Of a DNA stretch of 52,184 nucleotides, positions 1 through 52,184 are shown piece after piece. The position numbers and the translations under genes are program-made. Positions within the stretch are counted from its first letter, which is position 1. Every line of letters starts with the position of its first letter. Below the pieces are notes generated by a model. It was not told the origin of the DNA. It worked only from the letters and a program-made list of their open reading frames with translations, and ran no database searches. The stretch is from a virus: positions 1 through 52,184 of IMG/VR virus record IMGVR_UViG_3300030012_002628, one strand, 5' to 3'.

Positions 1-2
1 CA

Positions 3-113
3 CCTTTCTCTTGTTCTAAAGATTCTTTTTATGTTGATTACATGTCAATGCATGCAGCAGCAAAAGATTCTAATATTAAATTTAAAGTTAATCGCAAACG
101 ACTAAGACACTAA
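3..113 (+). CDS. C-terminal end of a tail gene, partial
   Basis: An open frame enters at the left edge and ends with TAA at 111-113, one base before the next ATG. The 36 visible codons look like the coding usage of the neighbours (GAT TCT, GCA GCA GCA AAA) and end in a basic tail rich in Lys and Arg. It probably belongs to the tail module that follows, but no domain is visible. It is short enough that a chance open frame cannot be excluded. Confidence 0.5.
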   Translation, partial: PFSCSKDSFYVDYMSMHAAAKDSNIKFKVNRKRLRH

Positions 114-114
114 T

Positions 115-3100
115 ATGGCTACTGTAACTTCATCACAACGAAAACTTACGCACACTTCTGGGACTTATCAGAGCAGTGGTAATATTACTGTAGGTGGTCA
201 TATAATTGTATCTGGTAATGTAGACGGCAGAGATGTCGCTTCTGATGGTTCAAAGCTGGATGGCATTGCTGCTAACGCAAACAATTACTCGCTACCACTT
301 GCCTCTTCTTCTACTAGAGGTGGTGTTAAGATTGGGTATTCCGAGAACGGAAAGAACTACCCAGTCGAACTCTCATCTGAGAAGATGTATGTAAACGTCC
401 CTTGGGTTGATACCAATACAACTTACTCAGTAGGAGATGGTGGACTTACTGAAAACAATTTTACCGACGCACTTAAAAATAAATTAGATGGAATTTCCGC
501 TGGTGCAGATGTAACGCCTACTTGGGTTCCGTCTAGTAATCCTAGTTACGCTACTCAATCGTATGTTACGACACAGATAAACAATCTAGTTGATGGTGCT
601 CCAGCAGCTCTAAATACTCTTAACGAGTTGGCAGCAGCAATTGATGATAATTCAAGTTATGCTTCCTCAATAACTTCCGCACTTTCGGGTAAGTTAGGAG
701 TAAGTGCCAAAGCTGCTGATTCAAACCTTCTTGATGGTATTGATAGTTCTGCATTCTTGAGAAGTAATGCAAACGATGATTTCTCAGGAACATTAAACTA
801 CACCCCTGACACTGGAACCATTCTGGCTGTCGATGGGCAAGCTATCCTTCAGAGGATGACTGCTAATGGTGCTATCACGATTGGTCATGACGATGCCGTT
901 ATCATTGCAGGTGGAGACACATCAACAGTATTAAATTCTAATATCAACAATGCAGGCGAAACCGTTTTTGTTGGAGCAGAAGGTGGATTCATTGCTTATG
1001 CATTTCCTAATAACAATACAGCTTGGAGTAATAGGAAAGAATTAAAATGGAATGGAACCGATCTTTCTGTCTTGGGCTACAATGTTTGGCATAGCAATAA
1101 CGATGGATCTGGTTCTGGGTTAGATGCGGATAAACTTGATGGCTTACACGCCTCATCTTTCAATCAAACAATTGGAACAGACACCGATCTTTCTGCCTCT
1201 GGGGCTAGTGTTATTTCTAGCATTAATGTTACTGATGGCGTTATTACATCGATGGGTACTAGGTCACTGACTTTGGCAAACCTTGGTTACACTGGAGAAA
1301 CGAATGCAACCGCAGATCAAACAGCAGGTGAGATTAAGACACTTCTACAGACTGTTGATGGTAGTGGATCTAATATAGATGCCGATTTATTAGATTCCAA
1401 ACATTTAGCAGACATCATACCCAAGCCTTCTCAAAGTGACTTTGCTGATGGAACTCTTGTAACAACATCAATCGATGCCAGCGTCACTAACGGTGAATCT
1501 TTTGTTATTGAGGTATCTGGTAAAAGTTACAGCTCATCGGTTCCTCCGCACATGGCTATTGCCCAAGGGTACATATATAATAACACCATTATAAATTTCT
1601 CTGGTGTTAATATTACTGGGAATACCTTTACAACTATTAAGGCTATGAACAATAACGGTTACCTATCTTTCTGGTGGCCGAGACACGCATATTGGAATGC
1701 CTATAATGTTCATGTTCGAAAGATGAACGGAACATCAACAGGGGGTGATAATGAAGTTACTTCTATTGCTAACTCAACAGAACCATCTGGGGCTACAAAG
1801 AAAGTAACAATTAACTTAGCTAAGACTTGGAACTCTTACAGCGATGGTTCTGGTTCTGGGTTAGATGCAGACAAACTTGATGGTTTACACGCTTCATCCT
1901 TTAACCAAGTAATTGGAACGGACGCTGACCTCAATACTTCTGGTTCTGCTATTATAGATAACATTAATGTTACTGATGGTGTTATTACATCGATGGGTAC
2001 TAGGTCGTTAACTTTGGCAAACCTTGGTTACACTGGAGAAACGAATGCAACCGCAGATCAGTCTGCTAGTGAGATTCTTAATCTTCTCAAGACTGTCGAT
2101 GGGTCTGGGTCTGGATTAGACGCAGACACACTTGATGGAGCGCAACCTAGTGCTTCTGCAAGTAATTCCACTATCGTTAAAAGACACAGTAGTGGTTATA
2201 TTTATGCTAATTATTTTAATACAACAGCAAATGACGTTAGCTCTGGAGTGACGAAAGTCATGGTTGAAACAGGCAACGACGGATTCATAAGACACGGAAG
2301 TGCAGCAGCAATTAGATCATTTATTAATGTTGAGTCTGGTGCGACAGCAGATCAATCAGCTAGTGAGATTCTTACTCTTCTCAAGACTGTAGATGGAGCA
2401 GGATCTGGTTTAGACGCAGACACTCTGGATGGGATTACATCCGCAAGAATTCCTTATGCTCTTACTGGTAGTAATGGAACAACTAACACATATACTGTTG
2501 ATGGTGGAATAGGGGCTAACAACATTACACGTTCGATGTTCTTTAGGGACAACGCACAAACTTTCGGTGCTCTAGGTATGCACATTACACACGCTACTAG
2601 CACCGCCTATGCTTTCCAGTTTGTTAATAATAGTTACTCCACTCCAAGTGCTCTTAAGGCACGGGTCAAAAATAATGGCACTTGGTCGAGTTCCGTAGAT
2701 ATTTGGAATAGTGGGAATGATGGTTCTGGTTCTGGGTTAGATGCAGACAAACTTGATGGTCAGCATGGGTCTCATTACTTAAATTATAATAATTTTAGTA
2801 ATACCCCTACAATTCCTACTAACAATAATCAGCTTTCCAACGGTGCTGGTTATGTAACATCAAGCGGTAATACTGTTATCGGAACAGACTCTGACATCAA
2901 TACGTCTGGTGCTACGGTTATAGACCAGTTGAACATGACAGATGGTGTCATAACTTCACATTCTACAAGGACACTGACTCTTGCAAACCTTGGTTATACT
3001 GGAGCGACTAATGCTAATAATTATGTTTTGCCATCCAGCATATCTTTAAACTCGCTAACTGTTGATAACAACAAGATTGATACTGATGGAACATTTGGAA

Positions 3101-3882
3101 CATCCTATGGTTCCTATGGCATAGGAACAACGAATCTACAAAATGGACACCACAGGATTTTTGCGAAACCTAGTGACCATATGTATTTTGCTGCTGCTAG
3201 TAGTAAAGGTTTTCGGTTTAGACCGAACGGAGGAAGCTCTAGTGGTGGGGTGCAGAGTGCGATCACTAGTGCAGGAAACTTTGCGATAGGTGCTACAAGT
3301 GCTTCGAGTAAGTTAGCTGTTAATGGGGGTGTCGCTGTCGGAGGCAGTTACACTGGAGTTTCCGCTCCCTCTAATGGAATGGTTATTCAGGGTAATGTGG
3401 GTATAGGAACTAGTTCTGTATCGGGTTACTACGCCTTACAAGTTAATGGCAGCATTCAAGGTTCTTATAAGAGTTTTGTAATTGATCACCCCACCAAAGA
3501 GAAAAAGCAGCTTGTTCATGCCTCTCTTGAGGGGCCAGAGATTGGCGTATACTTCCGAGGTAAGAACACTACCGACACTATAACTATGCCTGATTATTGG
3601 GACGGTTTAGTAGACCTTGATTCTATGACAGTAGAGCTTACAGCTATTGGAGGCAATCAATCTCTATTTGTTGCATCTATGGAATCCAACGGAGATGTTG
3701 TTGTCGGATCAAATACCGATGAACCTTTGAATTATTACTACGTTATTTACGGAGAAAGAAAAGATATTGATAAGCTTGCAATAGAGGTTGACATTGAAGA
3801 AAATGAGGTTGAAGTAATTGAAACCCCCGAACCTGAAGTCGGGTCAGTTGATTACATAGACGCTGAATTATCTAATGCTTGA
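115..3882 (+). CDS. Tail fibre / receptor-binding protein with repeated LDADxLDG modules
   Basis: 1255 residues, glycine, serine, asparagine and threonine rich, with no signal peptide or membrane segment, as expected of a fibrous virion protein. A module opening with DGSGSGLDADKLDG and ending with GVITSxxTRxLTLANLGYTG occurs near residues 330-430, 577-670 and 868-990, with partial copies between. The underlying DNA is nearly identical. The last 140 residues (from about 1118) form a different domain with FVIDHP and HASLEGPE, a C-terminal domain seen in many phage fibres and thought to aid trimer folding or maturation. The acidic end reads EENEVEVIETPEPEVG. The 3' end overlaps the glycosyltransferase-like gene by 8 bases. 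Host receptor binding is inferred from family and position. Confidence 0.85.
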   Translation: MATVTSSQRKLTHTSGTYQSSGNITVGGHIIVSGNVDGRDVASDGSKLDGIAANANNYSLPLASSSTRGGVKIGYSENGKNYPVELSSEKMYVNVPWVDTNTTYSVGDGGLTENNFTDALKNKLDGISAGADVTPTWVPSSNPSYATQSYVTTQINNLVDGAPAALNTLNELAAAIDDNSSYASSITSALSGKLGVSAKAADSNLLDGIDSSAFLRSNANDDFSGTLNYTPDTGTILAVDGQAILQRMTANGAITIGHDDAVIIAGGDTSTVLNSNINNAGETVFVGAEGGFIAYAFPNNNTAWSNRKELKWNGTDLSVLGYNVWHSNNDGSGSGLDADKLDGLHASSFNQTIGTDTDLSASGASVISSINVTDGVITSMGTRSLTLANLGYTGETNATADQTAGEIKTLLQTVDGSGSNIDADLLDSKHLADIIPKPSQSDFADGTLVTTSIDASVTNGESFVIEVSGKSYSSSVPPHMAIAQGYIYNNTIINFSGVNITGNTFTTIKAMNNNGYLSFWWPRHAYWNAYNVHVRKMNGTSTGGDNEVTSIANSTEPSGATKKVTINLAKTWNSYSDGSGSGLDADKLDGLHASSFNQVIGTDADLNTSGSAIIDNINVTDGVITSMGTRSLTLANLGYTGETNATADQSASEILNLLKTVDGSGSGLDADTLDGAQPSASASNSTIVKRHSSGYIYANYFNTTANDVSSGVTKVMVETGNDGFIRHGSAAAIRSFINVESGATADQSASEILTLLKTVDGAGSGLDADTLDGITSARIPYALTGSNGTTNTYTVDGGIGANNITRSMFFRDNAQTFGALGMHITHATSTAYAFQFVNNSYSTPSALKARVKNNGTWSSSVDIWNSGNDGSGSGLDADKLDGQHGSHYLNYNNFSNTPTIPTNNNQLSNGAGYVTSSGNTVIGTDSDINTSGATVIDQLNMTDGVITSHSTRTLTLANLGYTGATNANNYVLPSSISLNSLTVDNNKIDTDGTFGTSYGSYGIGTTNLQNGHHRIFAKPSDHMYFAAASSKGFRFRPNGGSSSGGVQSAITSAGNFAIGATSASSKLAVNGGVAVGGSYTGVSAPSNGMVIQGNVGIGTSSVSGYYALQVNGSIQGSYKSFVIDHPTKEKKQLVHASLEGPEIGVYFRGKNTTDTITMPDYWDGLVDLDSMTVELTAIGGNQSLFVASMESNGDVVVGSNTDEPLNYYYVIYGERKDIDKLAIEVDIEENEVEVIETPEPEVGSVDYIDAELSNA

Positions 3883-4567
3883 TACAATATTCTTAATACC
3901 CATAGACCACAGAGGAATACAAGGACAGTTATTTAAACAATATCTCGATCTCCACTCTTGGTGCAAAGAAAACAACTCTGATATCTTTTCGTGTGGTGGA
4001 ATGTTTCTTAATTTTGCGAGAAACTTCTTAGCTACTGGGGGTAAGGGAAATACTGATCCTAGGCCAATAGAGGCAGAGTGGTTGTTTTGGATTGATTCAG
4101 ATATTCAGTTCACTATAGATCAGATAAAACATCTCCATAGTATTAATCCCAAACACAAGTTTGTTACAGGTTGGTACAAATCTGATCTTTCTGATCAGAG
4201 CATGGTGGGTAAATGGAATATAGATTATTATAGGAAACGTAATCATATGCCTTTTTTGTCCGCTAACTTCTTGAACGAGAAAGCAGAGTCATCTCCCACT
4301 AAATTAATCGAGGTAGATTGGTGCGGGTTTGGGTTTACGAAAGTACATAGATCTATATATGAGCAGATGGATTATCCTTATTACCCCCTCAATTCTGTTA
4401 GGATAGAAGGTTGTAATGACCCCAAAAACAAAGGAGAAAAGATAGACATCGAAGACTTATCTTATGAAGATGTAAGCTTCTGTAACAACTGTTACGCCCA
4501 AACAGGAATCAAACCCTTAGTTGTGCCTAAATTAAAGGTTGGTCACCTGAAACCTTTTTTGTTTTAA
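3875..4567 (+). CDS. GT-A glycosyltransferase-like protein, copy 1
   Basis: 230 residues. Near residue 70 it has a hydrophobic strand followed by a DxD-type motif (WIDSDIQF, D74/D76), the metal and nucleotide-sugar binding signature of GT-A fold transferases. Further signs are a preceding FARN segment (about 47-50) and a late acidic YEDVSFC segment (about 198-204). The start overlaps the end of the tail fibre gene, so the two are co-translated. A second, diverged protein of the same build lies at 49641-50402. It may modify a virion protein or a host surface sugar. Substrate and activity are unknown, and it could also be a non-catalytic GT-fold protein. Confidence 0.65.
   Translation: MLDTIFLIPIDHRGIQGQLFKQYLDLHSWCKENNSDIFSCGGMFLNFARNFLATGGKGNTDPRPIEAEWLFWIDSDIQFTIDQIKHLHSINPKHKFVTGWYKSDLSDQSMVGKWNIDYYRKRNHMPFLSANFLNEKAESSPTKLIEVDWCGFGFTKVHRSIYEQMDYPYYPLNSVRIEGCNDPKNKGEKIDIEDLSYEDVSFCNNCYAQTGIKPLVVPKLKVGHLKPFLF
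4534..4565 (+). terminator. Intrinsic terminator at the end of the tail fibre operon
   Basis: A 7-base stem (AAAGGTT at 4534-4540 with AACCTTT at 4551-4557) is followed by a T-rich run. It overlaps the last codons of the glycosyltransferase-like gene and sits just before the promoter at 4573. Confidence 0.55.
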
Positions 4568-4572
4568 AAACC

Positions 4573-4601
4573 TTGAAAAACAATCGCGCCTCCTTTACTT
4601 T
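4573..4601 (+). promoter_or_regulatory. Sigma70-like promoter abutting a start codon
   Basis: TTGAAA (4573-4578), 17-base spacer, TACTTT (4596-4601), then only 8 bases to the ATG at 4610. No Shine-Dalgarno sequence fits between. Seven other sites share the layout. Confidence 0.6.
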
Positions 4602-4609
4602 GAAAGCAT

Positions 4610-4813
4610 ATGAAACAAATTGAATTCACCGATCCAGAAAGAGCAGCTATGATTCAACTTTTAGATCTCGCTGTAAGAAACGGAGGATTGAAAGTCTCTG
4701 GTGCTGCAAATTATTTAGCAGCTAAATTTGAAGATCCTGCGCCACAAGAAGAAGCACAACAGGCAGATTCAGACGAGGAACCGAAAATAGAAGTTGAAGA
4801 AGTAGAGCAGTAA
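4610..4813 (+). CDS. Small acidic protein of the tail operon
   Basis: 67 residues, not recognised. The N-terminal half resembles a short helical domain (FTDPERAAMIQLLDLAVRN). The C-terminal third is almost wholly Glu, Asp, Gln and Pro. It is the first gene after the promoter at 4573 and ends in a TAATG overlap with the next virion gene, so the two are probably made together. It could be an assembly helper or a minor virion protein (inference only). Confidence 0.65.
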   Translation: MKQIEFTDPERAAMIQLLDLAVRNGGLKVSGAANYLAAKFEDPAPQEEAQQADSDEEPKIEVEEVEQ

Positions 4814-6105
4814 TGGCTGTACAGAGGAATCAACCCAGCCCTCAAAGGCAAACAGTCTTAACATTCGTATCCCCGAATGTACAGGACTTATTGTTTTTTG
4901 AAACAGTAGATGCCCAGAGGGTTGGGAAGAAGCCCCCTGCATACGGAACCGCGCATCCTGACACTGTAAATTTTCCCGATCATACCCTAGCGTATGTGAA
5001 GCAAGCTGATCCTAATGGTCAGTTTTATTATTACTATTACGCTAATACGAGAACTTCTCAGGACGATTACAATTTTGAATATTCTCAATCAAGTCTGGGG
5101 CAGACAAAGTTTAATACTGTTGTTCGTACTTATATTAGTCTGAGGTCTTCTTTTAAAGAAGACGACAGCACGTTGACCGCTGGATCGGCTATGCCCACCG
5201 CACCAGCAGCAGCTAATTTTGAAGGCAAAGGTTACGTTTTGATGGGGCGACAGCAGAAGAGGATTGGTGACCGAGAACTTGATGGTATCTTTGTAGTCGA
5301 GCAAAGAACTTATTTTGTTCGAGAAGATATCGAAACTCTCAAATGGGATGATCTTTCTCACAGGAACCTAAAGAGTACAATTAGTTATTACTTTACTGGA
5401 GAAACTCCTTCAGGGGCTGGAGCCACGATTGATGAACTTGTTGTAGATTCTGATAACGCTTGGTGGCAGACCACGTTGACTGTAGATGATTCTGCTCCCG
5501 ATCCCGATATAAAAGTAGCTTGTTATCGTGAAGGAAGACAGATTTCTTCTGATTGGTTTGAGGTAGTTAAGAAAGAAACGATAGCAGGGGAAGGTAATGG
5601 GAACATACTTAATGTGGATGAATACTTCACCACAATGGATCATACATTCCCCCCTGTTTTAGAAAGCATAAATGTTGTTGGATTTGAGAGGCATGATGGT
5701 CAGGTGTTAGCTTTTCCTGAATATCACATGAACCCTGAAGGTTACCGTGGGCCTTGTAAAACCAAAGTAACTGTACAATTTTCCCCTAACAAATTCACTG
5801 GTAGTAATGGAGGTGTGCCAGAAGCTAAAGCAATGATCCCCCAGTCATTTACTTTTGGCACACCTTATGTTCGTATATCTGTTCCTCCTTGTCTTATGGC
5901 TGGAGGAATTGTTCGTTGTTCGACAGGAACTGTAGATCCTGTTTACAAATATACTATCTATGAGAAAAAATTGCCCGAAACGAGACCCCCTAATCTAGTT
6001 GAAATAGCTGAAAAGGGTATCGTTGTTCGGGACAAACAAGAACCTGCTAGGGGTGGTTTTGTGCGGACTACTTGGACAGTTTTCCCACCTAAGTTTGATG
6101 ACTAA
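4813..6105 (+). CDS. Putative virion structural protein
   Basis: 430 residues without membrane segments or recognisable catalytic motifs, rich in beta-prone residues and aromatics (a run of five Tyr near residue 73). Start and stop are joined to the neighbours by TAATG overlaps. Its place between tail fibre and connector-like genes suggests a tail or neck component. The family was not recognised. Confidence 0.7.
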   Translation: MAVQRNQPSPQRQTVLTFVSPNVQDLLFFETVDAQRVGKKPPAYGTAHPDTVNFPDHTLAYVKQADPNGQFYYYYYANTRTSQDDYNFEYSQSSLGQTKFNTVVRTYISLRSSFKEDDSTLTAGSAMPTAPAAANFEGKGYVLMGRQQKRIGDRELDGIFVVEQRTYFVREDIETLKWDDLSHRNLKSTISYYFTGETPSGAGATIDELVVDSDNAWWQTTLTVDDSAPDPDIKVACYREGRQISSDWFEVVKKETIAGEGNGNILNVDEYFTTMDHTFPPVLESINVVGFERHDGQVLAFPEYHMNPEGYRGPCKTKVTVQFSPNKFTGSNGGVPEAKAMIPQSFTFGTPYVRISVPPCLMAGGIVRCSTGTVDPVYKYTIYEKKLPETRPPNLVEIAEKGIVVRDKQEPARGGFVRTTWTVFPPKFDD

Positions 6106-8087
6106 TGGCTAAAGAAGGTTTCTTCCAAAAGATTAAGAGTCTCCTTACCCAAGGGTCAGAAGAGGCTATCGATGAATTTGCGGAGGCAGAAGTAGCCGAC
6201 ACTTCTATTCAAGATCCTGAAGTATCGGATCTTCCTTCTTTTGAATATAAGCCAATGGTAGAGGGTTTAGCTGAAGCTACGGCTGAGTTTTTTGATCGGA
6301 GTGTAGATGTTGGGAGAGAAGTAAATCATGTTGATATTAGGTATCGTCAAGAGCATGAACCATATAGGTATGAGCCAGATGGAGATAAAACTCTTTGTAT
6401 AACTAAAGCTCATCTTTGTGAGATACACCCGCAAGCTGGCCTTGCTGGGTTGGCTGCGGGTGCTCCAGATTCATCAGTAAGAATTTTTGACTTAACGCCT
6501 TTAAAGATAAAGGTGTTGCCAGATACAACAGTTATTTACACTACGTTTCATACGAACTCTCACGGTGCTATAATACCAGATCCAGAACATCCTGAGATTG
6601 ATAACCCAAATTATGATGCGGATAATCCCGACCCTGCTGAACCTGCGAAGATTCCTGATCCCGATTATGGAATCTATAGGCTAGACCAAGGAGAAGCACT
6701 ACCTAGCTCAACGCATTTTATTTTGCCGTCTGAGGCAAAAACTGATGGGGTTAATGGTCAGTATTTTATACCGATAGTTTACATAAAAAATGGGAAGTTA
6801 GAGCGGAATTTTTGGAACGACGAAGAAACACCACCAAGACAAACTCAGCTATATGGAGGGTTGGACGGACACAGGGGGCCTTATTGGTGGCATAGAGGTT
6901 ACAATGCAATAAACAATTTAGGTGTAGGTAAAAACATATACAAAAATTACAACGCAACTTTTGACATAAAAAATTTCAGAAGTTTAGACGAAAGACCTTC
7001 TGTGGCACTTGGACAGTCTGATGAGGATGGTAATCCTATTACTACGGATAGAGAAGACGCAGAAGGCAATAATCTTGTAAACCCTCCCTTTTCTGGGGAA
7101 GCACAGGTTAAAGTACAGTATGCCGAGGGCGGTGATGAAATCCACATACAGGGAAACGATTACAATAAGCATTGGAAGATCGGAGGCCAAGGAGTAGGCA
7201 TCGTAGAGGATGGACTTGTTACCTGTTTATCGGATCTTAATTGCAAGGATTTTGCTACAAGCGATTTAAACACAACAACTGTTATATCCTCGGCCTCCTC
7301 ATATACTTCTGTTTTAAGTGGTAGCTCCACTGTCTCGGTTCCTAGAAACCCCGACATTAATAATGTGACAGCAGTTCTTACTAGTGCTGGGGTGGTCACG
7401 GTAGCCTTAGAACCCGAAGAATCTAACCTTGTTTCGGTTGTCTCTGCTTCGGCAGTAACAACTGCAGCAGCTCCTGTTACATCAGGAAACATGACTAGTG
7501 TAGCTCAAGGGCCTTCTAATTCAGATTTCGCTAATGATGTTTGGAGTGGGGGAACTGCTTCTGCGGGGGGTGGATTAACTGCTGTCAAAGTTGCTGGTTG
7601 TGGAAGCACGGGAGGCAGTGGAGATACTTGTTATTGGGTGTTAGGATATGAGGCGACAGGGCAGTATTCGTCTTCACCTCCTACATTCCCTTCTTTTATA
7701 ACAGGAGCGAATCAATCCACGCCTGTCATAAAATCGTTGTCAACAACTGATGTTGTCGAAACAACTACAGATTTGAGTGTAATTCAATCTTCTGGTTCTT
7801 CGGTATCTGTTATTGCTAGTTTGAGCACATCTGAGGTAGCTACGGCAGGAAATACTGTAAATGTGCTTATGTCCAATCTGACCCCAGTAGATGTTTTGAC
7901 GAGCACAGACACGGTAGCAGTGCTTTCAGCAGCAACAACTGTAGATGTCTTTGCCCCTACAGGGACGGCTCACACTACTGTTATTAGAGAAGCTACGAGC
8001 ACAGAATTAGAATCAGAGAATTTTTCTTCAATAAAAGTAGTTGAATGTCCTACAACTGCTTCTTGTCCTGCTCCTTCTTCGGAATAG
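6105..8087 (+). CDS. Virion protein with Val/Ser/Thr-rich repeats
   Basis: 660 residues. The first 380 are acidic and mixed. From about residue 385 the chain becomes a low-complexity series of short Val/Ser/Thr units such as SVIASLSTSEVA, TVNVLMSNLTPVDVL and TVAVLSAATTVDV, broken by a Gly/Cys-rich insert near 480-520. Such beta-repeats are typical of phage fibres and adhesins. A Cys pair lies close to the C-terminus (CPTTASCP). The gene is coupled to its predecessor by TAATG and followed by a new promoter at 8096. It is probably a tail or decoration protein (inference). Confidence 0.65.
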   Translation: MAKEGFFQKIKSLLTQGSEEAIDEFAEAEVADTSIQDPEVSDLPSFEYKPMVEGLAEATAEFFDRSVDVGREVNHVDIRYRQEHEPYRYEPDGDKTLCITKAHLCEIHPQAGLAGLAAGAPDSSVRIFDLTPLKIKVLPDTTVIYTTFHTNSHGAIIPDPEHPEIDNPNYDADNPDPAEPAKIPDPDYGIYRLDQGEALPSSTHFILPSEAKTDGVNGQYFIPIVYIKNGKLERNFWNDEETPPRQTQLYGGLDGHRGPYWWHRGYNAINNLGVGKNIYKNYNATFDIKNFRSLDERPSVALGQSDEDGNPITTDREDAEGNNLVNPPFSGEAQVKVQYAEGGDEIHIQGNDYNKHWKIGGQGVGIVEDGLVTCLSDLNCKDFATSDLNTTTVISSASSYTSVLSGSSTVSVPRNPDINNVTAVLTSAGVVTVALEPEESNLVSVVSASAVTTAAAPVTSGNMTSVAQGPSNSDFANDVWSGGTASAGGGLTAVKVAGCGSTGGSGDTCYWVLGYEATGQYSSSPPTFPSFITGANQSTPVIKSLSTTDVVETTTDLSVIQSSGSSVSVIASLSTSEVATAGNTVNVLMSNLTPVDVLTSTDTVAVLSAATTVDVFAPTGTAHTTVIREATSTELESENFSSIKVVECPTTASCPAPSSE

Positions 8088-8095
8088 ACCCCACC

Positions 8096-8124
8096 TTGAC
8101 TATTCAGGGTTTTTCCGTTAAGTT
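8096..8124 (+). promoter_or_regulatory. Sigma70-like promoter abutting a start codon
   Basis: TTGACT (8096-8101), 17-base spacer, TAAGTT (8119-8124), 6 bases, ATG at 8131. The -35 box lies inside a weak ACCC/GGGT stem followed by five T, which could end the upstream message. Confidence 0.65.
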
Positions 8125-8130
8125 TATGCT

Positions 8131-9087
8131 ATGGCTACTCTTACCGTAGCGGGAGTCGAAGAGGCCCTGTCTAAATTTAAATCAGTAGGTTCCTCCTTCA
8201 CGCAGGAACTAAACTTGGTATTACCCCGTCTATATGCAATGGGTATGTGGAGAGATCTTCTGTATGAGACCACAATCTCCACGACAGATGGTAATTTTAC
8301 ACTACCTGATGATGCTGAGGCGATTGTGTCAGCTTTGATAGATAACGATCCAGCAAAAGCTCAGAGTCAATTTCATGATTACAGGATAACAGGGAGGAAT
8401 AGAGACGGGACTACTTTGGCAGGATTTGGTATAATTGATGATGGTCTTGTCCCCACAGTTAATGAACTAGAGGAGGGGAAGGATTATGTTATCCTTGTAG
8501 AGCCTATAAAACCTGAAACAAGTATCGCGAGGACTAGCAATAACTTCATAACAGTCACTGGGTTAGATAGCAGCACAACCCCTGAACCCAAAAAGTTTAC
8601 CCCCGCTTTCGACACCGCAGGTACTGGAATTTCTTCTTCATTTACTTTTACTAAAGTTACTGAGATCAGGAATGGAGACTCAACATTAAGTCATCCCGTA
8701 AAAATAGTGGCTATGAATGCCTTAGATAATACGGAAAAACTTGAACTTGGCACGGTTCAGGAAGCAAACAAAGTTAACTCTTATAGGAGATACAGGATTG
8801 CTAACAGGGATAGTATTAAAAAGACTATGCGTGTCTTAGTTAAAAGGAAGTTTAAGCAACTTATAAACCCATATGATGTCGTAAGACCGAGCAATCTTAA
8901 CGCTATTAAGCACGGTCTATTGGGTAACGTAGCCGAAGAGAATGCAGATTTAGAGAGGGCAAACTACCACTGGAATGTTTGCCGACAACTTCTCGATGAA
9001 GAGTTAGATGCTTATCGTGGAGAAGCCAAACCAATTTTGAAGTTCGATCCATCTGGATCGGGAAGCCGAGTAATTAATTTAACCTAA
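8131..9087 (+). CDS. Putative neck / head-tail connector protein
   Basis: 318 residues. The N-terminus (GVEEALSKFKSVGSSFTQEL, then LPRLYAMGMWRDLL) is helical. The middle is beta-rich, and the C-terminal part is again helical and basic (RVLVKRKFKQL). This helix-beta-helix build and a place between virion and lysis genes resemble tail-tubular or adaptor proteins of short-tailed phages, but no decisive motif is visible. First gene after the promoter at 8096, with no Shine-Dalgarno sequence. Confidence 0.55.
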   Translation: MATLTVAGVEEALSKFKSVGSSFTQELNLVLPRLYAMGMWRDLLYETTISTTDGNFTLPDDAEAIVSALIDNDPAKAQSQFHDYRITGRNRDGTTLAGFGIIDDGLVPTVNELEEGKDYVILVEPIKPETSIARTSNNFITVTGLDSSTTPEPKKFTPAFDTAGTGISSSFTFTKVTEIRNGDSTLSHPVKIVAMNALDNTEKLELGTVQEANKVNSYRRYRIANRDSIKKTMRVLVKRKFKQLINPYDVVRPSNLNAIKHGLLGNVAEENADLERANYHWNVCRQLLDEELDAYRGEAKPILKFDPSGSGSRVINLT

Positions 9088-9093
9088 TTTAAT

Positions 9094-9282
9094 ATGACTG
9101 AATTTATACAGTACCTTAGTGACAACAGAGACAGCATAATCGCAACACTGACAGCTATTGTTGCAGCAGCGTCTGCTCTTTGTGCTTTAACGCCAACTCC
9201 TAAAGATGACACCATTGTTCGCAAAATTTACAAGGTAGTCGAATGGTTGGCACTAAACGTAGGAAAAGCCAAAGATAAATAA
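9094..9282 (+). CDS. Small membrane protein, holin candidate
   Basis: 62 residues with one clear hydrophobic segment (about 14-33, IIATLTAIVAAASALCALTP) followed by a charged tail ending KVVEWLALNVGKAKDK. The size, single span, cationic tail and location immediately before spanin and amidase genes fit a phage holin. The stop overlaps the next start (TAATG). Another membrane protein at 9600-9773 competes for the holin role. Confidence 0.65.
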   Translation: MTEFIQYLSDNRDSIIATLTAIVAAASALCALTPTPKDDTIVRKIYKVVEWLALNVGKAKDK

Positions 9283-9497
9283 TGCGCTTCATGCGTTTAC
9301 TAACCACTGCACTAGAAGCTTTTGTAGCTTATATAAACCTAAAGAATAGACGTTATATAGATGAGATCGAAGATGAAATTGATGAGCTTGCCCGTGATGG
9401 CTCTCCTTCTGCAAAGCTGCGGATTGAAAGACTGGGCAAGAGACTCAGTCGTGAACGACAGCGCACTTTACGATCCACCGACAATAACGCTGATTGA
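9282..9497 (+). CDS. Inner-membrane spanin-like protein (i-spanin candidate)
   Basis: 71 residues: a short hydrophobic N-terminal region (LLTTALEAFVAYI, about 5-17) followed by a charged coiled-coil-like stretch rich in Glu, Asp and Arg. A lipoprotein gene starts inside it in another frame (9361) and runs past its end, the nested Rz/Rz1 arrangement of spanin pairs. It is shorter than classical Rz, so the call rests mainly on architecture. It would join inner and outer membranes at the last step of lysis. Confidence 0.55.
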   Translation: MRFMRLLTTALEAFVAYINLKNRRYIDEIEDEIDELARDGSPSAKLRIERLGKRLSRERQRTLRSTDNNAD

Positions 9498-9603
9498 AGG
9501 CCAACAATATAATTTTGTTGAGGGTGTTTTGACTGGGAGGAAGAAACACAAATTCCATAGCGACTATTCATATTTAAGAGCAATTACTATTGGAAATAAA
9601 TGA
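9361..9603 (+). CDS. Outer-membrane lipoprotein spanin-like protein (o-spanin candidate)
   Basis: 80 residues. It begins with a lipoprotein signal: Arg and Lys, a hydrophobic LPVMALLL core, then lipobox LQSC with Cys20 as the predicted lipidated residue. The mature part (about 60 residues) contains YNFVEGVLTGR and ends in a short Tyr-rich segment. It overlaps the i-spanin candidate by 137 bases in a different frame and the next gene by ATGA. An ATG at 9373 is an alternative start that keeps the signal. The lipobox implies a host with an outer membrane. Confidence 0.65.
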   Translation: MRSKMKLMSLPVMALLLQSCGLKDWARDSVVNDSALYDPPTITLIEGQQYNFVEGVLTGRKKHKFHSDYSYLRAITIGNK

Positions 9604-9773
9604 ACTCCTCCAAATTGATAGACACCCTTTTAGGGACTATAACCCCCACGATAGCTATAGCTGCTTCAATGCAAGAGCAAATAGAATACTGGCTCCGTGT
9701 AATTTCACTAATACTAGGTATATGTGTCGCAGCCGTATCTCTATACAGATTAATTTTTAAATATAAAAAATGA
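9600..9773 (+). CDS. 57-residue membrane protein of the lysis cassette
   Basis: A short gene between the lipoprotein and endolysin, joined to both by ATGA overlaps. It encodes two hydrophobic stretches (about 9-23, LLGTITPTIAIAASM, and 32-53, WLRVISLILGICVAAVSLYR) and a basic end (KYKK). Two spans, small size and position directly before the amidase make it a holin or pinholin/antiholin candidate alongside 9094-9282. Exact fit with both overlaps and the hydrophobic pattern support that it is a gene. Confidence 0.7.
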   Translation: MNSSKLIDTLLGTITPTIAIAASMQEQIEYWLRVISLILGICVAAVSLYRLIFKYKK

Positions 9774-10318
9774 TAGGTTTAGCGATAGGACATTCAAGAA
9801 GAGGAGATTCAGGAGCTTACACTGTTGGCAAACCAAGCGTCAGTGAGAAAAAGTTCAATACTGAATTGTTACCTCTTATAACTCCTAAGCTAAAAGTTCC
9901 TTTTAAAATATACGATGACTACAAAGCCTCCAGTTATGTAGGGGCGATGAATTATGTTTCTCGTAAAATGAGGGAAGATTTGGTGGACGCATGTATCGAG
10001 TTCCACTTTAACGCAGCAGGGCCAAGAGCAACAGGACATGAATGGTTGCATTGGGAAACTAGCCGAGGCGGGAGAAGACTTGCTAATAAATTAAAAGAAG
10101 CAATGGATAAAGAATATCCTGATCTAGCTTCTAGAGGAGTTAAACCCAGAACTAAAGGACAGCGAGGAGCTTTGTTTCTTCGCAAGACTCCTTGCTATGC
10201 TTGCATAGCGGAGCCTTTCTTTGGGTCAAACTTATCTGATGTTGAACTAATACAATCAGATTTAAATAAACTAGCATCAGTTTACGCCAAAGGGATAAAT
10301 GACTTCTATGGCAAATGA
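9770..10318 (+). CDS. N-acetylmuramoyl-L-alanine amidase endolysin (Amidase_3 type)
   Basis: 182 residues of a single catalytic domain without a cell-wall binding domain. Zinc-ligand and catalytic positions of the Amidase_3 family are visible: GHSRRGDSGA with H8, E26, H79 in IEFHFNAA, and E148 in CIAEPFFG. The enzyme cuts the bond between N-acetylmuramic acid and L-alanine of peptidoglycan. It has no signal peptide, so it needs the neighbouring membrane proteins for release. ATGA overlaps on both sides place it in the lysis operon. Confidence 0.85.
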   Translation: MIGLAIGHSRRGDSGAYTVGKPSVSEKKFNTELLPLITPKLKVPFKIYDDYKASSYVGAMNYVSRKMREDLVDACIEFHFNAAGPRATGHEWLHWETSRGGRRLANKLKEAMDKEYPDLASRGVKPRTKGQRGALFLRKTPCYACIAEPFFGSNLSDVELIQSDLNKLASVYAKGINDFYGK

Positions 10319-10614
10319 TTATACCAAAGAGCATACGGATAGCGGGGCAAACAATAAAGATTCGTTTTGCCGATCTTAGCGACGACGATCTGTATGGTTA
10401 TTATAGTCATGAGCGTAAAACTATTTTTATCTCTGAAGCTTTAGAGGGTAAGCCCCTTTTAAACACGGTTCGACATGAACTGATGGAAGCATCACTATGT
10501 CTTTCTGGAGTAGGATTCTGTGAAACCTTCGAACAGGAAGCTGTGGTGCGGTGTATGGATGAAGTCTTTTTCCCTGCCTACGAGCGTTTTTTAAAACGAG
10601 TAGGTGAGGGATGA
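10315..10614 (+). CDS. HELxE metallopeptidase-like protein (ImmA/IrrE- or SprT-like)
   Basis: 99 residues. The central helix reads RHELMEASL (H54, E55, E58): a zincin helix in which the second His of HExxH is replaced by Glu, as in small phage proteins related to ImmA/IrrE-type peptidases. A beta-hairpin region precedes it, and downstream Glu residues (about 70-75) could supply another ligand. The target is unknown. Linked by ATGA to both the amidase and the following nuclease gene. Confidence 0.55.
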   Translation: MIIPKSIRIAGQTIKIRFADLSDDDLYGYYSHERKTIFISEALEGKPLLNTVRHELMEASLCLSGVGFCETFEQEAVVRCMDEVFFPAYERFLKRVGEG

Positions 10615-11147
10615 GCAGAAGAAAATTACCCCAACACTTTAAAAGATCTAACGGTATGTTGGTCTTTACGCCTACTAGTGACCATGTCAAAGAGGCTTTT
10701 GAGCGTAGTGAAAAGCTAGGAGTTCTACCTAATTCTTTCACCAGAGGAGCGGGGCGTATGACTGGTTTCTTGGGTGAGGTTGCTTTTGAGTGTTTGTATC
10801 CTGAAGCTGTTTATGAAGGGGATGTGGCGTATACTCATGACTACGTGCTTGGTAAAAAGACGATAGACATAAAATCAAAAAGCTGTGCGGGAGTTCCTCA
10901 ACCCCACTACACAGCTTCTGTGAATTGTCCTGAAGGAAAGAAATTACCTGCTAAAGCTTATTTCTTTGTTCGCGTTCGTAAAGATTTCCAAAAAGCTTGG
11001 CTACTTGGGTGGGCCACAGCTCTTACTATTCAAAAAAGAGCTGAATACAAACTTCGTGGTGAGCCAGATGATTATGGGTTTACTTACAAAGTTGATGGAT
11101 ATCATCTTCCAATAGCTGCACTTAGAAAGGCTGGTTCTCTAAAGTAG
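10611..11147 (+). CDS. PD-(D/E)XK-type endonuclease
   Basis: 178 residues. A GxxGEVAFE helix (E56) is followed by a DYVL strand and TIDIKSK (D86, K88), matching the E...D...(D/E)xK active-site order of this nuclease fold. A basic C-terminal region follows. It could be a recombination endonuclease, a DNA-degrading enzyme or a packaging-associated nuclease. It is the last gene of the lysis operon. Its 3' end overlaps the converging primase-helicase gene by 26 bases. AGGTGAGGG before its ATG is one of the few Shine-Dalgarno-like sequences. Confidence 0.65.
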   Translation: MSRRKLPQHFKRSNGMLVFTPTSDHVKEAFERSEKLGVLPNSFTRGAGRMTGFLGEVAFECLYPEAVYEGDVAYTHDYVLGKKTIDIKSKSCAGVPQPHYTASVNCPEGKKLPAKAYFFVRVRKDFQKAWLLGWATALTIQKRAEYKLRGEPDDYGFTYKVDGYHLPIAALRKAGSLK

Positions 11148-13299
11148 TCTCCTCATAGTCAATGTCGAATGGGGAGGTAACATCTATTATCCATATCTTG
11201 CCACTTCCTTTACCCACAGACTTTATAGGTCTAGTAGTTTTACTATGCTTTCCAACATCCTCTAGATGAGATAAACCATTTCTAATAAAGTCAATCTTGT
11301 TGGATGCTCCTAATGGACGGCCACCATTATATGAGTGCAGAGCTACTTGAAGTTCTAATATTGTTCCCCGCCATGTAGCCATCTTTTCGTTCTGCTCTCT
11401 ACACGCTTTCGCGAAAAAGTCTATGAGTTCAGATACTTGAGATCGACTAGAGTTATCAAAGGCAGCGTAAGAAATACTCTTATCGATAAAGCTCTTAATA
11501 CCAAATCGATCATCGTCTAGTATCTCTACAGGAGGCTTCCACTCCATAAGCCATTTAGCAAAATGGGGTAACTCCTGTTCGATGATAGCTTCTAACTCTG
11601 CCTTTTTAGGAAAGTCAAAAGGTTTCTTGCAAACCTTAAACGCCATAAGTTTATCTTTGTTGCTAGAGTCCATAGTCGGCAGCACACTCATAGAGTTGGG
11701 ATCATCGTTAAGACTAACGATTATCCTGCCCGCCCAAGGAAGAGTAACTGCATCTGCATACTTGGCCATGAACTCGATTCTTGGATTAGCAACTCCACGC
11801 TTAATAAGCTCTGTAGCTTTACGTTGATCTTGGAAAGAAGCAGCACTAACTGTGTCATCAATAACCCAGCAAGCAGCTCTACCTAAGTCTTTATTAAACT
11901 TTGTTCCACCAGACAGGTAGTCACTTGCATCTGCGAATCCCCCCACAAGGGCTGCAATAATCTTATTAGATACAAGTGTTTTACCTCTTTTGGCAGGGCC
12001 AACTAAAATACAAGCCTGACCTTGATCCTCTTGGTTGTTGTAGAAAGCTTTGTAGTATCTTTGTAACCACCCAAAGAAATAATACTTACTCCGAATCTTC
12101 GTAGAATCTACAAAGAACTGATCGAAAAACATATTAAGCCAAGGCCACTTGTCAGGATCTCCATCAGATGCAGGTTCTATCGGACACACTGTAGCTGAGT
12201 TGAGGATCTGCAAACCGTTGTAGGAAACAATCCTTTCGTTTCTTCTAAAGACTACGGGGGCGATCTCATCAATTCTGTTCGTATTACTTATAAGAACAAT
12301 AGCTGCTTCAACTTCAGATACGTTTTCTCCTTTCTTGGGTCTCCCTCCTTTGAATCCTCTTTGCTTTAACTCTAATACCAATTGATCTCTAGGTATAGGT
12401 TTCGCTGTTCCATGTAACAGTTTAAAGAACTGTCTACCGTTAAACCAATACTCATCAAGAAGATCGCCCATCTTTTGCTCTTCAAAGTCTTTGACAAAGT
12501 CAGGGCCAAAAATATCTCTCCATGTTTTCCAAGCTGCGTCACGATCTGAATAAACAATCATGCCATCTTCAAATACCTGACAACCTTCTCTCTCAATCCC
12601 GTCATCGATCCAGAAGAGAGGGCCTCTTGAACCTACTTCAAAGTCTCCTATCCATCTGTTGGGGAATCTCTTTTCTACCTCCTCTGCAATAATATCAATC
12701 GGAATAGATGTATCCTTTGATTCTGGGGGCTTCTCTTTAGCTGCTTTAAATAAAGCTGTTTGAACAATAGAGCTAGGAATCTTACCACCCATCTTTACCC
12801 AATCTGTTCCTATCTCCATCAACTGAGAAGGGGCTTCTGACTTTTTGTCATACCCAGCGAAGATCTTGTGGTATTGAAGCATCTGCTTTAGATGCTTAAA
12901 GAATGGAGTTACTAGTGTGTAGTGGATAGACAGCGTCTCTTCTAATTCAAAGAACAACCGTATGTATCCACTATATGTCCTGCAATACCATGCTGGAAGA
13001 GCTTTCGGACACTTCGCATTGATGATGTCTTTTACATTCGGCCAATCAGGTGGGGCATCGAAGTCTGCTGGGATCGCGTGGATCTTACATATTTTGTTTT
13101 CCCCTTCAATTCGTGCATTTGGATTTATGCCCTCGAACCCTGTTAAGAAGGCATGATCTGTATCACTCTTAGCACACCATTCTCTATATAAAGCTTTTGA
13201 TTTAAAGTGGGGTATTGGTTTTACTTCGATCTCTGTTGGATCGTTTACTGTTATTAAAGCGTCTTTTGATTTTAAGTTTTTAAGGTATTTAATTTTCAT
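11122..13299 (-). CDS. Primase-polymerase/helicase fusion (AEP-like N-terminus, superfamily 3-like helicase)
   Basis: 725 residues. N-terminal half: a strand ending ADFDAP (D79, D81) resembles the DxD metal motif of archaeo-eukaryotic primases, followed by a YSGYIRLFFELE strand. C-terminal half: Walker A GPAKRGKT (434-441), Walker B CWVIDD (477-482) and a sensor-like RIIVSLND (525-532), the layout of SF3/DUF5906 helicases fused to primases. It would unwind DNA and prime synthesis for the neighbouring polymerase. The ATGA overlap with that gene couples them. The helicase call is firm. The primase call is by motif and position only. Confidence 0.75.
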   Translation of the reverse strand: MKIKYLKNLKSKDALITVNDPTEIEVKPIPHFKSKALYREWCAKSDTDHAFLTGFEGINPNARIEGENKICKIHAIPADFDAPPDWPNVKDIINAKCPKALPAWYCRTYSGYIRLFFELEETLSIHYTLVTPFFKHLKQMLQYHKIFAGYDKKSEAPSQLMEIGTDWVKMGGKIPSSIVQTALFKAAKEKPPESKDTSIPIDIIAEEVEKRFPNRWIGDFEVGSRGPLFWIDDGIEREGCQVFEDGMIVYSDRDAAWKTWRDIFGPDFVKDFEEQKMGDLLDEYWFNGRQFFKLLHGTAKPIPRDQLVLELKQRGFKGGRPKKGENVSEVEAAIVLISNTNRIDEIAPVVFRRNERIVSYNGLQILNSATVCPIEPASDGDPDKWPWLNMFFDQFFVDSTKIRSKYYFFGWLQRYYKAFYNNQEDQGQACILVGPAKRGKTLVSNKIIAALVGGFADASDYLSGGTKFNKDLGRAACWVIDDTVSAASFQDQRKATELIKRGVANPRIEFMAKYADAVTLPWAGRIIVSLNDDPNSMSVLPTMDSSNKDKLMAFKVCKKPFDFPKKAELEAIIEQELPHFAKWLMEWKPPVEILDDDRFGIKSFIDKSISYAAFDNSSRSQVSELIDFFAKACREQNEKMATWRGTILELQVALHSYNGGRPLGASNKIDFIRNGLSHLEDVGKHSKTTRPIKSVGKGSGKIWIIDVTSPFDIDYEETTLENQPF

Positions 13300-15089
13300 T
13301 TTTCATATCTGTCTTGTATTGATCCTTCTGCGTCTACGGGTATATCGTCAATCCATTTAGGGGGTTCCGACATAATTCTAATGACTTCTTCTAAAGTCTC
13401 TTGTGCTTTATCGGCATCCGATTCCACAACTAGTTCATCATGAACGTGCATAATTATTTTATGACCTGCTGCATCAACTCTTAGGAGCATATCAGAAAAG
13501 ATATCTCTCGCTAATGCTTGAGAGGCATTCTCTGCTACTAGACCTCCCCATAATCTGACGGCTGCATACTTGCCGTGACGAGGGACTTTAGCCGTGTATT
13601 GTGTGTTCTTTGGGTCTCCCCCTTTTTGCAGAGTCCCGTAATCTAAAACTCTCCCGCTTGGAAGTTTGACAGTGAATTCAGATTGAAGCTCATTGCCGTC
13701 TTTATCGTATCCTTTTGTAGCACGAGTAGATGCTGCAATATCTTCACTATAGGAGAACCAAAGATCCTTAATCTTCTTCATCTTGTTCCTGTAAGTATCC
13801 ACTCTTTTCTGAGCTTCCTTTTCTGTGATGTTAGACATACTCGCAAATCGTTTTGCTCCCGCCCCATAACCACAACCTAAGACCATCGCCTTAACAGCGT
13901 GTCGTTTTTCTGGGTCTTCTTTTTTAAGTATGCCATCCTCTTTATCCCACATCCCAAATCTGATGGCAAAGGCTTCGTAGATATCATCTGTGTTTTTAAT
14001 CTCCTCCATCATTTCGCGATCCTTAGCTAACCAGCAAAGTGTTCTTACTTCAATCTGAGAAAGGTCTACCACGATTAATTTTTTGTCAGGTTCGGGGCAA
14101 ATTAAATGGCGTAGGGTTACACCAAACATCTCATCCCTCGGTAAGTTCTGTAAATTGAGGTTACCCCCAGATCCACTAAATCTACCCGTGTGTGCTCCAA
14201 AATACATACATCCACCGTAATATCTACCGTCGGGCATGGTGGCGTAATCAAAGCTCTCTAGTTTCTTTTTGATGGAGTTTATTCTTCTCCAGTTCTTAAC
14301 AGCTCCTATCCACTTGTGTTGTTCGCTATGCTCCTTGATCCACTCTTGGGCATCTTCATCCGCTTCCGCGAGACTTACTGGTGGTTCAATACCAAGCAAT
14401 AAACACTGCTGATCAAAAGCTGCCCTACTAAGAAGGGGTTTCTCATCCAACCAAGGGATGTTTTCTTCGGCTTCAAATAAAGCTTTGTTGATTGTCTCTA
14501 ACTGTTTCTTTAGAAGTTCAGTATCAATTGGAATGCCTCTTTGAACTATCCTTCGATTTACCCGACTGATGTCCCTTTCAAACTGAGGCCATTTATCTTT
14601 AAGTGTCTCCCATAGCTTGAGACATAGTTCACTATCCTTGAGGGCATATTCACTGACCTCTTCTTTAAACTCTGGGGACATATCCTCCCATCGTTTACCA
14701 GACATATTGTCTCGTGTAGATTTGTCTACAGAGAGATTGAAGAGTTGAGCCGTGGATCCTTTTAATGATCTAGGTAACTTGCAATATGCTGCTAGGTCTG
14801 CAGTGCAGTGCCATTCTGCTGGTTCACAATTAGGCCACCAGTTACGGGATACACCATACAGGAACAAGGTTTCATCAAAGGAGGCATTGTGTGACAGCAC
14901 AATATTGCCATCCAACAAACTCCAATCAAAATCTTTCGGATGACCTACAAAGCTTGTCCCCTCTGTTCCAACGACGGATACCATGTAGGCATCGAAGTTG
15001 GGGTGACTAAAGTATCCCAAAACTCCTAGAGTTTTTATTGAGCATTCTTTGTCATAGTAGGTTTCGTAATCTAAAGCAAAAGTTTCCAT
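13296..15089 (-). CDS. polA: DNA polymerase, family A, Leu762 type
   Basis: 597 residues. Proofreading exonuclease: ExoI ALDYET (D7, E9), ExoII SHNASFDE (N68, D72), ExoIII Y148/D152. Polymerase: motif A VVDLSQIEVR (D342), motif B RHAVKAMVLGCGYG (R396, K400, Y408), motif C MHVHDELVVE. The O-helix residue four after K400 is Leu (L404), equal to E. coli position 762 and Leu instead of Phe or Tyr. The length fits phage PolA without a 5' nuclease domain. Replicative enzyme. Downstream helicase is coupled by ATGA. A long hairpin at 15100-15147 lies directly upstream of the start. Confidence 0.93.
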   Translation of the reverse strand: METFALDYETYYDKECSIKTLGVLGYFSHPNFDAYMVSVVGTEGTSFVGHPKDFDWSLLDGNIVLSHNASFDETLFLYGVSRNWWPNCEPAEWHCTADLAAYCKLPRSLKGSTAQLFNLSVDKSTRDNMSGKRWEDMSPEFKEEVSEYALKDSELCLKLWETLKDKWPQFERDISRVNRRIVQRGIPIDTELLKKQLETINKALFEAEENIPWLDEKPLLSRAAFDQQCLLLGIEPPVSLAEADEDAQEWIKEHSEQHKWIGAVKNWRRINSIKKKLESFDYATMPDGRYYGGCMYFGAHTGRFSGSGGNLNLQNLPRDEMFGVTLRHLICPEPDKKLIVVDLSQIEVRTLCWLAKDREMMEEIKNTDDIYEAFAIRFGMWDKEDGILKKEDPEKRHAVKAMVLGCGYGAGAKRFASMSNITEKEAQKRVDTYRNKMKKIKDLWFSYSEDIAASTRATKGYDKDGNELQSEFTVKLPSGRVLDYGTLQKGGDPKNTQYTAKVPRHGKYAAVRLWGGLVAENASQALARDIFSDMLLRVDAAGHKIIMHVHDELVVESDADKAQETLEEVIRIMSEPPKWIDDIPVDAEGSIQDRYEK

Positions 15090-15099
15090 AATTTAACTT

Positions 15100-15147
15100 T
15101 ACCCCGCCCCCAATTAGTGAGCAATGATGCTAATAGGGGACGGGGTA
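15100..15147. promoter_or_regulatory. Long imperfect hairpin upstream of polA
   Basis: TACCCCG (15100-15106) pairs with CGGGGTA (15141-15147). After one mismatch come CCCC/GGGG, then after another a 5-base stem, closing a 12-base loop. No T-run follows on either strand, so an attenuator, processing site or translational control element is more likely than a simple terminator. The rest of 15090-15225 holds no convincing gene. Confidence 0.55.
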
Positions 15148-15225
15148 TATGTTATTGGGCTTTTATGCGCTTACCCAAGGGCGGATGACTAACCAGTGTG
15201 ATATAAACACCGACGCATTACCAGA

Positions 15226-15447
15226 TTAATGTAGGCTGTTTCCTTCAACATAATCCTCTGTAGGAGCAAGTTCCAAAAAAGTCTCCTTATGGATATCCTG
15301 AAGATTCTTCTCAAGCCCTTGTAAAAGAATTTTATTAGCAGTCAAAGCAGTCTGTGAATTTTCCAGAACTGACTCTAACTCCTGAATCGTTTTCTTCATG
15401 GCTTTGATTTCAGCCTCATAAACTTCTTGGTGTGTAAGAGTAGCCAT
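15226..15447 (-). CDS. Small coiled-coil protein in the replication operon
   Basis: 73 residues with an almost continuous heptad pattern over residues 8-55 (MKKTIQELESVLENSQ, then LLQGLEKNLQD), predicting a coiled coil that would form dimers or trimers. No family recognised. It lies one base after the stop of the putative ssDNA-binding protein gene and before the polA hairpin, so it may assist replication proteins (inference). Confidence 0.65.
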   Translation of the reverse strand: MATLTHQEVYEAEIKAMKKTIQELESVLENSQTALTANKILLQGLEKNLQDIHKETFLELAPTEDYVEGNSLH

Positions 15448-15448
15448 A

Positions 15449-16105
15449 TTACTGATTCATAAACCCTTCCACAAATGAGATTACTTCTTTGCTTGGCTCA
15501 TCTTGCGTAATAGCAAGAGAAGGTGCAAACCATGAATACTTACCTCTGGTGATAGCAGAGGAAGTAAGATTCCACAACCTAGTGTGAATTGGTGTAGTCT
15601 TGTTAAATACAGCAAAGGTAGTCAACCTTTTGAAGGTCTGCCTATAGGCATCCTTCGCTACATTAATGCGACCCATAGCGTAGTTCTTCTTACCTAGCGG
15701 AAGAGGGAAAGCCTCAACATCATCATCCCCCTCAAAGAGGAAAGTGATCTCAGCAAATTCAAGGAGGTTATACTCGCTATCCAAAGCTAGTTGATTCTTC
15801 TCTGCTTCAGACCCCGCAATTCTGGGGACATCGTCAGAGTCATAAGGGATATCCTCTCTCCATTGCTTTGTTGCAATCAAAGGAACAACTTTAATAGCCG
15901 TCTCTGGCTGGGCTAATACAATAGACTTATCTAGGACGATAGACCCGTAAGGAGCGGGTTCGCCATCGCGACAAGTAATGTCGCTAGTCTTTTGGACTAC
16001 GTTCACGCGAGGGATGTCAATATCCGAAGCGTCGATTGTGTCTGGCAGTGCTGCTGTTGACAGTGCATTGACAGGTTGGGTTGCTAGTTCAGTTTCTTTA
16101 CTCAT
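15449..16105 (-). CDS. Replication-module protein, possible ssDNA-binding protein
   Basis: 218 residues, beta-rich, with a disordered N-terminus (about 1-35) and an acidic insert (GDDDVEAF). Located between a Cas4/AddB-like nuclease and the polymerase, where phages usually carry the single-strand binding protein. The domain with NYAMGRINVAKDAYRQTFKR and a later WNLTSSAI strand could be an OB fold, but no diagnostic motif is visible, so the function is an inference from context. The start is immediately preceded by a tandem repeat (16107-16141) on the sense strand. Confidence 0.5.
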   Translation of the reverse strand: MSKETELATQPVNALSTAALPDTIDASDIDIPRVNVVQKTSDITCRDGEPAPYGSIVLDKSIVLAQPETAIKVVPLIATKQWREDIPYDSDDVPRIAGSEAEKNQLALDSEYNLLEFAEITFLFEGDDDVEAFPLPLGKKNYAMGRINVAKDAYRQTFKRLTTFAVFNKTTPIHTRLWNLTSSAITRGKYSWFAPSLAITQDEPSKEVISFVEGFMNQ

Positions 16106-16106
16106 G

Positions 16107-16141
16107 TTTCTAGTTTCTTGTTTCTAGTTTCTTGTTTCTTG
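16107..16141 (-). repeat. 2.5 tandem copies of a 14-base unit
   Basis: TTTCTAGTTTCTTG occurs at 16107-16120 and 16121-16134, then TTTCTTG. On the coding strand this gives an A-rich CAAGAAACTAGAAA leader just before the ATG at 16105. It could be a translation enhancer in place of a Shine-Dalgarno site, or slippage. Confidence 0.7.
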
Positions 16142-16147
16142 TTATCC

Positions 16148-17263
16148 TCAAGACAATGTATGCCTTGCGGGAGATTCTTCGATGATCCCTTGGTCATTGC
16201 ATCTCTGCATAAACTCATCGGATCTGTTTTGCTTTTGTCCCCTCTCGGCTTTGTCACCGATTGACTTCGCCACTTTCGCGAGAGGGATGGAAACTTGTTC
16301 TAAGACTTGATCGCTGTCCAATCCAAAGTCGTTAGCCAGCTTAATAAATTTCTTTTTGTCTGTAATGTTACGCCTACCCGCCATTTGTTTCAGGCGAAGG
16401 TTAGGGAACTCCAGACCTTCTTGAGCTAATTTGATTGCTCTTTTCTTAAATCCGTCCGCCCAATTGGTAACGATTTTTTGTATAGCCCACAGTTGCTCTA
16501 TAACTTCTGGGTCTTCCGTAGAATCGAGATCAACATCAGGAAGTTGTGGGTTAATTTTTTTAGCAACTTCTACAACAAGTCCCCCAAGAGCAGGGCAAAT
16601 GTCTTCAAACTTACAGAATCTACAATTAACCGTTGGCGTAAGCTCTCCCAATTCTGGAGTTCCATTATCCCACTTTGGCCTAACTCTTTCTGCTTCGAGT
16701 ATGACAGAAGAAAGATCGTCGATAAGGTCTTCTAATTCATCTCTACTAAAAGTGTCAGATAAGATTTCATTCCGTTGTGGGATGAAAAATACGAATTCAA
16801 TCTTTTCTAATTTAGGGAACCTCTGGAAACACCCTATTGTATAAGCACGAGCTTGATAATTATTTTTGGGAGTGTCGATCTTACTGATACCCGTTTTGTA
16901 GTCGATCAACACCCCCTCTGTTTCCCCATATATGCTGAGATGGTCACAGGTTCCAAAGGTAGAAGTTCCTTTCAATTCTATATCGAGGATAATTTCTGAG
17001 TGAGTCTCAGATAGATCTCTATCTTCGTAGTTCTTCAAATACTCAGTCTGGTCAGCAATGATTTCTTCGTAAATAGAAATCTCTTCTTCAGACTGTAGAT
17101 TAGATGGATCTAAAATTTCTATAGCTTCGTGGATACGAGTACCCATTTCAGCAGCAGCATTAGTACCTTCTCTACCTTTGTAGCCAGCGCAACCCGCACA
17201 GTATTTTAAGGAGGACGGAGAAAACTCAGCGTGTCCTCTGTCAGCGTGGTCTGGTATGTTCAT
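16148..17263 (-). CDS. Cas4/AddB-like PD-(D/E)XK exonuclease with Fe-S cysteines (DUF2800-like)
   Basis: 371 residues from the ATG at 17263. A GTG at 17272 gives three more. Motifs in order: FSPSSLKYC with C22 and C25, RIHEAIE (H45), FGTCDHL (D107), LIDYKTG (D121, K123), a Gln-Tyr-type helix (NNYQARAYTIG), then CRFCKFEDIC (C214, C217, C223), which with an N-terminal Cys can bind a 4Fe-4S cluster. This is the RecB-like nuclease arrangement of Cas4 and AddB. Probable role: end resection or recombination during replication. Confidence 0.78.
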   Translation of the reverse strand: MNIPDHADRGHAEFSPSSLKYCAGCAGYKGREGTNAAAEMGTRIHEAIEILDPSNLQSEEEISIYEEIIADQTEYLKNYEDRDLSETHSEIILDIELKGTSTFGTCDHLSIYGETEGVLIDYKTGISKIDTPKNNYQARAYTIGCFQRFPKLEKIEFVFFIPQRNEILSDTFSRDELEDLIDDLSSVILEAERVRPKWDNGTPELGELTPTVNCRFCKFEDICPALGGLVVEVAKKINPQLPDVDLDSTEDPEVIEQLWAIQKIVTNWADGFKKRAIKLAQEGLEFPNLRLKQMAGRRNITDKKKFIKLANDFGLDSDQVLEQVSIPLAKVAKSIGDKAERGQKQNRSDEFMQRCNDQGIIEESPARHTLS

Positions 17264-17307
17264 CAGACGCACTGTGGAGCAAACCTAGAATTAGGTCAAT
17301 TGTTTTT

Positions 17308-17793
17308 TCAATTTTTTTGTGTGTCCCTGTAATAACGGGCAACAAGGAATGCATCGACCATTCCGTCATGGGGTTTACGACACCTTTTATTTTTTAACCA
17401 ACACTCTTTTGGGGCCAGCTCTTCTGCTTTGGCGATAGCAGCTTGCTTGGTCATTCCTTTCCCAATGAATCCCAACATTTTCTTTTGCCATTTATGAACA
17501 GATATTCGTTGGACATCATATTCATTTGCTTCCGCCATTCCCACAATCTTTCCAAAAGACAACGCCATAGACCTTACAGCTTGAGAACTCTTTGCATGAG
17601 CTAGTGGCTCTTCGATGGCAATAGTAAAAGGTGTGTTAAGAAACAGAATCCATTTCTTTAAAGCACGAGTATCTACTTCTCTCTTTTTGAGAACCCATTT
17701 TGTGGGCATTACAATCTTGTCTATAACCGACCCATCGAATTTAGATACAGCGCAAAGTCCTCCGTCTAATCCGTTGTCTATTCCTATGATCAA
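17308..17793 (-). CDS. ruvC: RuvC-like Holliday junction resolvase
   Basis: 161 residues of RNase H fold. Motifs: IGIDNGLDGG (D6), IAIEEPLA (E61/E62), and C-terminal HDGMVDAFLVA (H142, D143, D147), matching the acidic catalytic residues of RuvC nucleases. It would resolve branched DNA before packaging. The start is TTG: it forms a TTGA overlap with the preceding stop, and any later ATG would remove catalytic motif I. Confidence 0.8.
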   Translation of the reverse strand: MIIGIDNGLDGGLCAVSKFDGSVIDKIVMPTKWVLKKREVDTRALKKWILFLNTPFTIAIEEPLAHAKSSQAVRSMALSFGKIVGMAEANEYDVQRISVHKWQKKMLGFIGKGMTKQAAIAKAEELAPKECWLKNKRCRKPHDGMVDAFLVARYYRDTQKN

Positions 17794-18023
17794 AATAAAT
17801 TTAAAGTAATGATTAAACCGTCCCCTTCTGCGGGAGCGTATATAAATACATTCTTGGGGAGAGCTTGTAAAAAGAAAACTTCTTTTGCAGTGGATGGTAG
17901 AACTCTATAGAACGCTCCTTCTAGTTGTTTGATTGAGAAACTAAAGTCTTCCTTCAAAGGATCATCTTTTCTTATGATCACTTTGGGGTTGTGAATAAGC
18001 TCTTTGTCTCTGAACAACGTCAT
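17790..18023 (-). CDS. Small unrecognised protein of the replication operon
   Basis: 77 residues, start chosen at the ATG that forms a TAATG overlap with the preceding stop. A longer form would begin 11 codons earlier inside that gene. Mixed alpha/beta pattern (FSIKQLEGAFYRVL, FFLQALPKNVFIYAP) without known motifs. Its stop overlaps the TTG start of the resolvase. Confidence 0.6.
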   Translation of the reverse strand: MTLFRDKELIHNPKVIIRKDDPLKEDFSFSIKQLEGAFYRVLPSTAKEVFFLQALPKNVFIYAPAEGDGLIITLNLF

Positions 18024-18352
18024 TACTTTTCTACTATACTTGTGTCCAAAAAGCACGGAGCTGCGGGGCCTAAGTCGCAGTCGATTAGTTGAGACAAAGC
18101 AAACCCTGCGTCTTCTTCAGATAAACCGTGTTCCTCTTGTAATATTGCTTTCGCAATAGAGCTGCTATAACACGCAACAGGAGGCCCGTTTGCTAGTTCC
18201 ACTATACCAACTAAAGCGTCTTCTAGTTGATGAAAGAAGATGACCTCCGCAAAACTTTGTTCTTTCCCATTACTGGGAGTCAGACTCCTTTTATTATAAG
18301 GATCTTTTTTGGGGTCATAATGCCAAGAGAAGTTGTCAAAATTATTTATCAT
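18023..18352 (-). CDS. Unrecognised protein between small terminase and resolvase genes
   Basis: 109 residues from the ATG at 18352, which overlaps the end of the HTH gene (a TTG at 18361 is also possible). Acidic, with a helical C-terminal half (SSIAKAILQEEHGLSEEDAG) and a pattern resembling conserved hypothetical phage replication proteins. No motif recognised. Confidence 0.6.
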   Translation of the reverse strand: MINNFDNFSWHYDPKKDPYNKRSLTPSNGKEQSFAEVIFFHQLEDALVGIVELANGPPVACYSSSIAKAILQEEHGLSEEDAGFALSQLIDCDLGPAAPCFLDTSIVEK

Positions 18353-18935
18353 TTGGTTCAATGTCTATAATGGTTCCTTCTCCTCTATCGGCTTTCTTGT
18401 TATTAAGAATAGATATATCTATCTGCATTTTACTAGATGCTCCCCCTCCTGTTTTAGAATTTAATCCTAAATTTCTTCTTATGAGTTGATCTAACTCAGA
18501 TAGTTCTCTCACTGTCTTAGGCCCTTTTAAGTTGTTCATATTGTCCCTTAAAAGTTTAATTCCCGCAGCAGCGATGTAGTGCTGATATTTATCAGCGGGA
18601 CTACTTTGACTATCTGCGATCTCCATCATCGTTTGATCTTCTTCCATGCGAGCATCATGCTTTGCTCTAAGAACAGCTTCGTCGGTCATGTTCTCTAAGT
18701 TTTGCTCTATGTCTTGCCCTAATTTATCTTGGCATTGTTGTGCTACAGGTTCATGTTGCACTTTCTCCGACATCTCCAGACCATTTTTTCTGGCTGGTAT
18801 CCCCCTTTTTTTAAACCAACGTCTTACTGTTCCTGCATGAACACCCAACTCCTTCGCAATCGAACTTGTCTTCCAGTCTAAATTATACAATTCGACTGCA
18901 CGTTCTTGAATTTCTTGTTTGGAATTGATACCCAT
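18342..18935 (-). CDS. terS: HTH protein, putative small terminase subunit
   Basis: 197 residues. A helix-turn-helix at about 22-44 (WKTSSIAKELGVHAGTVRRW then FKKRG) is of the transposase/terminase small subunit kind. The middle is a long helical, acidic region (75-165) suited to oligomerisation, and the C-terminus is disordered. It starts 29 bases from the divergent large terminase gene. TerS recognises viral DNA and delivers it to the motor. Alternatives are a transcriptional regulator or a transposase-derived HTH protein. Confidence 0.6.
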   Translation of the reverse strand: MGINSKQEIQERAVELYNLDWKTSSIAKELGVHAGTVRRWFKKRGIPARKNGLEMSEKVQHEPVAQQCQDKLGQDIEQNLENMTDEAVLRAKHDARMEEDQTMMEIADSQSSPADKYQHYIAAAGIKLLRDNMNNLKGPKTVRELSELDQLIRRNLGLNSKTGGGASSKMQIDISILNNKKADRGEGTIIDIEPNDK

Positions 18936-18964
18936 TTTTTTCTGATTTATTGTTTATAATAATT
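18936..18964. promoter_or_regulatory. 29-base divergent gap between terS-like and terL genes
   Basis: On the + strand a perfect TATAAT (18955-18960) stands 4 bases before the terL ATG at 18965, without a good -35 box in the right place. On the - strand the terS-like ATG is preceded by a run of A. Divergent leaderless-type starts are likely. Confidence 0.4.
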
Positions 18965-20752
18965 ATGGCTTTAAACGAACAAAGGAGCAAGCAGTTACTG
19001 GAACCAAGAATAGATCCTACAACCAAAAGTATGGATGTCGGTGGTTTTAAAATTCCACCAACTAGCTTGCTTACTGCACTTCTATACGGGTTTGCAAACC
19101 ACGAAGTTGTCGCAGCGAGGGAGTATTATTTTTGGAGAATATGCGATGAGCTATGGAATAATGATGAGTTGCCAGAAAAATTAATGGTTCGTCATCCTTG
19201 GGCTACGCTCATGATTCGCGCAGCTCTAGAGAATAAATACCTTGCTGTTGGTGGATCTGCTTCTTCTGGTAAGTCTCACACTATGGCAGCTTGGGGTATC
19301 ATTAACTGGTTATGCCAACCACAAGATACACTGGTTCTAATGACATCCACCACGCTTCGCGAAGCCCGTAAACGAATCTGGGGTAGTGTAATGTCTTTGC
19401 TGTCTGTGATTGATGATGCACCAATCAAGATTCGGGATTCAATTGGAAACGCAGCTTACATTAATGAGAAAGGAACACTCATCGAAAGAGCGGGGCTTTC
19501 CTTGATTTCCGCAGAAAAGAGCAAGACTAAAGAAGCTGTCGGAAAATTTATTGGTATCAAACAGAAAAGAGTGATCCTGATAGGGGATGAGCTTTCAGAA
19601 CTTTCTGAAGCTATCTTAAATGCAGGACTTACAAACCTTTCTAAAAACCCATCATTCCAGATGATAGGAATGAGTAACCCTAATAGCAGGTTTGATGCAT
19701 TCGGTATTTGGTCTACGCCCAAAGATGGTTGGGATAGTGTGGATACAAACCTTGATGATGAATGGGATACAAAGTGGCAAGGGAAATATCTACGCTTAGA
19801 CGGGGAAAAATCTCCGAATATTCTGGCGGGGGAAACTGTTTATCCTTGGCTACCAACGGAGGAAAAACTCGTTGAAGACAAAGCTTTACTGGGAGTCGAA
19901 AGCAGGGGGTATATGCGAATGGTCAGGGCGGTCTTTTTCGACAGTGATGAGACCACAGGCATATATACTGAGAATGAGATCACATCTAGTGGAGCCATGA
20001 AGAAAGTAGAGTGGCAAGGGACACCTGTAAATCTATGTGGTATTGACCCTGCTTTTACAAACGGTGGAGATAGAACAATTTTATACACTGCTAAATGTGG
20101 CTATGATACTGGCGGTCAATATGTTATAGAGTTTGGTGAGGCCATTCACTTAAACGACGATGCCACAAACAAAGCAGTTCCAAGAACTTATCAAATAGTT
20201 CAGCAGATAAAAGATAAGTGCTTGAAACTAAAGATCTTGCCAGAGAATGTAAGCGTTGATGCCACGGGAGCGGGTGCTCCTTTCTGTGATGTTCTGGCAG
20301 GAGAGTGGTCAAACAAGTTCATGCGTATTTCGTTTGGGGGAAAAGCGAGTGATAAACGTGTTAGTGCTAATAGCCCAAAAGTTGGTTTAGATTTGTATGT
20401 AAACCGAGTGTCAGAGCTTTGGTTCGTGGGAAAAGAATTGATGAGAACAAAGCAAATCTTCGGAATCAATTCAGATCTAGCCCAAGAAATAACTGAAAGA
20501 AACTACGACATGGTAAAAAGTGGAAGTCTCCGCATGAAGATTGAATCAAAGCCAGAGTTCAAAGCTAGATTTGGTAGGAGTCCTGACTTAGCAGACGCAG
20601 CCTTTTTAGCCTTAGATTGTGCAAGGCAAAGGCTGGGATTAGTAGCGGTTGACCCACCCGACACGACAAATTCTGCAATGCCTTATAGAAGAACGACTAT
20701 AAAAACTTTAAGTAGTGCTTTACAAAACGCTGAGGCTACCCTCATCGATTGA
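18965..20752 (+). CDS. terL: Terminase large subunit
   Basis: 595 residues from the ATG at 18965 (an upstream TTG would add only MFIII). ATPase: Walker A GGSASSGKS (about 96-104), Walker B VILIGDE (D208, E209), coupling motif MIGMSNP (233-239). RNase H-like nuclease: GIDPAFTNGGD (D361), VSVDATGAG (D432) and DLADAAFLALD near the C-terminus. It drives DNA into the prohead and cuts concatemers. The stop codon lies inside the -35 box of the next promoter. Confidence 0.93.
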   Translation: MALNEQRSKQLLEPRIDPTTKSMDVGGFKIPPTSLLTALLYGFANHEVVAAREYYFWRICDELWNNDELPEKLMVRHPWATLMIRAALENKYLAVGGSASSGKSHTMAAWGIINWLCQPQDTLVLMTSTTLREARKRIWGSVMSLLSVIDDAPIKIRDSIGNAAYINEKGTLIERAGLSLISAEKSKTKEAVGKFIGIKQKRVILIGDELSELSEAILNAGLTNLSKNPSFQMIGMSNPNSRFDAFGIWSTPKDGWDSVDTNLDDEWDTKWQGKYLRLDGEKSPNILAGETVYPWLPTEEKLVEDKALLGVESRGYMRMVRAVFFDSDETTGIYTENEITSSGAMKKVEWQGTPVNLCGIDPAFTNGGDRTILYTAKCGYDTGGQYVIEFGEAIHLNDDATNKAVPRTYQIVQQIKDKCLKLKILPENVSVDATGAGAPFCDVLAGEWSNKFMRISFGGKASDKRVSANSPKVGLDLYVNRVSELWFVGKELMRTKQIFGINSDLAQEITERNYDMVKSGSLRMKIESKPEFKARFGRSPDLADAAFLALDCARQRLGLVAVDPPDTTNSAMPYRRTTIKTLSSALQNAEATLID

Positions 20753-20777
20753 CTTTTAATACAAAATACATTAAATT
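20749..20777 (+). promoter_or_regulatory. Sigma70-like promoter abutting a start codon
   Basis: TTGACT (20749-20754), 17-base spacer, TAAATT (20772-20777), 6 bases, ATG at 20784. The TGA stop of terL is part of the -35 box. Confidence 0.7.
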
Positions 20778-20783
20778 TAGGCT

Positions 20784-21629
20784 ATGTCGGTTACTTCTCT
20801 TGCCAATTCTCTTGTCTTTGATTCGTTAAAACGAAATAAACCTGTACTTGATTTATACAAATCTTTTATAGAAGGAAAAAGTTCTCCAAATCCTGCTTCA
20901 AGTGGGGTCAAAAGATTTTTAGGCATCGTAGATTCTCAAGACGAAGAGGAAGATGATATCACTAAGAACTACATGGATCTATCACAGAACCAAGCAGAGA
21001 TCGATGCCAATTTGGAAGCAGCGGGGTTTGAATCAAATCCTCAAAGGGAAGCTCGGTTAGCCGAACAAGAGAGAAAAGCCGAGTTAGCAGCTTCAGATAA
21101 TCTAGAGCAAAGGAAAATGCTCAGGGGAAGAATCACTGAGGCTTTTGGTAGAGGTCTTTCTAGAAAAAACTTAGCCAAAGAAATAGGTATCCTCAGAGGA
21201 GAAGCAGCAAATCTTGATATTGATCCTACCGCTTTCGAGAGGGAAGTAAAAGAAGAGCGTGGAATCTTTAACGAAGAAGCAAAACGTAAAAGAGATTATG
21301 ATAATTTCTTTGCGCGAGCGAATGACCCAAATAGAACTTTGGGTTCTGGGTCGAGACGAGAAGTATACTCTAGGAGGAAAAGATTGAAGTTAGCTAAACA
21401 ACTACAGAAAGATGGATTCACTAGAGCTGCTGAAGCGGTTGCTCTTGATTATGCGCGTTCGCCAGAAGCAATGGCCCCCGCAATTTCAACCCCTGCTTTA
21501 CGCAGACAGATGGAAGAAGACTCAAGTAGAGCTAGGGAAATAAGAGATATGAACAGAGGATTGACTCAGCTCTTGATTGCTAAAACACAGCAGGAACTTA
21601 AAGATCCAGAATTTAAACTCTTCACATAA
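20784..21629 (+). CDS. Putative internal virion protein, helical
   Basis: 281 residues, highly charged and helical, with Glu/Lys/Arg-rich stretches between 95 and 215. The N-terminal 40 residues are less charged. No enzymatic motif. It opens the operon leading to the giant protein, so it may be an inner core or ejection protein (inference). No Shine-Dalgarno sequence. Coupled to the next gene by TAATG. Confidence 0.6.
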   Translation: MSVTSLANSLVFDSLKRNKPVLDLYKSFIEGKSSPNPASSGVKRFLGIVDSQDEEEDDITKNYMDLSQNQAEIDANLEAAGFESNPQREARLAEQERKAELAASDNLEQRKMLRGRITEAFGRGLSRKNLAKEIGILRGEAANLDIDPTAFEREVKEERGIFNEEAKRKRDYDNFFARANDPNRTLGSGSRREVYSRRKRLKLAKQLQKDGFTRAAEAVALDYARSPEAMAPAISTPALRRQMEEDSSRAREIRDMNRGLTQLLIAKTQQELKDPEFKLFT

Positions 21630-22741
21630 TGTCTGAATCTCTCTTTGACTTTGAAAGGGACATTGCTCCCGAAAGAAATAACTTTGGTTTTACAAGAACC
21701 GAGTCAGCATTTCTTAATGCTAAGGCTGATCAACAGATCATGCCCCAATTAGATTTGATGGTAAAGTTGCGCGGGCAACTCCAAAAAGAACGGGCTTCTG
21801 ACCTTGCTTACGAGACAAGTGTTTTTGAATTTAAGCAGAGAAAGAAAACCCTCCGAGAGCAGAGAGACAGCGATATACGAGCAGAAGAATTATTGAAACC
21901 CATTCAAGACATTGTGGAGAATGATCAACTGAATGAGTTTGAGAGAGTAGAACAATTGAATATCCTTCAACTTCAGAACCCTGAAGTGTTTGCCAACAGT
22001 AAAGTTGCACAACAATCCGCTGCTGCTGCGAATAGATTCCTCGCTTCTAAGATGAAACAGAGAGACGAAAAGTTGGTCAAAGAACGTAAGGAAGAAGAGG
22101 AACAAAAGAAGAGGTTGGATACCACAGGCTTTGATATTAATTCGCTATTTAGCTATGAAACAGATGAGCAAGTTCAGGAGCTAGAAGATTTTTACAAAAG
22201 TCCTGACTCAGATGATGGGGAAGACTTTTCTCCAAGAGAACAAGCTAATGTTAGAACCGCTCGTTTTGCAGCTAAGAAAAACCAAGCTGAAAAATTAGAA
22301 CGGGAAAGGAAAGAAAAGGAATCCTTAACTAAACAAATGTTTAGTAACCAGTTTGAGGCTGGGAAGCTATCTCTAAATGATCTGGATGACATTCAGAAAA
22401 GAGTAGGAGATGCTGTAAAGAGTGGTACATACATGACTAACCAAGAGAAAGCCAAGGCACTAGAGCCATTCCAAGGTTTGGTTGTTGGAGAAGGAACAGA
22501 TGCAGAAGCAACACTTAGTGGGACAACTAGGGAAGAGCTAGATAAAAGCATTAATGATGCTCGTTCTAATCTTATTAAAAAACTTACTAAACTGAGGATG
22601 GATCAGAATAAATTTTTGAATGCTAGGTTTAGAGAACTGGGGGGAGTACCCGCAACTTCAAAACCCAAACGGCCAACTTCTAAAAAAGAACAACAAAAAG
22701 ATTCAAAAAGATCAGAACTAAAAAACCTTATAAATCCTTAA
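21629..22741 (+). CDS. Putative internal virion protein, coiled coil
   Basis: 370 residues, very charged, with long predicted coiled coils (about 85-165 and 205-250, e.g. KERKEEEEQKKRLD) and a basic C-terminus (KPKRPTSKKEQQKDSKRSEL). It has the same composition as the preceding gene. It is probably part of the ejectosome or internal core together with the giant protein. No family recognised. Confidence 0.6.
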   Translation: MSESLFDFERDIAPERNNFGFTRTESAFLNAKADQQIMPQLDLMVKLRGQLQKERASDLAYETSVFEFKQRKKTLREQRDSDIRAEELLKPIQDIVENDQLNEFERVEQLNILQLQNPEVFANSKVAQQSAAAANRFLASKMKQRDEKLVKERKEEEEQKKRLDTTGFDINSLFSYETDEQVQELEDFYKSPDSDDGEDFSPREQANVRTARFAAKKNQAEKLERERKEKESLTKQMFSNQFEAGKLSLNDLDDIQKRVGDAVKSGTYMTNQEKAKALEPFQGLVVGEGTDAEATLSGTTREELDKSINDARSNLIKKLTKLRMDQNKFLNARFRELGGVPATSKPKRPTSKKEQQKDSKRSELKNLINP

Positions 22742-22771
22742 CAATAAAACACTCAACATATTGCTTCTGCT

Positions 22772-25700
22772 ATGTCAGACCCAAGCGAAACCAAACCGAC
22801 AGGCTCATTTAACCCAACGCCATACGATATATGGGCCACTCAAAATTCCTTTGAAAATGAATTAGAGGGGAGGACTAAACACCTAGATCATCTCCGCTTA
22901 GAGTATATCAAAGCAGGGAAGTATGATGAGGAAATGGAAGGTCTTTTCCAAGAAGAGTTTGAAAACTCTTTGATCGACAATAAAATATTAGACCCCCTCA
23001 ACGAAGCAGAAGTTGGTGAAGCTGTTCTAAGTTTTTCAGGTGTTCTCCCTTCTAATGATAAAGACGTTCTTTTTATTAAGGACAACATGGCTGAAGGAAG
23101 TTCAATTATGGACTTTGAAGAAGGGGAACAGGAAAAAATTCTACGATATGCAAAAGCTTTAGAGACAGGACAGGAGATACCTGAAGACATTAATGTTAAC
23201 GAAGTTCATGAAATTGCTCGTCAAAAAAGACAGAACTTCATTACAGAATTATACGAAAACGATCAGCTAGGGGCAGGTGTTTATTACACTAAAGAAGGAC
23301 AGCGTATTTTTCTTGGTGGGAAAATTGACGAGAATTCTACGGAAGCGGATGTCCTTGAGCAAGGTAGAGATTTCGGTGTAGTCCCTAGAGATGTTTTTAC
23401 TCTAAGAAAATTTAAAGAAGTCCAAGCAGATAAGAATGGCTTGGAGTTTTATCAAGTAGATCAAAGGCAGAGGGCAGAACAAAAAATTCTTCCTTTTCTA
23501 GACCCTAAAGATGATCTCAGAGATGAAAAGATTAGAGCACGGTTTGATGCTCTCGCTACTAGCTTGGGGAAAGAGAAGTCTTGGGGTATGCTCCGCAAAG
23601 GCTTTGATTCTACTGGTGAAGTATTAACTTGGGCAGGATCAAATATAAGAGAGGGTTGGAACTGGTTGACTTTTGATGAGGAAGAAAAGAAAGAGTCTGA
23701 GGATTACCAAAGATATGAGGCTTTGCGGGAAGAATATGAGGATGAGGTAGAAGAAACAAGACAAGAACTTATAGCAGAATTATCTGAGAGAACGGGTATC
23801 CGTGGAGAAGTCTTAGAAGATGTTGTTGATGATATGGTTGTAGAGATTGCAGCCAATGGATCAGAAACTTTAGACCCTACTCTTATCTTTACGGATGATG
23901 AAGATGATCTAAAACAAAATGTTATTCGAAGAAACTACAAGGGGACTTTTGTTCAACCAGCTATGGCTCTCAAGCCAGAGATGTTTAGAAAAGCTCTTAA
24001 ACAGTCTGGATTTAGTGAGGAAGAAATTGAGATAGAGGACACAAAAAGACAGGCGGAAAACGAATTGTTAGCTTCCACTCGCAGTAAAATTTTAAGGGAA
24101 GACGAGAATTATCAAGACAAGTTTGAAGCTGCTGAATTGGATGGAAGACAAGCAGGGCTTACTCAAGCAGAGATACTTGAGAAATTTGTAAAGGAAGAAG
24201 ATCCCAACTTGGGGTTGGCGGGTATTGGTCAAAGTATTGGGCAAAGTTTTTCTACTCTATTTTACGGGGTGGGTGCTTTGTTTGGTTCGGAGTATGGAAA
24301 AGAAGGACTCCTACAGAATGCCAAAGACCAAGCTCATCTAAATCAGATGAGAGAAATCTTTGGTCAAGATGCAGGAATGGGGCAACAAATATTAGAGCAG
24401 GTTGCCCCACTTATAGTTGATGGTGCGATTACCTTTACGGCAGGGCTTCTTGCCGTTCCTTCAGGTGGAACTTCGGTAGCTGCAGCAGCGGGTTACTTCA
24501 CGGCAAAAACAAGTGCGACTGCCACAGCTAGAGCGGTATTGAAAAATACTTTTAACACTGCTTTGAAGCAGCAAATCAAACGAGATGCTTCAGGTAAGCT
24601 AATCAAAGAAACCACAGGACAAGCTGTAAAGAGATTACAGGCAGCAGGAACATTAAAAGGTTTGTCTAACCGTGAAATGATTTCTGCGGTTAAAAACTAC
24701 AACAGTAAACTAGCTAAGTCACTGGGAATTGGAACGGCTACGTTTGTTCCCGCAGCCATGCGTTCAGGTAGTATGACGTATGGTGCTGTCTACAAAACTA
24801 TAACTGATGACTTTACAAATAAGTATCAAGTTAATGGTGAATGGGTAGAGGGTTGGAGTGAAGAAAGGGTAAAAGAAGAAGCCCACAAAGCAGGTTTTGA
24901 GGCGATGATAACTGCGGGTACAACTACAGGTCTTATAACCGCTGCAATGGGTAAGATAGGTAACGGTATGTTCGGGGGTGTTGAGAATGCGTTCCTTGCA
25001 GGAGTCAGCCTTAAACAACTAAAAGTAGCTACCGATAGAATGGTGAGTCGAGTCTCTTCAGACGAGGCTTTCTTAAAGGCGATGACCGATGCTGTTGCAT
25101 CAACAATGAAAACAGGTTTGATCGGTACATCAATGCGAATAGGTAAGAGTGGTATTGGTGAAGGAATAGAAGAAGGTATTGATGAATTTGCGAACACAAT
25201 CATCCAAGACGCTTGGACAGACAAAGATACTTCTTTCTTAGAAAAAGCAACGGGTGCTTGGCATGGTGCTAAGATGGGTTTCTTTTTAGGAGCTGGTGCT
25301 CCCGCTATCAGTAAGGGTGTAAAAAACTTAGCTCCTGTAAGGGGGGTAGATGCTCAAGCTATGCAAGAAGCAGAGCAAACAGTTGATACTGAGTTCAGGA
25401 AATTGTTAAAAGCATCGGGTGATCTAGAGCGTTTTGAAGAACTAGAAGCGACAGCTCCTAACACTCATGCGGAGGTTATTAGGCAAGTTAGAGCTAAGTA
25501 CGCAAAAGAAGAAGAGGCTGAGACTGAGACAGCTCCAGACCCTGAAGAAGCGAAACCAACTGAACAGGAAGTTGCAGAAGAAGCAGAGCAGCTAAAGAGA
25601 GATCTTGAGGCAAATCAAAAAGAAGATGACAACCAAAAGATCATCAATGATTCTAAAGAAGAGGGAAGAACTAAAGCCGAATCCTCTCCTATAGTCACGG

Positions 25701-28700
25701 CTAGTGAGGCTGTTAATAGCGTTACCGAAACCGACACTAATCAGGCTTCCGCTAATGCTGATGTCACCAACAGCAATCCATCTGCTAGGCCCCCAAGAAC
25801 TCCTCAACAGAAGTATCAAGACACAGTCAATGACATAGAAGTTTTAGAAAGAAGATACAACGTACAGATGGCAGCTCTTGAAGAGCTTCCGCCAGAGTTA
25901 CGAGACAAGAGGCGAAACGAAATTGAAGCAGCAGTAAAAGCTGGTCGTATGCTTGACCCAGACACAGCAGGTGAACTTATTGCTCAAGCAAACAAAGACA
26001 GGGAAAAAGAAATAGCGGAAGAAGCTAAACCTGCCAAGGTAACAAAGAAAGATTTAGATAAGTTAGAAGAGGTAATTGAACAAGGATTCCCAGTTGCTGA
26101 TATTAAAAATCACCTAGAACAATTGGGTCTTAACCTCGAAAGAACAGATGAGAAATATCTTCGAGCTGTAGAAAAAGTAATCAAAGAACGGATTGCCGAA
26201 AGATACCCGACATTAAACCCCAAAAGACAACAAGGTGGGGTAAGACTACCAAACACTTTAGCTCCTTCGGGGACAGTCGTAATTGATAAAGACGGGCGGG
26301 GTGTATTTAATAATGATCCTGCAGGGATGCTTACTTTGTTGCAAAACAATGTTGCTATTCCTTTAACTGAAGATCAAGCGACGAACCCTAATTTAAACAA
26401 ATCATTTGTAGTAGAACAAATAGGAACTGATTACTTTGTTTCCGATATCATGATCCCTGTAAAAGGAGGACTGGTCTCGGCTAAGACTCCAGTAACAAAG
26501 ATCGCGGTTCACGAAACAAATTACACACCAGTTAAGGACAAGATAAGAAGAGTAAACACTCTTAAAAACACGGTAGATTTAAATGATGTCAAAGACATTA
26601 AGATCGTAAGCCCGTTCCGTGTTGCTTCAGGAAAGAAGCCGACAAAGATAAGTTTGGGTGAGCTTCTCGTAGAGGCTAAAAATTTACCAGCACTTAGAAA
26701 GTTTTTAGCTCAAGATTCTATACCTACTTTAAGTAAAGATTATTTAGACGCTGCTGCTATAACGATGAGTTTAGATCTGCAAGAGCAGATTTATAACCAA
26801 GCCAAATCTCTCTCCCAAACTCAACCTACCACCTCATTAAAGAAGGAGGAGAATGCACTAGCCTTTGTAAGAGAGGAATATGGATCACTATATCCTGAGT
26901 TGATAAAGGATAAGTCGATATCAGAGATTATAAATATAGGTAATGAGGTTGATGCAGGGGCAGTTCCTTTTGAGAATCTTAGTAAAGAACAAAGAGGAGC
27001 ACTCGAAATAAGAAACGCATACCTTAGATTGACTGAGCAAAGTCCATCTTTTGTTTTAAATTTAGAAACATCTGCTATCAAGAATGCTAGTTTCTTTAAC
27101 AAGGTAGAATCAGAAAGGAACTCAAAATCTATTCGTGATGTAGCCACTCTAATTGATCCCGATTCAGATATTCATAAGCGTCCAGACTTGATGGATGCAG
27201 AGAAGCAAAAAGAAGATCACTTTATCCCCCCCGCTGTTACAACGATCCCACCTATTGCGGAATCAAAACTAGCTGCTTTTATCTCTTCCAAAATTGATGA
27301 CGTAGCAACCGCGATTAGGTTAGATAGCCGTCTCCGAAGAGATGTAAAAGATCTGCTTAACAATGAGTATCATAATGGGAAGAAGGTAGCCACCAAATAT
27401 TCAGCAGAACAAGTAGCCGTAGAGCTTGTTCATTTCTTAGCTTCAAGGGGTGGAACAAATAAACCAGCATCAGTTCTAGAACAGAAACTCAGTAGCCGTA
27501 ATCTGGATGTCATTAACCCTGAATATAAGTTAGGGCAGGACATGAAAGATGCTCTTACTTTGTTGGGTGTTACCAGTCCTTCATTGCAGGGTTCGTTAAA
27601 TACCGATGCTTCCTTCTACACTTTAATAGAGTCTCAACTACAAGGATTAGTTGGGCCAGATGTCATGCTTTCGTATGGGGATGTTAAGGCTTTCTATACG
27701 CAAGTTAGAAAAGGAGCTGCTGCTTACAAGAAGAGAGCGATAAATGACGGACGCAGCAGAAGAAAGATCATCAAAGATAACCTCGAAGAGATAGATGAGT
27801 TAGGATTGCGAGATGATGATCCTCAATCTGTAATTGATGCTCTCGAAGAGATTGCTGAGTCAGGTGTTAAACCACTTAGGGTTTTAGCAAAAGCTCTACT
27901 TCGGAATAAAGACTTCATACGCTCAATAAAATTCGTCATAGACGGCACTCCTGCGGACTTTTCGGGGCTATATTATGTTGATGGTAACGGGAATAGAACT
28001 GTACTAATTAATACAAATAGGTCTGGAGCAAGAGGTGTAGCGGATACTTTAATCCACGAGTATCTCCATGCGTTTACTAATGACATTCTCAATGCACCAC
28101 CAGAAAGTAGAACACCTGCTCAGAATGAAGCAATTGCCAACCTTGAAGAGATACTGAGGCTCGCAAAAGAGAAAGCCCGTAAGTCTGGTAAAGCTAACTT
28201 AGAATATGGTACTTCAAACCTAGATGAGTTCTTAACTCATATATTAACTGATCCTCAGTTCCAAAGATTTCTCAATGGCATCATACCTGCGAAGGGTAAA
28301 CTCAACCTCTTCCAAAAAGCTATTGATGCTTTAGCTAAATTGATTCCTTTCGTTAAGAGGAAAGAATTAAAAATAGCTCTTGGGCAAGCACTTGATCTTA
28401 CTCAAAGGGCAGATATCCCACAGCCCTCAACTAAATCAGGGTTTGCGAGTCAGGTTGCAGGAAGCATTCACAGGGGTCAGTCTGAACTCCACGATATGTC
28501 TAAGGACATGGGCATGGCAGAGCAATCAGCCATCAACGAAAAGTTGGAGGAAAGGGCTAAAGAAGTTATTGAGTTTGCTATGGGTTATGTCCCAAGCGAA
28601 CTCAACATCGTTGTTGATGAAGCAAACCCAGAGATTGCTAGTGTTGATAGCACTACAGGAGCTATCGTTTTAAATCCAAAAAGAGCAGCACTCTACTTAG

Positions 28701-31700
28701 CCGAGCAAGGGGCAGATGGGATGGATGCTCAAAGGAGACAACACGCCCTTGGAATTATTATAAATAAAGCAGTCGGTAGAGCAGCAGCAGATGCGATGAT
28801 TACTGATGCTCAGTATGCAGACATAACTAAGTCCATGACGGACTCAGAATTCGAGGCAGAGATTAGAGAAAACTATCCCTTGGATCAGCAAGAAGCAGCT
28901 TTTCAAAGACTTAGAAGTTCCGACCCAGAGGTCTCTGCTACAGAGAGGTTCGACTTAGCAAAGAAAGCGATTGCTAGGCACACAGAGCTGTCCACTACGG
29001 GATCAACAACAGCTCAACAGATTGCTTTCCTTAGAACGAATCCTTCTTTGATTCCTCTATTCATAACTTACATGAAAGCCTTCCTCAGTAAACTCACATA
29101 TCACAGGACATTGAAAGATGTTTCTCCTGAGATGAGGAAAGCAGTTAATAATACTGTAAGAGAGATCAGGGCTTTGTCTCTGAACTACAGGCCCGCTGAC
29201 AGTATCATGACCCACAATCCTCGCAACCCTTATGCAGTTGTGGAGCAACTTATGCAGCAAGCTATTGATACTAATATGCTAGAGCCGACTGCTAAAACTG
29301 ATAGTGCTAGTTTACGAAATAGATTAATAGAACAAACCTCTCCTACCCCTGTTGTTTTAGGACAAGAGAGTGAGGCTCCTACCCCCGATACACCCTCTCA
29401 ATTTAGTCAAGACTCTAAGATTCCTTCTTTCCTCAACGAAGTTGAGATGCAAGAAAAGGATATTAATAACTGGCTTGAGGTGCTTGATGTCCCTCTGACT
29501 GAGTTCAGTGAAGACTACGAGTTTGATAAGATGGGCAAGATACGAAGAGGGTTATACAAAACCTTTGTGCGTAAAGCTGACAAAAGAGTTGTTAACTTCT
29601 ACGACCAGAACAAAGCCTTTGTTAGGGAGACAAAAGGTCTCGTTGAAAAGCTGCAACAGAAGCACAACAGAATACTTAAAAGAGAAAACGAAAGACTCAG
29701 CACTGTAACAGGACAAGAAACAGGGAACATCCCTGCCGAACTTATAGCTAGAGCTTCAGGAACTAACGAGGGATCAAACTTAACAGAACCTCAAAAAGAT
29801 ATTGTTGATGCAGAGTATAATGCAGCTATCGCTGAAGCTAATAGAAAGTCGGGTGCTGAAAAAGATGACGCACTTGCTCTGGCTCAGATTAAGAAAGATA
29901 AAAAGATTTTAGAACTACGGGAAAAGAATCGTAAACAACAGTTCGCTAGGAGAGATGCAGCTCTTGATGATTTGTTAAAGATATCTCCCGATATGTACAA
30001 CCTCGTTTTAGAAATGAGGCAACTTCAAGATCAGCTCTCAAAGAAGGCGATGGAAATCTTCGGGCCTACTATGAAAGAAGGAGATTTGAAGATGGCTTTT
30101 GATTTCAACAGAGGTCTGTACCTGACTAGGTCATATAGAATGTTTGAAGACCGTAACTTTGCCAAACAAGTTAAAGAGTCTGATGAATATGCGGATGTTC
30201 GTGAACGAGCAGCAGCTTACTTCTTTGAGCAATTGAAGAAACAAAGAGTTCAGCAGTTGCAGGATACTGAAGCTCTAACTAAAGAGCAAGCTGAAGCTAA
30301 AGTGAGGGATGAAATGGTTGCTAAAAATACTAAAATGCAATCACAAGCCTCCGCTATGGTGGACGATTTCATCGACGGATATGCACGGGCGGAAGCCAAA
30401 AAGAAGTTTGAGCAATCGCAACGAACATTCGGGGAGCAGGATTTAGTGTTACAGGATGCAGGATTCAGTGAAACCGATCCCCTTAAAAAGATTGTCGAAT
30501 CAATCAATGATAAGAAAAACATACCTGAACCCATCAGGGAATTACTCGGAGAGTATGGAGAAGACACAGGCATTTATAATCTCAGCTACTCTCTGAACCA
30601 CACAGCTAGTTTACTTTCTAATCAGGCGTTCTTTAATAAACTCAAAGCATTAGGGACTGGCGTTAATCCAGAGACTGGGGAAGTCGAATCTGATAATCCT
30701 TGGATGGTTAGTTCAGAACAATATTTTGAAGACAGAGCGAGACCAAAAGCAGATAGAAAATATTCTGGTTGGGTAGAGCTAGTTGATCTAAGTAGTGAAA
30801 CTAATCCCCTAGCAGGGATGTATGTCCCAGAACAAGTGGCCTCCAACATAACAGATCTTTTGGGTGGCAAGAAGAAAGCGGACATCACAGATCCACTGAA
30901 TGAACGGGCAGAATTGCAGGGGAAAATAATGCGAGGAACTAAAAAAGCGGTGGGTCTATCCCTTGCTTACAAGACGCTTGGGTCTCCTGCTTTCTACATA
31001 AGAAACATAATTGGTAACGCTTTGTTCTTCGGGCCTATGCAAGGGTATCCTGCTCATAGAGTTATGGGAGATCTCTTCAAGGATGTTAAAGGAGCTAATG
31101 TTCCTTACCTTACTAAAAACCCTGACTCTATTTTCTACCAAGTAGGGGGGTCAGAGTTGAGTTTCAAACTAATGGAACTTAGATCTAGAAATGTTTACGG
31201 TGATGAGCTTGAAGTTTCACAACTCCAAGACCTGTTGGAGGGAAAGACATCCTACGCAAGTTTGCAAAAGGATCTGGATAAAGTAGCAGCAGCCTCTAAT
31301 TTTATTGCGGGTCTTAATAAGAAGAAAGGGCCTATCAAAGTTCCAGAGGAACATATCGAAACCTTGGCAAAGTTGGGGGTCAATGTGACTTCAGCGGGGC
31401 TTCTTCCATTCAAAGCAATTAAAGAAGCGAACGCAATACTTCTACAAACAGGTGGAAAACTTGCTTCTGCTGCTGATGGTTTCTTCAAAGTTGGTCTCTA
31501 TGATTTCGAGATGCAGACTTTAACTAAAGCTGCAAAGCACGAGATAGAAAAGGGTGAGATTAACGGAAAGTATGCAAAGCTCTTAGATGAGAATGGGGAA
31601 CCTACTAACACCATGAAGGACATGGCTGCGAATATCGTAAAAGATACAGCTCAGTCATACAGTAGGGCCTTACCGATTATCAAAGATTTAACAGATAGTA

Positions 31701-32833
31701 ACATCGCAATTGCCATCGCTCCTTACGTTCGATTCGCAGCAGATATCCCAAGAGTTTTTGTTAACGGAATCTTTAGAGGAGCTAAAGAAGTTGCGAGTGA
31801 TAACCCCGAAATTGCGAAGAGAGGACGTAGGCGGATGAGGGGATTAATCACAACAACAACACTTAACATCGGCCTTACTAAAGGAACCCAGATGCTTCTT
31901 TGGGGAATAGATGACGAAGACGAAGCCAAAGCATTCCGTTCAATGGTTCCTAAATGGATGAAAGATGCGGGTATTCTTGTATGGAGAGATGATGATGGGG
32001 CAACATGGTCAATTGATATGACTTACCTAAATCCGTTTGCCATCATCCAAGATCCTGCTGTTAGAGCTTTTGAAATGTTAATGAGAGGAGAGGGAGCTGG
32101 AAAGGCTTCACTCGAATTCATGAAACTATTCTTAAAGCCTTACTACAGTGAGCAAATTTTAACGGGGGCTATGGTTGATGCCTTCACAAATGAAGACCAA
32201 TATGGTAGACCAATCGTATTGGATGGAGAGGAGGACTGGCTCAGTAGAAAAGCTAGTTACGTCTTTGAGAAAGCATTTTCTCCTAGATCTCTCATGTCTG
32301 CTGATCAGGCGTATGATGCTTTCCTGTCCAAAGAATCAACAGGGAACTTCTTTGATACAGCTTTCGGTCACTTGATGAAATCGATAGTCCCATTTCGAGC
32401 GCACAAACAAGATTTCGTAACTGGATTTAATAGATTCCTGATTGCACATCAGGAGAACTACAGGAACAACAACAATATGTTTAGTAACAAAGTGGGGCAG
32501 CAAGGAATTCTATCAGACAAGGCTTTGTATAAAGCCTATGATAGATACTACAACAGTAGGATGCTCTCAAACAATGAGTTCAAACAAATTGTAAGAGGCT
32601 TTGAAAAGCTAGGGCTTGATCAAGGACAGATCGAACGCCTAGCTAAATCAAAAGGGGTAAGCAAAGAAAGACTACAGCTAAACCGCCAAGGTTATATGAA
32701 CCGCCCTATATTATCTAAGCCTCTTGAGAGAAGGTTGGTGGAAGAAAACCCTAACGGGTTGAGTAGGCTAAGAAAGCTAAGGGCGTATATAGAAAAAAAG
32801 AACACAGAACCATACATCAACATAGATAAATGA
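22772..32833 (+). CDS. Giant polyvalent virion protein with zinc metallopeptidase domain
   Basis: 3353 residues, about one fifth of the window. Order: acidic N-terminal region (1-480); hydrophobic glycine/alanine-rich segments near 481-505, 545-570, 707-730 and 832-850; an acidic, Thr/Pro/Asn-rich linker (about 905-1025); mixed domains; a peptidase domain with IHEYLHAF (H1762, E1763, H1766) and likely third ligand E1819 in LDEFLTHIL; a similar domain near 1942-2010 lacking HExxH; coiled coils (2180-2460); further hydrophobic segments near 2736, 2976 and 3024 with a WSIDMTYLNPF region. This build matches large polyvalent proteins that travel inside the head and are ejected with DNA. RNA polymerase motifs were looked for and not seen. 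ATGA overlap with the next gene. Confidence 0.75.
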   Translation: MSDPSETKPTGSFNPTPYDIWATQNSFENELEGRTKHLDHLRLEYIKAGKYDEEMEGLFQEEFENSLIDNKILDPLNEAEVGEAVLSFSGVLPSNDKDVLFIKDNMAEGSSIMDFEEGEQEKILRYAKALETGQEIPEDINVNEVHEIARQKRQNFITELYENDQLGAGVYYTKEGQRIFLGGKIDENSTEADVLEQGRDFGVVPRDVFTLRKFKEVQADKNGLEFYQVDQRQRAEQKILPFLDPKDDLRDEKIRARFDALATSLGKEKSWGMLRKGFDSTGEVLTWAGSNIREGWNWLTFDEEEKKESEDYQRYEALREEYEDEVEETRQELIAELSERTGIRGEVLEDVVDDMVVEIAANGSETLDPTLIFTDDEDDLKQNVIRRNYKGTFVQPAMALKPEMFRKALKQSGFSEEEIEIEDTKRQAENELLASTRSKILREDENYQDKFEAAELDGRQAGLTQAEILEKFVKEEDPNLGLAGIGQSIGQSFSTLFYGVGALFGSEYGKEGLLQNAKDQAHLNQMREIFGQDAGMGQQILEQVAPLIVDGAITFTAGLLAVPSGGTSVAAAAGYFTAKTSATATARAVLKNTFNTALKQQIKRDASGKLIKETTGQAVKRLQAAGTLKGLSNREMISAVKNYNSKLAKSLGIGTATFVPAAMRSGSMTYGAVYKTITDDFTNKYQVNGEWVEGWSEERVKEEAHKAGFEAMITAGTTTGLITAAMGKIGNGMFGGVENAFLAGVSLKQLKVATDRMVSRVSSDEAFLKAMTDAVASTMKTGLIGTSMRIGKSGIGEGIEEGIDEFANTIIQDAWTDKDTSFLEKATGAWHGAKMGFFLGAGAPAISKGVKNLAPVRGVDAQAMQEAEQTVDTEFRKLLKASGDLERFEELEATAPNTHAEVIRQVRAKYAKEEEAETETAPDPEEAKPTEQEVAEEAEQLKRDLEANQKEDDNQKIINDSKEEGRTKAESSPIVTASEAVNSVTETDTNQASANADVTNSNPSARPPRTPQQKYQDTVNDIEVLERRYNVQMAALEELPPELRDKRRNEIEAAVKAGRMLDPDTAGELIAQANKDREKEIAEEAKPAKVTKKDLDKLEEVIEQGFPVADIKNHLEQLGLNLERTDEKYLRAVEKVIKERIAERYPTLNPKRQQGGVRLPNTLAPSGTVVIDKDGRGVFNNDPAGMLTLLQNNVAIPLTEDQATNPNLNKSFVVEQIGTDYFVSDIMIPVKGGLVSAKTPVTKIAVHETNYTPVKDKIRRVNTLKNTVDLNDVKDIKIVSPFRVASGKKPTKISLGELLVEAKNLPALRKFLAQDSIPTLSKDYLDAAAITMSLDLQEQIYNQAKSLSQTQPTTSLKKEENALAFVREEYGSLYPELIKDKSISEIINIGNEVDAGAVPFENLSKEQRGALEIRNAYLRLTEQSPSFVLNLETSAIKNASFFNKVESERNSKSIRDVATLIDPDSDIHKRPDLMDAEKQKEDHFIPPAVTTIPPIAESKLAAFISSKIDDVATAIRLDSRLRRDVKDLLNNEYHNGKKVATKYSAEQVAVELVHFLASRGGTNKPASVLEQKLSSRNLDVINPEYKLGQDMKDALTLLGVTSPSLQGSLNTDASFYTLIESQLQGLVGPDVMLSYGDVKAFYTQVRKGAAAYKKRAINDGRSRRKIIKDNLEEIDELGLRDDDPQSVIDALEEIAESGVKPLRVLAKALLRNKDFIRSIKFVIDGTPADFSGLYYVDGNGNRTVLINTNRSGARGVADTLIHEYLHAFTNDILNAPPESRTPAQNEAIANLEEILRLAKEKARKSGKANLEYGTSNLDEFLTHILTDPQFQRFLNGIIPAKGKLNLFQKAIDALAKLIPFVKRKELKIALGQALDLTQRADIPQPSTKSGFASQVAGSIHRGQSELHDMSKDMGMAEQSAINEKLEERAKEVIEFAMGYVPSELNIVVDEANPEIASVDSTTGAIVLNPKRAALYLAEQGADGMDAQRRQHALGIIINKAVGRAAADAMITDAQYADITKSMTDSEFEAEIRENYPLDQQEAAFQRLRSSDPEVSATERFDLAKKAIARHTELSTTGSTTAQQIAFLRTNPSLIPLFITYMKAFLSKLTYHRTLKDVSPEMRKAVNNTVREIRALSLNYRPADSIMTHNPRNPYAVVEQLMQQAIDTNMLEPTAKTDSASLRNRLIEQTSPTPVVLGQESEAPTPDTPSQFSQDSKIPSFLNEVEMQEKDINNWLEVLDVPLTEFSEDYEFDKMGKIRRGLYKTFVRKADKRVVNFYDQNKAFVRETKGLVEKLQQKHNRILKRENERLSTVTGQETGNIPAELIARASGTNEGSNLTEPQKDIVDAEYNAAIAEANRKSGAEKDDALALAQIKKDKKILELREKNRKQQFARRDAALDDLLKISPDMYNLVLEMRQLQDQLSKKAMEIFGPTMKEGDLKMAFDFNRGLYLTRSYRMFEDRNFAKQVKESDEYADVRERAAAYFFEQLKKQRVQQLQDTEALTKEQAEAKVRDEMVAKNTKMQSQASAMVDDFIDGYARAEAKKKFEQSQRTFGEQDLVLQDAGFSETDPLKKIVESINDKKNIPEPIRELLGEYGEDTGIYNLSYSLNHTASLLSNQAFFNKLKALGTGVNPETGEVESDNPWMVSSEQYFEDRARPKADRKYSGWVELVDLSSETNPLAGMYVPEQVASNITDLLGGKKKADITDPLNERAELQGKIMRGTKKAVGLSLAYKTLGSPAFYIRNIIGNALFFGPMQGYPAHRVMGDLFKDVKGANVPYLTKNPDSIFYQVGGSELSFKLMELRSRNVYGDELEVSQLQDLLEGKTSYASLQKDLDKVAAASNFIAGLNKKKGPIKVPEEHIETLAKLGVNVTSAGLLPFKAIKEANAILLQTGGKLASAADGFFKVGLYDFEMQTLTKAAKHEIEKGEINGKYAKLLDENGEPTNTMKDMAANIVKDTAQSYSRALPIIKDLTDSNIAIAIAPYVRFAADIPRVFVNGIFRGAKEVASDNPEIAKRGRRRMRGLITTTTLNIGLTKGTQMLLWGIDDEDEAKAFRSMVPKWMKDAGILVWRDDDGATWSIDMTYLNPFAIIQDPAVRAFEMLMRGEGAGKASLEFMKLFLKPYYSEQILTGAMVDAFTNEDQYGRPIVLDGEEDWLSRKASYVFEKAFSPRSLMSADQAYDAFLSKESTGNFFDTAFGHLMKSIVPFRAHKQDFVTGFNRFLIAHQENYRNNNNMFSNKVGQQGILSDKALYKAYDRYYNSRMLSNNEFKQIVRGFEKLGLDQGQIERLAKSKGVSKERLQLNRQGYMNRPILSKPLERRLVEENPNGLSRLRKLRAYIEKKNTEPYINIDK

Positions 32834-33051
32834 AAAAGAAAGACTTCAAACCACACAAAATGTACGACCCGAAAACGGGTAAAGCATACACTGCAAAAAC
32901 ATACGAACAACACCTAGCCATGAAGAAAAAAGGATACGGCCACAGCAAACCTGACAAGAAGAAATCCGCTAAGAAGAAAACAGCTAAGAAGAAAAAGAGC
33001 AGAAACTCTTTTACTGAAGCTGTTGCAAAGCGGATGGGTGGAGGATACTAA
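32830..33051 (+). CDS. Small lysine-rich DNA-binding-like virion protein
   Basis: 73 residues with a conserved-looking start (MKKKDFKPHKMYDPKTGKAY), a Lys-rich low-complexity middle (KKKSAKKKTAKKKKS) and an end FTEAVAKRMGGGY. Strongly basic and histone-tail-like, so it may neutralise packaged DNA (inference). Coupled to the giant gene by ATGA. Its end overlaps the converging MazG-like gene by 4 bases. Confidence 0.75.
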   Translation: MKKKDFKPHKMYDPKTGKAYTAKTYEQHLAMKKKGYGHSKPDKKKSAKKKTAKKKKSRNSFTEAVAKRMGGGY

Positions 33052-33458
33052 AGTATCTTCTGCTTGATGACTTCGGTCATCTCCTCTTTGAGAGCCTTGT
33101 AGTTCTCATCAGAGCAAGCTCCCTCAATAGGGGGCTTTTCTTGTTGTCTCTCTTGACGGAACATTGCCTTCGCTAAGATGGCATAATTAATGATGTCTTC
33201 ACACGCATCATCCACCGTCTCTCCTGATACTGATAGTTGTCCATCGTTCGTGAAGGTTTTGATACGTTGGATCTTATCCATTACACGCATCATGATTCCA
33301 GTTACAGGATGCACATCCAATATGGTTGAGCAACGGAAGTTAGCAAACACATCGTCCGCCTCCTTTCCCCCTGTATAATCATTGTTCTTTTGCTCCATTA
33401 TCTGACGGCATCTATCCGTAGTTTTTTGATGCAGTTCTAGTAGTTCCGTAAGGGTCAT
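33048..33458 (-). CDS. MazG-like / DUF1599 (Nmad1-type) nucleotide pyrophosphohydrolase-like protein
   Basis: 136 residues, all helical. Family signature in order: EQKNNDYTGG (22-31), VFANF (37-41), GIMMRVMDKIQRIK (54-67) and ETVDDACEDIINYAILAK (80-97), whose acidic residues would bind Mg-nucleotide in the all-alpha pyrophosphohydrolase fold. Phage members are thought to act on nucleotide pools or modified bases. It ends the - strand early block, after a 75-base gap. Confidence 0.72.
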   Translation of the reverse strand: MTLTELLELHQKTTDRCRQIMEQKNNDYTGGKEADDVFANFRCSTILDVHPVTGIMMRVMDKIQRIKTFTNDGQLSVSGETVDDACEDIINYAILAKAMFRQERQQEKPPIEGACSDENYKALKEEMTEVIKQKIL

Positions 33459-33533
33459 AGTTCGTATTTTATTAAGGTGATTAGTATTATGAATAAAGAT
33501 ATCAATAGAAACACACTAGCTTGTATCTCTCTG

Positions 33534-33812
33534 TCATTTATTATCTCCGTTAGCATGGGTTTTTCTATAGAGTTTAGTTAAATTAACAGCCACTCTGTTA
33601 CGCATCTTCTGTTCATTTGCAGATTTATTGGAGCTAGTTATTTCTGGCCCCACTAAATCTTCCCCTTTATCATTCTCACACAAAAAGAAAACTTTTACTG
33701 TGTCAGGGGATACATAATCCTTGTTATTAACCTCACCTTGAAAAAGGTATCTAGTTACTGCGTGGGGAATAGGAGATCTACTTGTGTCTACGATCTGTCT
33801 GATTATTTTCAC
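33534..33812 (-). CDS. Unrecognised small protein with GTG start
   Basis: 92 residues. The GTG start forms a GTGA overlap with the preceding stop. Mixed sequence with a central acidic strand region (VKVFFLCENDKGEDLVGPEI) and a basic helical C-terminus. No motif recognised. The downstream gap 33459-33533 holds nothing convincing. Confidence 0.6.
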   Translation of the reverse strand: MKIIRQIVDTSRSPIPHAVTRYLFQGEVNNKDYVSPDTVKVFFLCENDKGEDLVGPEITSSNKSANEQKMRNRVAVNLTKLYRKTHANGDNK

Positions 33813-34114
33813 TTGTATTCTTTCTGTCTATGATCAAACACGCCACCAGTGATTCTGTGGATAGTATCCAAAACAAGTTCATAGTGCGTATCAACCATGT
33901 GTGTGTCCCCGACAAGGGCCAAGATGCTTTTTATAAATAAATCAAGATGGTTTATTTGATGCGCTCTGACACAACGAATACTTGCGGACGGGGCAAAGGC
34001 TATGATGCTCCACCCCGATGGGTTCATTTGGTTTTCATCTGGTCTGGCTTTTAATGATAGACTGAAATCATTAATATCTAGTACGGCTGCGGTTGTATTT
34101 TCTGGTTCTTTCAT
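33809..34114 (-). CDS. Unrecognised protein of the early block
   Basis: 101 residues, two-layer alpha/beta pattern (WSIIAFAPSASIRCVRAHQI, then LDLFIKSILALVGD). Three bases separate it from the helicase stop, so it is in the same operon. Predicted soluble. Function unknown. Confidence 0.6.
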   Translation of the reverse strand: MKEPENTTAAVLDINDFSLSLKARPDENQMNPSGWSIIAFAPSASIRCVRAHQINHLDLFIKSILALVGDTHMVDTHYELVLDTIHRITGGVFDHRQKEYK

Positions 34115-34117
34115 ATA

Positions 34118-35500
34118 TTAAAATGTGTTTTTTCCTGTGTAATATGAGGAGGTAAACTCCCCGACTTGTGAGTGATGTATCTTGTTCATGTTGTCCATCT
34201 TGCGACTGATTGCCTTCATGACATATTGTTCAATCGAACCACCTGAAATCATCACCTTTTGTAGTGCGTCTGACTTAGCTCCATTCCTATGAATCCTACC
34301 AAGCACTTGACTGAATTCTTTGGCGTTGAAACTAGGGCTAATCAAAGACAAGCGAGGACGATTTCCAATAGTGTCGTGAAGTGATATACCCGTACCACCA
34401 GTAGCAGCATTGATTACCACACAGTTTGTCTTGTCCTCTTGGAAGTCTTGTATGATTTGATTACGCTTTTCTTGTTTTACTGAACCGTCAATGTATTCAC
34501 AATCAAGTAAGGTCTTTGTTTCCATAAGACTTTCTTGGAAGTTCATAAACACTACGACGTTGTATCCTTCTGCGACTCCGTCTTGAGCCATTGTTACGAT
34601 GTCTCTTACTTTATAGGACTCGCACTCTTGTCTGGCCCGTAAGATCTTTACGAGGATTGTCATCTCGTCCGCTTCATCAAGCCATTCAACGGGTAGCTTC
34701 CCGTCTTCAATGTATTCCTTAACGCTTTCTGCGGTCATCTTGAGGGCCTTGTAACTCTTCACAATCTTGTCATTGTTGTGAAATTTAATGGGGTCAACTA
34801 GCACTCGGTTGGATCTGAAAGAATCAGGGAAGTCTGCAACAGTAAGACCGTGTGTGTTCTTGCCATACATTGTTCTCCTCAATTCAGACAAAGCAAATTT
34901 TGGATCAGACATTTCATAGCCCCCAAAATAACCCGCCTTAACTTTCAGATAACGCATCCATTGAAACCAGTTGAGCTTGTTCCCTCTAGCCTTGTCATTG
35001 CTATGAAGACCAAGCATATATCCAAGGGGTCTCATCTCCATCGGAGATTCACAAGGGGTTCCACTCATGCCATGAATACGATAACCATATCTAGTTAGTC
35101 CTACTAATAGGTTGGCATTCATTGTCCAAGGCCCCTTTGCTTTATGTATCTCATCAAATAAAACAAAAGTTCCTTTCGGGAGCTTCCACTTGAATGTCTT
35201 CTTTCCCACCTTACTAACCCACTCGGACTTGCCAGTGCGTAGCTTTTCAAGGTTCGATATAAACAATGGGTCAATGCCTGTTTCTTTTAGCTCGTTCTCC
35301 CATGAGGGGAACACAGCTTTAGGACAAACAACAGCAACACCAGTAATATTGCCCTGCTCTAAAAGAGTCTTGGCAACTTGTGCTCCTACCACTGTCTTGC
35401 CAGTCCCCATGTGAGAGCTGTCCAAGGTGTTCTGCCCTTCAGACAAACAGCTTACAAAGAAATCGTGTGCTGCTTTTTGCTTCGGGTATAATGTCTTCAC
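34118..35500 (-). CDS. SNF2-type superfamily 2 DNA helicase/translocase
   Basis: 460 residues. Motif I HMGTGKT (30-36), motif II DEIH (116-119), motif III GMSGTP (about 148-153) and motif VI QVLGRIHRNG (about 408-417), spread over two RecA-like lobes with no extra domains. Proteins of this build remodel DNA or displace bound proteins, and in phages may support replication or recombination. The start is GTG, forming a GTGA overlap with the preceding gene. Confidence 0.85.
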   Translation of the reverse strand: MKTLYPKQKAAHDFFVSCLSEGQNTLDSSHMGTGKTVVGAQVAKTLLEQGNITGVAVVCPKAVFPSWENELKETGIDPLFISNLEKLRTGKSEWVSKVGKKTFKWKLPKGTFVLFDEIHKAKGPWTMNANLLVGLTRYGYRIHGMSGTPCESPMEMRPLGYMLGLHSNDKARGNKLNWFQWMRYLKVKAGYFGGYEMSDPKFALSELRRTMYGKNTHGLTVADFPDSFRSNRVLVDPIKFHNNDKIVKSYKALKMTAESVKEYIEDGKLPVEWLDEADEMTILVKILRARQECESYKVRDIVTMAQDGVAEGYNVVVFMNFQESLMETKTLLDCEYIDGSVKQEKRNQIIQDFQEDKTNCVVINAATGGTGISLHDTIGNRPRLSLISPSFNAKEFSQVLGRIHRNGAKSDALQKVMISGGSIEQYVMKAISRKMDNMNKIHHSQVGEFTSSYYTGKNTF

Positions 35501-35772
35501 GTTCCTAACTCAGATGCTGCTGCCCAAGTCTCAATGACTGTAAGACATTCCTTCAGTGTTTTATTATCATCGAGATAAACCCACTCACCTTCTGATTGCT
35601 CATAGATACACCATCTCCCGTGGAGGATAGTTCGTGGATTAGGACAAGCTAACTTTGATTGATCGATCAGTCCGTTTGGTTTTTCCGCCCGCCTCTGATC
35701 TTCGATTCTGTAGTTGTTGTTCTGGTCATCTATAACTTCATAGAAACCCTTCTCTATTTTTCTAACTAACAT
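35497..35772 (-). CDS. Unrecognised small protein upstream of the helicase
   Basis: 91 residues, beta-rich N-terminus (MLVRKIEKGFYEVIDDQNNN), two conserved-looking Trp (GRWCIYEQSEGEWVYL). Coupled to the helicase by GTGA and only 2 bases from the preceding stop. It may be a helicase partner (inference). Confidence 0.6.
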   Translation of the reverse strand: MLVRKIEKGFYEVIDDQNNNYRIEDQRRAEKPNGLIDQSKLACPNPRTILHGRWCIYEQSEGEWVYLDDNKTLKECLTVIETWAAASELGT

Positions 35773-35774
35773 GA

Positions 35775-36164
35775 TTAAAGATTCAGGGTTCGGGATTCAA
35801 GTTCATCTTCGATTGCCGTGAGGTCATCGATTGCTTTGAGCACCTCGACCTTCAGCTTGTAATCCATATCGGAAACAGCGAGCTTTGCTTTGATCTCACT
35901 TGCAGTCCAAGCGGGGTCAGTTGCCATTACTCTGGCATGAGTTGTCCTCTTTACCCCTTTTGGAGCAACGGTTACTGTGTCTGGTTTGAACTCTGGTTCT
36001 GGTGAAGAATCAAGTTCCTTTACTAGGCTTGCCATACTCTGACGGTAAGTAGCCTTGTGTCTCTTTTTACGAAGTGTAAATTCAAGAGACGGATCAAGAG
36101 AAGCAATGAAGTCTTCTCCGTTTATTGTCACCTCACGGTGAACTGGTTTTTCTAGTCTGGTCAT
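35775..36164 (-). CDS. Unrecognised basic protein, first gene of the helicase operon
   Basis: 129 residues. The middle (KKRHKATYRQSMASLVKEL, APKGVKRTTHARV) is basic and could contact nucleic acid. The C-terminal 45 residues are helical and acidic. It follows the promoter at 36197-36224, with a leader of about 25-30 bases. Confidence 0.6.
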   Translation of the reverse strand: MTRLEKPVHREVTINGEDFIASLDPSLEFTLRKKRHKATYRQSMASLVKELDSSPEPEFKPDTVTVAPKGVKRTTHARVMATDPAWTASEIKAKLAVSDMDYKLKVEVLKAIDDLTAIEDELESRTLNL

Positions 36165-36196
36165 ATTCAGTTTTGTTATTCAGTTGTTGAAGCCCT

Positions 36197-36224
36197 AATA
36201 TACAGGCTATGTTTTATTTGTCAA
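36197..36224 (-). promoter_or_regulatory. Strong sigma70-like promoter for the helicase operon
   Basis: On the - strand TTGACA (36224-36219), 16-base spacer, TATATT (36202-36197) with a TG just before it. It lies in the gap between 36233 and 36164 and reads toward the genes at 36164, 35772 and 35500. Confidence 0.7.
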
Positions 36225-36232
36225 TTATTTTG

Positions 36233-36589
36233 TCAGTAGCCTCTCGGTAAATAGTCGTAAGGGTTCTGTTGCATTTCATCAAGGTCGGTCAGATACGGCT
36301 GCCCGTTCTTTCCTTTATCGTAGAAACAACGCTCACAAAATATAGCGTCCTCCCATTCGTGAATGTATCCTTCATCGAACCAAGAAGAAGCATCAGGGGA
36401 GAGAACATTCTCTTTGCCACAGCGGTGACACTCTTCTATCTCCCAATCGAGGTAATCTTCCTCTTCATCTTCTTGTTCTTCAAGTAACAGGTCGAATGGA
36501 TTGTCGTGTGGCTTACAAGATACTGCAAAGAATCTAAGCACCAAGATGATAGCGATGATCCAAGAGAGTATTACTACTGTCAGTATCAT
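36233..36589 (-). CDS. Membrane-anchored protein with zinc-ribbon-like cysteines
   Basis: 118 residues. An N-terminal hydrophobic anchor (about 1-23, ILTVVILSWIIAIILVLRFF) is followed by an acidic linker and two Cys pairs, ECHRC and FCERC, spaced like a small zinc ribbon. It would sit in the inner membrane facing the cytoplasm. A membrane-bound early protein could alter host envelope functions or exclude other phages (inference). ATGA-coupled to the preceding gene. Confidence 0.65.
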   Translation of the reverse strand: MILTVVILSWIIAIILVLRFFAVSCKPHDNPFDLLLEEQEDEEEDYLDWEIEECHRCGKENVLSPDASSWFDEGYIHEWEDAIFCERCFYDKGKNGQPYLTDLDEMQQNPYDYLPRGY

Positions 36590-36747
36590 TTCTCGTAAGC
36601 CGATTCTAACTGCTCCTCTATCTGTCCTTTCATGAACATGAGTTGAGATCTCATCTCTTGAGATAAGTCTTTATCATTCTCCTCATTGATCATTTCCATG
36701 ATGTTATTGATGTGTTCGTCCAGTATTTCTAGTATGTCTTCTTTCAT
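36586..36747 (-). CDS. 53-residue helical protein
   Basis: A very short gene joined by ATGA overlaps at both ends, which supports its reality. The product is acidic and helical (ILEILDEHINNIMEMINEEN) with several Met and ends LESAYEK. Function unknown. Confidence 0.6.
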   Translation of the reverse strand: MKEDILEILDEHINNIMEMINEENDKDLSQEMRSQLMFMKGQIEEQLESAYEK

Positions 36748-36911
36748 GAGTATTGCTTTTGGTATTCTAAGTCTTCGTCCATAGCTTGTTGAGCTTCTAA
36801 TGCCCTCTCATCAAGCCACTTGTTGTATGCTTCTAGCTCCCGCTCCAGATCAGCGTCCGTCCAGTTTGCGTAAGCTCGTTTGCCATCCATGATTAAGGAT
36901 TCAATGTTCAT
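36744..36911 (-). CDS. 55-residue acidic helical protein
   Basis: ATGA overlaps tie it to genes on both sides. Sequence features: WTDADLERELEAYNKWLDE, strongly acidic amphipathic helix, then a Gln-rich tail. Function unknown. Small acidic early proteins of this kind are sometimes inhibitors of host enzymes (inference). Confidence 0.6.
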   Translation of the reverse strand: MNIESLIMDGKRAYANWTDADLERELEAYNKWLDERALEAQQAMDEDLEYQKQYS

Positions 36912-37345
36912 TGTGCGCCCTCCAAGATATTATTTTCCAAATGCATTTCAAAAAATAACGAAGGTGTTGAAACTTTATGCACGGGGTAGTGAGAGGAGAG
37001 AGGACGGGGTTGTCCCCATCTTCCATACTTTTCATCTCCCATGCAGATCGTCGAGTGAGATTCGGTTGTCCATCCAATGGTTGATACCCCCTCCCTTGCT
37101 AGGTCAGGCATTTGATCTCGAAACTCGTCAACAGTAGATCGATCACCCATGTCTAACCACGCTACGATTCTCTCCTCATCTCCCTCCTTGTTAGCAAAGG
37201 GAAGTACAATCTTATCCATCCATTCGATGACATCCTTGATGCGGGGGCTGTCACTCTCAACAATATAGATCTGATCGACGTAGCGTTCAGGATCATTAAT
37301 GTATTGGTTCTTACCTCTGGTGAAAATCTTGTGATAATATTTCAT
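36908..37345 (-). CDS. Unrecognised early protein
   Basis: 145 residues from the ATG at 37345, chosen because it makes an ATGA overlap with the preceding stop. A start at 37411 would lie deep inside that gene. Alpha/beta pattern (DQIYIVESDSPRIKDVIEW, RIVAWLDMGDRSTVDEF). Cytoplasmic. No motif recognised. Confidence 0.6.
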   Translation of the reverse strand: MKYYHKIFTRGKNQYINDPERYVDQIYIVESDSPRIKDVIEWMDKIVLPFANKEGDEERIVAWLDMGDRSTVDEFRDQMPDLAREGVSTIGWTTESHSTICMGDEKYGRWGQPRPLSSHYPVHKVSTPSLFFEMHLENNILEGAQ

Positions 37346-37539
37346 CGGATAGATCCTTTCCTCATTGTAATGAGTAATGCCTTGGCATCTCTTCGTGAGA
37401 CATCGATACATTTAAAATCTGTGTCTGATACTAACACTGTTGCAAATGCTGTTCGTTCTTTATCTTTGGGTATGATCAAACCCAACTGCTCATTATCGTA
37501 ATGGTTAGCGTGATCGTATCTTGTTATTCGGATATTCAT
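37342..37539 (-). CDS. Unrecognised small early protein
   Basis: 65 residues from the ATG at 37539, preceded by an A-rich AATAAA. ATG at 37602 would add 21 residues but would read through the nested inverted repeat at 37552-37615, so the shorter form is preferred. Contains YDNEQLGLIIPKDKERTAFA. Function unknown. Confidence 0.5.
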   Translation of the reverse strand: MNIRITRYDHANHYDNEQLGLIIPKDKERTAFATVLVSDTDFKCIDVSRRDAKALLITMRKGSIR

Positions 37540-37551
37540 TTTATTGAAGGT

Positions 37552-37615
37552 GACTCTGCCCCAAAGATGTTCTAACCCCACAGAAAGAACATCCCCCTCC
37601 ATTGAGGGCAGAGTC
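37552..37615. promoter_or_regulatory. Nested inverted repeats
   Basis: Outer arms GACTCTGCCC (37552-37561) and GGGCAGAGTC (37606-37615) are perfect. Inside them GATGTTCT (37566-37573) and AGAACATC (37586-37593) are also perfect. On the - strand there is no T-run after the structure. A CCCTC/GAGGG hairpin with a CATT loop is an alternative fold. Confidence 0.65.
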
Positions 37616-37621
37616 GAATTG

Positions 37622-37927
37622 TTATAGTTTGATGTCGGCAAGGGGTTTTCCTAGTGCAGTTTGGTGAACTTTTTTGGGGCGGTTCAGCCAATCAACGAAG
37701 CATCCTAGTGGAGCAATAACCATAGCGGGGAGATAAGTAATCGCCATGAAATGCAACAGGTTGAACGAGTGAAAGTGAACGATACCATTGTCTTGTATAA
37801 CATGGTATCCGCTTACATTACTAAGGGCCTGTTCAAGGTCTGAAAAGTACCACATCAGACCGAAGAAAATGAGGATGGCCGTGTGTGTTACAAGAACGAT
37901 TGTGATGAAGTGAGAAAGGTATCTCAT
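37622..37927 (-). CDS. Membrane protein with two predicted spans
   Basis: 101 residues. Hydrophobic segments at about 8-27 (ITIVLVTHTAILIFFGLMWY) and 57-78 (LLHFMAITYLPAMVIAPLGC), with a His-rich loop between (VHFHSFNLLHF). ATGA-coupled to the preceding gene. Candidate early membrane protein, perhaps for superinfection exclusion (inference). Confidence 0.65.
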   Translation of the reverse strand: MRYLSHFITIVLVTHTAILIFFGLMWYFSDLEQALSNVSGYHVIQDNGIVHFHSFNLLHFMAITYLPAMVIAPLGCFVDWLNRPKKVHQTALGKPLADIKL

Positions 37928-38127
37928 GATGATACCTCCTCGACTACTTTTTTACCTGCCTTCTCAAGTTCATCAAGGTGAACTCCCATCTTTATAAACT
38001 CCTCTTTTGCGAAGTTTACATTGTCAACTTTATCGCTCTGCATAAGAACGATTAACATTTTAGCCATGCCTTCCCATGTAGGTTTTACTGACACGACTTC
38101 TCTATTCACGTTATTCATAATATTCAT
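37924..38127 (-). CDS. Small helical early protein
   Basis: 67 residues (ATG at 38127, with a second ATG three codons later). Helical, with a C-terminal segment VHLDELEKAGKKVVEEVSS. First gene after the promoter at 38134-38162. Function unknown. Confidence 0.55.
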   Translation of the reverse strand: MNIMNNVNREVVSVKPTWEGMAKMLIVLMQSDKVDNVNFAKEEFIKMGVHLDELEKAGKKVVEEVSS

Positions 38128-38133
38128 GGTGTT

Positions 38134-38162
38134 TATTTACTTCAATTATTTTGTCCAGTCAA
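38134..38162 (-). promoter_or_regulatory. Sigma70-like promoter abutting a start codon
   Basis: On the - strand TTGACT (38162-38157), 17-base spacer, TAAATA (38139-38134), 6 bases, ATG at 38127. The spacer contains GACAAAATAATTGA, also found exactly at 36234-36221. Confidence 0.5.
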
Positions 38163-38169
38163 GGACTAT

Positions 38170-38397
38170 TCATTTCTGTTTGGTTGTATTAATATTAAAT
38201 GGCATTCCGATTTGGTTACCGTGTGCCATTCCAAGAAGATAAAGGTTATCTAGCTCCTTGTGTAATTGTTCCTTGTTCCATTTTCTTTTAGCCACATTAG
38301 TTATGATATGCTCCTGCAGATCTGATAGCTCTGTGGCCTGTTTGAAGGTTACTTCTTTAGCTTCTTCAGCGTTCATTGTTCGGGGTTCGGGGTTCAT
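38170..38397 (-). CDS. Unrecognised small early protein
   Basis: 75 residues. Helical (EEAKEVTFKQATELSDLQEH, then WNKEQLHKELDNLYLL). ATGA overlap with the preceding stop fixes the start. A GGGGTTC-type repeat lies within the first codons. Function unknown. Confidence 0.55.
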   Translation of the reverse strand: MNPEPRTMNAEEAKEVTFKQATELSDLQEHIITNVAKRKWNKEQLHKELDNLYLLGMAHGNQIGMPFNINTTKQK

Positions 38398-38615
38398 TCT
38401 TCTTGTTGCTTGTTTGTTACTACAAAGTGAATGTCTATTGTAAGATCCTCTTTACATTCAGGACAATAACCGTGTCGGCCTTCGTCAATAAAATGGTCGT
38501 TATTTTCTGTGGCATCTTGAAAAAGATCTTCGTCCATGCCATCAAGTAAATAATGTCTCGGCTTGTCACAAGAGCATCCTTCTCTAATCGTCTCAACAAC
38601 AAATCCTGTTCGCAT
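38394..38615 (-). CDS. Small Cys-rich, possibly zinc-binding protein
   Basis: 73 residues with CSC near 14-16 and CPEC near 51-54, a spacing that could bind zinc. Acidic middle (DGMDEDLFQDATENNDHFID). It may be a small protein-interaction module. Function unknown. Confidence 0.55.
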   Translation of the reverse strand: MRTGFVVETIREGCSCDKPRHYLLDGMDEDLFQDATENNDHFIDEGRHGYCPECKEDLTIDIHFVVTNKQQEE

Positions 38616-38616
38616 T

Positions 38617-38916
38617 CTAAGCCTCCATTAACTTGGTTGAGTTAATAAAGGTATCCCCGTGATGGTCTACGTAGATCTTGTTTGACTCTTTTAAATACTT
38701 CTCAAGCCAATATTGACGGGCATCGTATGCCTTTTCGTTCAATTCGTCCTCGTCCATTCCTTCTTTGTTGAAGATGTCGAGCGGGGAATGTTCCCAATCG
38801 TTTGCTTTGTCCCATTCTTTTTCAATGAAACTCATGTTCTCATCGATCAGTTCATGAAGCCCACCGTCTAAATAATGGTATTCGTTGCCGTCTATATTTA
38901 TAATTTCTTCTTTCAT
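38617..38916 (-). CDS. Unrecognised acidic early protein
   Basis: 99 residues, net acidic, rich in Tyr, Trp and Asp (YHYLDGGLHELIDENMSF, YDARQYWLEKYLKE). One base separates its stop from the next start. Function unknown. The composition resembles DNA-mimic or inhibitor proteins (inference only). Confidence 0.6.
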   Translation of the reverse strand: MKEEIINIDGNEYHYLDGGLHELIDENMSFIEKEWDKANDWEHSPLDIFNKEGMDEDELNEKAYDARQYWLEKYLKESNKIYVDHHGDTFINSTKLMEA

Positions 38917-38941
38917 GTATTCAGTTATTTAAGTTCAAATT

Positions 38942-39178
38942 TTATTGATCGTTTAATTTTTTTACACGAGTTACTAGTTCTTCTACTACTGCATTCCTCT
39001 CGTCTAATCGATCGATAGATTCCACGGCCCCCAGTGCATTGTCTGCCCATCCTCTAAGGTTTTCGGCATCAGGCCCAAGCCTCCCGAAAGAGGCTAATTC
39101 TTCTAAGCTGTAACTTGTCCATGATCTGAATTGCATTACTTTGTCGGCCTGATCTTGGATTGATTTATCTGCTGTCAT
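38942..39178 (-). CDS. Unrecognised small helical protein
   Basis: 78 residues, mostly helical (YSLEELASFGRLGPDAENLR, AVVEELVTRVKKLND). The ATG is preceded by six A rather than a Shine-Dalgarno site. Function unknown. Confidence 0.55.
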   Translation of the reverse strand: MTADKSIQDQADKVMQFRSWTSYSLEELASFGRLGPDAENLRGWADNALGAVESIDRLDERNAVVEELVTRVKKLNDQ

Positions 39179-39211
39179 TTTTTCGTTTAGTTTAAGGTTC
39201 GTTTATAATGT

Positions 39212-39598
39212 TTAGTTATAGATTAATTTGCTGATTTGATTCGCCATGAATACCCAATAATTAGATATTACTTTTTCCTCTTCTTTGTCTGTCATAACAG
39301 GCGATGCACTGCCCATTGAAACAGATAGCTCCAAAATTTCTTCATGGTAAAAAGGCAGATCGAGGGCTAAACCTTGGAGCCAGTCGGCTATGCTGTCGAT
39401 TCTTGTTGATGCCCTTGAACCTTCCCGCTCAAATCGGGTTTTGATGTAATCGATTCGGCCTTGTTCGGAATCAGGAAAACCCCGCTCTTCAAGCTCGTCC
39501 GCTTCTATTGATTCAAGAATGAACTGCCTGTAATTAGCTTGGTATTTTTGCCAATTTAATTTCTTTCCGTTCGGTGGATTTGGTATTGATGTATTCAT
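39212..39598 (-). CDS. Unrecognised early protein
   Basis: 128 residues, helical, with a Tyr/Trp-rich start (KLNWQKYQANYRQFILESIE) and a C-terminal hydrophobic helix (NYWVFMANQISKLIYN). It follows the hairpin-containing promoter region at 39625-39655. Function unknown. Confidence 0.6.
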   Translation of the reverse strand: MNTSIPNPPNGKKLNWQKYQANYRQFILESIEADELEERGFPDSEQGRIDYIKTRFEREGSRASTRIDSIADWLQGLALDLPFYHEEILELSVSMGSASPVMTDKEEEKVISNYWVFMANQISKLIYN

Positions 39599-39624
39599 TT
39601 AATTTAGTTTTGTGTTGATGGTTT

Positions 39625-39655
39625 ATATTAAGGGGGCAAAGCCCCCGCTAGTCAA
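39625..39655 (-). promoter_or_regulatory. Promoter-like site with a hairpin in the spacer
   Basis: On the - strand TTGACT (39655-39650) and TTAATA/TAATAT (39631-39625) are 18-19 bases apart, and the spacer is a perfect 6-base hairpin, GGGGGC-TTT-GCCCCC (39646-39632). It could be an operator within a promoter or a terminator stem of the preceding gene, although only a weak T-run follows. Confidence 0.5.
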
Positions 39656-39888
39656 TTATTTTGTTCAATTATTTTTTTGGTGCTGTTTGTTCTGTTTTGC
39701 CACTTGTATTTCATGACCTTGGCAATCGTAAGGCAGAGGCTTTGCCTTGTTGGAAGTCCATTGTCGGCCATGTATTCTTGAACCGTCTCGGCAATTTCAG
39801 GCAGTCGAGATGCGCTTGTTAAATTGAATTCAAAGTTTATTAACAGCTCGTTCGAAATCTCTTCTATTTTTTCAGGTGTTATAAACAT
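39652..39888 (-). CDS. Unrecognised small early protein
   Basis: 78 residues, helical (FITPEKIEEISNELLINFEF) with a Lys/Asn-rich end. Seven bases separate its start from the preceding stop. Function unknown. Its stop is inside the -35 box of the site at 39625-39655. Confidence 0.55.
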   Translation of the reverse strand: MFITPEKIEEISNELLINFEFNLTSASRLPEIAETVQEYMADNGLPTRQSLCLTIAKVMKYKWQNRTNSTKKIIEQNN

Positions 39889-39895
39889 GATCTAA

Positions 39896-40162
39896 TTATT
39901 TTGAGGTTACAAATATGCCTGTAATTTCTGAACCGTATCCAAGTATCCAAGTCTGTTCTTTGGGGCTTGGAGTTTGGCCGTCTGTTAAATTAACTTTTGC
40001 CGTGAATCTTTTTAAATGGCCCGCTGGGAAGTAAATCTCGTGTATTTCGCCATTGTCTAGATATTTGATATCCATTACAGGCTCCCCATGATATCCGTAT
40101 CTGTTGAAGTTTGGTAAACTATCAAATAGATCTGTAACTTTTTTCATTGTTGAGTAATTCAT
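39896..40162 (-). CDS. Unrecognised small early protein
   Basis: 88 residues, beta-rich (VMDIKYLDNGEIHEIYFPAG, then WILGYGSEITGIFV). The ATG at 40162 directly follows a TAAA tandem repeat. A second ATG five codons later is possible. Function unknown. Confidence 0.55.
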   Translation of the reverse strand: MNYSTMKKVTDLFDSLPNFNRYGYHGEPVMDIKYLDNGEIHEIYFPAGHLKRFTAKVNLTDGQTPSPKEQTWILGYGSEITGIFVTSK

Positions 40163-40182
40163 TTTATTTATTTATTTATTTA
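40163..40182 (-). repeat. Five TTTA (TAAA) tandem units before a start codon
   Basis: TTTA is repeated five times at 40163-40182, giving a TAAA-repeat leader on the coding strand immediately before the ATG. Copy number may vary by slippage. An A-rich leader may aid initiation without a Shine-Dalgarno site. Confidence 0.75.
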
Positions 40183-40223
40183 TTCAGTGTTTAATTCAGA
40201 TCGTCTTTTTGACTCCCTGATTC

Positions 40224-40248
40224 CTGCCCCCCTCATTGAGAGGGGCAG
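40224..40248. promoter_or_regulatory. GC-rich hairpin between ArdC-like gene and the next gene
   Basis: CTGCCCC (40224-40230) pairs with GGGGCAG (40242-40248). After one C-A mismatch CTC pairs with GAG around an ATT loop. The loop and flanks resemble the right side of the structure at 37552-37615. No T-run follows, so it is not a standard terminator. Confidence 0.6.
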
Positions 40249-40266
40249 AGGATCAAGGTTCAAGGT

Positions 40267-41235
40267 TTAGGATTCAGGAATCCATTCCTGCAAGGGGCAT
40301 CCAAGAATATGCTCACAAGCTCTTTGAGCTTTGCCCCCTGCAATCAAGAGCATTTTAGGATCGTCTTTTAATTTAGAAATCCATCCTTTCACATATGCTG
40401 CACTGTTGTTCTGTTCATCTTCTCCCCAACATCCTGTAATTAGTGCGAGCATTGCAGCGCCTAATTCAGCGACAAGTTCCTCCCTTGAATAGCTTTGAGT
40501 TCCAAAGCCTTTAATATCTGTAATCTCTTTTCTGGCCAATCTCTTTTCATGGCCTGTTGAATGAACCAATTCATGGAATAAAGTTTTATAAAAAGACTCC
40601 GAATTTTTCCATTGTTCCATTAAGGGCATTTCAACAAGGTCTCTTGACGGGGAATAACAAGGGCTTTGACCGTCTCTTTTTAGCTTCATTTCAAGGGCGG
40701 GCGGGTTTTCGAAATTAGTCCAAACTTGCTCAGCTCTTGCAATTGCCTGATTTTTGCGCTCGGTCTCGGTCAATTCAGGGGCGGGGGCTTCATCGGGAAA
40801 GTCAATTCCTTCGATTTGTTCGGCATTCCAAACAACGAATTTTGACACGTAAAAGACTTTGGAATGAATGGCGGGGTTTTCTTTGCCTTTAGAAACGGGC
40901 TTGCCGTTTTCATCTTTCCACGCAATTCCCCATTTCAAACACTTTGTACCCTTTTCACCTTTTCTTACTTTGCCCCCTAATTTCTTGATCCCGCCCCATG
41001 GCAACCAATATCTTGAACTATAGCCTTGCATCAAGAGGATGAAGATATTCCCGCCCTCGTATTCTTTGCCCGTGTCAAAGTTCATCGGAATTGCAAAGAC
41101 TGAACCGATGTTCTTACTTGAACCGATCCATTTTTTAGACCATGGAACAAGGTTTTTATCTTGCATTTTATCTGTGATGATTTCCATCACTTCATCTTGC
41201 GGGGAACTTTTTTTTGCTTTGGTTGCTGTATTCAT
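40267..41235 (-). CDS. ardC: ArdC-type protein: ssDNA-binding domain plus zinc metallopeptidase
   Basis: 322 residues. The N-terminal domain (about 10-140: VPWSKKW, YEGGNIFILLM, RYWLPWGG, VRKGEKG) is the ArdC/TraC-primase type ssDNA-binding domain. The C-terminal part carries LFHELVHSTGH (HELVH at 221-225) and likely third ligand E257 in EELVAELGA, a zincin. ArdC proteins on plasmids and phages protect incoming DNA from restriction. As the first gene of the early block it fits a counter-defence role (inference). The start codon follows seven A. Confidence 0.82.
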   Translation of the reverse strand: MNTATKAKKSSPQDEVMEIITDKMQDKNLVPWSKKWIGSSKNIGSVFAIPMNFDTGKEYEGGNIFILLMQGYSSRYWLPWGGIKKLGGKVRKGEKGTKCLKWGIAWKDENGKPVSKGKENPAIHSKVFYVSKFVVWNAEQIEGIDFPDEAPAPELTETERKNQAIARAEQVWTNFENPPALEMKLKRDGQSPCYSPSRDLVEMPLMEQWKNSESFYKTLFHELVHSTGHEKRLARKEITDIKGFGTQSYSREELVAELGAAMLALITGCWGEDEQNNSAAYVKGWISKLKDDPKMLLIAGGKAQRACEHILGCPLQEWIPES

Positions 41236-41330
41236 TTTTTTGGTATTCAGTTTTTTGTAAGAAATTCGTTCTCTTAACTGCCTTTATTAAACGGCCTTTT
41301 CTCTATTTCTTCAAGTCTTTTTTTCAGAAT

Positions 41331-41358
41331 AAAATACGATTCCTTATAACTGATTCAA
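41331..41358 (-). promoter_or_regulatory. Possible promoter for the ardC-like gene
   Basis: On the - strand TTGAAT (41358-41353), 16-base spacer, TATTTT (41336-41331), about 95 bases before the ATG. Weak consensus, chosen by position. Confidence 0.35.
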
Positions 41359-41412
41359 GGTCAATAGATTACAAGGCAAAGTTTTTTTGATTCCGCCCCC
41401 TTTTTTCGGAAT

Positions 41413-41428
41413 TGTTCCACATGGAACA
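41413..41428. promoter_or_regulatory. parS-like 16-base palindrome
   Basis: TGTTCCACATGGAACA has perfect 6-base arms (TGTTCC/GGAACA) around ACAT. It differs from the bacterial chromosomal parS form TGTTCCACGTGGAACA at one central base. No ParB gene was recognised in the window, so a host ParB would be the partner (inference). Confidence 0.45.
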
Positions 41429-41438
41429 GGGGGCAAGA

Positions 41439-41455
41439 TTCAGGAATCGGGGGGC
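41439..41455 (+). repeat. 17-base direct repeat, copy 1
   Basis: TTCAGGAATCGGGGGGC, identical to 41555-41571. Preceded by GA so that GATTC-AG-GAATC forms a short inverted repeat, also present near 40271. Confidence 0.7.
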
Positions 41456-41554
41456 CGTAAACTTCGAACCGTCTCCGCCATTTCGTCAACTGGGGCCGTG
41501 CAATTTTTGGGAATCGTGCAAAATGAATCCTTGTTCATGAATCGGGGTTCATGT

Positions 41555-41571
41555 TTCAGGAATCGGGGGGC
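41555..41571 (+). repeat. 17-base direct repeat, copy 2
   Basis: Identical to 41439-41455, 116 bases downstream. It directly follows the CATGAA/TTCATG inverted repeat (41536-41553). Confidence 0.7.
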
Positions 41572-41716
41572 GGGTTCTTGATGAAATGGCCTTGGCCACT
41601 GGATTTTCTAGGGCTTGGCCTGTTGCACGATGCCTGACGCTTGCGACACGCCACGGGTGGGGGTGCTACTTTTTGTGTGGAGCTGTGTGTGTATGTGTAT
41701 GTGCGCGGGAAAAAAC

Positions 41717-41745
41717 TTGACAAAAATGGTAGCCGATTGAAGAAT
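41717..41745 (+). promoter_or_regulatory. Sigma70-like promoter near a start codon
   Basis: TTGACA (41717-41722), 17-base spacer, AAGAAT (41740-41745), 8 bases, ATG at 41754. Consensus -35, moderate -10. Confidence 0.5.
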
Positions 41746-41753
41746 CAAACAAT

Positions 41754-42008
41754 ATGGAAACAGAATTAGACTACTATTCACGCAATAAACAGGCGCGAAA
41801 AGAATACCAACGTAAATATTACGAGAAGAACAAGGAGCGTATTCAAAGGAGAAGGAAGCTTGACGAGATTGCAGATCCAGAAAAGTTTGAAGCAAGAAGG
41901 AACTACAACAAATCGTATTATCAGAAAAACAAAGAGAAGATTCTAAAAAAGAGGGCGGAAGCGTATGCAGCAAAAAAGGCAATCAAGAAAGCCCAACCAC
42001 AGTTGTAA
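41754..42008 (+). CDS. Small basic coiled-coil protein with internal repeat
   Basis: 84 residues, Lys/Arg/Tyr rich. A unit like KxYYxKNKExIxxRRx occurs twice (about 18-34 and 55-71), similar to basic repeats found in front of some phage nucleases, but no nuclease domain follows. Basic amphipathic helices suggest nucleic-acid binding. It is preceded by its own promoter and followed by a regulatory gap. Confidence 0.6.
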   Translation: METELDYYSRNKQARKEYQRKYYEKNKERIQRRRKLDEIADPEKFEARRNYNKSYYQKNKEKILKKRAEAYAAKKAIKKAQPQL

Positions 42009-42044
42009 CACATAAACTCAAATACAAAGTATTCTAGAATTCTA

Positions 42045-42075
42045 TATCTATAGTAGTAAATTACTATTATAGATA
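42045..42075. promoter_or_regulatory. 31-base palindrome, site 1
   Basis: Arms TATCTATAGTAGTAA (42045-42059) and TTACTATTATAGATA (42061-42075) pair around one A with a single G-T exchange. Closely related to the palindrome at 42915-42943. Confidence 0.7.
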
Positions 42076-42089
42076 CTAATTACAGAAAT

Positions 42090-42116
42090 AGTTTTAGATA
42101 AGGTTTTGCTAAAACT
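42090..42116. promoter_or_regulatory. 8-base inverted repeat
   Basis: AGTTTTAG (42090-42097) and CTAAAACT (42109-42116) are perfect arms around an 11-base loop, in the 168-base gap between 42008 and 42177. Confidence 0.5.
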
Positions 42117-42141
42117 GCATCCCACAGATCTTGCGCTCAGA

Positions 42142-42169
42142 TTGACTAAACCGCTAATTATGGTAATGT
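42142..42169 (+). promoter_or_regulatory. Sigma70-like promoter abutting a start codon
   Basis: TTGACT (42142-42147), 16-base spacer, TAATGT (42164-42169), 7 bases, ATG at 42177. It drives the three small basic-protein genes. Confidence 0.55.
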
Positions 42170-42176
42170 CTTTGCT

Positions 42177-42449
42177 ATGGCAGATAAGGCTAGTCTCAGA
42201 AAACGCTTACTTAAACAAGCTGGGGTATCAGGTATGGGAAAAGCCAAAAGAACACCCAATCATAAAACAAAATCTCATGTTGTTGTAGCTAATTGCAATG
42301 GCAAGCCAAAGCTAATCAGATTCGGGCAACAGGGTGCAAAAACCAATCAAAACGCTAAACAAAGGAAAGCGTTTAAAAGTAGACACCGTAAAAATATTGC
42401 TAAAGGCCCATGTTCCGCTGCTTATTGGGCAAACAAAGTTAAGTGGTAA
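42177..42449 (+). CDS. Small basic conserved phage protein 1
   Basis: 90 residues. The C-terminal half (LIRFGQQGAKTNQNAKQRKA, ending AAYWANKVKW) resembles a small conserved protein of marine phages (recalled, not searched). Strongly basic, no membrane segment. It may bind packaged or replicating DNA (inference). TAATG overlap with the next gene. Confidence 0.75.
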   Translation: MADKASLRKRLLKQAGVSGMGKAKRTPNHKTKSHVVVANCNGKPKLIRFGQQGAKTNQNAKQRKAFKSRHRKNIAKGPCSAAYWANKVKW

Positions 42450-42631
42450 TGAAAAAGAAGAGTAAGTCTAGAGTAAACGAAGCAGGTAACTACACCAAGC
42501 CAACTATGCGTAAAAGATTGTTCCAACGCATAAAGGCGGGTTCTAAAGGAGGCCCTGCTGGAGTTTGGTCGGCTCGAAAAGCACAGATGCTTGCTCGCGA
42601 ATACAAGGCAAAGGGAGGAGGATACAGGTAA
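42449..42631 (+). CDS. Small basic conserved phage protein 2
   Basis: 60 residues from the ATG at 42449, which forms a TAATG overlap. Contains KPTMRKRLFQRIKAGSKGG, WSARKAQMLAREYKAKGGGY, a pattern of small conserved phage proteins (recalled). Basic helix with Gly-rich ends. Joined to both neighbours by stop/start overlaps. Confidence 0.75.
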   Translation: MKKKSKSRVNEAGNYTKPTMRKRLFQRIKAGSKGGPAGVWSARKAQMLAREYKAKGGGYR

Positions 42632-42897
42632 TGGCACTCAAGAAATCACAGAAGTCTCTAAAGAACTGGACTAAGCAGAAGTGGAGAACGAAAAGCGGGA
42701 AGAAGTCTTCTGAGACTGGAGAGCGTTATTTACCCGAAAAAGCCATAAAATCTTTATCCGCTTCAGAATATGCTGCGGGAACCAGACGTAAGCGTGAAGC
42801 AATGAGAAAGGGTAAGACTAGAGCTAAGTATACCGAGGCAGAAGCAAGAGCGTTTTTGAGAGCTACTAATCGCAAGAAAAAGCGCAAGAGCAAATAA
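42631..42897 (+). CDS. Small basic conserved phage protein 3 (DUF5872-like)
   Basis: 88 residues. The N-terminal part SLKNWTKQKWRTKSGKKSSE, GERYLPEKAIKSLSASEYA matches the pattern I recall for DUF5872. The C-terminus is Lys/Arg rich. A real Shine-Dalgarno-like GGAGGAGG lies upstream, within the end of the previous gene. Function unknown; nucleic-acid binding is likely from charge. Confidence 0.75.
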   Translation: MALKKSQKSLKNWTKQKWRTKSGKKSSETGERYLPEKAIKSLSASEYAAGTRRKREAMRKGKTRAKYTEAEARAFLRATNRKKKRKSK

Positions 42898-42914
42898 CTC
42901 TTCAATAATAATCA

Positions 42915-42943
42915 ATCTATAGTTGTAAATTACAACTATAGAT
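42915..42943. promoter_or_regulatory. 29-base perfect palindrome, site 2
   Basis: Arms ATCTATAGTTGTAA (42915-42928) and TTACAACTATAGAT (42930-42943) are perfect around one A. It ends 12 bases before the ATG at 42956 and occupies the place of the -35 box, with TATACA (42943-42948) as -10. Likely an operator or activator site. Confidence 0.7.
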
Positions 42944-42955
42944 ATACATTTGGGT

Positions 42956-43444
42956 ATGAACAAATATATGAAGATACCCAAAGGTTTCCAAGAAATCCCT
43001 AGAGCAGCAGACAATTACGTTGTTTCGGCTTCAGGATTCGTGTTCAATCTGAAAACAGGCCGATTGCTCAAGCAGCATTGGAACGGATACAACACTTACA
43101 CAATTATCCGCGATAAAGAAGGTAGGCAGTTTCGGTTTTGCTTTGAGAAGATGCACCGACAAAACTACACCCCTCTTACCAAAGATTGGGTTTTGAATGA
43201 GGATAAAGCTAAAATTATCCCTGAATACCCTGACTATGCTGTTTCTTCATATGGGGCGGTCTACATAATTAACCCAAGGAAGAAAGGCCCTCGTGCTGGG
43301 GAGGTATACATGATTAGTGAGCAAATGAAACAGGGACATCCTTATGTTCGGTTGGGACATCCCGAAACCAAAAAACCCAGAGATGTAAGGCTAGATAAAC
43401 TAACCAAACAACTCTGGGGTGATGAGAGCACGTATATGCCCTAA
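42956..43444 (+). CDS. NUMOD4-like tandem-domain protein without a nuclease domain
   Basis: 162 residues from the ATG at 42956 (TTG at 42950 would add two). Two similar halves: IPRAADNYVVSASGFVFNLK followed by a Lys/Arg strand, and IPEYPDYAVSSYGAVYIINP followed by VRLGHPETKKPRDVRLDKL. Each half resembles the NUMOD4 motif of HNH homing endonucleases, which contacts DNA, but no HNH residues follow. It may be a decayed homing nuclease or a domesticated DNA-binding regulator. A perfect palindrome stands directly upstream. Its stop overlaps the converging lipoprotein gene. Confidence 0.6.
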   Translation: MNKYMKIPKGFQEIPRAADNYVVSASGFVFNLKTGRLLKQHWNGYNTYTIIRDKEGRQFRFCFEKMHRQNYTPLTKDWVLNEDKAKIIPEYPDYAVSSYGAVYIINPRKKGPRAGEVYMISEQMKQGHPYVRLGHPETKKPRDVRLDKLTKQLWGDESTYMP

Positions 43445-43644
43445 CCTTTTGGAGCAGGTCGTGGGATCATTTCTAATCCAACACCTGCTTTGAATGGCAT
43501 CGGTTGCACCTTAATCGTTCCTTCAAGATTTGAAGCAGGATTAGTGAATGGGATAGGCACATTCCCTGACAAGTCAGTCGAGGAACATGATGCACCAAAC
43601 ATGATACAGGATGCCGTTGCTATAATAATGGCAAGTCGTTTCAT
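43441..43644 (-). CDS. Small lipoprotein, lone reversed gene
   Basis: 67 residues from the ATG at 43644 (another ATG at 43650). Signal peptide MKRLAIIIATASCIMFGASC with lipobox FGASC. The mature protein of about 47 residues is Pro-rich and neutral. It is the only - strand gene between two + strand operons, with its own promoter. This is typical of a moron gene. Surface lipoproteins of this size sometimes block superinfecting phages (inference). Confidence 0.65.
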   Translation of the reverse strand: MKRLAIIIATASCIMFGASCSSTDLSGNVPIPFTNPASNLEGTIKVQPMPFKAGVGLEMIPRPAPKG

Positions 43645-43653
43645 AACCATATT

Positions 43654-43681
43654 AGCGTAAGGACGCGTTAGTCAATGTCAA
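43654..43681 (-). promoter_or_regulatory. Promoter of the lipoprotein gene
   Basis: On the - strand TTGACA (43681-43676), 16-base spacer, TACGCT (43659-43654), 3-9 bases before the two possible ATGs. An alternative pair is TTGACT (43675-43670) with TAATAT. Confidence 0.5.
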
Positions 43682-43692
43682 CTTCTAAACCA

Positions 43693-43721
43693 TTGACTAA
43701 AATGAAATTGACAAGTATTGT
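43693..43721 (+). promoter_or_regulatory. Sigma70-like promoter of the head operon
   Basis: TTGACT (43693-43698), 17-base spacer, TATTGT (43716-43721), 9 bases, ATG at 43731. Divergent to the lipoprotein promoter, with only 11 bases between the two -35 boxes. Confidence 0.65.
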
Positions 43722-43730
43722 ATTCTGATA

Positions 43731-45956
43731 ATGAACCGTGACCACCCTTTAGAAATTGATGGGTTAGAATTAGATGCTCTCAATGAGAAGGGTAAACCCG
43801 TGGAAACTCGTCTTAAAGACGTAAAAAGCGCAATATCTATATTCAGAACTTTATTCAAAGCAGATGAAAAATCAGCAGTCAACCGAGCAAGAGTCGATGC
43901 GATGTTCGATGGGGCAGCCCCTTATAATCAGGGAAGTCTCACGACGAGCGGGCAAGGACTCAAAACAAACCTCAATTTTGGCGAAGCTCAAAGACTCCTC
44001 GATATTTCACTTTCTGCTTATGTGGATCTTTATAGTTCTCTTGAGCGTCTTGTTGATGTTAAAGGAACTCTAGGAGAACAGAGTGAAATCACTCCACTTG
44101 AAGATATTGTTAGTGATGAGTTAACTCACTTGATGCGCTCATGGCCTGAGTTCCATAGTGCATACCTTAGACTTTGCACCACGTTCATTAAGCATGGAGT
44201 ATCTATCGCTTACTTTGATTCTCCAGACGATTGGAAGTTTAGGGTTGGTGGTTTTACTGACATCCTGATTCCGCGACAGACTCCTGCATCTGAAGAGTGT
44301 ATCGACATCGCTATCGGGAGGCGTGAATATTTGTTGCATGAGCTTCATGCGTTTATCAAGAATGAGGAAGCAGCTACCAAGGTTGGTTGGAATATTGATG
44401 AGGTAAAGCGAGTCATTCAGAAGAATGCTAAGACTACGGGTCGTTCAACAGCTACTAATAGTTTGACTGAGTTCGAGGCTCTTCAATCAGAGTTAAAGAA
44501 CAACGATATCTATTCAGGAATCCAGAATCCTACAGTATCTGTATTGCATTACTGGGTAAAGGAGATGGATGGAACAGTTAGTCATTATATCTCTTGCGAG
44601 AATATGCCTAAAGATTTCATGTATAAGAAAGTTTCTCGCTATGATAGTGCGGAACAAGCTTATGTAATGTTTACTTATGGTGTTGGTTCTAATGGAACTT
44701 ACCATTCTATTCGTGGATTAGGGCAGCGTATCTTCTCTCACATACAAACTAGCAACCGTTTACGTTGTCAGCAGATTGATGGAGCTATGTTAGCTTCAGC
44801 AGTTATGATTCAGCCAGAGAACCAGCGTTCTTTGGATGAGCTACAGTTTACGTATTATGGTGCATATGCGGTGATGTCACCGAATGTAAAGATTGTTGAG
44901 AAGGCTATACCTAACTTGGGGACTGCCGTACAGCCCGCTTTGCAAGACATCACTAATCAATTGCAATTGAACACTGATACAGTCAGCACATATGGCCCGA
45001 ATCAGAGTTCACCATACAGGAATCAAATGCAGGTTGCTTCTGATATTGATGTAACTAGTAGATTGTCTGGTGCATCCTTGAACCTGTTTTATGCATCATG
45101 GAGCCGACTCCTGAAAGAGGTAGTTCGTAGAGTTGTAACAACTAAGAAGAGAGACAAAGCGGTAACAGATTTTTACGAGCGTTGTGCGAAGCGTGGGGTT
45201 CCTGAACAGTTTATCAAGACCTTGGATGTTGACCGCACAAAAGCTGTTCGTTCTATTGGCAGTGGTTCCCGTGCAGACCGAGTGACATCACTTCGTGAGT
45301 TGCAGGGGATTAGTGGTCAGTTTGATGAAGTGGGTAGGCGTAATCTTACTAGGGACATTGTAGCTACTCGTGTAGGTCATGACTTGGCTGACAGGTATGT
45401 TCCTGCAAATGTTGAGAAGCGTCCTACTGTAGATGTGAAGATTGCGTTCTTTGAGAATCAGCAATTGCAAGAAGGGCAGAATGTTCCTGTCATTCCGAAT
45501 GAGATGCACGGAACACACCTTGAGGTTCATGTTCCTGTGTTGAATCAACTGATTCAATCTCTCAACGAGGGACAGGCAGATCCGATGCAGGTGTTGCCTA
45601 TGCTTCAGTCCTTCTATCAGCATATTAGTGATACTGCTCAATTGGCAGCGGGAGATCCTGCGTTGGAAGGATTGGTCTCTCAGACTAAGCAAGTTCTTCA
45701 ATTTGCTGAAGAAGCAATCAATAACACTATGAAAGCTGTGCAGAAGATGCAGCGTGAGCAGATGGAGCAACAAGGAGTTGAAGGGCCACAGGCAGAAATG
45801 ATGCAACAAGACTCTAAATTGCAGGAACATCAGGTTAAAATGCAGATTGCACAGGAAAAAGCTGAATTGGACATGGCTATCAAACAGAAAAAACATGAAC
45901 AAGAAATGGCTATACGAGATGCGAAGGCTGCGCTAGAGTTCAGAGAGAATTCTTAA
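43731..45956 (+). CDS. Portal protein
   Basis: 741 residues, in the size range of large podovirus-type portals and directly ahead of scaffold and capsid genes. The N-terminal and central parts are mixed alpha/beta (FDGAAPYN, FIKHGVSIAYFDSPDDW, LRCQQIDGAMLASAVM). The C-terminal 100 residues are a Gln/Glu/Lys-rich coiled coil (MQQDSKLQEHQVKMQIAQEK). The dodecameric portal would form the DNA gate and bind the terminase. Identification is from order and overall pattern. Confidence 0.8.
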   Translation: MNRDHPLEIDGLELDALNEKGKPVETRLKDVKSAISIFRTLFKADEKSAVNRARVDAMFDGAAPYNQGSLTTSGQGLKTNLNFGEAQRLLDISLSAYVDLYSSLERLVDVKGTLGEQSEITPLEDIVSDELTHLMRSWPEFHSAYLRLCTTFIKHGVSIAYFDSPDDWKFRVGGFTDILIPRQTPASEECIDIAIGRREYLLHELHAFIKNEEAATKVGWNIDEVKRVIQKNAKTTGRSTATNSLTEFEALQSELKNNDIYSGIQNPTVSVLHYWVKEMDGTVSHYISCENMPKDFMYKKVSRYDSAEQAYVMFTYGVGSNGTYHSIRGLGQRIFSHIQTSNRLRCQQIDGAMLASAVMIQPENQRSLDELQFTYYGAYAVMSPNVKIVEKAIPNLGTAVQPALQDITNQLQLNTDTVSTYGPNQSSPYRNQMQVASDIDVTSRLSGASLNLFYASWSRLLKEVVRRVVTTKKRDKAVTDFYERCAKRGVPEQFIKTLDVDRTKAVRSIGSGSRADRVTSLRELQGISGQFDEVGRRNLTRDIVATRVGHDLADRYVPANVEKRPTVDVKIAFFENQQLQEGQNVPVIPNEMHGTHLEVHVPVLNQLIQSLNEGQADPMQVLPMLQSFYQHISDTAQLAAGDPALEGLVSQTKQVLQFAEEAINNTMKAVQKMQREQMEQQGVEGPQAEMMQQDSKLQEHQVKMQIAQEKAELDMAIKQKKHEQEMAIRDAKAALEFRENS

Positions 45957-45959
45957 TTA

Positions 45960-46256
45960 ATGCCAAAACACCCGACTCCACCTATAGCTGTATCCAACTG
46001 GTTTCAAGATTTAGCTTCTGTTCAAGAACTAAGAGAAACACTACATAAACCTAGCTTTAAACAAGCTGTAGCTATCTTAAAAGAAATAGCAGGGCCTACT
46101 TTTAATACTCTTCAGCAAACTGATCAAGATGCACAACGTCTTGCTTGGTATGCGGGGTATAGAGATGCATTTAATGATCTTGAAAAATTGACAAAATTGC
46201 CTGAAGATAAGAGAAGTAATACAACAACTCTTAACGAGTGGACACATATAGAATAA
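45960..46256 (+). CDS. Small protein between portal and scaffold
   Basis: 98 residues, helical, containing FKQAVAILKEIAGPTFNTLQ and LAWYAGYRDAFNDLEKLTKL. It lies between portal and scaffold genes, where short-tailed phages often have a small head protein. No Shine-Dalgarno site. Function unknown. Confidence 0.65.
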   Translation: MPKHPTPPIAVSNWFQDLASVQELRETLHKPSFKQAVAILKEIAGPTFNTLQQTDQDAQRLAWYAGYRDAFNDLEKLTKLPEDKRSNTTTLNEWTHIE

Positions 46257-46260
46257 AATA

Positions 46261-47472
46261 ATGAGTGAAGAAACTGCTGTAGAAGCAACCGACCCTGTAG
46301 AAGCACTGCCAGAAGAGCAGCAAATGGATTTTAGTTCAGCACTAGATGCTGCGTTTGCAAAACTTGAAAATCCAGAACCTGATCCAGAACCAGAACCAGA
46401 GGCAGAAGTAGAAGTAGAAGCCGAGGGTGAGGAAACTCCTGAAGCAGAGGTTGAAGAGGTTGAAGAATCTAATGAAGAGGAAGCAGCGGAAGAAACTTCA
46501 GAGACTACAGAAGAGGAGGAGAAGTCTGAATCCTTTGACCCGACCGATGATCTTGAAGCCGAAGTCGGGGATGATTGGACACCCAAAGCAGCATCACGTT
46601 TTAAAAAGCTCAAAGCAGAATTAAAAGCGTCCACAGATGAATTAGAATCGTTGCGTCAGCAATTAGCTGAAAATGAGAGCAAGGTTAAAGAACTGACTGG
46701 GGCTGTAGAATCAAACGATATTGAATCTCTTCAAAAAAAGTTAGCTGAGTATGAGAGTGAAAAAATGTTTACGAATCTTGAAGATACGGAAGCATATAAG
46801 ACTGCAGTTACGGAGCCTTTAGACAAACTTATTGATACGACTCGTGAAATTGCGGAGAAGTATGATGTTAGCCCTGATGAGTTGGTAGATGCTCTAGCCA
46901 TTCAAGATGCTTCTGAGCAAGACGAAAAGCTAACTGAGCTATTAGTGGATGCTACTGATAGAGATCGTGCAAAGGTGTATCGTGTAATTGAAGACATTTC
47001 CCCTATCCTTGAGAAAAGAGCCTCTATGATGGAGAATGCTTCAGAGGCTTTGAATGAGGCAAATGCTGCGAAAGAAAAAGAAATTGAAGTCCAAGCTGCG
47101 GAAAGGGCTAAAGAAAGGCAGAATGCAGCTAGAAACGTAGTTGCTAGGGTTCAAAAGAAGTTACCTTTCTTGAGTGGTATTGAGGGTTTGGACATGAAAG
47201 CCATTCAAGAAAAAGCAGCAGAAGTAGATCCTTCTGTAATTCATCCTGTGGACTACACTTACAATTCAGTAAGTGCTCAGATTTTACCCGCCATAATTAA
47301 AGAATATGTAGGTATGAGGAAAGAAAATGAGGTTCTTACAGATAGATTGGCTGAATATGAGGAGGCAGAACCATCTATGTCAGGCTCATCACCGTCTACT
47401 AAGACCGTTGACGATAAACTTTCTTTTGAAGATAGGATCGAAGCTGCTTTTGCAGGTGCTCTGGGGCAGTAA
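46261..47472 (+). CDS. Capsid assembly scaffolding protein
   Basis: 403 residues. The N-terminal 110 residues are extremely acidic (runs of Glu and repeated PEP), then coiled coils (about 118-165 and 255-300) and a basic C-terminal region. This acidic, helical, non-globular build before the capsid gene is characteristic of scaffolds that line the prohead and leave before DNA entry. Confidence 0.8.
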   Translation: MSEETAVEATDPVEALPEEQQMDFSSALDAAFAKLENPEPDPEPEPEAEVEVEAEGEETPEAEVEEVEESNEEEAAEETSETTEEEEKSESFDPTDDLEAEVGDDWTPKAASRFKKLKAELKASTDELESLRQQLAENESKVKELTGAVESNDIESLQKKLAEYESEKMFTNLEDTEAYKTAVTEPLDKLIDTTREIAEKYDVSPDELVDALAIQDASEQDEKLTELLVDATDRDRAKVYRVIEDISPILEKRASMMENASEALNEANAAKEKEIEVQAAERAKERQNAARNVVARVQKKLPFLSGIEGLDMKAIQEKAAEVDPSVIHPVDYTYNSVSAQILPAIIKEYVGMRKENEVLTDRLAEYEEAEPSMSGSSPSTKTVDDKLSFEDRIEAAFAGALGQ

Positions 47473-47483
47473 ATATTCGTGCA

Positions 47484-47512
47484 TTGACAACTATAGATAT
47501 TTAAATTATTCT
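47484..47512 (+). promoter_or_regulatory. Strong promoter of the major capsid gene
   Basis: TTGACA (47484-47489), 17-base spacer, TATTCT (47507-47512), predicting a start near 47519 and a leader of about 200 bases. The spacer carries ACAACTATAGATAT, identical to one arm region of the palindrome at 42915-42943. Confidence 0.72.
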
Positions 47513-47524
47513 AAGTTTATAGTC

Positions 47525-47564
47525 ACAGTTGGTTGCTCTAGCCATAAATAGTTCTATTACCTGT
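47525..47564 (+). ncRNA. Structured leader element, copy 1
   Basis: Outer stem ACAG (47525-47528) with CTGT (47561-47564). Inner hairpin TGGTT (47530-47534), loop GCTCT, AGCCA (47540-47544). Then a linker TAAATAGTTCTAT. Copy 2 has the same loop and nearly the same linker, with different but still paired stem bases. Confidence 0.6.
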
Positions 47565-47596
47565 TTCTATACCAGATCGAGCTGAGTCTCATCGAA

Positions 47597-47642
47597 CAAA
47601 CCGTTAGGTTGCTCTAACCTTAACTAGTTCTATCGCGGTTTG
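47597..47642 (+). ncRNA. Structured leader element, copy 2
   Basis: Outer stem CAAACCG (47597-47603) with CGGTTTG (47636-47642). Inner hairpin AGGTT (47606-47610), loop GCTCT, AACCT (47616-47620). Linker TAACTAGTTCTAT. The copies start 72 bases apart. The gap between copy 2 and the ATG (47643-47715) contains a T9 tract flanked by CCCA and GGGG. Confidence 0.62.
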
Positions 47643-47715
47643 CCTAAGACAATTTAGCAAGTCCCACTTTTTTTTGGGGCTTAAATCTATTAACAAAACT
47701 TAACTATTATTTATT

Positions 47716-49089
47716 ATGGCTAGAAATGCAGTAGCGGGCGATTTCGCATCAGCGAGTAATGTCGCCATTAATACTATCCTCGCAGAGGAAGCAAATCGTA
47801 TTGGAGCTGATGTGCATACACGTATGATGCACACATCTCCTTGGATCGATCTTGTTAAAAAATCAACATTCCCAGAGGGAATGGGATATCAACTCACTAC
47901 TCTTATTTATGATCGTAGTCTCCCGACTACTGATGTCACAGGTAATGCAGTGGGTGTAAACTGGAACAACATCGCAACACTTCAAACTGGAGCAAGCGCA
48001 CTCGGAACATCAGTATTGGATCAGCCTCTTGATACTACAGCCGACAATGTGCAAGCTGCTAACGGAGGAGCCACCAACACAGCAGGAGACAGTCTTTCTG
48101 GTCTTGGTGGAACTGATGCTCGTAACTTTGTAAACTTCGGTAAGAAGCTCAAAGCATACAGCATTCAGCGTGCGATCATCGAATCACCCCGTATCAATGT
48201 TGACGATCTTCGTTATGCAGCACATCGTCAGGAGCAGCTTCGCGCTATCCTTGATAGTCTTGCAGAGTCTACTCGTCATTCATGGGCCGAGCGTTATCGT
48301 GATGAGTATGACCGTCTTGTAGATAACACTGTTATCTGCCGTGGTGATGCGACTAACGATGCTGGAAACCCAACTGAGTTCCTTGCTTCCAACGAAGGTC
48401 AGACTACTGATGCCCTTGGTGCAGCAGGAGGAGATCTCGACGGTGGTGGGGCATCTAAAGTTAAGAGTGACATTTCTAATGCCGTTCTTGATAAGATCTA
48501 CTTCAAGATGATCCGTGGTGGAGCATCAGCAGATGCGTATGGCCGTGAGAATGGCCGTCCAGTATTTGCACTTGTTTGCTCTTCTGAGGCATCAAACACC
48601 ATCATGAAAGAAGATGGGTTCCGTGACGATATTCGTTACAACAACGCTCGCGTTGGCGACCTTATCGCTCCACTTGGTGTTGAGAAGTCCTTCCGTGGTT
48701 TCTACCACTTGATCGACGATCTTGCACCTCGTTACAAAGATGGAAATGAAGGAGATCTTGTCCGTGTTGAGCCTTACACAAGCTCAAACGGTATTGCTAC
48801 TCCTAACGCTGAATATGACAATGCAGCTTATGAGGTTGCTTACGTTCTTCACCCATCAGTGTATGAGTCCCAGATTCCTGCACCATTCGGTGGAGCTAAC
48901 GGAGTGACCTTCAGCCCAGTTGATTATTCTGGTGAGTTCAAGTGGACTAACATCCTTAGTGAGACAACTAACCCAGACGGCACAATCGGATTCTTCCGTG
49001 GAATCCTCGCTGCTGCTTCCAAGCCAATTAAGACTGAGCTTGGTTACGCTATTGTTTACAAGCGTACTGGACTTCCAGCGAAGGTATAA
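47716..49089 (+). CDS. Major capsid protein
   Basis: 457 residues, no signal or membrane segment. It follows the scaffold, has its own strong promoter and long leader, and is followed by a terminator. Codon usage is biased to CGT, GGT, CTT and AAC, more than its neighbours, as expected for the most abundant protein. The N-terminal arm, a long helix (LRYAAHRQEQLRAILDSLAE, about 156-175) and beta-rich C-terminus fit an HK97-fold capsid, although the fold cannot be proven by eye. A TATTAT sits just before the ATG. Confidence 0.85.
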   Translation: MARNAVAGDFASASNVAINTILAEEANRIGADVHTRMMHTSPWIDLVKKSTFPEGMGYQLTTLIYDRSLPTTDVTGNAVGVNWNNIATLQTGASALGTSVLDQPLDTTADNVQAANGGATNTAGDSLSGLGGTDARNFVNFGKKLKAYSIQRAIIESPRINVDDLRYAAHRQEQLRAILDSLAESTRHSWAERYRDEYDRLVDNTVICRGDATNDAGNPTEFLASNEGQTTDALGAAGGDLDGGGASKVKSDISNAVLDKIYFKMIRGGASADAYGRENGRPVFALVCSSEASNTIMKEDGFRDDIRYNNARVGDLIAPLGVEKSFRGFYHLIDDLAPRYKDGNEGDLVRVEPYTSSNGIATPNAEYDNAAYEVAYVLHPSVYESQIPAPFGGANGVTFSPVDYSGEFKWTNILSETTNPDGTIGFFRGILAAASKPIKTELGYAIVYKRTGLPAKV

Positions 49090-49109
49090 TTATTAATATA
49101 AATATTAAC

Positions 49110-49145
49110 AGCGGGGGTGGCGGTCTACGGATCTCTGCCCCCGCT
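49110..49145 (+). terminator. Intrinsic terminator after the major capsid gene
   Basis: AGCGGGGG (49110-49117) pairs with CCCCCGCT (49138-49145), a perfect 8-base stem with a 20-base loop, followed by TTACTTAT. The T-run is weak, so partial read-through into the next gene is likely. Confidence 0.65.
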
Positions 49146-49159
49146 TTACTTATAAAACA

Positions 49160-49651
49160 ATGGCTAATATAGATGAGCTTGAACAGCAAGTTGACGAAGC
49201 AAAGAAACGCCTCGCAGAGATGGAGGCTGAATTACAAAACGCCAAAGGCGGTGCGGAGCCACCTATGGAAGATCAAGAACAAGATGTTGCAGGAGAAGAA
49301 GAAGTTCCTGTTCCGCCCGAAGAGCAATCGTTTGCTGACAGAGTAGAAGAACGCATGAGTCCTGCAGAGGAAGTCATGGAGAAAGAAGCTGCTCCTCAAG
49401 TAGATAAGGTTATGGTCGGCATTAAGATGTCTGAACCACCGCCAGTTCAAGAAACTGCTGAAGCTCCTGACATGGACAAACTGTATTCAGTTGTATATGA
49501 CGAAACCTTTGATGCGTCTGATGTTCAATCAGAGGGCCGAATGCGGATGATGCAAGAGGCTATGGAAGATCCTAGTGTTAGACAAATGGCTATGGAAGAT
49601 CCAGAGAAGTTTGCTTTGTTTATGTATGGCAGGACTTCAGCTATAGGGTAA
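49160..49651 (+). CDS. Acidic head-associated protein
   Basis: 163 residues. A coiled coil at 2-27 (DELEQQVDEAKKRLAEMEAE), an acidic disordered middle (35-105), and a C-terminal helical part with a repeated MAMEDPE-type unit (MEDPSVRQMAMEDPEKFALF). Directly after the capsid gene. It may be a minor head or capsid-stabilising protein (inference). Its end overlaps the converging gene by 11 bases. Confidence 0.6.
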   Translation: MANIDELEQQVDEAKKRLAEMEAELQNAKGGAEPPMEDQEQDVAGEEEVPVPPEEQSFADRVEERMSPAEEVMEKEAAPQVDKVMVGIKMSEPPPVQETAEAPDMDKLYSVVYDETFDASDVQSEGRMRMMQEAMEDPSVRQMAMEDPEKFALFMYGRTSAIG

Positions 49652-50402
49652 TTTCTATTTGTTTGTTACCATCAGCATCCAAGCCAGCTACGCCTTCTTT
49701 GATAGATTTGGCGAGCTGTCCTTGGAAGCTGTGTATGCCGTAGTGGGTAAGAGCTGCTAGGGTATCGCAGTATATTTCGCCACCCGCGTCTATCCATCTT
49801 TTGCAGAATGAAATATCTTCTCCAAGAGAGCCTTGATCTTTATCTACAATACAGTCAAAAAAGTTCATGTAGTTTTCTGTAGTTACTGTTTTACCCGCTT
49901 TTAAGTGAACCATTTTTGTTGTACATTCGGGATACGCCTTTTTCATTTTATCAAAAACGCTTCTATCAAGCATCATAAAACCCGCAGGGCCAGAAGTTAC
50001 CTTCACAAATCCGTCTGAATCTACTTTTAGGTCTTTATCTCCGAATGAGAGGATGAACCGTGTATCCTCCATCCTGTTTAGTGATTTTGTAACATAGGGA
50101 GCTATAGCGAATTCCACATCTTTTCTAAGTAGTCTCCATACATTTTCAGGCCCGAATCCTATATCTGCATCAATAAACAAAAGCTTGGTGCAGTCGGTTG
50201 CTAAGAATTTCCTAACGCATTCATTTCTGGCGTAGCTAATCAACGCGCCTCCTGCGTGGATATGGAAGTTAAATGAGTATGATAAGTCTTTGGGTTGTTG
50301 TGCTCCTATTGTAGAGAGGATTCCATTTACATAGTTTATATATGTTTGGAATCCAAATGCTGGGGTAGCTACGAATATTTTATGGTGTTTTGATTCTGGC
50401 AT
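49641..50402 (-). CDS. GT-A glycosyltransferase-like protein, copy 2
   Basis: 253 residues from the ATG at 50402 (a TTG at 50441 would add 13). A KIFVATPAFG strand, YARNE and FLAT segments, then LLFIDADIGF with D78/D80 as the DxD motif, and late GEDISFC. The same order as the protein at 3875-4567 (FARN, FLAT, WIDSDIQF, YEDVSFC), so the two are diverged relatives. It is the only reversed gene between head and tail operons. It may modify virion or host surface glycans; substrate unknown. Confidence 0.68.
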   Translation of the reverse strand: MPESKHHKIFVATPAFGFQTYINYVNGILSTIGAQQPKDLSYSFNFHIHAGGALISYARNECVRKFLATDCTKLLFIDADIGFGPENVWRLLRKDVEFAIAPYVTKSLNRMEDTRFILSFGDKDLKVDSDGFVKVTSGPAGFMMLDRSVFDKMKKAYPECTTKMVHLKAGKTVTTENYMNFFDCIVDKDQGSLGEDISFCKRWIDAGGEIYCDTLAALTHYGIHSFQGQLAKSIKEGVAGLDADGNKQIEITL

Positions 50403-50473
50403 TGGCTGACTTTCTTCTATTTTTTTCTTCAAGTCAAACAAAACAACGCACCCTGCACCCTTCTTACCGAGGC

Positions 50474-50502
50474 TTGTAATTTGGTTGACAAGACTGTATA
50501 GT
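50474..50502 (+). promoter_or_regulatory. Sigma70-like promoter abutting a start codon
   Basis: TTGTAA (50474-50479), 17-base spacer, TATAGT (50497-50502) preceded by TG, 5 bases, ATG at 50508. A TTGACA at 50485 is too close to this -10 to be its partner. Confidence 0.6.
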
Positions 50503-50507
50503 TAGGA

Positions 50508-51140
50508 ATGCCTACTTCTATAAATGGGACAGTACGTCTTTCTTATGGGAATCACATTCATACTGAGAATTTTGATTCTACAACAACAGCATATGGTGCA
50601 ACTAATCAAACTGGAAATTATTCCGCAGGGGGTGCAAGAGCTGTATATAGTGCAACTACGGGAGTTACTATTGATTTAGGAACCATTGATTCTGATGAAG
50701 GATTGCTTCTTATTAAGAATGTAAACACCGCGGGATCTCTACTGGTTAGTATGGATGGCGGGTCTAACTGGGATATTAAGATTCATGCAGGACACGCGAA
50801 TCTTATTTCTGTAGGCCCTGATCACCCTGTTCATGTAAAAACCAATGCTGCTGACGCGGACATTGGAGTTAACTCTGTGTCTACATCAGGAGCAATCACC
50901 TTTGATTCTAATATATCTTTTGCAGGAACATATGTAATGAATGCAAAAACAAGCCCTGATCACACAAGTGGCCCGTTTTACATTGTAAAGACTACTTCGA
51001 ATAATGTTTCAACTGGGATTGCTTATGCACTCGACGGAACTACTAAGAAGGATTTAGCCACAGGCAATGTATATACTGAAAATACCACAGTAACTTTAAA
51101 AGAAATTGCTGACTATAGGTTTACTTTAACTGAAGGATAA
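50508..51140 (+). CDS. Putative tail or decoration protein
   Basis: 210 residues, beta-rich with many Gly, Thr and Asn (TTGVTIDLGTIDSDEGLLLI, LVSMDGGSNWDIKIHAGHAN). The build is that of a small beta-sandwich virion protein. First gene of the tail operon. Two bases before the next start, which has a GAAGGA-like Shine-Dalgarno sequence. Function otherwise unknown. Confidence 0.65.
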   Translation: MPTSINGTVRLSYGNHIHTENFDSTTTAYGATNQTGNYSAGGARAVYSATTGVTIDLGTIDSDEGLLLIKNVNTAGSLLVSMDGGSNWDIKIHAGHANLISVGPDHPVHVKTNAADADIGVNSVSTSGAITFDSNISFAGTYVMNAKTSPDHTSGPFYIVKTTSNNVSTGIAYALDGTTKKDLATGNVYTENTTVTLKEIADYRFTLTEG

Positions 51141-51142
51141 GT

Positions 51143-51583
51143 ATGGCAAATATTCAACTACAGAGAGGACAACAACAAGCAATTGAAGTTACTTTCAAAT
51201 TGGCTAATGGGGACATCCCTAATTTCAATTCCGAAAACGACAACAATGCTAGTGCGGGGACTTTTGACGCAGAATTAGTAATAAGGAAAAAAAGAGGGGA
51301 TAACTTTCAAGGACAGATTATTGATGTTCTTAGGCATGGTGTCACATCAGGCTTTGCGGTCTCTGAGGCAGATAGTAGGATTTCTTTTACAGGCACTGGA
51401 GGTGCAGCTTCTACAACACTAAGTAGTGGGCATAATATAGTTCTTAATTGGAACACTGCTCAAGCTACGCTTTTGCCGAACGAAGCGATCACTGTTTTTG
51501 GAGACCTCAAAGTCACTAAGTCATCCGAAGTCGTACATCACATTCGACTTGCGTTTGATATACTACCCGAAATTACAGCATAA
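51143..51583 (+). CDS. Putative tail-associated beta-sandwich protein
   Basis: 146 residues. An N-terminal strand LQRGQQQAIEVTFKL and C-terminal strands ITVFGDLKVTKSSEVV, IRLAFDIL suggest an Ig-like or baseplate-upper-protein-like domain. Coupled to the next gene by TAATG. No family named with certainty. Confidence 0.65.
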   Translation: MANIQLQRGQQQAIEVTFKLANGDIPNFNSENDNNASAGTFDAELVIRKKRGDNFQGQIIDVLRHGVTSGFAVSEADSRISFTGTGGAASTTLSSGHNIVLNWNTAQATLLPNEAITVFGDLKVTKSSEVVHHIRLAFDILPEITA

Positions 51584-52184
51584 TGGCGAACGAAACAGTC
51601 ACAGTAAACCAGTCTACAAACTCTATAACAGTAACTCAATCGACGAATAACGCTTCGGTTGTTGCTGTTAACCCGCGAGCGGGGTTGGGGTCAGGGGGGA
51701 CTGTTCAAGGAAGTCTAGATATAACACAAAACCTAGACGTTGATGGTATTTTAGAAACTGATGCTTTAACTATAAACGGAGTTTCTCTTGCGGAAACAGT
51801 CCAAGATGTAGTTGGAGCTATGGTAGGTAGCAATACTGAAACAGGTATTGCTGTGTCTTATGATAATACCGATGGCACTTTAGACTTTGTGGTCTCTTCT
51901 CAGACCGACAATAACTTTACTACAGCCTTAAAACAAAAACTTGAGGGCATAGATGCTGGAGCTAAAGACGACCAGACACCAGCAGAAATCCTCACCGCGC
52001 TTCTGACAGTTGATGGGGTGAGTTCTGGCTTAGATGCAGATTTACTTGATGGGCAGCACGCATCAGCCTTTCAAGCTGCTGGTACATATAATACCAACAT
52101 TGGTACAAGTGATGACATAAGTTTAACTGGCACTGGAGTTATTGACGGCCTAACACTTACAGATGGTGTTATAACTGATTCCTC
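51583..52184 (+). CDS. Tail fibre protein, partial at the right edge
   Basis: The first 200 residues are visible and the gene is cut by the window end. The start overlaps the preceding stop (TAATG). After a short beta N-terminus (TVNQSTNSITVTQSTNNASV) and a ATALKQKLEGIDAGA-like segment comes the module VSSGLDADLLDGQHASAF, then DGLTLTDGVIT, the same type as in the fibre at 115-3882. Two related fibre genes therefore lie in the tail region. Confidence 0.7.
   Translation, partial: MANETVTVNQSTNSITVTQSTNNASVVAVNPRAGLGSGGTVQGSLDITQNLDVDGILETDALTINGVSLAETVQDVVGAMVGSNTETGIAVSYDNTDGTLDFVVSSQTDNNFTTALKQKLEGIDAGAKDDQTPAEILTALLTVDGVSSGLDADLLDGQHASAFQAAGTYNTNIGTSDDISLTGTGVIDGLTLTDGVITDS

Follow-up and report, generated by a model that had tools for sequence, protein, structure and literature searches.

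The leader of a probable major capsid protein (MCP) gene in a 52,184-base virus contig from IMG/VR (the window, by which the whole stretch of DNA analysed is meant) contains two tandem copies of a structured RNA element, each of which is, from comparison of related sequences, almost certainly an H-type pseudoknot in which an outer stem, P1, encloses a short hairpin, P2, whose loop pairs with the linker on its 3' side. The element matches no known RNA family, and the phage group that carries it in twin copies is large and almost uncharacterised. The original prediction had recognised a tandem structured element before the capsid gene; its reading omitted the pseudoknot, the confinement of the element to a single gene and the fact that P1 stands where the mRNA is predicted to begin.

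The probable capsid gene and its predicted transcript

The window encodes a terminase, a family A DNA polymerase and tail-fibre proteins. It also contains an open frame of 3353 amino acids (22772-32833) that has no Pfam match and is of a size reminiscent of the N4-like virion RNA polymerase, and, on the minus strand at 40267-41235, an ArdC-like antirestriction protein with an MPTase-PolyVal domain. INPHARED gave no match either to the capsid and terminase proteins of the window and of one related locus (L078) or to the leader DNA, and no isolated relative of these phages was found among 50,697 phage records. Assignment of the host to Blastopirellula or Acidimicrobiaceae was not trusted, the sole two matches in genome collections being metagenome bins so labelled.

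The features of the leader and of the gene behind it are as follows.

47484-47512, plus strand: sigma-70-type promoter TTGACA-17-TATTCT (10 of 12 matches), with its predicted +1 at about 47519
47518-47571, plus strand: element copy 1, scoring 50.3 bits against a model whose alignment includes this copy
47579-47590, plus strand: small hairpin GAGCUGAGUCUC between the copies, of the form GRGCUNNGUYYC in many, not all, relatives
47597-47642, plus strand: element copy 2, scoring 43.0 bits against a model whose alignment includes this copy
47659-47682, plus strand: third leader hairpin AAGUCCCA/UGGGGCUU, common but not universal at the same place in relatives
47683-47715, plus strand: A+U-rich, weakly structured stretch before the start codon, without a Shine-Dalgarno sequence and containing UUAACUAUUA
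47716-49089, plus strand: probable MCP gene, 457 amino acids, the sole gene found behind the element
49110-49145, plus strand: strong G+C hairpin with a weak T tract, 3' of the capsid gene, read by eye

Searches of PHROGs and Pfam with the capsid protein and its neighbours mostly returned no matches, and no PHROG family was a good one. The AlphaFold2 model of the 457-residue protein is weak (pLDDT 51), and the PDB entries that it resembles most are for the most part HK97-fold phage capsid proteins, with an E-value of 0.004 for the first match (all above 0.001). On this modelled structure the product is probably a divergent major capsid protein.

The promoter that had been proposed for the leader, which is about 200 nt long, is present in the window, and a TTGAC promoter with a spacing of 16-18 nt occurs at the corresponding place in most of 72 relatives. 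The first pair of P1 lies at a median of 0.5 nt from +1 (middle half -1 to 5, n=38, all starts being predicted); in the window the predicted transcript begins at P1 of copy 1, its start lying upstream of both copies rather than downstream of 47642. The G+C hairpin behind the gene is a possible terminator of the capsid unit and is absent from the terminator-like sites reported by the terminator tool. A heuristic search placed terminators upstream of the promoter and leader in 21 of 65 loci and just downstream of the MCP gene in 17 of 65, and because leader and gene are flanked in this way the MCP gene seems, in many of these phages, to form a transcription unit of its own; the same kind of search placed a possible terminator between copy 2 and the ATG in 5 of 65 loci. 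In four loci (L012, L013, L014 and L027) the -35 box TTGACA lies inside the terminator stem-loop of the upstream gene, terminator and promoter overlapping.

A Shine-Dalgarno match of at least four bases occurs in 0 of 100 MCP leaders, and such sequences are few (14%) in the other genes of these phages, suggesting a host in which initiation is mostly Shine-Dalgarno-independent. The MCP start region in relatives is A+U-rich and mostly weakly structured. In 37 of 143 loci the heptamer UUAACUU occurs no more than 45 nt from the MCP start, where about 2 such loci would be expected under mononucleotide shuffling, uncorrected for relatedness; it is sometimes repeated (CUUAACUUAACUUAACUU), occurs in the window at 47683-47715 and in relatives such as L082 and L087, and brings to mind the UUAA(A) repeats of T4 gene 32 and the T7 gene 10 leader.

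Structure and covariation of the element

The two copies are found where they had been placed, as 27-nt cores at 47531-47557 and 47607-47633 that are 89% identical and 76 nt apart, and a 28-base pattern allowing up to three mismatches matches the window only at these two places (0.00 matches expected from shuffles). The outer stems are as described originally: in copy 1, ACAG (47525-47528) pairs with CUGU (47561-47564), extended by UAUAG (47518-47522) with CUAUA (47567-47571), and in copy 2, CAAACCG (47597-47603) pairs with CGGUUUG (47636-47642). Within P1, the P2 stem joins GGU (47531-47533) to GCC (47541-47543) in copy 1 and GGU (47607-47609) to ACC (47617-47619) in copy 2. The first loop, L1, is UGCU (47534-47537 and 47610-47613), and it is followed by the pseudoknot, in which CUA (47538-47540 and 47614-47616) pairs with UAG (47549-47551 and 47625-47627), and then by the conserved UUCUA (47552-47556 and 47628-47632). 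An inner hairpin had thus been correctly perceived, but it has a stem of only 3-4 bp instead of the proposed five-base stem closed by a GCTCT loop, and the A that follows GCTCT, formerly assigned to the stem, is the last loop base (A47540, A47616) and is paired with the linker instead, as covariation indicates.

The first covariance model, R1, had a poor RNAalifold structure and was hence used only as a sequence finder. The single-sequence folding energies of copies 1 and 2 are not significant (z of -0.13 and -1.03), and, since single copies thus have no thermodynamic support, the case for the fold rests on comparative data. Across 78 non-redundant elements, which as related sequences are non-independent, the flanks that form P1 have a mean energy of -9.4 kcal/mol, compared with -4.48 (sd 0.24) for permuted partners; the sequence of P1 is free while its pairing is kept, and 71 of 712 P1 pairs are G.U. 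The P2 stem, in contrast to P1, is nearly fixed as GGU/GCC in the main group, with a U.G wobble as the third pair in 72 of 77 elements, a conservation that would suit RNA better than DNA. The unpaired conserved bases are the UGCU of the first loop and the UUCUA after the pseudoknot, and the element has about 20 conserved bases in total.

The third pair of the pseudoknot could be scored in 68 main-group elements, where it is AU in 57, GC in 8, CG in 1, UA in 1 and another combination in 1. A variant scan was made in which the third pseudoknot base was C, G or T with any partner, or A with a partner other than T, and in which the preceding GG was waived. All 11 of its matches in MCP leaders are Watson-Crick (9 G-C, 1 C-G, 1 U-A), while matches outside MCP leaders show mixed, chance-like pairs; since several of the 11 variants come from contigs seen earlier, this is a completeness check as much as a prediction. 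The view that the structure is a selected RNA is upheld by P1 pairing far above that of permuted partners and by this covariation of the pseudoknot, and homologous leaders keep the pairing.

Two further patterns were seen among the elements. In L018 (2322-2348 and 2387-2414), and also in L020 and L035, the loop changes from GCUCU to GUUCU together with a change of the linker from AGUUC to AGUCC, and this coupled swap of C/U to U/C, which is present in both copies, suggests that L1 and the UUCUA strand are in tertiary contact. UUCAG replaces UUCUA in copy 1 only (6 of 42 first copies and 0 of 35 second copies among the elements tabulated); first copies with UUCAG are those of L005, L048, L066, L069, L082, L107, L139, L140 and L142.

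Distribution and diverged leaders

Relatives were sought with the downstream protein, which gave L001 and L002, with the repeat, which gave L003-L005, and with an alignment of six proteins, which gave 80 loci. A gene-blind scan of 2.9 million viral contigs with the pattern GGTTGCTCTAGCCN{1,8}TAGTTCTA matched 75 places. In all 68 loci with a readable downstream gene, a relative of the same gene starts 52-226 nt downstream of the element, and in the remaining 7 the contig ends within 224 nt past the element, which is too short to tell; no convincing copy was seen away from MCP leaders. A second copy lies close by in nearly all matched loci, sometimes with a few mismatches, and 74 distinct tandem pairs with copies 25-63 nt apart were collected, in support of the tandem arrangement in cis to the probable capsid gene that was first seen in the window. 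The element is kept across capsids down to about 50% identity. Restriction to a single gene family is what is expected of autogenous protein-binding leaders, and such exclusivity, kept over so deep a divergence, speaks for a partner that is passed on together with the capsid gene.

At the gathering cut-off no Rfam 15 family matches the window or nine related loci, and at a relaxed threshold (E up to 10) the leader gave three sub-threshold matches only. No capsid-leader RNA of this kind was located in the part of the literature that was covered. The earlier statement that the element is of no recognised class thus agrees with the searches of Rfam, INPHARED and the literature.

MCP leaders without a sequence match to the element were searched with a descriptor specifying P1, a P2 of 3-5 bp, the loop, a pseudoknot of 3-4 bp, and UUCUA or CGCUA. 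The descriptor recovers the fold in 10 of 12 such diverged leaders, against 0.22 expected from shuffled leaders; two of the twelve (L012 and L019) are near the main group and have a first copy of the known kind. The pseudoknots of the diverged leaders are CUGU/ACAG, CCG/CGG, CCGU/ACGG, UUGC/GCAA, CCA/UGG, CUG/CAG, UCGG/CCGA, CAGU/ACUG and CACU/AGUG, and P2 also varies (GUCC/GGAC, GACC/GGUC, UGGC/GCCA), while the constant parts are GCU in the first loop (GC in two leaders) and UUCUA or CGCUA past the pseudoknot. On the protein tree the diverged form occupies two lineages and the tandem form all others, and the leader form changes twice on this tree, compared with 12 changes in shuffles, which indicates that the leader is inherited with the gene.

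The diverged relatives have a recognised single copy, which lies further from the promoter. When a plain 5'-terminal hairpin was sought in their leaders as a stand-in for copy 1, the predicted start fell inside the hairpin. Another conserved structure is seen upstream of the MCP start in five leaders (L030, L041, L044, L064 and L080), where a small hairpin is preceded by GAAGC and the hairpin after it has GCUUC in its loop; pairing of these two motifs could give a second pseudoknot.

Possible roles of the leader

The leader with its twin elements is, we infer, very probably regulatory and acts on the amount of capsid protein. The reading tentatively preferred here, although its probability falls well short of even, is that a phage protein docks on the leader and so sets the level of MCP synthesis. 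A protein inherited with the capsid module would recognise a surface made by the conserved unpaired bases; the simplest candidates are the capsid protein itself, the scaffold or another phage RNA-binding protein. The two copies would allow cooperative or two-site binding. Binding would alter the yield of capsid protein from the largely autonomous transcription unit, most likely as negative feedback upon the build-up of unassembled capsid subunits, and its effect would pass through the downstream A+U-rich unstructured start region in the manner of T4 gene 32.

Several points count against docking. To our knowledge, no HK97-type capsid protein binds an mRNA leader; the elements lie 52-226 nt from the start codon and do not overlap it; and the exclusivity of the element could instead reflect the capsid as the most demanded product. 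The more specific and more doubtful form of the proposal is that, throughout a widespread group of tailed phages, the capsid protein or scaffold binds the tandem pseudoknot of its own leader in autogenous feedback; we know of no such capsid thermostat at the mRNA level in double-stranded DNA phages. Ribosomal-protein leaders are tied to one gene family by autogenous regulation and have conserved unpaired bases, and the present element resembles them in its restriction to one gene family and in its conserved unpaired bases, but, unlike a ribosomal protein, a capsid protein has no known RNA target for the leader to mimic.

In its working, the nearest known system by analogy would be the T4-type gene 32 leader, in which a pseudoknot nucleates protein binding that spreads over the A+U-rich initiation region (PMC3014915), and which a 2010 review singled out as perhaps the sole case of a viral pseudoknot that serves to autoregulate translation (PMC3014915). 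The leaders of T4, T2 and RB69 gene 32 likewise combine a tailed-phage mRNA, an H-type leader pseudoknot and a single gene; the pseudoknot lies some 67 nt ahead of the start codon and is followed, as here, by an A+U-rich initiation region (PMC3014915). The product of gene 32 is a single-strand-binding protein with its own leader as a target, whereas the gene here encodes a capsid-like protein, and the gene 32 leader has one copy with no enclosing P1 described, whereas the present element is tandem with P1; no shared sequence was noted. In architecture the nearest system is STAXI (RF01728), a pseudoknot of unknown function found two to three times in tandem near genes of DNA-handling and antirestriction proteins (PMC2864571). 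The STAXI model gave no match at E up to 10 in the record of the window, and neither its UUCG loops nor its DNA-handling gene neighbours are seen for the element here.

The strongest rival, to which a somewhat lower probability is given than to docking, is a protective leader that acts independently of any protein: P1 of copy 1 would keep pyrophosphohydrolase and 5'-end-dependent nucleases away from the 5' terminus of the mRNA, and road-blocks would be formed by the tandem pseudoknots, giving a long-lived capsid message. The coincidence of the first P1 pair with the predicted +1 and the resemblance of the MCP gene to an autonomous unit both speak for this reading, as do the stabilisation of bacterial mRNA by 5'-terminal structure (PMC3997798) and the ability of the flaviviral xrRNAs, also compact pseudoknots in two tandem copies in an untranslated region, to stop bacterial RNase J1 in vitro (PMC5760640). 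However, a plain hairpin needs no conserved loop bases in order to protect, a general-purpose stabiliser should also be met in front of other genes, the single copy recognised in diverged relatives is further from the promoter, and all of the start sites are predictions. The flaviviral RNAs, moreover, form a ring around the 5' end and act in a 3' untranslated region, whereas the present element is in a 5' leader and the 3' strand of its pseudoknot lies inside P1, between P2 and the 3' strand of P1, so that no such ring is evident from the secondary structure. Ranking protein docking first and protection second is a best guess, with no firm separation of the two.

It is unlikely that the leader is a translation enhancer for a host that does not depend on Shine-Dalgarno sequences, recruiting or positioning the 30S subunit or S1 near the start; the absence of Shine-Dalgarno matches from MCP leaders and the A+U-rich, weakly structured start region would suit such a role, but the other genes of the same phages mostly lack these sequences as well and manage without the element. 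Still less probable is that the element senses a small molecule or ion as a riboswitch does, with two copies for a steeper response. The compact pseudoknot with conserved unpaired bases would be appropriate to a sensor, and tandem aptamers occur in some riboswitches, but the element precedes one gene only and never a metabolic or transport gene, no Rfam riboswitch matches it, and, of the expression platforms considered, a possible terminator follows copy 2, ahead of the start codon, in just the few loci counted above, while start-codon sequestration would have no Shine-Dalgarno sequence to hide.

A self-cleaving ribozyme, or an antiterminator that modifies RNA polymerase near the promoter in the manner of the HK022 PUT elements, is improbable. 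A small pseudoknotted fold with this number of conserved bases would be compatible with the former, and known Rfam ribozymes are unmatched; PUT elements are phage RNA structures that likewise stand two in a row near a promoter, but they act on RNA polymerase in early operons, whereas the element here serves a mostly autonomous capsid gene, and the gene layout, with a terminator-like hairpin directly after the MCP gene in at least 17 of 65 loci, shows no evident need for the read-through of terminators. That the element acts as DNA, as a tandem operator or a cruciform, is very improbable: its inverted repeats could form in DNA and lie just downstream of a promoter, but the U.G pair of P2, the G.U pairs of P1, the pseudoknot, the fixed orientation and the invariable position inside the predicted transcript all argue against it.

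Discussion of capsid yield in tailed phages usually centres on promoters and protein ratios. The present work adds a well-supported structured RNA, with a covarying pseudoknot, before the probable capsid gene of a phage group for which the 50,697 phage records yielded no isolated relative, and the maintenance of a dedicated leader RNA across capsids with only about 50% identity implies a level of control that has yet to be described. As a compact tandem pseudoknot, the element also provides a test case for road-blocks in bacterial messages like those of eukaryotic viruses.
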